Positions 1-35,446 of a stretch of DNA of 35,446 nt are shown here, piece after piece (position 1 is the stretch's first letter; every line of letters starts with the position of its first letter). The notes under the pieces were generated by a model. It saw only the letters and a list, made by a program, of their open reading frames with translations, made no database searches and was not told where the DNA came from. Position numbers and translations under genes: made by a program. The stretch comes from a virus, in the IMG/VR virus record IMGVR_UViG_3300036770_003304, positions 1-35,446 of that record, one strand, 5' to 3'.

Positions 1-120
1 GTGCTCCTCGCTGACCGTCCCTGGCGAGACGCGGCGCGTCCTGACCGTGCCGTCGCGCAGGACGAGCGTGACGAGCCAGTCGCTTTCGCTCGGGCCGAAG
101 AGTCCAACCGCTTGGTGCAT
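1..120 (-). CDS. Small tail-region protein, 5' part only (cut by window edge)
   Basis: The reading frame starts at ATG 120-118 and runs off the left edge after 40 codons. It overlaps the stop of the major tail protein gene as TGATG. It is the variant copy of the complete 85-residue gene at 34512-34769. The visible N-terminus (MHQAVGLFGPSESDWLVTLV) is identical to that copy, and the nucleotide differences over this stretch are nearly all silent. The function is unknown; the place between tail tube and the G-like chaperone suggests a tail-assembly or minor tail role. Confidence 0.8.
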   Translation of the reverse strand, partial: MHQAVGLFGPSESDWLVTLVLRDGTVRTRRVSPGTVSEEH

Positions 121-542
121 CAGACAAGCCAGGTCACGACGGGCGCAGCGCCGTCCGCATTCGCGAAGTTCGCCGTGATCGTGACATCGCCCGTCTTGTC
201 GGACGCGAAGGCGTAGTTGTTCACGATGCAGTTCGCCGCGATGCGGCAGTCGTTCGTCGCCGTGCCGTCAAAGAGGCCGAGGACGATCTCGGTCGTGCCC
301 ACCTGATTGAACATCACGGCGGTGCTCGTCGTGCCCGCGTCGTTGACCTCGAGCGATCCCGTGAAGCTGCCCGTCAGGTCGAGCATCCCGAGACGGCGGC
401 GGCGACCGCTGTCGCCGAAGCCCGTCAGGTCGCTTTCGCTGCGCGCGAGGGTCGCCGCAAAGGTGCGAACCTTGATCTTGTTCGTGATGCCCGTTCCGAG
501 CGAGACATCGCCGTCGTTTCCGATGATGTAGGTGGTAGCCAT
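120..542 (-). CDS. Major tail (tube) protein, left copy
   Basis: This 140-residue protein lies just after the tail terminator gene and just before the G/GT/tape-measure block once the genome is circularised, the canonical place of the siphovirus tail tube subunit. The composition fits a beta-rich tube protein: many Thr, Ser, Val, Gly and Ala, no membrane segment, and strand-like segments such as DVTITANFANADGAAPVVTW at the C-terminus. It differs from the right copy (34769-35191) at six residues (17, 73, 81, 82, 85, 118). About 30 base changes separate the two copies, so most are silent, which indicates purifying selection between two real variants. The assignment rests on synteny and composition. 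Confidence 0.8.
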   Translation of the reverse strand: MATTYIIGNDGDVSLGTGITNKIKVRTFAATLARSESDLTGFGDSGRRRRLGMLDLTGSFTGSLEVNDAGTTSTAVMFNQVGTTEIVLGLFDGTATNDCRIAANCIVNNYAFASDKTGDVTITANFANADGAAPVVTWLV

Positions 543-552
543 GTGGAAGCCC

Positions 553-954
553 TCAGATGTCCCAAGCGGTGAGCCTGTACCGTTCCGTCATCGTCCAAGC
601 GTCGTCATCGAATGACGGCACGCCGCCCGCGACCTTGACGGCGGTCACGCGGTCGATGCCCGATCCCGACACCGCCGCGATCGGAGTCGCCATCGCCGTC
701 TCCAGTTCCTGCGCGATCGTCCAGATCGCGGTGTTGCCCGCGTTCGTGTAGACGATCAGGAAGTCGACATCCAGCGTGTACCGCTTCTGGTTGCCGAAGT
801 GCGGCTCGACGAGCGCCGAGACGGACGAGTAGACGACGAGCGGGGTCGGCGTGTTCGCGGGAGCCTCGTCGAGGTAGATGCGGTAGCCGCACGCCGTGAG
901 GAGCGCGGTGCTCGCGTTGATCCGCGCGCGGAGGCTGTCGAAGATGCCCTTCAT
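553..954 (-). CDS. Tail terminator / tail completion protein
   Basis: This 133-residue protein begins MKGIFDSLRARINASTALLT and contains an alternating helix-strand pattern with a central VDFLIVY strand. Its size, position between the gp10-like and tail tube genes, and the opening 'short helix, A.T.L....G.RIY.D' pattern match the DUF3168/gpU-like tail terminators that cap the tube and join it to the head. The start ATG (954-952) overlaps the stop of the gp10-like gene as ATGA. The 3' part is present again as a variant at 35202-35446. Confidence 0.7.
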   Translation of the reverse strand: MKGIFDSLRARINASTALLTACGYRIYLDEAPANTPTPLVVYSSVSALVEPHFGNQKRYTLDVDFLIVYTNAGNTAIWTIAQELETAMATPIAAVSGSGIDRVTAVKVAGGVPSFDDDAWTMTERYRLTAWDI

Positions 955-1472
955 GGCTTGTCGATCTCCTCCTGCGCGGCTGTCCCGATGATGCGCTCGG
1001 CCCGCTTGGACACGGCATCGAAGACAGGGCGCACATACGGGCGCGGCCTGATCCGCCGCGTGCCGAACTCAAGGAACCGCGCGTACTTCAGGTTCGAACC
1101 GTACGAGAACCCGACGCGGTCGCCAGTGTCCTCGACCTCGATGGCGGCGAGCGTCTGCGTCGTCTTGCTGCCCTTGCGTCCGAATGTGCGGTCGGCATTG
1201 CCCGCGAGCGCCCACGACTGGCGCAGTCGGCCCGTGTCGACGGCGGGCGGCGCGCCCGCAGCCGAGGCAACATGGATGCCCTGCGCGCGGAGGTTGCGCC
1301 CGTTCCGTCGCCCGCGCGCCACGCGGTAGCGGCGACCGCCGCCCGCGCGCGACAGTTCCGAACGCAGCAGCCGCGAGATGACGAGCTGCACCGAAAGCAG
1401 CCCGTTCACGATCCCGCGCTTGACGCGGCGGCGAATCGCCTCGTCGTCGATGTCGACCTGAACATCGCTCAC
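951..1472 (-). CDS. HK97 gp10-like head-tail connector / neck protein
   Basis: This 173-residue protein starts at GTG 1472-1470, fixed by a GTGA overlap with the preceding gene. It carries the pattern of the HK97 gp10/Minor-capsid-like family: a basic N-terminal helical half, a V-D-T-G-R-L-R-x-S segment (PPAVDTGRLRQSWAL) near residue 95, then VGFSYGSNLKYARFLEFGTR and a closing RPYVRPVFDAV segment. Those last two motifs are highly typical of the family. It would act at the head-tail junction. A longer open frame upstream is only the GC-rich shadow of neighbouring genes. Confidence 0.85.
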   Translation of the reverse strand: MSDVQVDIDDEAIRRRVKRGIVNGLLSVQLVISRLLRSELSRAGGGRRYRVARGRRNGRNLRAQGIHVASAAGAPPAVDTGRLRQSWALAGNADRTFGRKGSKTTQTLAAIEVEDTGDRVGFSYGSNLKYARFLEFGTRRIRPRPYVRPVFDAVSKRAERIIGTAAQEEIDKP

Positions 1473-1837
1473 GACAGCACCTCGACGGCATCGACGGCGG
1501 TCATGCTCAAGTGCGGCGCGGCTTGGGTCAGCCCGAGTTCGCCAGGGTTCACCGACCCGACGACGCGGTAGTTCCGCGCCGTCGTCGCGAGGCTGTCCCG
1601 AATCTCGTCGTCGATGCGGACATCGACCGCGCCCTCGATGTAGATCGTGCACGAGGTGCGCCCGTCCATGCGCCCCTGCGCGACATCGCTCGTCTGCGTG
1701 GTCGGCTGCACGAAGCCCTTGACGCAGCAGACCGCCGCGTAGGTGCGCGTGACCTCGCCATCGGACGCAACGCCGACCGTGGGTCGGTAGACCCACAGCC
1801 GCCGGCCGAACCGCGCGACGAGGCCGCCGATGCTCAC
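1469..1837 (-). CDS. Head-tail joining (head closure) protein
   Basis: This 122-residue protein starts at GTG 1837-1835 in a GTGA overlap with the connector gene. It reads as a small beta-rich protein (LWVYRPTVGVASDGEVTRTY near the N-terminus, later DVRIDDEIRD and ARNYRVVGSVNPGE). This is the usual layout of phage head-tail joining proteins, in which a D.IRD..... YRVVG strand pair is common. Its place between the gp6-like connector and gp10-like protein supports this. The family is diverse, so the call relies on synteny as much as on motif. Confidence 0.65.
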   Translation of the reverse strand: MSIGGLVARFGRRLWVYRPTVGVASDGEVTRTYAAVCCVKGFVQPTTQTSDVAQGRMDGRTSCTIYIEGAVDVRIDDEIRDSLATTARNYRVVGSVNPGELGLTQAAPHLSMTAVDAVEVLS

Positions 1838-2643
1838 CGAAGCCTCCGATACGGGCCGAGGAGCGTCTCGATCTCGCGGCCCGTCTCGTCGCCCGAGCGC
1901 AGCGAGTATGAGTACCCGCCGAGCGACTCTGACGCGACCGACGAATCGCGCGTGCGCGCGCGGAAGAACTGGCCGCACACCATGAGCGTGCCCTGCACGA
2001 CATCCGCAGGGATCGTCGTGTAGCCGCCCGTGTAGTCGACGAGGACGCTCTGGTACTGGTCGAGCGACCGCCCGTAGACGATGCCGCGCTCCTCGTCGAG
2101 ATGCCAGTCGCCGATCGCCTCCGTGTACCCGAGGAGCGCCGCGCCCGCCTGTCGCGTGTCCACGCCCGCCGCGCGGGCGAGGTAGCGGCTCGGCGCGGCC
2201 ACGCCCGCCGTGGCGCTGAAGCCCGCCACGCCGTTCGCCGCCGCCGCGAGCAGCGCCGAGGTCGGGTAGGTGTCAAGCGATAGCGAGTTGTCCCAGACGA
2301 TCCCCGAGACATCCATCCGCCGCAGCTTCAGCGACCCGTCGAGGACGGACGCAGTCGCGATCACATCGGTCGTGTTCGTGCTCTTCACGGTCAGCATGAT
2401 GTCGCGGGCGACACCGACGAACGCGACCTGAGTCACGGGCTGATTGCGGAGGACGAGCCGCTCGCCGCCGCCGTCCTTGACCTCGTAGTACCGCTGCGAG
2501 ACGAAGACCCTCCCGCAGTAGCGGTCGACCCACGCGGACGCGCGGTCGAGGCATGAATCAAGGATCGCGTCGGTGTCCTGGGAGGTGACCCCCAAGAACG
2601 CCTTCGCGTCGGAGAGCGATGCGTGGGCGAGTGTGCTAGCCAT
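1834..2643 (-). CDS. Head-tail connector, gp6-like adaptor
   Basis: The gene encodes 269 residues from ATG 2643-2641. The N-terminus (LSDAKAFLGVTSQDTDAILD, then SCLDRASAWVDRYCGRVF) is the classic first helix bundle of gp6/DUF-type head-tail adaptors: 'lk.fL.i...D.ll...i..as..ie.yc.R.f'. The C-terminal part contains VLVDYTGGYTTIPADVVQGT followed by another helix, also family-typical. The protein is longer than simple adaptors (about 100-200 residues) and carries a beta-rich middle insert. It sits on the portal ring below the packaged DNA. The start overlaps the preceding gene's end by 8 bp. Confidence 0.82.
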   Translation of the reverse strand: MASTLAHASLSDAKAFLGVTSQDTDAILDSCLDRASAWVDRYCGRVFVSQRYYEVKDGGGERLVLRNQPVTQVAFVGVARDIMLTVKSTNTTDVIATASVLDGSLKLRRMDVSGIVWDNSLSLDTYPTSALLAAAANGVAGFSATAGVAAPSRYLARAAGVDTRQAGAALLGYTEAIGDWHLDEERGIVYGRSLDQYQSVLVDYTGGYTTIPADVVQGTLMVCGQFFRARTRDSSVASESLGGYSYSLRSGDETGREIETLLGPYRRLR

Positions 2644-2860
2644 TGGGTCTTGCCCTTCTCTTCGGCACGGCGGGCTGTTCGGTCGCGGTCGCGTCGAACA
2701 GCGGCGCGGGCTGAACGAGCCGCTCCGCGCTGCCCGACTCAAGCAGCTTGCGCGCCCAAGTCTCCTCGACGCTGATGATCGCGCCAGGTCGGTAGTCACG
2801 CCGCCCGAACCCGTCCTCCCACACGGCGCAGTTGCGCCGCACGATCAGTAGCTCGCGCAT
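2636..2860 (-). CDS. Small basic protein of the head module
   Basis: This 74-residue protein starts at ATG 2860-2858, overlapping the glycosyltransferase gene by 16 bp. It has a beta-like first half (MRELLIVRRNCAVWEDGFGR, then RPGAIISVEETWARKLLESG) and a Pro/Arg-rich tail. The 'G..... V.e..A..Ll..g.A' pattern is seen in many small phage proteins placed next to head-completion genes, but I cannot name a family. It is probably a minor head or neck component. Confidence 0.65.
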   Translation of the reverse strand: MRELLIVRRNCAVWEDGFGRRDYRPGAIISVEETWARKLLESGSAERLVQPAPLFDATATEQPAVPKRRARPNG

Positions 2861-3882
2861 TCGCTCGGCCTCCCCTCGTCGTTGTAGACACTGGTGTACT
2901 GGTGCTTGCTGCGGAGGTTCTCGTCGGGCCAAGTCACGACCAACTGGAGGTGACCGATCCGCACGCGCGGCGTGCAAGCGATCCGACCGCCCGCCGCGCG
3001 GAGCGCCTTCCAGAAGTGGATGTCGTCGTCGACCCTGCCGTCGCCCCACTCGCCCGAGTCGTTCGGCGACCCGAGGAACCACGGCTTTGGCATCCGCCGC
3101 AGCGCGTCCGTGCGGATCAGCGACAGGCCGAAGTGCCCCGTCTCGCAGTCGACGACCTCCTGACGGAAGACCTCGGCGGGAATCTGGCGGATGCGCTTCC
3201 CCTCCTTGTCGGTCATCGACAGCAGCACCGTCTCGCGGTCGCGCCCGATCTGGAGCGGGAACAGCGCGTCGACGCTCGGGTTCGTCTCCATGATCTGCCA
3301 CATCCGCACGATGTCGTTGTGGTCGAAGACCGAATCGAAGTCGATCGTCAGGATGTACTTGCGCTTCTCGTTCGCGACAACGCGCTCCATCATGCGCTGA
3401 AGGCACTGCCCCCAGAACACGCCCGTCGCCTTCGTGAAGTCGATGCCCAACCGGGCGCAGGCAAGGGTCGTCGCGCCCATCGTCTCCGTCCACGCGATGC
3501 GCGGCAGGGACATGATCGCCTCGACATCGGACATCGGCAGCGTCGGCACGGGCCGCTCGACGCGCCGAGCGATAACCGAGAGCCACCCCGCGCCGTCGCA
3601 CCAACTGGTTCCCGTCGCGCCGCCGACGATGTCCCACCCCGCGAGGGCAAGCACCTTGGCGAGCTTCTCGCGGTTCCAGATCGAGCGGTACGCGCCGCGC
3701 GAGAGGATCGCGTCCTCCGCGCTGCCCGTCCCTTCCTTGTACATCTCGCAAGCCGCGTCGAAATCTGGGACATCGAACCGCGCGTACTGAAAGTCGGCCA
3801 AGTACTCCTTGGCCGCGTTGACCTCCTCGCCGCTGATCGCCCGCGCAAGAATGTCGTTCCTCAATACATCCGCATCTGCCAT
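2845..3882 (-). CDS. Glycosyltransferase (GT-A fold) in the head module
   Basis: The gene encodes 345 residues. The C-terminal two-thirds reads as a GT-A/GT2-type nucleotide-sugar transferase. A DxD-type metal site occurs at residues 181-184 (strand YILTI followed by DFDS), a CETGHFGLSLIRTDAL segment near 246-261 matches the acceptor-side 'G.g..lirr..l' region, and DDDIHFWKALRAAG (285-298) is followed by a G-H near 310. The N-terminal 100 residues are unassigned. It lies between the decoration protein and the connector genes, with a stable hairpin just upstream. I infer glycosylation of a virion protein, though DNA or host-surface modification is possible. No signal peptide or membrane segment is visible. 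Confidence 0.78.
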   Translation of the reverse strand: MADADVLRNDILARAISGEEVNAAKEYLADFQYARFDVPDFDAACEMYKEGTGSAEDAILSRGAYRSIWNREKLAKVLALAGWDIVGGATGTSWCDGAGWLSVIARRVERPVPTLPMSDVEAIMSLPRIAWTETMGATTLACARLGIDFTKATGVFWGQCLQRMMERVVANEKRKYILTIDFDSVFDHNDIVRMWQIMETNPSVDALFPLQIGRDRETVLLSMTDKEGKRIRQIPAEVFRQEVVDCETGHFGLSLIRTDALRRMPKPWFLGSPNDSGEWGDGRVDDDIHFWKALRAAGGRIACTPRVRIGHLQLVVTWPDENLRSKHQYTSVYNDEGRPSECASY

Positions 3883-3948
3883 TCCGCATCTCCTTTCGCC
3901 CGTGGGGCCATGTCCGTTTCATCGGACGGACGGATCGTACAACGCACA

Positions 3949-3979
3949 GCGGCCCCAGTGCGCGAAGCACTGGAGCCGC
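3949..3979 (-). terminator. Strong hairpin between decoration and glycosyltransferase genes
   Basis: On the minus strand two 13-nt arms (GCGGCTCCAGTGC and GCACTGGGGCCGC) pair completely, counting one U-G wobble, around a 5-nt loop TTCGC. The plus strand has a C-A mismatch at that place, so the stem is complete only in the minus-strand RNA. The hairpin lies 24 nt after the decoration gene stop. The following sequence is not a strong T-run, so it may attenuate or protect 3' ends and need not terminate fully. Confidence 0.7.
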
Positions 3980-4002
3980 CAGATGCGAAAGGCGTGTGCC
4001 CG

Positions 4003-4425
4003 TCAGGTGGCCGCGTAGAACGCCGAGCCGACAGCCGCCGCCGTCGACTTGTCGTCGGTCGGAAGGCCAAGGTCGGCGGCGATCGCGCAGACCGTGCCCG
4101 CGCTCGGCGTGAAGGTCACCTTCAGGTAGCGCTTCTTGCCGATCAGGTCGATGTCCGCGACGATCTTGGCGAGGCTCGTCGCGACGGTCGTGGTCGCAGG
4201 CGTGTAGCCCGTGCCCGCCGACGCGCCGTCGATCGCGACCCAGGTCGCGTTGTCGTCCGAGTGCTCGATCTTGTTGTTCGTCACGGTCGTGTTCAGGCCG
4301 ACATTGGTCAGCCCGAGGCAGAGGACGCGCGCGAACGCGTAGCCCTTGGTGTCGATGCTCGCGGTGACCTGGGACGCGGTGGCCGTGCCCGTGGTCGCGA
4401 GGATGAAGGAAGAGTTCTGGCGCAT
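4003..4425 (-). CDS. Head decoration / capsid-associated protein
   Basis: This 140-residue protein directly follows the major capsid gene. It starts MRQNSSFILATTGTATASQV and continues with a repeated strand pattern, SDDNATWVAIDGAS, and KKRYLKVTFTPSAGTVCAIA. The 'S.D...W..i.ga' plus 'RY.rv.~t..~~t' arrangement is frequent in small phage structural proteins beside the capsid gene. The start ATG has a GGAG ribosome site 7-8 nt upstream. Decoration is inferred from position, size and beta-rich, Thr/Ala-rich composition. Confidence 0.65.
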   Translation of the reverse strand: MRQNSSFILATTGTATASQVTASIDTKGYAFARVLCLGLTNVGLNTTVTNNKIEHSDDNATWVAIDGASAGTGYTPATTTVATSLAKIVADIDLIGKKRYLKVTFTPSAGTVCAIAADLGLPTDDKSTAAAVGSAFYAAT

Positions 4426-4444
4426 GGTCGTTTCTCCATCGCGT

Positions 4445-4470
4445 GGGGCGGGGTATCGCTACCCCGCCCC
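4445..4470 (-). promoter_or_regulatory. Perfect 11-bp hairpin with GNRA-type loop after capsid gene
   Basis: GGGGCGGGGTA and TACCCCGCCCC pair perfectly around a four-base loop, which reads GCGA on the minus strand (a GNRA tetraloop). It starts 9 nt after the capsid stop codon and ends just before the ribosome site of the decoration gene. There is no T-run, so an RNA-stability or partial-termination role that sets capsid/decoration ratio is more likely than full termination. Confidence 0.7.
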
Positions 4471-4479
4471 CGCGTTCGG

Positions 4480-5850
4480 TCAGAGGGTGAGCTTGACGAT
4501 CGCGCCGTACTCAGAGGCGCTGCCGATGTTCGCGAGGTTGATGTCGAGACGCTCGGTCGCGCGAACCGCGATGAGGTCGTTCTCCCAAGCGTCGCCGCCC
4601 GAGTTGCTGAAATCGACCGCAGTCTGACGGCGGTCGCCGAAGTACGCGGCGAGACGGAGGTCGCCGACATACGCGAAGGTCGCGCCGCCCGTCTCGGAGA
4701 CTGGGATCGACTGCGCCCACACGACGGGGTAGCCGAGGAAGGTCGGCTCGCGCAGACCCTGCGACAGCGTCACCATCGTGTTTCCGCCACCCGCAGCCGC
4801 GAGGCGCTCGAACACGCCGTGCCACGCCTGCTTGTTGGTGTAGATCTTGATGTTGTTCCGCGTCGAGGCCCAAGCGGGGAGCTTGCGGAACGCCGCGATC
4901 AGGTCGGCGAGCGCAACGCCCGCGTAGGTCGTGACCGAACCCATGTCGGCGACCTGATAGGTCGCGTCCGTGAGCGCGTTCGCGAGGCCGACGATGCCGC
5001 CGTACGCGCCAGTGCCGTCGCCGTTGAATCCCGCGTTGTCCTCGGCGAACGCGAGCGCCTGAGCGATCTCGTCCGCAGCGTCGTCGCCGAGGTTGACGAG
5101 GCTATCCTCGTTCAGTTCGCTGCTGATCTCGGTGAGAACGGCGAGCTTCTTGGCGACGAGCTTGTTCTGGCCGAAGGTCGACTGCGACTTCGTGATCGGC
5201 GAACCCTCGCCGACCCAGTACGCCGTCAGGCCCGCGCGGCGCTTGTTCACATTGCGGACATCGCTCGACATCGGGATGACCCGAGCCTCGCGGCGGAACA
5301 CGCCGTACTCCTCGCGGAGGATGACGAGCTCGCTGTCCATCTCCTCGGGGACGAGGAAGCCGCCCGCCGAGTTCACGCCCTCGACATGGGCCTTCTCGCG
5401 GACGAGCTGGATGCCGTTGGTCTTGCACCACTCGACGGACTTGGTGTGTCCCATCGCTGCGGCGCAGAATCGACCGAAGCGGTAGGCGCGCGACTCGCCT
5501 TCGCGGTCGTTCTTGAACGACTTCAGCTTGCCGTACGCGCGGGGAGCCTCGACGCGCGGCTGCGCGGCGACGGCCTTGGTGTTGACGATGTCGGCGAGAG
5601 CGGACTTCACCGCACTCGCGATCTTCTCTTCGGTCATCTCGTCCTCCTTCGCCATGTCCTGCTCCACTGCGGGAGCGGCGGCGGTAATCACGATGTCAAG
5701 CGAGTCGGGATCGACGGCCATGCCAGCCTCGTCCACGATCATGTAGTTCTCAAGGATCAGCTTCTTCTGGGCAACGACCCCAGGCTCACCCTTGATCCGA
5801 CCCGCGCGCTCAAGGGCGCTGCGGAAGTCGGCGGTGTTCATGGTCTTCAT
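4480..5850 (-). CDS. Major capsid protein, HK97 fold
   Basis: The gene encodes 456 residues. Residues 1 to about 150 form a charged, largely helical scaffold-like delta domain (AKEDEMTEEKIASAVKSALA), expected to be removed by the prohead protease. The mature core begins near residue 162 with SAGGFLVPEEMDSELV, the typical HK97-family start. It continues with a spine-helix/P-loop region (VAKKLAVLTEISSELNEDS), the A-domain stretch GFNGDGTGAYGGIVGLANAL and FLGYPVVWAQSIP, and closes with a C-terminal AVRATERLDINLAN segment. It follows the protease gene after a 79-nt gap. The ATG at 5850 has an AGGA site about 8 nt upstream. Confidence 0.97.
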   Translation of the reverse strand: MKTMNTADFRSALERAGRIKGEPGVVAQKKLILENYMIVDEAGMAVDPDSLDIVITAAAPAVEQDMAKEDEMTEEKIASAVKSALADIVNTKAVAAQPRVEAPRAYGKLKSFKNDREGESRAYRFGRFCAAAMGHTKSVEWCKTNGIQLVREKAHVEGVNSAGGFLVPEEMDSELVILREEYGVFRREARVIPMSSDVRNVNKRRAGLTAYWVGEGSPITKSQSTFGQNKLVAKKLAVLTEISSELNEDSLVNLGDDAADEIAQALAFAEDNAGFNGDGTGAYGGIVGLANALTDATYQVADMGSVTTYAGVALADLIAAFRKLPAWASTRNNIKIYTNKQAWHGVFERLAAAGGGNTMVTLSQGLREPTFLGYPVVWAQSIPVSETGGATFAYVGDLRLAAYFGDRRQTAVDFSNSGGDAWENDLIAVRATERLDINLANIGSASEYGAIVKLTL

Positions 5851-5929
5851 GTGAAAAGTCCTGCGGGAACCGCGCGTCTCTTCTCAGCCCAAGGCTCCTC
5901 TGTAGGCCCATGCCGTCGAGCAAGCCAGG

Positions 5930-6610
5930 TCAGTCGATGTAGATCGCGCCTCGCCGTCGAGCGACCTCGCGGCGAACGATCCCGTCGATGTTGATCGGCG
6001 CGCGCTTCACCTCGGTTGAGGGCGCGGGAATGCTCACGGTCACGACCACGCGCTTCGGAGCCTCGATGCCGAAGAACCGCTTGGCGGCGACGGGCGACAC
6101 GATGCCCTTCTTCACGGCGGTGATGAGCGCGTCGGGGTTCGACTGGAGCGGCGCGAGGCTGACCTCAAGCAACTTCCACCGCGAGTAGATCGTGTGCGCG
6201 CGGTCGCCGTACTTCTTGCGGTCGACCTCGCTCGCGCGGCGCGTGCCGCCGTCCTCTGGCACATACCCGACCGACACGCCAGAGACAACGCCCTGCCCGA
6301 CGAGCGCGGCGGCGACCTCGGGGAAGAACTCGCCGCCGTAGCCGTCTGGCCGCTGCGCGAATGTGAAGTCGCCGACGATCGTCGTGTCCTTGCGCTTCAG
6401 GCCGTTGCACTTGCCCACGGGCTGTGCGTAGTCGTGGTTCCAGAAGAGGATCGGGTTGCGCTCAAACTCGGTCGCGTTCATGCCCTGCGGGATCAGCACC
6501 TCGCCGTCGCGGTCGAGCGTCTCGGCGGTGATGACGGCCGTAAAGCCCTTCGGCGTGGCGCGGAGTTCGGCGGGGAGCGCCTTGCGGACGATCGTCTCGG
6601 TGATGCTCAT
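5930..6610 (-). CDS. HK97-family prohead (maturation) protease
   Basis: This 226-residue protein is of the S78 serine-protease type. The likely catalytic His is H59 in PILFWNHDYAQPVG, the nucleophile is Ser113 in VVSGVSVGY, and the acid is in the WKLLEVSLAPLQSNPDA segment (E149), all in family order and spacing. It cleaves the N-terminal delta domain of the capsid protein during head maturation. It lies between portal and capsid genes, with an ATGA overlap to the portal gene. The C-terminal 60 residues are basic and probably removed or disordered. Confidence 0.95.
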   Translation of the reverse strand: MSITETIVRKALPAELRATPKGFTAVITAETLDRDGEVLIPQGMNATEFERNPILFWNHDYAQPVGKCNGLKRKDTTIVGDFTFAQRPDGYGGEFFPEVAAALVGQGVVSGVSVGYVPEDGGTRRASEVDRKKYGDRAHTIYSRWKLLEVSLAPLQSNPDALITAVKKGIVSPVAAKRFFGIEAPKRVVVTVSIPAPSTEVKRAPINIDGIVRREVARRRGAIYID

Positions 6611-9546
6611 TGGATTCCTGCCTCAAGGTTGATGCGGCGGCGCTCGGCCTCGATGTCGCCCGACTCCTCGATCTCGCGTATTTCGCGCTCAAGCGCGTCG
6701 GAAAGCACGGGCTGCATCGAGCAGCGGCAGTTCGGATGCAGCGGCGGCCCCTTGATGTCCTCGTAATCGAGCACCATCTCGCCGCCGTCCGCGCCCTTCA
6801 GCAACTCGCCGCGCGCGTAGAACGAGTCGCCGAGGCCGATCGACTTCGCGCTGTATGCCTTGCTCGCGGCCTCACAGAACTCGCACGGATCGGGCGCGAG
6901 CAACCAAGTCTTGCCCTGCACCAATCCCGTCGCCGTCCACGCGTCGACCTCGGCGGTGCGTGCGGCGCGCTGCGCCTCCGTGCGCGCGACCGTGCGCGCG
7001 CGCGACCACGACCCGTCCTGATCCTTCTGCGATTCCGCCCAAGTCTGCACGCGGGTCGCCAGTTCGTCGACCGTCTCGCCCTTCTCTAGCCCGTCCCCGA
7101 GCACCTCGCGCACGCGGACGGCGGTCTGCTCGGCCACGCCCGACGCGGTGCGGCGCGCGAGGCGCACCGACTCCGTCTCGGCGTACGCGCGGAGGTCGGA
7201 TCGCTCGACATCGAAGTCCACGGTCGTCGCGACCTTGGCGACCGTGTCGATGCCAAGGTCTACGCCGACCGAGATCGCGTCACGGAGGTACGGCGCGAGC
7301 GCGTCGACGAGCGCCCGCTGGTACTGGCGCGACCGAAGCAGCGCCTCGGCGCGGACGATCAGCTCGCGCGACGGCGTGCCCGCCTTCGCCAGTTCGTCGA
7401 GCACGGCCTTCACCTGATCATCGAACACGCGCGAGACGGACGCGGCCATCGTGCGCTCTGCGTCGTTGATCTCGCGGCCCTCGCTCTCGGCGTTCTTGCG
7501 GTGTATCCCAGTGGATACAGCCGACTCCCACATCGCCTTCTGGGAAATCCTGCGTGCAGATTTGCAGCCACAACCGCAAGACTTCTTCTCACGCGCGCGG
7601 TCGAACTCCTCGACCTTGCGCCGCGCCCACGCGTAGCCCTCGTCGCCGCCCCACCCGTTCCACGCTTGCCACCCCTTGCCCTGCTCGTCCCAAGTCTCGC
7701 CTTCCTTGTCGGACTGGTGGCGGTCGAAGTAGGCGACCATGCGGCGAATCGTGTCCTCCGACAGTTCGCGGCGGTTCGCCAGGTCGCGCGCCCGCGCGAG
7801 TCCTACGGCGGTCATGCCGCGCTGACTCTCGGGCTTCGACTCGCGGACATCGAGCGCGCGCCGCGCGTTCTCCGCGACGGCGGCGGGCGGCGTGGTGTCG
7901 ATGTCGCCGAGCGCCTTGGCCTTCGCGAGTTCGTCGCGCTCCATCGTCGCGATGACCTCGTCCGCGCTCTTGCCCTCGCGGCACATCGAGTACGCGATCG
8001 CGACTGCCTGATCCTGCGGGTATCCCTCGGCGAGAAGCGTCTGAATCTTGCCGCTGACGCAGTCGCCGATCGCGTCCTTCGTCTCGACGGCCTTCGCCTC
8101 GACGGTCGGCTCTTCGGTCGGCTCCTCGACCTCGACGGCCTCCACTGGCTGCGCTGCGGGCGCGGGCGCGGACGCGCCGAACAGCCCGCCGAACGGCGAC
8201 GGCGCGGCGGGTGCGCCGCCGAGCGGCTGACCGTTGATGAGCGGGCGGTCTGCCATCGGATCGGGCAGCGGCTCAAGTCCCTCCTGCTGCCGCGCCTCGT
8301 TGATCGTAAGAATGCCGCCAGACACATAGGTCGTGCGCTTCGCCGTCTCCTGCGCCTCGTCGGCGCGAACGGGGTTGTCGTACGCGAGGAACGCGTCCTC
8401 CTCGATGCCGAACAGCGGGAGGAGCTGCTGATTCAGAACCTCCTCGTCCATGCGGAGGAGCGGGAGGATCGTCGTCTCCTTCCACGAAGCGAAGCCGACC
8501 GTGGCCGACGCAAGGTTCGGATCGTTTGCGCGGAGCATCGAGACGGGCACGCCGAACACGGCGGCGATCTCCTCGACGATCTCCTCGCGGCCCTGCAAGT
8601 CCTTCGGCGGGAACTGGAGCGGCTTGAGGTCGACCTCGCCAGTCACCGCGAGGAAGCGGCCCGTCTTGTTCGTGCCGCGCAGCTTCGTCTCGACCTGTGC
8701 CGTGAAACGCTCCAGTTCCTCGTCGGACGCGTTGCCCTTGCTAACGAGCAAGTAGTCGGGCCGCGACTTGTTCGCGAAGAAGTGGTAGTCCATCTCATGG
8801 AGCGCGACATTCGATGTCACCGCGCCCCACGCCGCCTCGACCTTGCCAAGCCCGTAGTAGATGTCGCGCGGGTTCGGGTACTTGAAGTGGACCACCTCGT
8901 CGGGCGCGAAGTCCTGACGCTGCGCGTCGTTGCGCCCGTACTCGTAGCCCTTGACGAGTTCCTCTCCGCGCAGCGGGTTCCCTGGAACGATGCGCATCCA
9001 CTGGCTCGGCATCGTCCACACCTCGACGGGGACATTCAGCGTCGGGTCGAGCACGGGGTGGAGGTACGCGTTGCCCGTCAGCTCCATGTACAGCACGCGC
9101 AGGACGGTCGCGTCGAAGCCGTTCTGGTAGGGGTTGACCTTCGCGAGAAGGGTGAGGAGCGGATGCGTGTCCGTGACGACCTCGTAGTCGTCGCCGTACT
9201 CCGCTGCCTTCGTCATCGCGTAGCGCGACGGGAGCTGCGCGAGGTCGCCCGACAGGTACGCCTTCGTGCGGCGACCCGTCCTGCGCGTGTTCCATGCCTT
9301 CGTGCCCGACGAGCGGTTGCGCACATAGAGGCGAAGCGGCTGCGAGGCGACCGCGATGGCGTTGAGCCGCGCGGCGGCGTACACCCACGATCGGTTCTCG
9401 ACGACCGCGCGGTGGTAGTCGAACGGCGGCGGGACATACTCGCGCCCGATGAGAGTCGCCGTGCTCGCGACCTCGTACCGCTGCGGGTCGTCGTTCGTGT
9501 ACGCGGCCTTGCCGAGGATGGACTTGATGCGGTCGATGATGCTCAT
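6607..9546 (-). CDS. Portal protein fused to a MuF-type head morphogenesis domain
   Basis: The ORF encodes 979 residues from ATG 9546-9544 (4-bp overlap with the terminase). Residues 1 to about 430 are a phage portal: WVYAAARLNAIAVASQPLRL, YMELTGNAYLHP, AAVFGVPVSML. An acidic Pro/Ala linker follows. Near 495-530 is a short unit with the pattern DCVSGKIQTLLAEGYPQDQA. Near 550-650 is a domain seen in other phage head proteins (RGMTAVGLARARDL, TIRRMVAYFDRHQSDK, WGGDEGYAWARRKVEEF). A CGCGC cysteine cluster sits near 659. The C-terminus is a MuF-like domain with TEAQRAARTAEVDAW, DPCEFC and a closing PPLHPNCRC. Portal and MuF are usually separate genes, so this is a large fusion. The portal ring is the DNA gate, and MuF proteins enter the head interior. 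Confidence 0.92.
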   Translation of the reverse strand: MSIIDRIKSILGKAAYTNDDPQRYEVASTATLIGREYVPPPFDYHRAVVENRSWVYAAARLNAIAVASQPLRLYVRNRSSGTKAWNTRRTGRRTKAYLSGDLAQLPSRYAMTKAAEYGDDYEVVTDTHPLLTLLAKVNPYQNGFDATVLRVLYMELTGNAYLHPVLDPTLNVPVEVWTMPSQWMRIVPGNPLRGEELVKGYEYGRNDAQRQDFAPDEVVHFKYPNPRDIYYGLGKVEAAWGAVTSNVALHEMDYHFFANKSRPDYLLVSKGNASDEELERFTAQVETKLRGTNKTGRFLAVTGEVDLKPLQFPPKDLQGREEIVEEIAAVFGVPVSMLRANDPNLASATVGFASWKETTILPLLRMDEEVLNQQLLPLFGIEEDAFLAYDNPVRADEAQETAKRTTYVSGGILTINEARQQEGLEPLPDPMADRPLINGQPLGGAPAAPSPFGGLFGASAPAPAAQPVEAVEVEEPTEEPTVEAKAVETKDAIGDCVSGKIQTLLAEGYPQDQAVAIAYSMCREGKSADEVIATMERDELAKAKALGDIDTTPPAAVAENARRALDVRESKPESQRGMTAVGLARARDLANRRELSEDTIRRMVAYFDRHQSDKEGETWDEQGKGWQAWNGWGGDEGYAWARRKVEEFDRAREKKSCGCGCKSARRISQKAMWESAVSTGIHRKNAESEGREINDAERTMAASVSRVFDDQVKAVLDELAKAGTPSRELIVRAEALLRSRQYQRALVDALAPYLRDAISVGVDLGIDTVAKVATTVDFDVERSDLRAYAETESVRLARRTASGVAEQTAVRVREVLGDGLEKGETVDELATRVQTWAESQKDQDGSWSRARTVARTEAQRAARTAEVDAWTATGLVQGKTWLLAPDPCEFCEAASKAYSAKSIGLGDSFYARGELLKGADGGEMVLDYEDIKGPPLHPNCRCSMQPVLSDALEREIREIEESGDIEAERRRINLEAGIQ

Positions 9547-10721
9547 ATGACTCTCATCGTCATCGGCGGTCGCGATCGTCGGGAATGCACCGCAAGCGCG
9601 AGCGCGCACACGCCGTCGTCGTGCCCCGCCGTCGCCTCGTACGAGACGCTTCTCCCCGAGTATCGGTAGCCGAAGGACTCCAGTTCCGACCTCAGCCACC
9701 CCTCGGGGAAGCGGATGTCGGCGGTCTGGATGGAGACTTGCAGCCCCTCCATGAGTTGCTGCTTCGACTGCGAGGTGAACTTGAAGCCGACCGCGCGGCG
9801 GCACACCTTCATCAAGTCCTCGACGATCGGGTCGCCAACGCCCGTCGAGTCGATCATCGCGGGCGCGGCACCGATCATGTGCGCGAGGCGCTCGCGCGTC
9901 ACGGCCCACGGCGCTTGCCACCGCTCAAGGCGACACACCGCGCCGTCCTTGTCGAGCGCGACGGCCACCGTGTAGTCCTGGCTCTTCGCGAGGTCAACGC
10001 CCCAGTGCGCGGGCGCGGCGACCGACATCGGCCCGATGCACGCGCGGATCGCGTCGAGGCCGAACGGGTTGCCGCCGTCCTCAGCGGGCACGCCCTCGTA
10101 CTCCTGCGCAAACACCTCGGGCGGCAGCGACCTCCGCGCGGCCTCGACCTCGTCGGGGTCGATGTGCGGATTCTGGCGCGTCCCGATGCGAAAGGCCCGC
10201 ATCGTGCCAGTCGTGTCACCTTCCGCCTCCGTGAACAGGCGGTGGAAGTCGCCCGTCCCCTTCGGCGTGCCAAGGAAGAGCGCGGATCCCTTGCGGTCGG
10301 CGAGCGTCGGTCGCGCCGCGTTGCGCCACCATTCCAACAGGTGCGGCACGAACCCCGCCTCGTCCACGACGATCAGGTCGTAGTCTCGGCCTCGGCCCGC
10401 GTCGACATCCTCAAGCGACCAGAAGTCGATCACGCCGCCGCCGTAGACCTCCATGCGCTTCTCGATGCGGTCGTGTCGCTTGAGCGCAGGGCCGAGCGCA
10501 CGCTCAAAGTACCGCACTGGCTCGGCGAGGTACTTGTAGGTCGGAGCGAACCAACCACACTTCCGCCGATGTGTGGCAGTTCTGATCCCGAGCAGCTGAC
10601 CGAAGGTCGTCTTGCCCCACCGCCGACCGATCTCAAGCACGGAGAACCGCGCGAGCCTGTCGAAGACCTCGCGCTGCGACGGGTGCAGCAGCCCTTGGAT
10701 CGGCGGGACTTCTACCCTCAT
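9543..10721 (-). CDS. terL: Terminase large subunit
   Basis: This 392-residue packaging ATPase-nuclease has the Walker A at 32-39 (GRRWGKTT), Walker B with catalytic glutamate at 116-123 (LIVVDEAG), and a coupling motif near 150 (LGTPKGTGDFHRLF). The RNase H-like nuclease domain shows acidic residues in GVDLAKSQDYT (D243), MIDSTGVGDPI (D291) and AGHDDGVCALALA (D368/D369). All core parts are present and the length is normal for a compact terminase. It cuts concatemeric DNA and pumps it through the portal. It overlaps the small subunit and portal genes by 4 bp each. Confidence 0.96.
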   Translation of the reverse strand: MRVEVPPIQGLLHPSQREVFDRLARFSVLEIGRRWGKTTFGQLLGIRTATHRRKCGWFAPTYKYLAEPVRYFERALGPALKRHDRIEKRMEVYGGGVIDFWSLEDVDAGRGRDYDLIVVDEAGFVPHLLEWWRNAARPTLADRKGSALFLGTPKGTGDFHRLFTEAEGDTTGTMRAFRIGTRQNPHIDPDEVEAARRSLPPEVFAQEYEGVPAEDGGNPFGLDAIRACIGPMSVAAPAHWGVDLAKSQDYTVAVALDKDGAVCRLERWQAPWAVTRERLAHMIGAAPAMIDSTGVGDPIVEDLMKVCRRAVGFKFTSQSKQQLMEGLQVSIQTADIRFPEGWLRSELESFGYRYSGRSVSYEATAGHDDGVCALALAVHSRRSRPPMTMRVI

Positions 10722-11047
10722 CCATCTCTCGGCTCGGGCTTGTGCGGCAGGAGGTCAAGCGTCACGACCTCTTCGCGCACCACGGCATCGGTCTTGTCGC
10801 GCTGCCCGAGGTACTGCTTGCCCAGCCAGATCAGCATCGTGACATTCCCGTTCAGCGCCATCTCCGCTTGCTTGCGGCGAAGGCTTCGGTTTAGTCGCGA
10901 GCGTCCCCTTTCTATGGGGGTGACAAATCGCCTTTGCAGCGTGCGCCCAGAGCAGCCCAGAATCGTCGCCATCTCGTCGACGGTGCAGCCAATCGAGGCC
11001 ATGTCCTCGACCTGCTTCGGGTCGATGTCGATCTTAGCCCTTGGCAA
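10718..11047 (-). CDS. terS: Terminase small subunit (HTH, DNA recognition)
   Basis: This 109-residue protein starts at TTG 11047-11045, with an AAGGAAGG-type ribosome site upstream; there is no ATG before the conserved region. An HTH occupies residues 10-45 (QVEDMASIGCTVDEMATILG then CSGRTLQRRF). It is followed by a basic helix (RSRLNRSLRRKQAEMALNGN) and TMLIWLGKQYLGQRDK, the typical end of this small-terminase group. It sits directly ahead of terL with an ATGA overlap, and would bind the packaging site and recruit TerL. Confidence 0.85.
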   Translation of the reverse strand: MPRAKIDIDPKQVEDMASIGCTVDEMATILGCSGRTLQRRFVTPIERGRSRLNRSLRRKQAEMALNGNVTMLIWLGKQYLGQRDKTDAVVREEVVTLDLLPHKPEPRDG

Positions 11048-12209
11048 GTTCGGCCTTCCTTCCCGTGAGGTTCTCCCACCGCTTCACGATGACATCGCAG
11101 TAGGCGGGGCTGATCTCCATGCCGTAGCACTTGCGTCCCAGTTGCTCGGCGGCGATGAGCGTAGTGCCGGAGCCGAGGAACGGGTCGTATATCAGTTCAT
11201 GCTCATGATTCCGCATCGGGCGAGCCATCGCCTCAACTGGTTTTTGCGTGGGGTGTGGAGTCTTGTCTTCTCCGCTGTGACCGTATGGGTCTTTGGGTTG
11301 CGTCATCTCCCAGACCGTTGACTCCTTCGGCGAGCCGACCCAGTTTCTTTTTCCAGAAGGTCGAACACAATACCAGCACGGTTCATGCTGCCAGTGATAG
11401 TTTGCCCTTGAGAATGTTGCGTATGGTTTTTTCCAAATCAACATCGACACATGGGAAAGCCCGACTGTTTCTAAATCCGCAAGCACCACAGAGGTAAACA
11501 TCGAGGCGTGCCAAACATACGCGACATCTCCGCTAAATAACGCCCATGCATCTCTCCATGACGCTCGATCGTCGTTTTGAATCTTGCCGATCGACTTGGC
11601 AGTCGTTCGCATTTCTGGGTCGTATTTCACTCCATACGGGGGATCGGTCACCATCATGCCAGCCTTCGCCCCCGCCATCAGCCGATCCACGTCTTCCGCC
11701 TTCGTCGAGTCGCCGCACAACACCCGATGCTCGCCAAGAATCCACAGGTCGCCCGCCTTCGTGATCGGCTCCGCAGGCGGCCCGGGAACCTCGTCCTCCG
11801 TCACCTCGGCCATGCCGTCGATCATCTTAGACAGCTCCGCAGCGTCGAAGCCCGCCGCGTCGAGCAGCGCCTCGTCCTCGCACTGGAGCGCCGACAGCGT
11901 CTCAGCGAGCGCGTCCTCTTCCCACTCCGCAAGTTCTGCGGTGCGATTGTCCGCAATGGCGTAGGCGGTCGCCTCGCTGCCCGCGAGCGCCGAGCGCACC
12001 ACTGCGATCTCCTTCCACCCGAGCGCCTTGGCGGCGGCTAGCGTGCCGTTGCCCGCGCGGACGACGCCGTTCGCGTCGACGACGATCGGCTTCTGCTGTC
12101 CGAACCGCTGAAGGCTCGCCTTGATCGTCGCGAGATTGCGCTCACCGTGCTTGCGGACATTGGCGGGATCGAACGACAGCGAGTCGATGGATACGGTTTC
12201 GGCCTTCAC
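11034..12209 (-). CDS. ParB-domain / N4-N6 DNA methyltransferase fusion
   Basis: The gene encodes 391 residues from GTG 12209-12207, fixed by GTGA overlap with the upstream methyltransferase gene. Residues 1 to about 95 form a ParB/Srx-like domain (SFDPANVRKHGERNLATIKA, then GQQKPIVVDANGVVRAGNGT). From about 170 it is an N4/N6 DNA methylase, with DLWILGEHRVLCGDST, catalytic VTDPPYGVKYD near 190, PTQKPVEAM, and SAM-binding YDPFLGSGTTLIAAEQ near 345. Such fusions are frequent beside phage terminases and probably methylate phage DNA to evade host restriction. No partner restriction enzyme is present, so it looks like an orphan methylase. Confidence 0.95.
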   Translation of the reverse strand: MKAETVSIDSLSFDPANVRKHGERNLATIKASLQRFGQQKPIVVDANGVVRAGNGTLAAAKALGWKEIAVVRSALAGSEATAYAIADNRTAELAEWEEDALAETLSALQCEDEALLDAAGFDAAELSKMIDGMAEVTEDEVPGPPAEPITKAGDLWILGEHRVLCGDSTKAEDVDRLMAGAKAGMMVTDPPYGVKYDPEMRTTAKSIGKIQNDDRASWRDAWALFSGDVAYVWHASMFTSVVLADLETVGLSHVSMLIWKKPYATFSRANYHWQHEPCWYCVRPSGKRNWVGSPKESTVWEMTQPKDPYGHSGEDKTPHPTQKPVEAMARPMRNHEHELIYDPFLGSGTTLIAAEQLGRKCYGMEISPAYCDVIVKRWENLTGRKAELAKG

Positions 12210-12670
12210 GCGAACGCCTCCATGTTCAGGCTGCACCAGTGGTGCGAGCAATTCCACGACTCGCCCTGCTTGCCGCACAGCGCAACGCGCGAGAACCCCG
12301 CCGCGTCGAGGAGCTGCCGCATCTTCTGTTCGTTGAAGAGCGCATGGTGGAAGTCGTGCGCGTCGGTCTGTCCCCCCATGATGTACGCCTCCATGTTCGC
12401 GTCCTCGGCCCCCTCGATCATGGCCGACACGATGCGGTCGAAGTCGGGCACGGCGACGAAGAGCCGCCCCCCTGGCTTCAGGACGCGCCGCCACTCCTTG
12501 AGCGTCGGCAGCGTCTCCGCGCGCGGGATGTGCTCAAGCACATGGCTCGCGCGAATCTCGTCGACGGACGCGTCGGGCAGCGTGATGCGCTGCGCGAGGT
12601 TGCCGTCCGCGATGTCCCACGCCGTCCACCCTTCCTCGGTGTCGGCCCCTGCCCCGATGTTCAGTTTCAT
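12206..12670 (-). CDS. Class I SAM-dependent methyltransferase
   Basis: This 154-residue protein starts at ATG 12670 with a strong GAGGAG ribosome site 7-8 nt upstream. Motif I is N-terminal (MKLNIGAGADTEEGWTAWDI) and is followed by VDEIRASHVLEHIPRAETLP, a 'VLEHI' motif of the Methyltransf_11 type, and LKEWRRVLKPGGRLFVAVPD. The fold is short but complete. The substrate is not shown. Proteins of this group act on small molecules, sugars or proteins more often than DNA, so it might cooperate with the phage glycosyltransferase. It is cotranscribed with the DNA methylase. Confidence 0.87.
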   Translation of the reverse strand: MKLNIGAGADTEEGWTAWDIADGNLAQRITLPDASVDEIRASHVLEHIPRAETLPTLKEWRRVLKPGGRLFVAVPDFDRIVSAMIEGAEDANMEAYIMGGQTDAHDFHHALFNEQKMRQLLDAAGFSRVALCGKQGESWNCSHHWCSLNMEAFA

Positions 12671-12690
12671 TTCGCATCTCCTCGTTGTGC

Positions 12691-12885
12691 TCAGTTCCAG
12701 ACCCCGCCGTCCTTCCAGAACGGCTGCGCGGGTTGCCATGTGCCGCTCACCTTGATGAAGACCGTCGCGAGCTCCCACACGCCCGCGACCTTGATGTACG
12801 CGAGCGTCCCTGCGGGCGGCGGCGCTTCAAGCGGAAGCAGCCCAAGTTCGATCAGCGCGCCGTCGAAGAGGAGCCGTCGTGCCAT
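12691..12885 (-). CDS. Small tail-fibre-region protein with K-x-x-G-x-W repeats
   Basis: This 64-residue protein carries three units of a short repeat at its C-terminus: YIKVAGVWELATV, FIKVSGTWQPAQP and FWKDGGVW, spaced about 13 residues. Similar aromatic K.gG.W repeats occur at the ends of phage tail-fibre and receptor-binding proteins. It lies between two virion-type paralogs and a methyltransferase gene. I infer a small fibre-tip or accessory virion protein. Confidence 0.65.
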   Translation of the reverse strand: MARRLLFDGALIELGLLPLEAPPPAGTLAYIKVAGVWELATVFIKVSGTWQPAQPFWKDGGVWN

Positions 12886-12886
12886 C

Positions 12887-13696
12887 TCAGTTCTCCTCTA
12901 GCAGGATCGCGCCCGCGCCCGTCGCGCTTGTGCTCGCCATGATCGAGATAGGGAACAGGCACGCGCCGTCCTCAATCTTGGCGATGCCGCCCGCCGTGTT
13001 GCCAGTGATGAAGCCCGCCGCGCTCAGGACTCCGCTCGTATCCGAGACGCAGATGGCGTAGAGCGGCTTGAACAGCGTCACGCCGAAGTTTCCGATCGAC
13101 CCAGTGCTGCCCGAGAGCGTCACCGACTCGACGCTTCGGACTCCCGTGTCCCCGCTCTCAAGCGGGAGGATGATCATGCGGGCGACCTCGCGGAACGCGG
13201 TCGCGCCTATCTGCACGGCGGGCGTGTTCTTCAGGCCGACTCCCGCCTGATTCGTGTACTCGACCGACACGCTCTGCGCGACCGTGCCGAGAATGCCGTA
13301 GATCGTCAGGCCGATCATCACGCCCTCGCCGCCCGTGTAGCGCGTGAGCGCGGCTGTCGGGAGGTTCGTCGTCTGCGCGGTCGAGATGCTCGCGTCGAGT
13401 CCCGACTGATGGCTCAGCCTGTCGGCGACGATGATGTTGCCAGGGTTCACTGACGAATACCGAGCGCCGATGATGCTCAGTTGCGAGCCTGGGTTCGGGT
13501 CGCGCTGCCCGAGCGCGCCAAGGGTGTCGTTGTCTGGAACGACTGCGGTCGTCGGCTGCGCGCCAATAGGCTGCGCAAGCCGCCACTGGTCGAACGCTCG
13601 ACCCGTGGAAAGAGTCGCTCCCGAGATCGTGATCGGAAAGAACTCGCGCTGTCGACCGAGAGCCGCCTTGTATGTCGCGAGGTCTGCGATCGCCAT
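12887..13696 (-). CDS. Virion structural protein, paralog A of a tandem pair
   Basis: This 269-residue protein resembles its neighbour (13700-14536). Shared parts include a disk-like strand pattern of the type 'I.G....... V.Y..Q.G......AV.IGAT.FRE..R.I.L.L..GDTGV..V..VT......G..GNFGV' (for example VQIGATAFREVARMIILPLE and SGDTGVRSVESVTLSGS here). The N-terminus is MAIADLATYKAALGRQREFF and it ends with an Asn-rich AILLEEN tail. It is beta-rich with no membrane segment. From its place in the tail-fibre block it is probably a distal tail or appendage subunit. Confidence 0.75.
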   Translation of the reverse strand: MAIADLATYKAALGRQREFFPITISGATLSTGRAFDQWRLAQPIGAQPTTAVVPDNDTLGALGQRDPNPGSQLSIIGARYSSVNPGNIIVADRLSHQSGLDASISTAQTTNLPTAALTRYTGGEGVMIGLTIYGILGTVAQSVSVEYTNQAGVGLKNTPAVQIGATAFREVARMIILPLESGDTGVRSVESVTLSGSTGSIGNFGVTLFKPLYAICVSDTSGVLSAAGFITGNTAGGIAKIEDGACLFPISIMASTSATGAGAILLEEN

Positions 13697-13699
13697 CGG

Positions 13700-14536
13700 T
13701 CACGCCTCCACGATCGAGTATCCGCCGAAGAGCTCGGGCGCGGCTGTCGTGATCGGAACCCAGAGTAGAGAAAGGCACGCGCCCGACTCGATCTCTGGAA
13801 TGCCAGGTAGCCCCGTCACATAGTCGCGCCACCCAGGCGCGCCCGCGCCGCCAACGGGGAGGTATCCGATCGGGTTGCCGACGACGATCCCGAAGTTCCC
13901 CGCCGTGCCTGTCGTCGCGTTGATCGTCACATCGGCGACCGCCTGAACTCCCGTGTCTCCCGCAGCAAGCGTCAGGAAGATGGCGCGGGTCTGCTCGCGG
14001 AAGCCCGTAGCGCCGATCGCGACAGCGGTGGAGGTCTGGCCATTGTTGCCGTCCTGATCCGTGTACGACATCGTGATCGTGCGAGCGGTCGTGCCGATGA
14101 GGCTGTAAATCTCCGCGAACACGAAGTTGCCCGCGCCGCCCGTGTTGCGGGTCAGCGTGCCGCCCACGGTCTGCGCGGTCGCCACCGTCCCGCTGAGTCC
14201 ACCGATGTGGAGAAGGCGGTCGTAGAGGATGAGCGTCCCGCCGTTGAGACCAGTGGCCCACGCTTGCGTCATCCACGACTGACGGCCACCCCCCGCCGAG
14301 GTGAACGGCAGCGCGCCCGCCGTCGTGTTGTCGGGAGCCGCGACCGTGGTCGGAGCCACGCCGCCGCCTGGGATTCCGTCGTACTGCCACAGGCTCGCGG
14401 CGCGGCCCGCGATCAGCGCTGGCGGCGCAGCGCCCGCGATTCGCGCAGCCTTGAACCAGAAGCGGTTCTGTGGCGTGCCGCTGTTGCCGCCCGATGCGCG
14501 GTTGATGAGGTCGCTGATGTCGGTCAGTGCTGCCAT
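13700..14536 (-). CDS. Virion structural protein, paralog B of a tandem pair
   Basis: This 278-residue protein starts at ATG 14536-14534, overlapping the preceding stop as TGATG. Like paralog A it has VAIGATGFREQTRAIFLTLA, AGDTGVQAVADVTINATTGT and GNFGIVVGNPIGY at matching places. It opens with MAALTDISDLINRASGGNSG and FWFKAARIAGAAPPA. It is secreted in no visible way; no signal peptide is seen. I infer a receptor-region or appendage subunit that arose by tandem duplication and then diverged strongly. Confidence 0.78.
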   Translation of the reverse strand: MAALTDISDLINRASGGNSGTPQNRFWFKAARIAGAAPPALIAGRAASLWQYDGIPGGGVAPTTVAAPDNTTAGALPFTSAGGGRQSWMTQAWATGLNGGTLILYDRLLHIGGLSGTVATAQTVGGTLTRNTGGAGNFVFAEIYSLIGTTARTITMSYTDQDGNNGQTSTAVAIGATGFREQTRAIFLTLAAGDTGVQAVADVTINATTGTAGNFGIVVGNPIGYLPVGGAGAPGWRDYVTGLPGIPEIESGACLSLLWVPITTAAPELFGGYSIVEA

Positions 14537-14754
14537 CAGTTGCCGCTCCAGTTGATGCCGCGCGAGAGAGCGTCTGCCTTCGCCGCCACGATCAGCGCCG
14601 CGAGCTGGTCGAGGTTCGTGCCCGAGTCGAACGCGAACGAACCCGTGTTGATCGACTCGACCGCGAAGACGAGAGCGCCGCGCTCCTCGACGACGCTCAC
14701 GCGCCATCCGTGGTCTTCATAGCGTACCGAAGCAGGGGATACCGTGATCGTCAT
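14536..14754 (-). CDS. Small conserved-type protein of the fibre region
   Basis: This 72-residue protein has three predicted beta strands (SVRYEDHGWRVSVVEE, ALVFAVESI) and a helix (NLDQLAALIVAAKADALSRG). It lies between the tail fibre and the paralog pair. No family is recognised; the packed position (7 nt after the fibre gene stop, TGATG overlap downstream) makes it a real gene. Confidence 0.65.
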   Translation of the reverse strand: MTITVSPASVRYEDHGWRVSVVEERGALVFAVESINTGSFAFDSGTNLDQLAALIVAAKADALSRGINWSGN

Positions 14755-14761
14755 TGGTCGC

Positions 14762-16288
14762 TCAGTACTGGAAGTAGAGGTCGCCGTCCGTGCCAGTGCC
14801 CGCGCTCGGCGCGGTCGTGCCGCTGAACACCTTCGGAATGCGGTTGCCGTTGTTGTTGATGTCGCCCGTGGAGACGAGGTTGAGGTCGCCGTTCCCGACC
14901 TCGATCGTTCCGTCTGTCGCGTCATGCGAGACGCGCACATAGTCGGCGGCGTTCGCCGCGCCCGCCGCGTACACATAGAGCGTCGGGTGCGTGTGGTCGG
15001 TGGTCGGGATGCGGTTCGCCTGTCCACGCTGGTTGTTCTGCACCACGACGAGAGCGCCGCTCGACCCGGCGTTCTGGTCGCCCGTGAGGACTCCGATCGT
15101 CATCGCCTTCTGAGACGAACCCTGAGCCGAGATGGTGTACCACTGAGCGCTGCCGACGCCGATGTCGACGCCGTCGCCCATCAGCAACGCACAGTCGACG
15201 AGGATCGCGCGCGAAACGGGGTTCAGCACGCCGTCCGACGAGCGGATGATTCCGAGCTTCACGCCGAATCCGTAGGTCGTCGTATCAATGTAGAAGCCGA
15301 ACGCGCTCGACGATGTCGGCGCGGGCATGATGTCGACGCGCCCGTTGGTCGTGTTCACGATCTTCTCGCCGTTCGGCGAGAACTCCACCGCCGTGAACAC
15401 GGGCGTGTCGCTCGTCCCAAGCCCGAGCGTCGTGCGCGCCGTCGCCGCGTCCGCGTCGTCGAGAAGACCGCGCGCGTACGCCGTGCAGACGATCTCCTCG
15501 ACATCGCCGCTGCCCGCGCTCGACCGACCGAGCAGGCGGTCGGTGGCCGAGACATTCTGCATCTTGGCGTAGGTGACCGCGTCGTTGGCGATCGTGGGAT
15601 TCGGGTAGGTGCCCGTGAGATCGCCGCCCGCGCTGCCCGTGGGAGTGCGCGAGTCGGACAGCCTCAAGTCGTTGCCTTGGCAGAAGGTGTTTGCAGCGGT
15701 GCCGAACTGCCCAGTGACGATCTCGCCGCCCGTGCGCGTGATGAGCGGGAGGTTCGCCGTGCTGCCGATCGTGCCCGCAGGGCTGATTTGGCCGTGACTG
15801 TGCAGAGCGTCGGCGGCTCCGATGTCGGTCGGCGAAAGCGGATCGCTTCCAAGCAGCGCGTGCGTCGACTTGTGCGCAGTCGGCGTACGCGCGTCCGAAA
15901 GGCGCGAGTCGTCGCCTTGGCACACGGTTCCCGCCGCCGTGCCGAAGTCGGCCGCAATCGTCCCGTTCGTCGTGATCGTGCCACCCGTCAGGCCCGTGCC
16001 CGCCGTGATCGCGGTCACGGTTCCCGTTCCCGATGGCTTGGCCTCGAACTCCCACCGAGCGCCGAGCGGCAAGTCCTCGCGGTAGACGAGGATGCGCTGA
16101 TCGTCGATCGCGGCATCGTCGATCGGCGCTCCAAGGATGCCGTCGACCATCGGCGACGGGTACGCGCCCCCAAGGTCGCCTCCCGCAGGGCCAGTCGGGG
16201 TCGCGCCGCTACGCTGAATCGTCAGCGTCCTGACGGTCGGGCTGATCGTCATGGTGCGGACGATCGGCGTGATCGTGAGCGTGCTCAC
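14762..16288 (-). CDS. Tail fibre protein
   Basis: This 508-residue protein starts at GTG 16288-16286 in a GTGA overlap. It has fibre-type repeats: GTGTVTAITAGTGLTGGTIT near residue 90, and two copies of a 'FGTAA.T.CQG.D.RLSD.RTPT' unit (FGTAAGTVCQGDDSRLSDAR and FGTAANTFCQGNDLRLSDSR). It also has two 'GG DL.G.YP.P' units (GGDLGGAYPSP, GGDLTGTYPNP). Such units form trimeric shafts in many phage fibres. The C-terminal half (YTISAQGSSQKAMTIGVLTG and later) is beta-rich and ends in a GDLYFQY segment, typical for fibre ends before a chaperone or tip. It would bind the host surface. Confidence 0.88.
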   Translation of the reverse strand: MSTLTITPIVRTMTISPTVRTLTIQRSGATPTGPAGGDLGGAYPSPMVDGILGAPIDDAAIDDQRILVYREDLPLGARWEFEAKPSGTGTVTAITAGTGLTGGTITTNGTIAADFGTAAGTVCQGDDSRLSDARTPTAHKSTHALLGSDPLSPTDIGAADALHSHGQISPAGTIGSTANLPLITRTGGEIVTGQFGTAANTFCQGNDLRLSDSRTPTGSAGGDLTGTYPNPTIANDAVTYAKMQNVSATDRLLGRSSAGSGDVEEIVCTAYARGLLDDADAATARTTLGLGTSDTPVFTAVEFSPNGEKIVNTTNGRVDIMPAPTSSSAFGFYIDTTTYGFGVKLGIIRSSDGVLNPVSRAILVDCALLMGDGVDIGVGSAQWYTISAQGSSQKAMTIGVLTGDQNAGSSGALVVVQNNQRGQANRIPTTDHTHPTLYVYAAGAANAADYVRVSHDATDGTIEVGNGDLNLVSTGDINNNGNRIPKVFSGTTAPSAGTGTDGDLYFQY

Positions 16289-16659
16289 TTCGTCACCTCG
16301 GGAACGATGACGAACCCGCCGCGCACAGGCGAGATCGTCGCGGATGTGTCGAGCGGGTCGAACATCTCCAAGTCCCACACCCCGCGCACGGGCGCGGACA
16401 GCGCGGTCGTCGCCGTCGCGCTGATGTCGATCACGACCGTCGTGACCGTCGCCGCCGTCGAGATCGTGATTCCGTTCGACGGGGAGGTGAGCGACAGGAT
16501 CGTCGCCGTGTGCGTGAACGACTCGCGGAACTGGGCGCGCGCCGAGAAGCCGTTGTAGTTCCGCTCGTCGATGATGGTCAGCGTCTCGCGCGCCCCCTGC
16601 TTGAGCGTGAGGTCGTACTGGACGAAGGACGCGTCGGATGTTCCGTCACAGCAGCTCAT
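16285..16659 (-). CDS. Small fibre-associated beta-sandwich protein
   Basis: This 124-residue protein opens MSCCDGTSDASFVQYDLTLK and continues QGARETLTIIDERNYNGFSA, ARAQFRES, then TVTTVVIDISATATTAL, VRGVWDLEMFD and a GGFVIVPEV ending. The 'qG....t....d....... ar.q.R' start and 'G.w.ye....... G...v..evt' end match small beta-sandwich proteins (baseplate/fibre N-terminal type) found next to phage fibre genes. A GGAGGT ribosome site precedes the ATG, overlapping the end of the upstream micro-gene. Confidence 0.68.
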   Translation of the reverse strand: MSCCDGTSDASFVQYDLTLKQGARETLTIIDERNYNGFSARAQFRESFTHTATILSLTSPSNGITISTAATVTTVVIDISATATTALSAPVRGVWDLEMFDPLDTSATISPVRGGFVIVPEVTK

Positions 16660-16833
16660 CTAACCTCCAAGGCAGTAGGCCATGACTACGAGCGCGAAAA
16701 GCGCGGTGAGCGCGGTGCGCGCGATCAGGAGAGCCATCCACCGCGAGTCTTCGGACGGGTCGTACTCCGCGAGCGGCGCGGGAACGATCGTCATTCGCTC
16801 ACGACGAGCCATCGCAACGCTAAGCCGCGTCAT
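16660..16833 (-). CDS. Single-span membrane micro-protein (57 aa)
   Basis: The frame runs from ATG 16833-16831 to TAG 16662-16660. A GGAG ribosome site lies 7 nt before the start. Residues 1-30 are polar (MTRLSVAMARRERMTIVPAP) and 33-54 form one strongly hydrophobic helix (MALLIARTALTALFALVVMA). It overlaps the gene before it by 14 bp and abuts the gene after it (TAG directly before ATG). Position in a block of membrane genes suggests a lysis (holin/antiholin) or membrane-associated role. It was found by reading the gap. Confidence 0.7.
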   Translation of the reverse strand: MTRLSVAMARRERMTIVPAPLAEYDPSEDSRWMALLIARTALTALFALVVMAYCLGG

Positions 16834-17038
16834 TCGTCAGCTCCTCGATCTGGCGGCGCAAGCGCCGAATCTCCTGAGCGCCCTGCTCAAGCGCGGCCTT
16901 CATGTCGTGCCAGACCGTGAAGACCCCGAACTGGCTGAGCAACTCCATCCGCGCGGCGATGTCGGCCTCGCGGAGGAGGCGCGACTGGTACGCCGCGCTT
17001 TCGTCCTTCCATCCGAACGGCTCCTGAGGGGCGCTCAT
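16820..17038 (-). CDS. Small coiled-coil protein
   Basis: This 72-residue protein is mostly helical: WKDESAAYQSRLLREADIAA and KAALEQGAQEIRRLRRQIEE. The C-terminal heptad pattern suggests a short coiled coil. ATGA overlap upstream and 14-bp overlap downstream place it in the membrane-gene operon. No family recognised. Confidence 0.7.
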   Translation of the reverse strand: MSAPQEPFGWKDESAAYQSRLLREADIAARMELLSQFGVFTVWHDMKAALEQGAQEIRRLRRQIEELTNDAA

Positions 17039-17547
17039 GCCTTCGGCTCCTCGGGCTTGTCGCCCTTGATCGCGGCGAGGATCAGGCGCTTGCCCTCCTC
17101 AAGGCCCGCGTTGTACGAGTCTTCCTTCTCCTTGCCGACCCGCTTGTCCTCGCCAGGGCGCTTGAGCACAAGCCCCGTCAGCAACGACAGCCCGCCGACG
17201 AGGAACGCGCCGCCAGGGACACCGCCAGCCGCCTCGTTCGCCGCGCCGATGCCGAGGTCGATCAGCGCCTCGATGCGCGCGTAGCGGTCTTCCGCGTCGT
17301 TGATCGCCCTTTGAAACTGGCGCGTCCGCGTGTCTACCCACTGCGCCCAGTCCTCCCAAGCAGCCTCGGCCTCGGCGAGCGTCATCGGCTCGTCCACATC
17401 CACCGCCGCGAGGACATCGCTCGGAGCCTTGACGACGATCTTGCTGCGGAGGTCGCAGCCCTGCATCGCCGCGAGGATCGCGAACACCGCCACCGTCAGC
17501 ACCGCGAGGAACGCCGCGTGCTTGTTGTCCTTCAGCCAATCGCTCAT
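17035..17547 (-). CDS. Two-span membrane protein (holin/lysis-type candidate)
   Basis: This 170-residue protein starts at ATG 17547. It has an N-terminal membrane helix (AFLAVLTVAVFAILAAM, about 12-28) followed by a QGCD sequence, a long charged helical middle, and a second hydrophobic segment (GGAFLVGGLSLLTGLVL, about 113-129) followed by a charged tail. The cysteine after the first helix is not a good lipobox. It sits directly after the 93-residue holin-like gene, so a lysis role is plausible but unproven. Confidence 0.65.
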   Translation of the reverse strand: MSDWLKDNKHAAFLAVLTVAVFAILAAMQGCDLRSKIVVKAPSDVLAAVDVDEPMTLAEAEAAWEDWAQWVDTRTRQFQRAINDAEDRYARIEALIDLGIGAANEAAGGVPGGAFLVGGLSLLTGLVLKRPGEDKRVGKEKEDSYNAGLEEGKRLILAAIKGDKPEEPKA

Positions 17548-17825
17548 CTGTCGCTCCGTTCGATGCGGCGCTCGATCGCGTCGAGCCGCCTTTGAATGTC
17601 GTCGAGCCCGCGCACGGTCGCGGCGTTCGTCGCCGCCGACGCGGTCTGGGTGCGCGCGAGGTCGGCGACCGTCGCCGCCAGCTTGTCCATGTCGCGCCGC
17701 GCGGCCTCTAGCTGCTCGCCCTTCGCGCCGAGCGCGTAGACCGTGCCGCCGAACCCGATCACCATCGTCGCGACCTGAAACCAGTTCGCGACGACTGAAA
17801 TCTGCTGCCGCTTCTCGCTTGTCAT
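17544..17825 (-). CDS. Holin-like protein: one membrane helix plus coiled coil
   Basis: This 93-residue protein has a hydrophobic segment at about 12-32 (VANWFQVATMVIGFGGTVYA) followed by a long heptad-rich helix (RDMDKLAATVADLARTQTAS and RRLDAIERRIERSDR). This architecture is common among phage holin-associated or XhlA-like membrane proteins. The stop overlaps the next gene by 4 bp. It may serve in lysis with its neighbours, since no other holin is evident. The call rests on topology only. Confidence 0.55.
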   Translation of the reverse strand: MTSEKRQQISVVANWFQVATMVIGFGGTVYALGAKGEQLEAARRDMDKLAATVADLARTQTASAATNAATVRGLDDIQRRLDAIERRIERSDR

Positions 17826-17858
17826 GCGTTCCTTGATCGGCGCACCGCGCGGGCGCGT

Positions 17859-18155
17859 TCAGTCCTCGGCCTCCTCCTCGGCCTCGTCTTCGTCCTCTTC
17901 CTCCTCCTCGACCTTGTCCGCGATCCACCGCATGAGGCCCGCGACGGTCAGCGCGTTCCCGATCGAGGTCATGCTGACGGAGGTCTTCCGCCGCCGCTGC
18001 TTCGTCCACACGACGAGGATCGCGTCCGCTCCGACCGTCTCGACGACCTCGCGGGCGAGCTGCGCGACGATCCCCGCCTCGATCTTCTCCGCGTCGGGCG
18101 CGGACTTCCGCGCGGGCTTCGTCGGCTCGTCGGGCTTGGCGGCTTCGTCGCTCAT
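17859..18155 (-). CDS. Small protein with highly acidic tail
   Basis: This 98-residue protein starts at ATG 18155, overlapping the phosphoesterase stop as ATGA. A charged N-terminal region (SDEAAKPDEPTKPARKSAPD) is followed by helices and a strand (GADAILVVWTKQRRRKTSVS), then MRWIADKVE and about 16 consecutive acidic or alanine residues. Acidic tails of this type are seen in small phage proteins of unknown role. No membrane segment is seen. Confidence 0.7.
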   Translation of the reverse strand: MSDEAAKPDEPTKPARKSAPDAEKIEAGIVAQLAREVVETVGADAILVVWTKQRRRKTSVSMTSIGNALTVAGLMRWIADKVEEEEEDEDEAEEEAED

Positions 18156-19033
18156 TTCGCGGCCTCCAGTGAGTGGTGGATGATGTACCGCTGCGCCTTG
18201 TCGCGGCCCGACTGGCTCTCGATCCACACCTTCAGCCACCACGCGCCGAGCGACTGCGGCATGAATCCCTTCTCGACGGCCCAGCCGCTGCCCGAAGAGG
18301 TGTCCTCCTTGTAGCCTGGGGAGCGGATGTGAATCTGCTCGTCGCGGACGACCGCGTCTTGGATGAGCCGCAGCCGCGCGATCGACAGGTAGAACTCCGT
18401 ATGCGTGTGGCCCGACCACACAATGTCCGCGTCGGGGTACGAGATCGCCATGCGGTTCGTCTGGATCACGCCTCGCGTGACGGGCGCGCTGCCGCCGAAG
18501 CCGTGGTGATAGGCGATCGCGATCGACCCGCAGCGGGTGATGCGGTTGTTGCGCGTGACATGAATGCGGATAAACCCTTGGTACTTGCCGAGGTTGAGGA
18601 GCGGCGCGTGCGGCTTAAGCCGCGAGTAGAGCTGCTGCGTCAGGTCGAAGTCGTTGTGCTTCGCGACCGCAGTCTCATGGTTGCCGGGGGACATGAGTAC
18701 CCACCTGTCCGCGTACGGCAGATACCGATCGAACGCGACATCGACGAGGCGGTTCATGTACGGCCCGTGCTGATACTCGGGGCGAAGGTGCTCGCGGTCG
18801 GCGCGCTTGTCGTAGCGCCCGTTCATGCAGTCGAACAGATCGCCGCAGTCGCAGATGAGCGCGTCCCGCGCGACGGCCTCCTTGAGGTGACGCTCCTCCA
18901 TCGCTTGATCCGCCGCCGTGCTGTCGTGGTGCGCGTCGGAACGAAGCAGGAACCACTGGCATTCGCTCGGCTTCAGGTCGATCTCGACGACCGTCACGCC
19001 CGCAGAGGTCTTCGCTCCGAGTCTCGCGTTCAT
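18152..19033 (-). CDS. Calcineurin-like metallophosphoesterase
   Basis: This 293-residue protein has all metal-ligand motifs in order: D-x-H in FLLRSDAHHDS (D33, H35), GDLFD (about 64-68), GNHE (117-120), a His pair in AYHHGFGG (about 175) and GHTH (207-210). It is of the phage-encoded DNA/nucleotide phosphoesterase type, but the substrate is unknown. I chose ATG 19033 because the earlier in-frame start lies inside the terminator hairpin. No good ribosome site is visible, so the true start is uncertain. It is the first gene of the late block. Confidence 0.88.
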   Translation of the reverse strand: MNARLGAKTSAGVTVVEIDLKPSECQWFLLRSDAHHDSTAADQAMEERHLKEAVARDALICDCGDLFDCMNGRYDKRADREHLRPEYQHGPYMNRLVDVAFDRYLPYADRWVLMSPGNHETAVAKHNDFDLTQQLYSRLKPHAPLLNLGKYQGFIRIHVTRNNRITRCGSIAIAYHHGFGGSAPVTRGVIQTNRMAISYPDADIVWSGHTHTEFYLSIARLRLIQDAVVRDEQIHIRSPGYKEDTSSGSGWAVEKGFMPQSLGAWWLKVWIESQSGRDKAQRYIIHHSLEAAK

Positions 19034-19074
19034 GCCGTAGGCATCGGCTTGATCGACGCTTCGGTTCGGCGTGC

Positions 19075-19110
19075 ACAAAAAGCAAACCGCCCCGAGCAAG
19101 GCGGGGCGGT
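19075..19110 (-). terminator. Intrinsic terminator closing the middle operon
   Basis: On the minus strand ACCGCCCCG pairs perfectly with CGGGGCGGT around CCTTGCT, and the stem is followed at once by a T-rich tail (TTTGCTTTTTG). It is placed 20 nt after the stop of the 54-residue gene at 19130. This is the clearest Rho-independent terminator in the window and marks the boundary between the middle and late blocks. Confidence 0.88.
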
Positions 19111-19129
19111 CTGCCGCAAAAGGGAATAC

Positions 19130-19294
19130 CTAGAACAGCCTATCCACGGACAGCAGCGCACGCAATCCGCCGCACAGCATGGCGGCAAGAATGCACGGCA
19201 CGGCGGCGGGGCTTCCGCCGACGAGCGCTAGGAGGAACCCGATCAGGAAGACGAGCGTCAGAACGCCCGTGAGGAACTTCAGGAACGGCTTCAC
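19130..19294 (-). CDS. Two-helix membrane protein (54 aa)
   Basis: The frame starts at GTG 19294 in a GTGA overlap. The sequence is almost wholly hydrophobic, with a first helix (FLTGVLTLVFLIGFLLALVG), a short Pro/Ala turn, a second helix (AAVPCILAAMLCGGLRALL) and a short charged tail. The size and hairpin topology fit a small holin-type or regulator membrane protein. It is the last gene before the terminator. Confidence 0.72.
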   Translation of the reverse strand: MKPFLKFLTGVLTLVFLIGFLLALVGGSPAAVPCILAAMLCGGLRALLSVDRLF

Positions 19295-19548
19295 AGGAGC
19301 GGCTCCTTTCCGACCATGATCGCGTCCCGCTGTTGCAGGAGCTTGTCCGCGACCTCGACGGTCGTCTTGAGCGCGGCGTTCTCCTCGGCGGTCATACGCG
19401 CGTCGTCCGCGACGAGCGCGAAGAGGCGGCAGACCTTCCGAAGGTCGCCGACCGACAGCCGCGTCTTCTCGCCGTCTGGCAGCGCGGCGATCCCCGCCTC
19501 CAGTTCGTCGAGCTGCTCGCGGGCTTCCTTGATCTGCTCGGGTGTCAT
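19291..19548 (-). CDS. Small helical protein
   Basis: This 85-residue protein is highly charged and helical (MTPEQIKEAREQLDELEAGI, TAEENAALKTTVEVADKLLQ). It starts at ATG 19548 in an ATGA overlap with the gene before it. No family recognised; the two helices look like a coiled-coil hairpin. Confidence 0.72.
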   Translation of the reverse strand: MTPEQIKEAREQLDELEAGIAALPDGEKTRLSVGDLRKVCRLFALVADDARMTAEENAALKTTVEVADKLLQQRDAIMVGKEPLL

Positions 19549-19889
19549 GCCGCCACCTCCATCCAAACACACACCATCTGGTCGCGCCCGCTCGACCCAA
19601 CGCGGGTCGCGCCTGTCGTCTTGATCCACCCGAGCCGCCTCAGGTCGCTGCACCGCTTCCACGCGGTCGGGATGCCCGCCTGCGCGGCGGCTTCCTCGTC
19701 CGTCAGCCCCGCCGCGCCCGCCGCCTCGTACACCCGCGCAAGGCGGTACAGAAGGCTGCGCGGGTCGAGCGCGTCGGCTGCGCGCTTGCTCGTCGGCGGG
19801 TCGGTCGCCCGCGCGTGCGTCTGCGCGAACAGCCCGCCGATCGGCTGCGGCACGGGAGAGCGCATGAGAGGGTCATTCACGAATCGCAT
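19545..19889 (-). CDS. Winged-helix-like small protein
   Basis: This 114-residue protein starts at ATG 19889, overlapping the upstream micro-gene stop as TGATG, with GGAGG eight nt upstream. Residues 30-110 look like a winged helix: TSKRAADALDPRSLLYRLAR, GLTDEEAAAQAGI, then SDLRRLGWIKTTGATRVGSS and a final strand. The 'DP.TS..AA' opening is typical of short phage HTH proteins that predict DNA binding. A regulatory role is inferred. Confidence 0.72.
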   Translation of the reverse strand: MRFVNDPLMRSPVPQPIGGLFAQTHARATDPPTSKRAADALDPRSLLYRLARVYEAAGAAGLTDEEAAAQAGIPTAWKRCSDLRRLGWIKTTGATRVGSSGRDQMVCVWMEVAA

Positions 19890-20190
19890 CACCAATACCT
19901 CCCGATTGCGTAGCCGATGGCGAGGAGGATCGTCGCGATGCCCGCGCCCGCGAGGCCGTAAAGGATGCGGTCGAGCGCGTCGATTGCGTTGTATTCGTCT
20001 GGGTCTGGCATTCTGACTCCTTTGCGGGGCGGTCGATCCTGACCGCCGTGATGAATGAGAAGACGAGCGTCGGCTTCGCGCCGACCCGCTTCACGATGAC
20101 CGTGCCGATCTCCTTGCCGCCGATCGAGAAGGCGACGGACTCGCCTTTGCGGAACGACCTGGCGAATCCGCCGTATCCCGTGTCTCCCAT
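19873..20190 (-). CDS. Small beta-rich protein with out-of-frame 3' tail
   Basis: The frame gives 105 residues from ATG 20190, preceded by a GGAGGT ribosome site. The first 55 residues look like a real beta-rich domain (FRKGESVAFSIGGKEIGTVI, VFSFITAVRIDRPAKE), faintly recalling CsrA-type strand patterns. After residue 58 the sequence becomes Ser/Thr/Arg low-complexity and overlaps two other genes. The tail is therefore probably not selected. The CsrA resemblance is weak. Confidence 0.6.
   Translation of the reverse strand: MGDTGYGGFARSFRKGESVAFSIGGKEIGTVIVKRVGAKPTLVFSFITAVRIDRPAKESECQTQTNTTQSTRSTASFTASRARASRRSSSPSATQSGGIGDAIRE
19889..20011 (-). CDS. Nested membrane micro-protein (40 aa)
   Basis: ATG 20011-20009 is preceded by AAAGGAG, a strong ribosome site, and the frame ends TGA at 19889-19891, overlapping the next start as TGATG. 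The protein begins MPDPDEYNAIDALDRIL and then has one membrane helix (GLAGAGIATILLAIGYAIG). The gene lies entirely inside the 3' part of the frame at 19873-20190, in another register. Either the two genes truly overlap or the longer frame's stop has been lost. Confidence 0.72.
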   Translation of the reverse strand: MPDPDEYNAIDALDRILYGLAGAGIATILLAIGYAIGRYW

Positions 20191-20549
20191 GACACCTCCA
20201 GTTCGATGCGTGGCTCTTCCTTGTCGACCCCGAACACGACGGGGCCGAGCGTGAATCCTGAGTCGTTGGCGATCAGCCCCGCGTCGGCGAGGCCGTCGAA
20301 GTACGGCTTGCACGACGCAATCAGGTTGTCTCGGTCGCGCCGCCTGTCGGTCGCGTGGAAGGCGCGGATGTCGATCCGCGCCGCCGTGAGCATGAGGCAC
20401 GCGCCCCCAGCGATCGTGGTTGTCCATCGCGCGACCTCGCGAGCGGCCTTGACGGCGCGGCGCTTGGCGTGCCAGTGGCAGCGCGCGTTCGGCGACAGCT
20501 CGCGGCGCGGGATCGGCAGCGTGATGACGATGCTGCGCTGAACGATCAC
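20091..20549 (-). CDS. RusA-family Holliday-junction resolvase
   Basis: The gene encodes 152 residues from GTG 20549-20547 (GTGA overlap). A strand opening of RusA type (ITLPIPRRELSPNARCHWHA) is followed by a basic helix, and the catalytic pattern RRDRDNLIASCKPYFDGLAD has D72 and D74, with a third acid in GLIANDSGF (D96). This is the D-x-D-N...D-L-x-x-A-G-x-I-x-x-D arrangement of the family. It would resolve branched recombination or replication intermediates before packaging. The C-terminal 30 residues run out of frame across the next gene and look unselected. Confidence 0.85.
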   Translation of the reverse strand: MIVQRSIVITLPIPRRELSPNARCHWHAKRRAVKAAREVARWTTTIAGGACLMLTAARIDIRAFHATDRRRDRDNLIASCKPYFDGLADAGLIANDSGFTLGPVVFGVDKEEPRIELEVSWETRDTADSPGRSAKASPSPSRSAARRSARSS

Positions 20550-20833
20550 GCGCCCCTCGCCTTCTTGCGCGCCAGTTTCCGCGCACGCTTGCGCGCCTTG
20601 TCGAGATCGCCGATACGGTCTTCGTGCGCCGCGTGCCATCCCGCGCGGTACTCGCTGCATCGGACGCACTGGCACGCCGTCATGTACACGCCCGCATGGA
20701 CATCCATGCCCTTCCCCGCCATGCGATCTTCGTACCCCGCGAGGTACGGCTCGTCGGCTGTTTCGCAGCGCGGGCGCGACGGCGGGAGCGGCGTTCGCGA
20801 TGGATTGGACGAGAACAGGTAGCTCAAGAACAC
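20546..20833 (-). CDS. Small Cys-containing protein with Y-x-x-G repeats
   Basis: This 95-residue protein has the motif YLAGYEDRMAGKG, then TACQCVRCSEYRAGW, and a very basic Lys/Arg tail (KARKRARKLARKKARG). A C-x-C-x-x-C cluster suggests metal binding and the tail suggests nucleic-acid binding. The YxxGxxxR-type units are like those seen in ribosome-modulation-like phage proteins. GTG 20833 is chosen; TTG 20827 in a TTGA overlap is equally possible. Confidence 0.62.
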   Translation of the reverse strand: MFLSYLFSSNPSRTPLPPSRPRCETADEPYLAGYEDRMAGKGMDVHAGVYMTACQCVRCSEYRAGWHAAHEDRIGDLDKARKRARKLARKKARGA

Positions 20834-21054
20834 GCGCCCCTCGCCTTCTCCGCGAGATGCCGCAGCGTCGGCAGGAGCATCGTGCCCTCGGCAAGCATCG
20901 CGTCCTTTGCCGCGACCGAGCGGCTCGTCTCGCTGTCGCTCCACTCGACGAGCAGGGTGTCGCCGTCCTCGTCGCGGACAAAGACGATGCTCCGCGCGTG
21001 CGCGAGGTTGATCGCGGTGGGCTCATCGTCGCCGTCTAGGCCGCAGAGGTACAT
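20824..21054 (-). CDS. Small hypothetical protein
   Basis: This 76-residue protein alternates beta strands and a helix (NLAHARSIVFVRDEDGDTLL, VEWSDSETSRSVAAKDAMLA). ATG 21054 (TGATG overlap) or the GTG directly before it could be the start. No family recognised. It sits in a tightly overlapping operon. Confidence 0.65.
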   Translation of the reverse strand: MYLCGLDGDDEPTAINLAHARSIVFVRDEDGDTLLVEWSDSETSRSVAAKDAMLAEGTMLLPTLRHLAEKARGACS

Positions 21055-21356
21055 CACGGCTGCACCTCATCTCGCATGAACCACACGCCGATCTGTTCGC
21101 CGTCCGCGTCAATCGACAATGTCCATCGCCAATCGTAGCCCATGGCCTCGATGGCCTTGACCTTCCGCCGCGCCTCGTCGCGCTCGGCGGTCCTCTCGTC
21201 GATGCAGCGCTGCATCGCCGCGACCCGCGCTTGCATCACGACGAGGTCGGCGGTCGCAGAGTTGAGTTCGCGCTCAAGCTCGCGGGCAAAATGCACTGGC
21301 ACATGGGCGATGAGCGGATGGCCCTGCATCGCGTCCGTCCTCGGTGTGTCGCTCAT
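21054..21356 (-). CDS. SDTPRTDA-family coiled-coil protein, copy 1
   Basis: This 100-residue protein opens MSDTPRTDAMQGHPLIAHVP and continues VHFARELERELNSATADLVV. This opening is a recurring phage protein signature (TPRTDA ... VP..FAR.LERE) of unknown role. A helical coiled-coil centre and a C-terminal strand with WRWTLSIDADGEQIGVWFM follow. It is a paralog of 22149-22466. The start is ATG 21356 in an ATGA overlap. Confidence 0.75.
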   Translation of the reverse strand: MSDTPRTDAMQGHPLIAHVPVHFARELERELNSATADLVVMQARVAAMQRCIDERTAERDEARRKVKAIEAMGYDWRWTLSIDADGEQIGVWFMRDEVQP

Positions 21357-21859
21357 CGCTGCGCCTCCTTCGCCTCTCGCTCTCGATCAATCTGCCACGG
21401 CGGATCATCGAACCTGAGCCGCGCCTCCCATTCAGGGCGCATCGTCATACCGTGAACCGCGACCTCCCAGCAAAACGCGAACGCGGTTCGGTCACGAACG
21501 ATAAACCTCTTGCGCGGCAACGGCGGCGATTCCCCCCTGCCGTACAGCAATCGCGCAAGCCACACAAAGCCCGAAAGTTCGTCTGTTGGCTTTGCCCATT
21601 CATCCATGTCCCTTTCCCACTTGCGCATCTCCTGCTCGGTCGGGTATCTCTCGCTCCACTCGCGGCGCACGAATCGCTCAAGGGTGTAGCGTCCACGGTT
21701 GATCTTGGTGTCGATCTCAACCACTCCGTGCGAATGTGTACGGTCAAAGTTTTCAATTGGGTAGGCGATGTCAAAGAAGTCGCGCTCGACCCATTGGGGC
21801 GCGTCCTCTCCGTCCAGCGGCCCGCCGAAGCATGGGATAGGTTGTGGTATGCCGCTCAC
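21353..21859 (-). CDS. Hypothetical protein with GGPLDGE motif
   Basis: This 168-residue protein starts at GTG 21859 in a GTGA overlap. It opens with GIPQPIPCFGGPLDGEDAPQ, a GGP-DG pattern common in phage hypothetical proteins, followed by helices with Trp/Arg (FVRREWSERYPTEQEMRKWE) and a C-terminal aromatic, charged part. The function is unknown. It interrupts the duplicated coiled-coil gene series. Confidence 0.7.
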   Translation of the reverse strand: MSGIPQPIPCFGGPLDGEDAPQWVERDFFDIAYPIENFDRTHSHGVVEIDTKINRGRYTLERFVRREWSERYPTEQEMRKWERDMDEWAKPTDELSGFVWLARLLYGRGESPPLPRKRFIVRDRTAFAFCWEVAVHGMTMRPEWEARLRFDDPPWQIDREREAKEAQR

Positions 21860-22152
21860 GGCTTCCCCTCCTTCGCGTCGAAGCAGTCCCAGCGCATTCG
21901 CGCTGCGATTCGCCTTGCCTCTGCGTTGGCCTCGTCTTCCGTCATCGGGGAAAATCCGATGCGGGTGTCCATGTACCTCGCCTTGAAAATACAGGCAGAC
22001 CGCCGCGCCTCGTCGCGCTCGGCCTTGAGCGCGGCGATCTCCCGCGGCAAGTCGCCAAGCATCACCCCTTCCAATCCCGACGCCTCGCGGATGAGCGCGA
22101 TGGTGTGCAGGAGCGAGGCGATCGTCTCTTCGTTCGGATCGTAGCCGTTCAC
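21856..22152 (-). CDS. IALIREA/GVMLGDLPRE-family protein, copy 1
   Basis: This 98-residue protein starts at GTG 22152 in a GTGA overlap. It carries ASLLHTIALIREASG followed by GVMLGDLPREIAALKAERDE. The same block, with few changes, occurs in the gene at 22463-23044, so the two are paralogs. The C-terminus EARRIAARMRWDCFDAKEGK resembles that of the neighbouring SDTPRTDA copy 2. It is helical and of unknown function. Confidence 0.75.
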   Translation of the reverse strand: MNGYDPNEETIASLLHTIALIREASGLEGVMLGDLPREIAALKAERDEARRSACIFKARYMDTRIGFSPMTEDEANAEARRIAARMRWDCFDAKEGKP

Positions 22153-22466
22153 GGCTGCACCTCCTTGAAGCAGTCCCAGCCATGCCGACTTGCGACTGCT
22201 CGCGCCTCGTTGTCGCCAGACACCACCAACGGATGATTCATGCAGAACAGCAGTCTTGCATCGTCGCGCTCGGCGGTCAGCCTGTCGATGACCTTCTGCA
22301 TCGCGCCGACATCGCCCCACGCGGTGTCGAGGCGCGACTTGAGGTCGGCGACCTCGCGCTCCAGTTCCTCGGCCACCTTCAGCGGCACGACAAACACGGA
22401 GCGGAGCATGTCTTGCTCGATGAAGCCCACGCGCGCCGCCGCGTCCGTCCTCGGTGTGTCGCTCAT
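22149..22466 (-). CDS. SDTPRTDA-family coiled-coil protein, copy 2
   Basis: This 105-residue paralog of 21054-21356 has the opening MSDTPRTDAAARVGFIEQDM, FVVPLKVAEELEREVADLKS and a long heptad region (AMQKVIDRLTAERDDARLLF). The end ASRHGWDCFKEVQP shares 'WDCF' with the copy-1 IALIREA protein and EVQP with copy 1 of its own family, so parts have been shuffled. Function unknown. Confidence 0.75.
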   Translation of the reverse strand: MSDTPRTDAAARVGFIEQDMLRSVFVVPLKVAEELEREVADLKSRLDTAWGDVGAMQKVIDRLTAERDDARLLFCMNHPLVVSGDNEARAVASRHGWDCFKEVQP

Positions 22467-23044
22467 CGCTGCACCTCCTTCGCGCGGCGGATCTCGTCGA
22501 TGGCGTCCTGAGCGTAGTTACCCGCGTTTTCCGCGCGAGCCGCATTCGCCGCCGCGCGGCTCGCCCATAGCGGCGCTGATTCGACCGAGTATGGCCCCGA
22601 GACTGCCCCATAGGCGCTCCATGCTGCGGTGGCCGTCCGATCGCGGCACATCGCGGCCCACGACTCCCCGTGTCCGTCGCGGTCGGCTTGCTCTTGGTAC
22701 TCGCTCAACTCGCGCCACATCTCCGCGAGCGGGTCGGGCTGGGGATCATCGACCCTAAGCGCAGTATTGATCGCGCTCTTGAACGCCTCGTCGCGCTCGG
22801 CCTTGAGCGTGGCGACCTCCCTCGGCAAGTCACCGAGCATCACGCCCTCGCATCCCGCCGCCTCGCGGATGAGCGCGATTCTGTGGAGGAGCGACGCGAC
22901 CGTCTCGGAGCGCTGTACTACCTCGGCCTTGAGCGCGTCGACCTCGGCGCGGAGGCGTTCGATCTCCGCGTGGAAGGTCATGGCCTTGCTCTTCTCCTCG
23001 CACCACAACGCGCGGAGCCGCGCGATCTCGTCGGTGTCGGTCAT
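22463..23044 (-). CDS. IALIREA/GVMLGDLPRE-family protein, copy 2 (long)
   Basis: This 193-residue protein starts at ATG 23044 in an ATGA overlap. N-terminal coiled-coil (IARLRALWCEEKSKAMTFHA) is followed by ASLLHRIALIREAAG and GVMLGDLPREVATLKAERDE, the shared paralog block. The C-terminal part adds a small domain (GESWAAMCRDRTATAAWSAY then APLWASRAAANAARAENA). Its role is unknown; helical content and repeats suggest an oligomer. Confidence 0.75.
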   Translation of the reverse strand: MTDTDEIARLRALWCEEKSKAMTFHAEIERLRAEVDALKAEVVQRSETVASLLHRIALIREAAGCEGVMLGDLPREVATLKAERDEAFKSAINTALRVDDPQPDPLAEMWRELSEYQEQADRDGHGESWAAMCRDRTATAAWSAYGAVSGPYSVESAPLWASRAAANAARAENAGNYAQDAIDEIRRAKEVQR

Positions 23045-23313
23045 CGCGACTGCATCCTTTCGGTGTGCACCCAAGTGCTGCCCTTGTGAAACATCATGTG
23101 CACGCCCGTGATCCCTGGGCAGTTCTCGCAGCCGAGATAGCAGCAGAACCGCGACCAGACCGAATCCTTCATCGTGATGCTGCCGACAGCGCAAAGCCAC
23201 GGCGCATTGGTCGGGTGAGTGTGGACGCTCCCGCAGTGAGCGCAGCGAACGGCCTCGTCTGGATTCCCGCCAGACTCGGAGTACAAGCGCATCGTCGGAC
23301 TTTCGGTCGTCAT
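23041..23313 (-). CDS. Zinc-ribbon-like small protein
   Basis: The 90-residue sequence contains CAHCGSVH, WLCAVGS, FCCYLGCENCPGITGVHMMF and a closing THERMQSR-type segment. The paired C-x-x-C and C-x-x-C with extra His and Cys suggests a zinc-binding fold. The start ATG 23313 follows a GGGAACAC stretch. The product probably binds nucleic acid or protein; no closer family. Confidence 0.72.
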   Translation of the reverse strand: MTTESPTMRLYSESGGNPDEAVRCAHCGSVHTHPTNAPWLCAVGSITMKDSVWSRFCCYLGCENCPGITGVHMMFHKGSTWVHTERMQSR

Positions 23314-23588
23314 GTGTTCCCTTCGCTTTCTTGTTGTGCTTGCTCCGTTCCTCCGCGCGACGGGAGGGGCTTGCGCCCCCCCTCGCCGCACGGCGCGGCT
23401 GCGGTGGAGTCGACCGCCGCGCCGTCCTGGCGCTGCCGCTGCTTCGCATCGTACCAGTCCACCATGTCGGCGCACCACCGCGCCGCCTCCCACTGCGCGA
23501 CATCGAGAGGCTCCATGCGCGGGATCAGCCCGCGCAGTCCCTCGCGGACGCGGGAGTCGAAGTACGGCTTGCGGGGTGTGCTGCTCAT
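23310..23588 (-). CDS. Small hypothetical protein
   Basis: The 92-residue sequence has a short globular N-terminus (YFDSRVREGLRGLIPRMEP, then VAQWEAARWCADMVDWYDAK) and a Gln/Gly/Ser/Pro-rich tail that is likely disordered. It overlaps both neighbours as ATGA. No family recognised. Confidence 0.68.
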   Translation of the reverse strand: MSSTPRKPYFDSRVREGLRGLIPRMEPLDVAQWEAARWCADMVDWYDAKQRQRQDGAAVDSTAAAPCGEGGRKPLPSRGGTEQAQQESEGNT

Positions 23589-24106
23589 CGGATGCTGATC
23601 CTCGTCCCGCGCTCCATGAGCGAGGCGAAGCCGAGCGCCTCGCCCGCCTCCAAACGCTTGCGGATCGCGTCCGTATTCGCCTTGGCCACGACTTCCGTCA
23701 CCACGGCCCAAGCGGGCAAGTCCTCCACGCCCGCGCGGAGGTCGAGCTTCTGCGCGCCGCCGACCTTCGCGAGGCTGACGGTGTAGCGCGTGGTCTGAAT
23801 CTTGCCCAGGTTCTTCGCCTCCCAGTGCCACCGCAGCCGCTCGCGCAGCGCGGCGGCGGCGTTCTCGTCGACCTTGGCCCGCTCGGCGAGGCGCTTGGCC
23901 TCGGCCTTGCGCACCTCGGCGCGGGCCTCCATCTCCGAGATGAGGCGGCAGTAGCCGTCCACCTTGTCGGCGAGCGCGGCCTCGTTCTCCGCGAACCACG
24001 CGTCGATCGTCGCTTCCGTCTCGGGCGTGATCTCGCCGCCCGCCGCCGCAAGGAGCGCGTCGAGGGACTCCATGTCTGCCGTGATGTCGAGAAGAGTCTG
24101 GCTCAC
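23585..24106 (-). CDS. Siphovirus Gp157-like protein
   Basis: The 173-residue protein starts at GTG 24106 (GTGA overlap). It fits the Gp157 family: a helical first half with EATIDAWFAENEAALADKVD, DGYCRLISEMEARAEVRKAE, a long charged coil, LRERLRWHWEAKNLGKIQTT and then short beta strands (RYTVSLAKVGGAQKLDLR) ending in a D-A-I-R-K helix. Gp157-type proteins are linked to recombination/replication gene blocks and phage resistance in streptococci; the exact role here is not shown. It sits three genes after the control region. Confidence 0.8.
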   Translation of the reverse strand: MSQTLLDITADMESLDALLAAAGGEITPETEATIDAWFAENEAALADKVDGYCRLISEMEARAEVRKAEAKRLAERAKVDENAAAALRERLRWHWEAKNLGKIQTTRYTVSLAKVGGAQKLDLRAGVEDLPAWAVVTEVVAKANTDAIRKRLEAGEALGFASLMERGTRISIR

Positions 24107-24693
24107 TTCGCACCTCCATTCCTCGCGGCCCGCGTGGCCGCGATCTGGCTGTTCAGACGGAGAAGTTCCGCCCGCTCGTAGAGCGCATCAATGATGACCT
24201 CGGGGCCGTCCTCAAGGTCGCAATGCTGCCACTGGCCGTCGACGCGGCTTAGGCCGCCCCACAGCCCGTCCGCGAATGCCGACGCAAGGTCGTCGGTGCA
24301 TTCCATGACCTCGTCGAAGAGCATCACGACCTTTCCGTCCCGCTGCGCGAGGTGGACGAGCGGGTAGTGCCGCTCCCAGTCCGCGTCGAGGATGCGATCG
24401 ACGGGCCACCCCATCGCGATCGACCACACGGACTCAAGGTGGATGCGGAACGGCCCGTTCGCGACGGCTTGCTCGATGGCCTCAATCTGCTCGGTCAGCG
24501 AGTCGACGAGGTCGACCTGCTCGGACAGCGCGTGCTCGGTGGCGCTGCGCTGCGCGGGCCTCGTCGCTCGGTTGTACGAGCTGCGGCGCTTGGCGAGTTC
24601 CTCGCGGGCCACCTCGCGGCGGTCGGTCAGCCCGCGCCAGATGTCGTACGCGGTCGCCTCGGTGACGGTGATCTCGATGGTGCGGTCGCTCAC
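24103..24693 (-). CDS. Hypothetical protein with central helical hairpin
   Basis: The 196-residue protein starts at GTG 24693 (GTGA overlap). A beta start (TIEITVTEATAYDIWRGLTD) is followed by a charged helical hairpin (EHALSEQVDLVDSLTEQIEA), then a strand-rich block with MGWPVDRILDADWERHYPLV, VVMLFDEVMECTDDLASAF and a C-terminal helix. No family recognised. It is likely an accessory protein of the recombination/replication block. Confidence 0.72.
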   Translation of the reverse strand: MSDRTIEITVTEATAYDIWRGLTDRREVAREELAKRRSSYNRATRPAQRSATEHALSEQVDLVDSLTEQIEAIEQAVANGPFRIHLESVWSIAMGWPVDRILDADWERHYPLVHLAQRDGKVVMLFDEVMECTDDLASAFADGLWGGLSRVDGQWQHCDLEDGPEVIIDALYERAELLRLNSQIAATRAARNGGAK

Positions 24694-24923
24694 GCGCCAC
24701 CTCCGATCTCGGCGCGGGCCTCGGCGGCGAGCGCGTCCGTCGTCTCGCGGGTCACGGCGCGGATTCGCGCGAGCGTCCACGCCGCGCCACAGGCGCGGCT
24801 GATCGACTCGCGCTCGGCGACAAGCCGCGCAAGCACCACGCGGGCGCTCACGACATCACGGGTGCGAGGGCCAGAGCGGTAGGCGCTGGCGAGTGCGGAC
24901 TCGGCTGCTTCGATTGTCTGCAT
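24690..24923 (-). CDS. Small helical protein, first of the lower middle operon
   Basis: The 77-residue protein starts at ATG 24923 with an AAAGGAG ribosome site. It is entirely helical and rich in Ala/Arg/Glu (VSARVVLARLVAERESISRA, ETTDALAAEARAEIGGG). A promoter-like pair lies 45-73 nt upstream, so it may head its own transcript. Function unknown. Confidence 0.7.
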   Translation of the reverse strand: MQTIEAAESALASAYRSGPRTRDVVSARVVLARLVAERESISRACGAAWTLARIRAVTRETTDALAAEARAEIGGGA

Positions 24924-25133
24924 GGCTGACTCCTTTGGTTCGGTGCAGCGACCTGCTGCACGACATGACTGTACTACCACTATCGGCGCAATGCAACCGA
25001 TTGCTTGTATATTTCTCCGATTTACTGCAAATCGTAGTTATCGGCACTGGCTACACGGCAAACCGCCTACGATCGCGTCTGAGGCGGGGGGCGCTCGACC
25101 CCTCCCGACACCCTGCCTCGGCGCTCGGACGGC
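24924..25133 (-). promoter_or_regulatory. 210-bp gap with promoter-like boxes and operator-like palindrome
   Basis: No gene fits here. It is AT-richer than its surroundings. On the minus strand TTGCAT (24991-24996) and TACAGT (24968-24973) are separated by 17 nt, a weak sigma70-type pair, and GCAAT/ATTGC arms (24988-24992 and 25000-25004) overlap the first box. The second palindrome GCAA-CCGA-TTGC (24993-25004) resembles the TTGCAA-type units at 26061-26169. It looks like a regulated internal promoter. Confidence 0.5.
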
Positions 25134-25790
25134 TCAGGCGGGCTTCCCCGCAGCCAGTAGGCCGCGCGCGGCCAAGCCCGCCGCGCCCCACCGACACCAG
25201 AACTCGGCGACAGGCACGGGGTTCAGCGGGCGCGACAGGTCGTCGACCCACTGGCCGTGCTCGTCGCGGGTCTGCTCGTAGTAGCCGTTCGCGGTCGGCG
25301 CGGCGCGCGTCCCGCCGCGCAGGAGGTCGGACACCGCGACGATCCACGGGTACGGCCAGTGCTCGGGGTGGCTCGGCGGGCGGGGCGCGCCCCACCCGAC
25401 CAACTGGTCGACGGCCTCGCCGACAAGGAGCGGGTTGCTCGTCATCACCAAGCGGCGGTCGGCCTCGCGCTCCTCGGCGATGGCGTGCGCGCGCTCGGCG
25501 CGCTGCGCATCCTTGAGCGCGGCCTCCTTGGCCTTCGCTTGGCGGTCGACGAGCACGACGCGACGCGGCTCGGGCTGCGCCTCGTAGAACTTCATGAATC
25601 GGCCCGTGATGAAGCGGCTCTCCCGGCCACCGTGGTTCAGCGCGTACTCGTTCAGCGCGGACATCGCGCGCGTGAAGTCGAGTCCTTGGCAGTGCGCCAT
25701 CCATAGCCGCGCGATCTCGGGATCGTCGTCTCCCTTGCCAAACAGCGAGGCGGCGCGGCCACGGAGCTGCGTGAGTTCCTCTTTCGTCAT
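25134..25790 (-). CDS. Replication-associated protein (helicase-loader-like) candidate
   Basis: The 218-residue protein starts at ATG 25790 after an AAGGGA ribosome site and a 440-nt control region. The N-terminal half (ARLWMAHCQGLDFTRAMSAL, then RFITGRFMKFYEAQ) has the 'W...l......ah..y.........i....f...y' helical pattern of phage helicase-loader or replisome-organiser proteins. A Lys/Glu coil follows, then a Pro/Trp-rich part (APRPPSHPEHWPYPW) and a small C-terminal domain. It is the first gene after an iteron-like region, which supports a replication role. No helicase motifs are present. Confidence in function is low. Confidence 0.6.
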   Translation of the reverse strand: MTKEELTQLRGRAASLFGKGDDDPEIARLWMAHCQGLDFTRAMSALNEYALNHGGRESRFITGRFMKFYEAQPEPRRVVLVDRQAKAKEAALKDAQRAERAHAIAEEREADRRLVMTSNPLLVGEAVDQLVGWGAPRPPSHPEHWPYPWIVAVSDLLRGGTRAAPTANGYYEQTRDEHGQWVDDLSRPLNPVPVAEFWCRWGAAGLAARGLLAAGKPA

Positions 25791-25833
25791 CGTGTGTTCC
25801 CTTTCGTTTGTGCGTGAAAACGCGACCACAACT

Positions 25834-25853
25834 GCGATACGCGTCCGTATCGC
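25834..25853. promoter_or_regulatory. 8-bp inverted repeat upstream of the replication-type gene
   Basis: GCGATACG and CGTATCGC are perfect 8-bp arms around CGTC. The dyad is 44-63 nt upstream of ATG 25790. A second, imperfect stem ATCGCTTCC...GGAAAGCGAT follows at 25849-25871 and a TATATATATAT run lies at 25880-25890. This is a likely operator or RNA leader structure controlling the gene. Confidence 0.6.
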
Positions 25854-25955
25854 TTCCTTTCGGAAAGCGATGCGAACGCTATATATATATCTCGGAGTCG
25901 CTGTGCTGTGACATCGACTGGACACGCGCAGCGCGTGGAAACCACTTGTGGTGGT

Positions 25956-25997
25956 GGGGGGGTTTTAGGGGGGGAGGATCGCATCTGTCAAGGGGGG
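25956..25997. other. G7-TTTTA-G7 and G6 tracts (G-quadruplex-capable)
   Basis: The plus strand contains 7 G (25956-25962), TTTTA, 7 G (25968-25974), then AGG and, after a short stretch, 6 G (25992-25997). The minus strand therefore has C7-TAAAA-C7, placing a promoter -10 box inside C tracts. Tracts this long could form quadruplex or unusual DNA. Such runs are not expected by chance even in GC-rich DNA. Confidence 0.75.
25962..25991 (-). promoter_or_regulatory. Sigma70-like promoter of the middle operon
   Basis: On the minus strand a perfect -35 TTGACA (25986-25991) is followed after 18 nt by TAAAAC (25962-25967), a fair -10. It would drive the gene at 25134-25790 with a leader of about 160 nt that includes the 25834-25853 dyad. 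Downstream genes would be read through. Confidence 0.6.
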
Positions 25998-26060
25998 AAA
26001 CTGGTCGGATTTCCGACTATGCATCAAATCGGTGGATATGCAGCGGAGGCGATTGCGCGA

Positions 26061-26169
26061 GTTGTGATTGCAGTTGCGTTGCAATTGCGTTTCATGCAAT
26101 CGATGAAACTCCATGCATGACAGGCACTTGCGGAAGTTGTGTTGCAATGGAACACAACTGCAACACAAC
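26061..26169. repeat. Iteron-like GTTGTG/TTGCAA repeat cluster
   Basis: Within about 110 bp there are GTTGTG at 26061, GTTGCG at 26073 and TTGCAATTGC after it, and GTTGTGTT at 26136-26143. The last is mirrored by AACACAAC at 26151-26158 (perfect 8-bp inverted repeat) and again directly at 26162-26169. TTGCAA and TTGCAATT units recur. The cluster lies just upstream of the replication-type gene and just downstream of the early terminator. It may be an origin or multi-site operator. Confidence 0.65.
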
Positions 26170-26182
26170 TTTGCAACGCAAA

Positions 26183-26215
26183 GGGCGGCGACGGGGAACG
26201 CCCCCGCCGCCGCCC
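26183..26215 (-). terminator. Terminator of the early RecT operon
   Basis: A 13-14-bp stem (minus strand GGGCGGCGGCGGGG and CCCCGTCGCCGCCC) closes around a CGTT-type loop; a G-U wobble makes it complete on the minus-strand RNA. It lies 14 nt after the stop of the HTH gene at 26230 and is followed by TTTGCGTTGC. The T-tail is short, so efficiency is uncertain. Confidence 0.72.
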
Positions 26216-26229
26216 GCGCGAATGGTCGA

Positions 26230-26616
26230 TCAGCGCCGACGATGCCTGAGCGGCAGCGCGGCGGCGCGGCAGGAGATGACGAGCCGCATCGCCCGGCGCA
26301 CCAGTTCGGCGCGCAGCACGGGGTCGATCCCCTCCCACCGCAGTTCGCGGCGGCGGATCGTGCGGACGGTCACCCCGAGCCGACGCGCCATGTCGGCGCG
26401 GCGCGGCTGTAGGTGGTCTGGCATCGTGTCCAGTACGAGGCCGACCTCGACAAGCCCGCGTACCGACCGCGTCAGCTCGTCGTCGTCGCGGATGATCCGC
26501 GCGACCCGCAGCGATTCGTCGAATGTGTTCGGCCTGAAGACTTGCGGGTCTTCCTGCTCGATGCCAAGGGCGATGCGGATCGCCTCCGCACCTGGCTCGT
26601 ACGCGCGCTCATGCAC
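26230..26616 (-). CDS. HTH-containing regulator-like protein
   Basis: The 128-residue protein starts at GTG 26616, chosen because GGAGG lies 6-8 nt upstream and the gene overlaps its upstream neighbour by 8 bp. Residues about 86-112 have an HTH pattern (RRADMARRLGVTVRTIRRRE), preceded by a helical region (TFDESLRVARIIRDDDELTR). The C-terminus is basic. It sits at the end of the RecT operon next to the iteron-like control region, so it might regulate that region. Confidence 0.7.
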   Translation of the reverse strand: MHERAYEPGAEAIRIALGIEQEDPQVFRPNTFDESLRVARIIRDDDELTRSVRGLVEVGLVLDTMPDHLQPRRADMARRLGVTVRTIRRRELRWEGIDPVLRAELVRRAMRLVISCRAAALPLRHRRR

Positions 26617-26902
26617 TGGCCACCTCCTTCCGCTCGCGCATCTCCATCGCGACGGCGGGGCCGAACTCGCGGCAGACGGACGCGGCGGCGTGGTCGCTTC
26701 GCGCCTCCATGATCTCGGCGAGCGCATCGCGCAGGATCGCGGCCTCGATCTTGCAGTCGTCGGCGGTCGAGACGACCCCGCGCGTCCGCGCGCCGAAGTC
26801 CCTGATCAGCCATTCGTGGTACAGGCGGTCGACGAGATCGGTCGCCAAGTAGTCGCCGTTCGGCTTGCGCGGGCGCTGCTTGATCCCCTTTGGCTTAGGC
26901 AT
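26609..26902 (-). CDS. Small hypothetical protein after the RecT gene
   Basis: The 97-residue protein starts at ATG 26902, overlapping the RecT-like gene end by 8 bp. It has a basic start (PKGIKQRPRKPNGDYLATDL), then helices (VDRLYHEWLIRDFGARTRG, KIEAAILRDALAEIMEARS). No family recognised. Its operon place suggests recombination/replication support. Confidence 0.72.
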   Translation of the reverse strand: MPKPKGIKQRPRKPNGDYLATDLVDRLYHEWLIRDFGARTRGVVSTADDCKIEAAILRDALAEIMEARSDHAAASVCREFGPAVAMEMRERKEVASA

Positions 26903-27794
26903 CGGCCACCCCCGTGATCACGCGCTTGCCCTGCGCGTTGAGTTCCCACCGCACCTCGATCGTGTCACCGAAGGCATTCGCGGCCTCCATGCTGTGCATC
27001 AGGTCGCCGTCGAGCACGGCGAACGGATGGTCGGAGCCGTCGACATCAACGCGGTAACCTGTCGTGCCGTTGGGGCGCTTGAACGCCGATGCGCTCCACG
27101 CCTTGGCGACGAGGGTGAGCGTCCCGCCGCGCTGCGGCGCGGGCGCGGCGGGCGCGGGCGGCTCGGGCGCGCGCTCGGCCTGTGGAACTGGCGAGAGCAG
27201 CGCCTCCGTGTCCGCGCGGCGCTCCTCGCGGGTCGGCGCGGCGGGCGCGGGCAGCGCCTTGCGGGGCGGCGGCGCGTCCTCGACGATCTCCGTCTCGCCG
27301 TGCGCCTCGACATAGACGGGGGCCGCGCCGAGAGCGTCGGGGCAGTGCTGCTTGTACCCCGCCGAGATGCAGCGGGCGAAGAGCATGGCCTTGGGGTACT
27401 TGCGCCAGTTGTCGCCGCCGAGGCCCGCGCGCTTCGCGTCGTCGAGCGTGAACGAGGTAATCCCGATCGTCTCCCACCCGCCCTCGTCCTTGCGCTGCCT
27501 GAACTCGACGCGGGCTTCCTCCTCATTCACGACCGATCGGTAATCGTACTTGCCCGCGCGCTTGATGGCTGCGGCCATGAGGTTCGCGGCGAGGACGGCC
27601 TTCCCCTTGATGATGTGCAAACCGCTCATCGCGTCGTAGTCCGACAGGCCGAGGCCGCGACCGATGATGATCTTCGCGCACGCCGCCGCCTCGCTCTGGA
27701 TGTCGGGGAACATTCCCGAGGCGCGAAACACCTTCGCGACCGTCATCGGGTCGAGCTGCGCGTTCGGCGCGGGAGTGTGGACGAGATCACTCAT
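26895..27794 (-). CDS. RecT-like single-strand annealing protein
   Basis: The 299-residue protein starts at ATG 27794. N-terminal region: AQLDPMTVAKVFRASGMFPD, IIGRGLGLSDYDAMSGLHII, then KGKAVLAANLMAAAIKRAGK, the pattern of phage RecT/recombination proteins that bind partner DNA. The middle has KYPKAMLFARCISAGYKQHC followed by PDALGAAPVYVEA, also typical. A long Ala/Pro linker (about 165-215) leads to a small C-terminal beta domain (GYRVDVDGSDHPFAVLDGDL). It anneals complementary strands in recombination and replication restart. No Exo/RecE partner gene is visible. Confidence 0.85.
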   Translation of the reverse strand: MSDLVHTPAPNAQLDPMTVAKVFRASGMFPDIQSEAAACAKIIIGRGLGLSDYDAMSGLHIIKGKAVLAANLMAAAIKRAGKYDYRSVVNEEEARVEFRQRKDEGGWETIGITSFTLDDAKRAGLGGDNWRKYPKAMLFARCISAGYKQHCPDALGAAPVYVEAHGETEIVEDAPPPRKALPAPAAPTREERRADTEALLSPVPQAERAPEPPAPAAPAPQRGGTLTLVAKAWSASAFKRPNGTTGYRVDVDGSDHPFAVLDGDLMHSMEAANAFGDTIEVRWELNAQGKRVITGVADA

Positions 27795-27885
27795 CGCGCG
27801 CCCCCTTCCCGAACAGCGAGGCGAGGAGGACAGGGCCGAACACAACGGCGGCCACGACGAGGAAAGTCAGGTCATACTCTGGCAT
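27787..27885 (-). CDS. 32-residue membrane micro-protein
   Basis: The frame from ATG 27885 to TGA 27787 begins with polar MPEYD followed by one membrane helix (LTFLVVAAVVFGPVLLASLF) and a charged GKGARDE end. A GGAG site lies about 8 nt upstream and the gene overlaps the RecT start by 8 bp. It is the first gene of the early operon. Function unknown; host-membrane interaction early in infection is possible. Confidence 0.62.
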   Translation of the reverse strand: MPEYDLTFLVVAAVVFGPVLLASLFGKGARDE

Positions 27886-27920
27886 GGGTTGACTCCGATT
27901 GCGCCGCGCGACCTGCGCGG

Positions 27921-27939
27921 AGCGGACATTTTGTCCGCT
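27921..27939. promoter_or_regulatory. Perfect 8-bp dyad operator at early start site
   Basis: AGCGGACA and TGTCCGCT are exact complements around TTT. The dyad begins just after the -10 box of the leftward promoter (27943-27970), covering the likely transcription start. This is a classical position for repressor binding. Confidence 0.72.
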
Positions 27940-27942
27940 TGC

Positions 27943-27970
27943 ATCATCGGCCATCCCGCGCACGAGTCAA
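27943..27970 (-). promoter_or_regulatory. Early leftward promoter
   Basis: On the minus strand TTGACT (27965-27970) and GATGAT (27943-27948) are 16 nt apart, a good sigma70-type pair. The predicted start near 27936 falls inside the 27921-27939 dyad. It serves the membrane micro-protein and RecT operon. Confidence 0.6.
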
Positions 27971-28014
27971 CACAAATCCGCGATATTCCGCGATTTGCCT
28001 GTATATTCACCACG

Positions 28015-28260
28015 ATGCCCGAACAGATTCCGACCAAACTCCGATCGCGCCGCGTCCGCGTCCATGTCGAGACGACGCTCGTATGCATTCGGCGGATGAA
28101 TATGCAGCGGGACGCGGTGCGAGTCCGCGCGATCGACGAGGTGTCGTGGGAGTCGCTCGACCTCTACACGCTCGCGCTCGACACGGCGGAAGACGACGGG
28201 CTGCGCGCGCTCGTCTTGCAGGCGCGAGGCGCGATCCAGTCTGCGTTGCTCAGGCGATGA
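28015..28260 (+). CDS. Lone plus-strand gene, possibly leaderless
   Basis: The 81-residue protein starts at ATG 28015 and ends TGA 28258-28260. It is basic at the start (KLRSRRVRVHVETTLVCIRR) and helical at the end (SLDLYTLALDTAEDD, LRALVLQARGAIQSALLRR). No Shine-Dalgarno sequence precedes it. A TATATT box ends 7 nt before the ATG, which would put the start of the RNA at or next to the ATG, as in leaderless repressor mRNAs. It diverges from the early promoter and converges with the gene ending at 28250 (11-bp overlap). No HTH is visible. A regulator is a guess from position only; a chance frame is possible. Confidence 0.5.
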   Translation: MPEQIPTKLRSRRVRVHVETTLVCIRRMNMQRDAVRVRAIDEVSWESLDLYTLALDTAEDDGLRALVLQARGAIQSALLRR

Positions 28261-29629
28261 GCGTGTCAGCGATCGTCTCCGTGCCGCTGTAGTTCTGCGG
28301 GAGCGACAGCCCCTTGCCGTACATGTTGAACAGCCTGTCGAACGCCCTCACGAACGCGCCTTCGTTGTTGTTCGTGAACTCAAATCGGCCGTTGTCGTCG
28401 GCCCGCCAGTCCGTCGATCCCGCGATCATGCCGACCGCCTGACCGCCTGGCGCGATCGGCACAAGCTCCGCGAGGATGACCTCGTCGATGTACGCCGCCG
28501 CCGTCGTCAGCGCGGTCGTGCTCTCGATGTGCAGATAGGTGTCCTGCGGGATGTTGCGCGGCGACCGCAGCGTCACGCTCGTGATCGTCCACGATGTCGA
28601 CGAACTCGTCAGCGTCAGCGTGTTGTTGAAGTTGCCCGAGTCGATGATGTTCCCCGACCCGTCCTTCACGCTGATTCGGATCACGCCAGTGCAGCCGCTG
28701 TCGATCTTGTGCGCGAGCGCGATCACATACGGCCTGTCGGGCGTGAGCCGGCCGAGCGTGCCGCCCGACGCGCCGAGTTGCTGCCTTATGTCGAAAGCGC
28801 CGCTGCCCGCGTTCAGCTTGATCGACTTCGCGCCACGGTAGAAGGTTCCCGTCTCGGTCTGGAACTGCGTGCCCGCCGTGCCCGTGACGATGGCCCACTG
28901 GTCGGGGAGGTTCGATGTCTGATCCTCAAAGTCGCTGTTTGTGAGCTGGTTCTCGTAGATGCCGCCCGCGTCGATGGCGGCGGCGACCGACACGACCCGC
29001 GTGAGCGTGCCGCTGCCCGCAGGGAATCGGTAGTCGAGCGGCGCGTACGCGGGCTGTCCGCGAATCTCAAAGACCTCCGCGCCCCGCGAGATCGCGCCGT
29101 TCGCCGCGTCCTGCACGCATCGCGCCTCAAGCGTCTCCGACCGCACATTCGGCCAGTCGGCGGTCGACCCCAAGAGGATGTTCGGCGCGTCGAAGTTGTA
29201 GACGAAGCGCCCGTTGCCGACATTCGTCGCGCCGTAGGTCGCGCTCGACTTCGTGATCGTCGTTCCGTCTACCGTCTCGGTGTCCGCGTCCATCTGACGG
29301 ATGAGCCAGACGAGCGCGTCGGTGATCTGCCGCGAGCGCATCGTGTTCGCCGCACCCGAGGTGTTCGCCTCCGCGAAGCACATCTCGATGATCGTGCGCT
29401 CGGCGGCGGCGCGGACATCGTTCAGAACGCCGCCCGCCTCGGCGATGCGGCGGTCGATATTGCCCGCGAGCACCTCGATCATGTACGCGTCCGTCGACGA
29501 GTACTCGCCCTGCACATTGGCGAGGAGCGTCTTTAGGTTCGCCTGATGCGTGCGGACAGCGTCCATCATGTAGATGAGCGCGCCGAGCCGCGTGAACAGA
29601 CCGCCAGTGCCGTCGTAGGTCAGTGCCAT
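28250..29629 (-). CDS. Distal tail protein with CBM-like beta-sandwich
   Basis: The 459-residue protein has a helical N-terminus (RLGALIYMMDAVRTHQANLK, AAAERTIIEMCFAEANTSGA). A carbohydrate-binding-like beta-sandwich starts near residue 230 (NQLTNSDFEDQTSNLPDQWA, FYRGAKSIKLNAGSGAFDIR, RPYVIALAHKIDSGC, ITSVTLRSPRNIPQDTYLHI). The 'ns.fe....gp..W......' opening is typical of CBM_4_9-like domains. It ends in an ordinary helix. Being last in the late block, it probably contacts host surface glycans. The 3' end overlaps the lone plus-strand gene by 11 bp. Confidence 0.75.
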   Translation of the reverse strand: MALTYDGTGGLFTRLGALIYMMDAVRTHQANLKTLLANVQGEYSSTDAYMIEVLAGNIDRRIAEAGGVLNDVRAAAERTIIEMCFAEANTSGAANTMRSRQITDALVWLIRQMDADTETVDGTTITKSSATYGATNVGNGRFVYNFDAPNILLGSTADWPNVRSETLEARCVQDAANGAISRGAEVFEIRGQPAYAPLDYRFPAGSGTLTRVVSVAAAIDAGGIYENQLTNSDFEDQTSNLPDQWAIVTGTAGTQFQTETGTFYRGAKSIKLNAGSGAFDIRQQLGASGGTLGRLTPDRPYVIALAHKIDSGCTGVIRISVKDGSGNIIDSGNFNNTLTLTSSSTSWTITSVTLRSPRNIPQDTYLHIESTTALTTAAAYIDEVILAELVPIAPGGQAVGMIAGSTDWRADDNGRFEFTNNNEGAFVRAFDRLFNMYGKGLSLPQNYSGTETIADTLIA

Positions 29630-29880
29630 CAGGTTTCTCCGCTCGGTTCATCGGTCAGGGGGAGGAGCCTGTTCAGCGCGGCGCGTCTGCCCGCGCAGCC
29701 TCCGCAGTCGCCGAGAAGCTGCTTGAGCCGCAGCGCGGTCGTCGCAGCGTCGATCATGTCTCCGAGTCCGCGCATCGGCCCCGCGTAGCGGTCGCATGAG
29801 AAGCACACCCCAGGCGAAGGCGCGCCGCCGTGCAGGCCGAGAAGGCAGCGTCCTTCGTGGAGGTAGTGGCATTCGGTCAT
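29629..29880 (-). CDS. Small Cys-rich (zinc-binding type) protein
   Basis: The 83-residue protein starts at ATG 29880 and has Cys at 4, 12, 26, 29, 59 and 62: TECHYLHEGRC, GVCFSCDRY and LLGDCGGCAGRR. The C-x-x-C pairs suggest a metal site. A helix (MIDAATTALRLKQLLG) lies between. The TGATG overlap with the CBM-like gene puts it in the distal-tail operon. Similar small Cys proteins are known in phage tail blocks, role unknown. Confidence 0.7.
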   Translation of the reverse strand: MTECHYLHEGRCLLGLHGGAPSPGVCFSCDRYAGPMRGLGDMIDAATTALRLKQLLGDCGGCAGRRAALNRLLPLTDEPSGET

Positions 29881-30572
29881 GTGACGCTCGCCGACAAGGA
29901 GACGGACGGCCACGGGCGGAACCACTCCGCGGACGGGCTTGTCGCCATGTAGCCCCATGAATCCCCTGCGGGGATCGGCCTCGCGCATCCGCGATACGCG
30001 TTGGCGCTCGCCGAGTTGCCGTCGCCGTAGTTGAGGCCGTTCGGGCACCCGCTGCTCGGGTACTGCGCGATCGCGCCGACAGCCAATCCTCCGACCTCAA
30101 GACCGATCTCGTAGTGCCATGTTCCCGCATTGAACCTGAACGGGCAGATCCAATGCGACATCCGATACAGGCCCGACACGAATCGTGCGATGCCGCCGTA
30201 CTGCGCGACGGTCGCCCCGCTGCTCGCCTGAACGCGAAACAGGAATCCCGCGAAGTTGCTGCCCGTTGCGACCCAACCAACATTGAGGGTTGTCGAAAGC
30301 TCAAACCTGTACCCGCACCGCGATTGCGGCGCGATGCCGCGCTGCATTGTTCTTTGCGTAAGAAGGGAAGCGGGCAGTTCGATAGAACTTGGAACGATCT
30401 GCTGTGTGAAAGGGTTGAGCCGTCCCGTCTGGAGGTATGTCCCGTCGCCCATGTCCAAGGCGTTGACCGACAGGGGCGCGAAGGACGCATACGAACCGAG
30501 CACGCTTGTGAACGCGCAGCACTCGATCTCTGGCGGCGTGCAGCAGCACGCGATGACGGATTCCAGTGTCAA
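29877..30572 (-). CDS. Virion protein with Cys-rich start, TTG start codon
   Basis: The frame gives 231 residues from TTG 30572-30570, in a TTGA overlap with the gene before it; no ATG or GTG occurs earlier in a usable place. The N-terminus is Cys-rich (VIACCCTPPEIECCAFT). The body is beta-rich with conserved-looking aromatic motifs (RCGYRFELSTTLNVGWVATG, HWICPFRFNAGTWHYEIGLE, GCARPIPAGDSWGYMA). This fits a secreted-like, disulfide-rich distal tail or adhesin. No membrane helix. Confidence 0.68.
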   Translation of the reverse strand: MTLESVIACCCTPPEIECCAFTSVLGSYASFAPLSVNALDMGDGTYLQTGRLNPFTQQIVPSSIELPASLLTQRTMQRGIAPQSRCGYRFELSTTLNVGWVATGSNFAGFLFRVQASSGATVAQYGGIARFVSGLYRMSHWICPFRFNAGTWHYEIGLEVGGLAVGAIAQYPSSGCPNGLNYGDGNSASANAYRGCARPIPAGDSWGYMATSPSAEWFRPWPSVSLSASVT

Positions 30573-31033
30573 CCCTCGACCCCGTAGAGCGTCACCGTGA
30601 TTCGATCGGAGTTCGCCGCGCTCATCCAGATGCGGTCGCCGCTCGTCATGTACAGCGGCCCCTCGTAGCGCGTGGTCGTCTTGCCGTTCGTCGTCACATC
30701 GTAGAAAATCGCGTTCGCCGTGGTCGGCGACTCGCCTGGGCGCGTGTGATGCAGCCGAAAGTCCGTGTTGTTCGATGTGATCGCGGACACATAAAGCACC
30801 TCGACGACCGCGCTCGACCCGTTCGGAACCTCGTAGATTTGGTGCGCCACCGTCTTCGCGACCGCGCCCGCGAGCTTGCGGCGAGGATACGACCGCCATG
30901 TCCGCGAGTTGTAGGCGTTCGGCAGCGTGGATGTCCGCGAGTCGATGCCGCCGCCGCCCGCCGAAGTCGCCGAAACGGAAGGCAGCGGAAGACCGGCGTC
31001 TGCAATGCTTGGCGATGTCTGGCCGAGTTCCAT
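30569..31033 (-). CDS. Small structural protein of the tail tip
   Basis: The 154-residue protein has a Gly/Ser-rich start (SVSATSAGGGGIDSRT), a beta-strand body (TVAHQIYEVPNGSSAVVEVL, YVSAITSNNTDFRLHHTRPG) and a C-terminal part (RYEGPLYMTSGDRIWMSAAN) typical of small phage tail proteins. It lies between two other distal tail genes, 2 nt before the previous stop. Function inferred from place. Confidence 0.68.
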   Translation of the reverse strand: MELGQTSPSIADAGLPLPSVSATSAGGGGIDSRTSTLPNAYNSRTWRSYPRRKLAGAVAKTVAHQIYEVPNGSSAVVEVLYVSAITSNNTDFRLHHTRPGESPTTANAIFYDVTTNGKTTTRYEGPLYMTSGDRIWMSAANSDRITVTLYGVEG

Positions 31034-31035
31034 GC

Positions 31036-31794
31036 TCAGCTCCCGCAGTTGATGGCGTAACCGTTCGGCATCGAGAAGACTAGCGTGTTGCCGCCCGTGT
31101 CGGTGCAGAGAACCCGCGTGCCGACCTTGATCGGCTGTCGCGTGTAACCCGTCACCGATGGCGGAAGCACTGTTCCAAGACCGATGTTCGTCGCCGTGTC
31201 TCCGACCGTTTCCGCCGCATTGAGCGCGATCGTAACATCGTTGTCCTGAGCCGCGATGTCAGTCCACTGGTACAGGTTAGTCGCGGGATCGAATGTGACC
31301 TCGCTTCGGATCACATCGTACTTCCACGCGGGACTCCCAGCAGGAAGGCCAGGTATCGAAGTGGACGCGGTGATCTTGAAGACCCTCACGCGCGATCCTG
31401 CGGGCCGCATGATCGCCATGTACGCGCGACCGTCGCTCTTGCGCGCGGGCAGCAGGAAGACGATGTCGCCGACCTGATAGACCGAGTCGTCGACCGCGAC
31501 GGCCTCCGTCGCGTAGAGGTCTTGCCCCACATTCGACACCAAGCCGCCGCTCATCGACGGGAAGCTGAGGTTGTTCGGAGCCGCAGCAACCTCCGTCCAC
31601 GCGTAGCGGTTGTTGATGCCGCGCACGCCGAGCCGCGCGAGGATCATGTCGTCGAAGTCGTTCTCGCGCGGGTTTCGCGGCTGTGGCTCCTCGCGCTGCT
31701 CCAGAGCCTCGATGCGCGAGAAGACATCGTTGAGGATGTCGAACGACAGCTCCCCGATCTGACCCGCAGTGAATCGCTTGAATGGAGTCGGCAT
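31036..31794 (-). CDS. Minor tail / tail-tip protein
   Basis: The 252-residue protein opens MPTPFKRFTAGQIGELSFDI followed by LNDVFSRIEALEQ, a helical start found in many phage tail-tip proteins. The middle is beta-rich (YQVGDIVFLLPARKSDGRAY, AGSRVRVFKITA) and the end contains VKVGTRVLCTDT-like strands (PIKVGTRVLCTDTGGN). It is probably a hub or tip component. No enzyme motif is seen. Confidence 0.68.
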   Translation of the reverse strand: MPTPFKRFTAGQIGELSFDILNDVFSRIEALEQREEPQPRNPRENDFDDMILARLGVRGINNRYAWTEVAAAPNNLSFPSMSGGLVSNVGQDLYATEAVAVDDSVYQVGDIVFLLPARKSDGRAYMAIMRPAGSRVRVFKITASTSIPGLPAGSPAWKYDVIRSEVTFDPATNLYQWTDIAAQDNDVTIALNAAETVGDTATNIGLGTVLPPSVTGYTRQPIKVGTRVLCTDTGGNTLVFSMPNGYAINCGS

Positions 31795-31795
31795 C

Positions 31796-32158
31796 TCAGT
31801 CCGCGAGGATGTAGTACTGGAGGTTCACTGGCGCGGTGTTCGCGCGCGCGGTCGGCGCGGTCGTCCCAAGCCGCATGATCGCGGCCTCGCCGACCTTGAG
31901 CCGCGCGAACGCGACGAAGGTCGTCGTTCCTGTGCCGAGGTCGACATAGTTCGTCGGGCCGAGGTTTCGGAAGTACGCGTAGCCAGGCGTTGCGACATCG
32001 GTAACGCTCAGGGCTTCGCCGCTCGTACCGATGGCCTGAACGCCGCCCGTCGCGTTGCTGCCCGTCATATCGACGCGGAATGTTCCAGGGTCTTCCCGAT
32101 GGTCGAGGAAGTCCTTCTGCACGCGGAGACGGAGGTTGATCGTGATTTCGCTCGACAT
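31796..32158 (-). CDS. Small tail protein
   Basis: The 120-residue protein starts at ATG 32158 in a TGATG overlap. It is beta-rich (SEITINLRLRVQKDFLDH, YAYFRNLGPTNYVDLGTGTT, APVNLQYYILAD). The 'G.... g...YV.lg' and 'a.....g..i.l....~~~~~A' pattern is seen in tube-like or tip-associated proteins. Function unassigned. Confidence 0.68.
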   Translation of the reverse strand: MSSEITINLRLRVQKDFLDHREDPGTFRVDMTGSNATGGVQAIGTSGEALSVTDVATPGYAYFRNLGPTNYVDLGTGTTTFVAFARLKVGEAAIMRLGTTAPTARANTAPVNLQYYILAD

Positions 32159-32958
32159 CAGAAGTTCTCGCTTAGGCTGTTGAAGTTGGCGACGGTCTGG
32201 AACGGCTGAATCCACCGCACCCACCCCGCATAGGAGCCGTTGGCCGTCACCTCAAGCTCGACGCGTCCCTGCGGATTCATGCGCGGCACTTGCTGCATGT
32301 GGTAGAAGCGGTCGTATAGGAACTCGTGGCGGATGCTGTACAGCGAAACCGAAGTCCTGCTGCTCTGCGCTCCGATGTACAGCAGCTTCCCCGTTCCCGC
32401 TCCGTAGAACGGACGGTCGTTGCGCGAGCCGACCGCGTCAAAGAAACTCTCGGCGCGCGTCTCCATTGAGGACGCGGAAACCGTTTCTTCCAGTACGAGC
32501 TTCGACCGCTTCACCGCGACACTCAGCGGATTCCCGCCCGCGTCGATCGACTTTCCGCCGATGTCCGCGTCGGTCGGCGCTCCGTCGAACAACAGAAGTC
32601 CCGGCGGGATTCGGTAGAACAGCGCGAACTCCGCGATCCAGTCGACATGAACGCCGAGGTAGCCCTCCTCGCTTGGAAGCAGCCCGACGAACTCGCCAGA
32701 CTGGTATCCCCATGTGACGCGCCATGCGTTGCGCGAAGCGGGGATCGGCTCGTAGCTCACCGTCTGCGCGAAGACATTCGTTTCGCCTGGGAACGCGTCG
32801 CCCGCCTCGGGCATTCCGTTCGCGCCGAGTTCGATCTGGATCGGCTCGGTGATCGGGCTTGAGTCGTCCCAGACGACGAACACCCGCGTGCCCGTGAGCC
32901 GACCGCCGTTCGTCGCGAGCGACCGCGATTCAAGTTGTTCGTGGACTTCCTGCGCCAT
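32158..32958 (-). CDS. Distal tail / hub-type protein
   Basis: The 266-residue protein starts at ATG 32958 (TGATG overlap with the tape measure stop). It is the first gene after the tape measure, where the distal tail (Dit-like) protein normally sits. It is beta-rich with segments such as TRVFVVWDDSSPITEPI, ASRNAWRVTWGYQSGEFVGL and FYHMQQVPRMNPQGRVELEV. I infer the Dit/hub role from position only. Confidence 0.65.
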   Translation of the reverse strand: MAQEVHEQLESRSLATNGGRLTGTRVFVVWDDSSPITEPIQIELGANGMPEAGDAFPGETNVFAQTVSYEPIPASRNAWRVTWGYQSGEFVGLLPSEEGYLGVHVDWIAEFALFYRIPPGLLLFDGAPTDADIGGKSIDAGGNPLSVAVKRSKLVLEETVSASSMETRAESFFDAVGSRNDRPFYGAGTGKLLYIGAQSSRTSVSLYSIRHEFLYDRFYHMQQVPRMNPQGRVELEVTANGSYAGWVRWIQPFQTVANFNSLSENF

Positions 32959-33935
32959 CAGATGAATCCCCCGAGCGCCGCCGCCTTTGCGTTGATCTGC
33001 CTAACCTGTGCAAGCAGCGCCTGGTCGTTCTGCTTCTTCTCGTTGTCGGAGTATGCGGCGAACCTGAACTCGCCGATCGCCGTCGAGATGCTTCCGACCG
33101 CGCCGCTCATCGCCTGTCGCTGCGACTCGACCTCGGCCAGTTCCTGCTTCAGAAGGTCGAGCTGCTTCTCGCGCCGAGCCTCGTCCTCGCGAGCCTGCTT
33201 CTCGGCCTCCTTGCGGATTCGCTCCTCGTCGGCTTGCTTCTGGCGTTCCGCCGCCTCGTCGATCGCTCGGATGCGCGCGGCTGCGGACTGCTGAATCAGT
33301 TGGCGCTCGGCCTGAAAGATTTCCGCAAGGAACTTTCTTTCGCTGTCGCGGGTCGCCGCAAGGCTTTCCTCCTTGAACTGCTTCTCAAGCGCGGCGAGCT
33401 TCTCCTGCGCCTCAAGGTCGATCGCAAGACGCTCGTCTCCCGCCTCGCGCGCCGCGTTGCGGCGCAGTTCGAACTCGGCGGCGACCAGACGCTTGGCGCG
33501 CCCCTCCGCGACGGCAAGCGACTTCTGCGCCTCTGCCTCCATTACGCGGGACGCTTCGCGCGCGGCCTCCGCAGCGGATGTCCCGATCGCGTAGTCCATC
33601 ATCGCCTCGGCGAGGCTTGCAAACGCGCCGATGACGGGAACCGACTTGATTGCAGCAGCGAGCGCGTCCGTAAAGTTCGCGCCACGCGCGCCCTCCTCGA
33701 TCGCAACCTTCATTGCTTGGGAGATCGCACCGACCGCGATCGCCCCGCGTATCGAGTTCTGCAACTGCTTCGCGTAGTTCGCGCCGAGCCCCTCGCCCTG
33801 CTTGTCGAACGAGTCCTTGAACGCCTTCCCCGCCTCGCCGCCCTTCGTCGCGGCGGTCGTCTTCACGGCGGTCATCGACTCGTTGAAGCGAGTCATCGTC
33901 GCCGCCACGGAGATATTGATAGCGCCCGCGTTCAT
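32958..33935 (-). CDS. Tape measure protein (short)
   Basis: The 325-residue protein starts at ATG 33935 after a GGAGG ribosome site. It begins with a strand/helix start typical of tape measures (NAGAINISVAATMTRFNESM), then an Ala/Gly helical stretch with a hydrophobic core (IRGAIAVGAISQAMKVAIEE, VPVIGAFASLAEAMMDYAIG) and a long charged coiled coil (RIRAIDEAAERQKQADEERI, REKQLDLLKQELAEVESQRQ). The length gives a tail of roughly 50 nm by the usual 1.5 Angstrom per residue rule. It is the last gene before the distal tail genes and follows the G/GT frameshift pair. Confidence 0.88.
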   Translation of the reverse strand: MNAGAINISVAATMTRFNESMTAVKTTAATKGGEAGKAFKDSFDKQGEGLGANYAKQLQNSIRGAIAVGAISQAMKVAIEEGARGANFTDALAAAIKSVPVIGAFASLAEAMMDYAIGTSAAEAAREASRVMEAEAQKSLAVAEGRAKRLVAAEFELRRNAAREAGDERLAIDLEAQEKLAALEKQFKEESLAATRDSERKFLAEIFQAERQLIQQSAAARIRAIDEAAERQKQADEERIRKEAEKQAREDEARREKQLDLLKQELAEVESQRQAMSGAVGSISTAIGEFRFAAYSDNEKKQNDQALLAQVRQINAKAAALGGFI

Positions 33936-34515
33936 CGTCCCTCCACATATCGTCTCATCCAATCGCCCTCATCGGTGCGCTCGCCGTGGCCCTTGACGGC
34001 CATCAGCAGATGCGCCTCAAACTCGCCGCAGACGAGGTCGAGCGGGTTGCCGAGTCCAGGGCACGCCCGCGCCACCAGATGCGCGTGCGCGAGCCAGTCG
34101 CGCGGCGGCTCCGGCGGCAGCGGGCCTACGGATTTCCCGACGCGGCCCGCCGTTCGTGCTCCTCGATGTCTATCCCGAGCGCGGCAAGCGCGAGCGCCGT
34201 GGCGACCTGTGGCTCGACGAGCGCGACGAGTGCGCCGCTCTCGTCGCACGCGCGGTCGAGGACGCGCAGCGCCCCCGACAGCGAGAAGCACGACATGACT
34301 AGCGCGCTCGCGCGCCTCGCCTCGTCGCGGGCCGCGCGCGCCTCCGCGACCGCCTCCTTGGGCGTCATGCCCGCAGCGCGCGCGTCCCGCGCCGCGTCCG
34401 CCGCCATCGCGTCCGCGAGGCTCTCGCCGAGGGCGATCCGTTCGCGAACCGTCAGCGGGCGCAGCGAGAACGCCCGCCCGTCCACATCATGCGTCCATGC
34501 AGAAAGCCTGATCAT
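33932..34515 (-). CDS. GT: frameshifted tail assembly chaperone (T part fused to G)
   Basis: The second frame (33932-34132 in its own register) has no credible start but runs open from the slippery site at 34132-34138. A -1 shift after the G codon AAT would join the first 128 residues of the 129-residue G protein to 66 residues of T (SVGPLPPEPPRDWLAHAHLV ... GDWMRRYVEGR), a 194-residue G-T fusion. Its end overlaps the tape-measure start as ATGA. As in lambda, the T part would recruit the tape measure. The joining is inferred from sequence, not observed. Confidence 0.85.
34126..34515 (-). CDS. G: tail assembly chaperone (unshifted product)
   Basis: The 129-residue protein starts at ATG 34515 (ATGA overlap with the preceding gene) and ends at TAG 34126-34128. 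It is mostly helical and Ala-rich (LRPLTVRERIALGESLADAM, PKEAVAEARAARDEARRASA) with a hydrophobic centre. It lies between the tail tube and the tape measure, the lambda gpG position. The slippery heptamer ends one codon before its stop. Confidence 0.85.
   Translation of the reverse strand: MIRLSAWTHDVDGRAFSLRPLTVRERIALGESLADAMAADAARDARAAGMTPKEAVAEARAARDEARRASALVMSCFSLSGALRVLDRACDESGALVALVEPQVATALALAALGIDIEEHERRAASGNP
34132..34138 (-). promoter_or_regulatory. -1 ribosomal frameshift slippery heptamer G_GGA_AAT
   Basis: On the minus strand the G-frame codons read TCG GGA AAT CCG TAG. The heptamer GGGAAAT fits X_XXY_YYZ in the zero frame, and the -1 frame (GGG AAA TCC GTA) is exactly the open frame running to 33932. 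Lambda uses the closely related G_GGA_AAG at the same place in its G gene. GC-rich, stem-capable sequence follows (GCCGCC and GGCGGC units). Confidence 0.9.
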
Positions 34516-34769
34516 CGCATCCTCCTCCGCATCAGCTCCGCGAACGCATCGTCAGGCGCGGCCACGCGCTTGTCTCCGACGCGGCGGATGCTCCAACCGT
34601 CGATCCCCTTGAGGTCGACCCGCTCCGACATCACCGCGCACCGAACCGCGTGCTCCTCGCTCACCGTGCCCGGCGAGACGCGTCGCGTCCTGACCGTGCC
34701 GTCGCGCAGGACGAGCGTGACGAGCCAGTCGCTTTCGCTCGGGCCGAAGAGTCCAACCGCTTGATGCAT
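34512..34769 (-). CDS. Small protein between tail tube and G (complete copy)
   Basis: The 85-residue protein starts at ATG 34769, overlapping the tail tube stop as TGATG (GTG 34772 is an alternative). It has beta strands (SDWLVTLVLRDGTVRTRRVS) followed by helices and ends with a basic ELMRRRMR. Function unknown; its position suggests a tail-assembly accessory. The 5' part is repeated in variant form at 1-120. Confidence 0.72.
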   Translation of the reverse strand: MHQAVGLFGPSESDWLVTLVLRDGTVRTRRVSPGTVSEEHAVRCAVMSERVDLKGIDGWSIRRVGDKRVAAPDDAFAELMRRRMR

Positions 34770-35191
34770 CACACAAGCCAAGTGACGACGGGCGCAGCGC
34801 CGTCCGCGTTCGCGAAGTTCGCTGTGATCGTGACATCCTGCGTCTTGTCGGACGCGAAGGCATAGTTGTTCACGATGCAGTTCGCCGCGATGCGGCAATC
34901 GTTCGTCGCCGTGCCGTCGAACAGGCCGAGGACGATCGCCGTCGTGCTCGTCTGGTTGAACATCACGGCGGTGTTCGTCGTGCCCGCGTCGTTGACCTCC
35001 AGAGAACCCGTGAAGCTGCCCGTGAGGTCGAGCATCCCGAGTCGGCGGCGACGACCGCTGTCGCCGAAGCCCGTCAGGTCGCTCTCGCTGCGGGCAAGGG
35101 TCGCCGCGAAGGTGCGAACCTTGATCTTGTTCGTGATGCCTGAGCCGAGCGAGACATCGCCGTCGTTTCCGATGATGTAGGTGGTAGCCAT
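34769..35191 (-). CDS. Major tail (tube) protein, right copy
   Basis: The 140-residue variant of the protein at 120-542 has Ser17, Asn73, Thr81, Ser82, Ala85 and Gln118 in place of Thr, Ser, Val, Gly, Glu and Gly. In one circular genome this is the same gene as the left copy. The changes lie mainly in surface-like loops and the reading frame is intact, so both are functional alleles. Confidence 0.8.
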   Translation of the reverse strand: MATTYIIGNDGDVSLGSGITNKIKVRTFAATLARSESDLTGFGDSGRRRRLGMLDLTGSFTGSLEVNDAGTTNTAVMFNQTSTTAIVLGLFDGTATNDCRIAANCIVNNYAFASDKTQDVTITANFANADGAAPVVTWLV

Positions 35192-35201
35192 GTGGAAGCC
35201 C

Positions 35202-35446
35202 TCAGATGTCCCAAGCGGTGAGCCTGTACCTCTCCGTCATCGTCCAAGCGTCATCGTCAAATGACGGCACGCCCCCCGCGACCTTGACGGCGGTCACGCG
35301 GTCGATCCCCGATCCCGATACCGCCGCGATCGGAGTCGCCATCGCCGTCTCCAGTTCCTGCGCGATCGTCCAGATCGCGGTGTTGCCCGCGTTCGTGTAG
35401 ACGATCAGGAAGTCGACATCCAGCGTGTACCGCTTCTGGTTGCCGA
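35202..35446 (-). CDS. Tail terminator, 3' part only (cut by window edge)
   Basis: The frame enters from the right edge and stops at 35202-35204. It contains the last 80 or so residues of the protein that is complete at 553-954 (for example DVDFLIVYTNAGNTAIWTIA), with only silent or near-silent base changes. It is the variant copy belonging to the terminal overlap. Confidence 0.8.
   Translation of the reverse strand, partial: GNQKRYTLDVDFLIVYTNAGNTAIWTIAQELETAMATPIAAVSGSGIDRVTAVKVAGGVPSFDDDAWTMTERYRLTAWDI

Follow-up and report, generated by a model that had tools for sequence, protein, structure and literature searches.

The window analyzed here, which spans all 35,446 bases of an IMG/VR virus record, carries its structural genes on the minus strand, where a tail tube gene, a G-like gene, a T-like extension and a tape-measure-like gene follow one another in an order that is identical in relatives (Table 1). 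The tube gene matches the PHROG major tail protein family weakly (E 0.0089), with better matches in relatives. The identity of the putative tape measure gene is based on its position and on length variation: its homologues differ in length and share conserved N and C termini, and family searches with this gene gave nothing above cut-off. The small size of the gene, and the similarly short genes of relatives, suggest a short tail. Between tube and G lies an 85-aa ORF that starts within the tube stop (TGATG) and ends within the G start; it was found in tube-seeded relatives and had no family match.

The two ends of the window (1-797 and 34650-35446) form a gapless repeat of 797 nt with 94.4% identity, and each end carries a tube gene together with the terminator gene in whole or in part, the terminator copy at the right end being cut. 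Joined at these ends, the genes would stand in the complete canonical order, which makes a circular or permuted genome of about 34.6 kb probable; the 5.6% mismatch between the ends probably reflects either differences between strains or a seam in the assembly at this place. The terminase (9543-10721) finds its best matches in Halorubrum phage Hardycor1 and in Thermus and Meiothermus phages at 32-34% identity, and the capsid (4480-5850) matches isolates at 26-30% identity, so the window has no close isolate.

Table 1. Features of the tail gene region and of the G-T junction; positions are those of the window unless a related contig is named
Feature	Position	Strand	Basis
G-like ORF, 129 aa, putative unshifted tail assembly chaperone	34126..34515	-	ORF, 26-sequence family alignment, AlphaFold2
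T-like extension, -1 frame	33932..34138	-	open frame, 27-sequence alignment
Slippery heptamer G_GGA_AAT (predicted -1 re-pairing GGG AAA)	34132..34138	-	sequence, GGGAAA in 32/37 lineages
TAG stop of G, one codon past heptamer	34126..34128	-	sequence
Predicted stimulatory stem-loop in mRNA	34065..34125	-	folding, shuffles
Tape-measure-like gene, 325 aa	32958..33935	-	position, homologues
Conserved 85-aa ORF between tube and G	34512..34769	-	sequence, presence in relatives
Tail tube (major tail protein)	34769..35191	-	weak PHROG match
Tail terminator/completion protein, full copy	553..954	-	Pfam PF11367, E 4.5e-6, above cut-off
Junctions lacking tandem heptamer	L035 about 3098-3111; L073 about 4108; L274 about 2998-3010		

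On the minus strand the zero-frame junction reads GCG TCG GGA AAT CCG TAG, with a single CCG codon separating the heptamer from the stop of G, exactly where a prior sequence-only reading had placed it. The same reading had the -1 frame running on to 33932, and it does: the frame continues as GGG AAA TCC GTA GGC and stays open until TGA (33934-33932), which overlaps the ATG (33935-33933) of the tape-measure-like gene. The T extension comprises 66 codons past the heptamer, or 68 including the two heptamer codons, and the predicted G-T fusion is 194 aa long. The bare 7-mer GGGAAAT carries little weight by itself, as 1.6 occurrences are expected by chance in the window; its placement is more telling. 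In about 48 plausible window genes, a set of our own selection from the ORF list, eight in-frame X_XXY_YYZ motifs occur in 11,892 codon positions, and the one in G is the sole member of the eight within 150 nt of the stop of its gene (the next nearest lies at 165 nt). Since an in-register site near its own stop is thus unique among window genes, the placement is not due to chance. By eye, no Shine-Dalgarno-like stimulator was apparent 10-14 nt upstream of the window site.

To follow the site through the family, searches were seeded with G, the tail tube, T and T sequences of a sister clade, which yielded T homologues at about 100 distinct loci, some of them near-duplicates; these were grouped at 80% identity into 37 lineages. 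The first tube-seeded search had returned 12 relatives picked without reference to G or T, and all 12, down to 56% tube identity, carry GGGAAA followed by A, C or T at the identical place, with G in the zero frame, T in the -1 frame and the G stop 3-54 nt past the heptamer. In the full set GGGAAAN stands in register in 32 of 37 lineages and A_AAC_CCU occupies the same place in two more, giving a canonical heptamer in 34 of 37, and T lies at -1 relative to G in every lineage where both are visible. The expectation of the sequence-only reading that relatives keep the heptamer and both frames is thereby upheld. GGGAAAC accounts for 23 of the 34 clusters, followed by GGGAAAA (5), GGGAAAG (3), AAACCCT (2) and GGGAAAT (1); the window therefore has the rarest last base, most relatives having AAC as the second codon of the site. 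No second in-frame X_XXY_YYZ was found in 2,781 positions of the family G genes.

This conservation does not follow from the protein encoded in the zero frame. Across 25 GGGAAA clusters the six hexamer columns are invariant, and every flanking column holds 1.3 bits or less; the clusters were chosen for carrying the site, so that the informative part is the contrast with the flanks. Synonymous shuffling of G retained the hexamer in a mean of 5.6 of the 25 clusters (maximum 13), against 25 observed. On a family tree built without the T residues of the site itself, the seventh base changed at least seven times, as against a single change of the hexamer. The site has a second codon that encodes Asn in some clusters and Lys in others, and the residue preceding the site may be Ser, Ala, Gln, Pro, Glu or Arg, with the third base of its codon staying G throughout. 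Because the residues vary while the hexamer stays, zero-frame coding does not explain it, and its retention across nearly the whole family indicates that the frameshift site is real.

The RNA downstream of the site is predicted to be strongly folded. The 77 nt past the window heptamer (34055-34131) fold at -51.1 kcal/mol (z -2.86 relative to dinucleotide shuffles, of which 3 in 200 were as good), and synonymous shuffles that preserve the T protein give z -4.2 over 78 nt. The main stem has 15 bp with one bulge, runs from 34125 to 34065 and begins 6 nt past the heptamer. Over 27 clusters the mean z is -1.8 with dinucleotide shuffles as the reference and -1.8 to -1.9 with shuffles that preserve the T protein (-1.9 for 57 nt), compared with about 0 to -0.5 for regions further downstream, whose averages under T-protein-preserving shuffles lie between about +0.1 and -0.4. 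The distance from the heptamer to the first helix of 5 bp or more has a median of 5 nt. RNAalifold applied to the 27 diverse downstream regions returned no single consensus stem, and per-sequence folding against protein-preserving shuffles was used in its place; what is conserved thus appears to be a stable fold, not one shared helix.

Downstream of the heptamer, T is conserved as a protein, with the motif RDW..AHLIAR.APGLGNPLDL..EF..HL in a 27-sequence alignment; upstream of the site, several clusters have a stop in the T frame within 18 codons. We therefore weighed whether T might be an independent gene, initiated at a start of its own (a GTG inside G, or an internal GTG or ATG) or by re-initiation past the G stop, with the heptamer being incidental. 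The claim of the sequence-only reading that the second frame has no start codon of its own bears directly on this point and holds in substance, since no standard start occurs between the heptamer and T codon 21, with the qualification that mechanical ORF calling assigns the frame the GTG at 34291, inside G. This GTG, the GTG at codon 21 and the ATG at codon 45 are what an independent T could draw on, but such candidate starts sit either in the non-conserved overlap or, as codon 21 already does, within the conserved domain. Moreover, five of 27 clusters have no ATG, GTG or TTG between the upstream T-frame stop and the conserved domain, and in L073 and L274 this domain is preceded by 92 and 74 open T-frame codons, respectively, among which no standard start occurs. 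With starts missing ahead of a conserved domain, T is apparently made only by entry from G; separate initiation would also leave the conserved hexamer unexplained, and we consider it very unlikely.

Fused frames can also result from transcriptional slippage, in which the polymerase, not the ribosome, would join G to T. Such slippage generally requires a longer homopolymer than is present here, where the runs of identical bases within GGGAAAT are only three long, and a conserved, register-specific X_XXY_YYZ followed by a stem fits ribosomes, so that we give this explanation almost no weight. A sequencing or assembly frameshift within one continuous gene is a natural concern for a metagenomic contig, particularly one whose ends differ by 5.6% over 797 nt, but the separately assembled contig L003 has the same junction and a G protein of identical sequence, and the two-frame arrangement recurs at about 100 homologous loci, which makes such an error wholly improbable as the source of the split.

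Programmed -1 ribosomal frameshifting of the lambda G/GT class, assigned from position, architecture and signal in the sequence, is thus the reading that we favor, with a probability of roughly 0.94. The gene order supports the earlier claim that the site lies between tube and tape measure as in lambda, and the heptamer belongs, as had also been claimed, to the GGGAAA-type tandem sites. Neither G nor T, however, has detectable chaperone homology, so that "lambda-type" holds for mechanism and architecture only. Searches of Pfam, PHROG and PDB, run with G and T both as single sequences and as families, gave no significant known relative; PHROG 344, annotated as tail assembly chaperone, matched four of 26 G members weakly (best E 0.022). 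AlphaFold2 models G with a pLDDT of 94 as a beta-hairpin followed by helices, and T as some three helices, its end being poorly predicted. A Foldseek search of G against PDB returned nothing below E 1.9, and the best viral fold match was an uncharacterised Caudovirales protein (E 9.4e-5, TM 0.70). The tube and a T homologue gave no tblastn match in 50,697 phage records, and a scan of genome contigs recovered one contig only, L076 in a Proteobacteria MAG, which is the sole cellular record found. The kind of frameshift is well known; the family, judged from these sequence searches, appears to be new, with no relative by tube or T in the phage-record collection.

The exceptions to the GGGAAA rule are of two kinds. 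In the sister clade of the window (L076, L086 and L092) AAACCCT stands at the aligned position, and in L035, L073/L074 and L274 the G-T junction has no tandem heptamer. The aligned position in these reads CGTCCCT in L035, GGACCCT in L073 and CCGCCCT in L274, so that in the zero frame they share NNC_CCU_CNN, whose single proline codon is their only common slippery element; in L073, the final 40 codons of the overlap hold no Z_ZZN tetramer other than C_CCU. For nearly all -1 shifts the least that is required is a Z_ZZN tetramer (PMC5009743). As a tentative lead, these sequences suggest that frameshifting was retained while its site changed, with A_AAC_CCU taking the place of G_GGA_AAN in the sister clade and NNC_CCU_CNN doing so in L035, L073/L074 and L274. 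The C_CCU part of this reading draws on few sequences, namely a single contig for L035 and two remote lineages for L073 and L274, and a further scan for outer-clade T relatives found no lineage beyond these last two. Upstream of G, both L073 (2674-3490) and L274 (about 1567-2400) also have a pair of neighboring tail-tube-like genes that differ from each other.

For the window, we propose that most ribosomes would read G to its TAG and yield the 129-aa chaperone, whereas a minority would be slowed by the predicted stem-loop that lies about 6 nt further along the mRNA and would slip back by one base on G_GGA_AAU, the tRNA-Gly re-pairing from GGA to GGG and the tRNA-Asn from AAU to AAA. The slipped ribosomes would bypass the stop and read 66 further codons to give the G-T fusion. 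What is observed directly is the sequence with its two frames, and the conservation of site, frame and downstream structure; the slip and its rate are inferred. The chaperone and binding functions are assigned by analogy with lambda, by which the G part may coat the tape measure protein, leaving the recruitment of tube subunits to the T part. In the model for lambda, both gpG and gpGT associate with the tape measure protein, and T provides the contact with the tube subunit (PMC5009743).

The locus resembles lambda G/GT in its location between tube and tape measure, its two overlapping frames, its -1 direction, its GGGAAA-type tandem heptamer near the end of G (G_GGA_AAG in lambda) and, as predicted for the window, a longer fusion that is the minor product. 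It differs from lambda in its strong downstream stem, its T of only about 66 codons, its 85-aa ORF between tube and G, and chaperones without detectable homology in the tests made. A frameshift of this kind is reportedly general in tail assembly (Xu, Hendrix and Duda 2004; reviewed in PMC5009743). The A-site codon also differs, being AAU (Asn) in the window and AAG (Lys) in lambda; the placement of tRNA-Asn in the A site was counted against the lambda-type reading, G_GGA_AAG being strongly shifty and efficient in E. coli (PMC5009743). In Burkholderia phage KL1, gp18/gp19 has a predicted site, GGGAAAC directly before the TGA of G (PMC3483164), which we verified in the KL1 sequence; GGGAAAC directly ahead of the G stop and a -1 extension are features shared with most of the family. 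Unlike the window, KL1 has a much longer T and an extra gene between GT and the tape measure gene, and its G (gp18) cannot be aligned with the window G family (hhalign probability 0.3%). The haloviral g-t gene of HCTV-1 uses G_GGA_AAC (PMC5009743) and so shares the heptamer class and the AAC second codon found in most relatives, but HCTV-1 is a haloarchaeal siphovirus with an archaeal host.

These results make it very probable that G/GT frameshifting is at work in a phage family without an isolate in the phage collection searched. Because standard family libraries do not recognise these chaperones, naive annotation would miss T or assign it a wrong start. The family also presents a natural series of sites, with A, C, G or T as the last base of the heptamer and with A_AAC_CCU and C_CCU at the aligned position, which would be useful for testing which codon pairs, or which single tRNA slips, suffice for -1 shifts in GC-rich bacteria.
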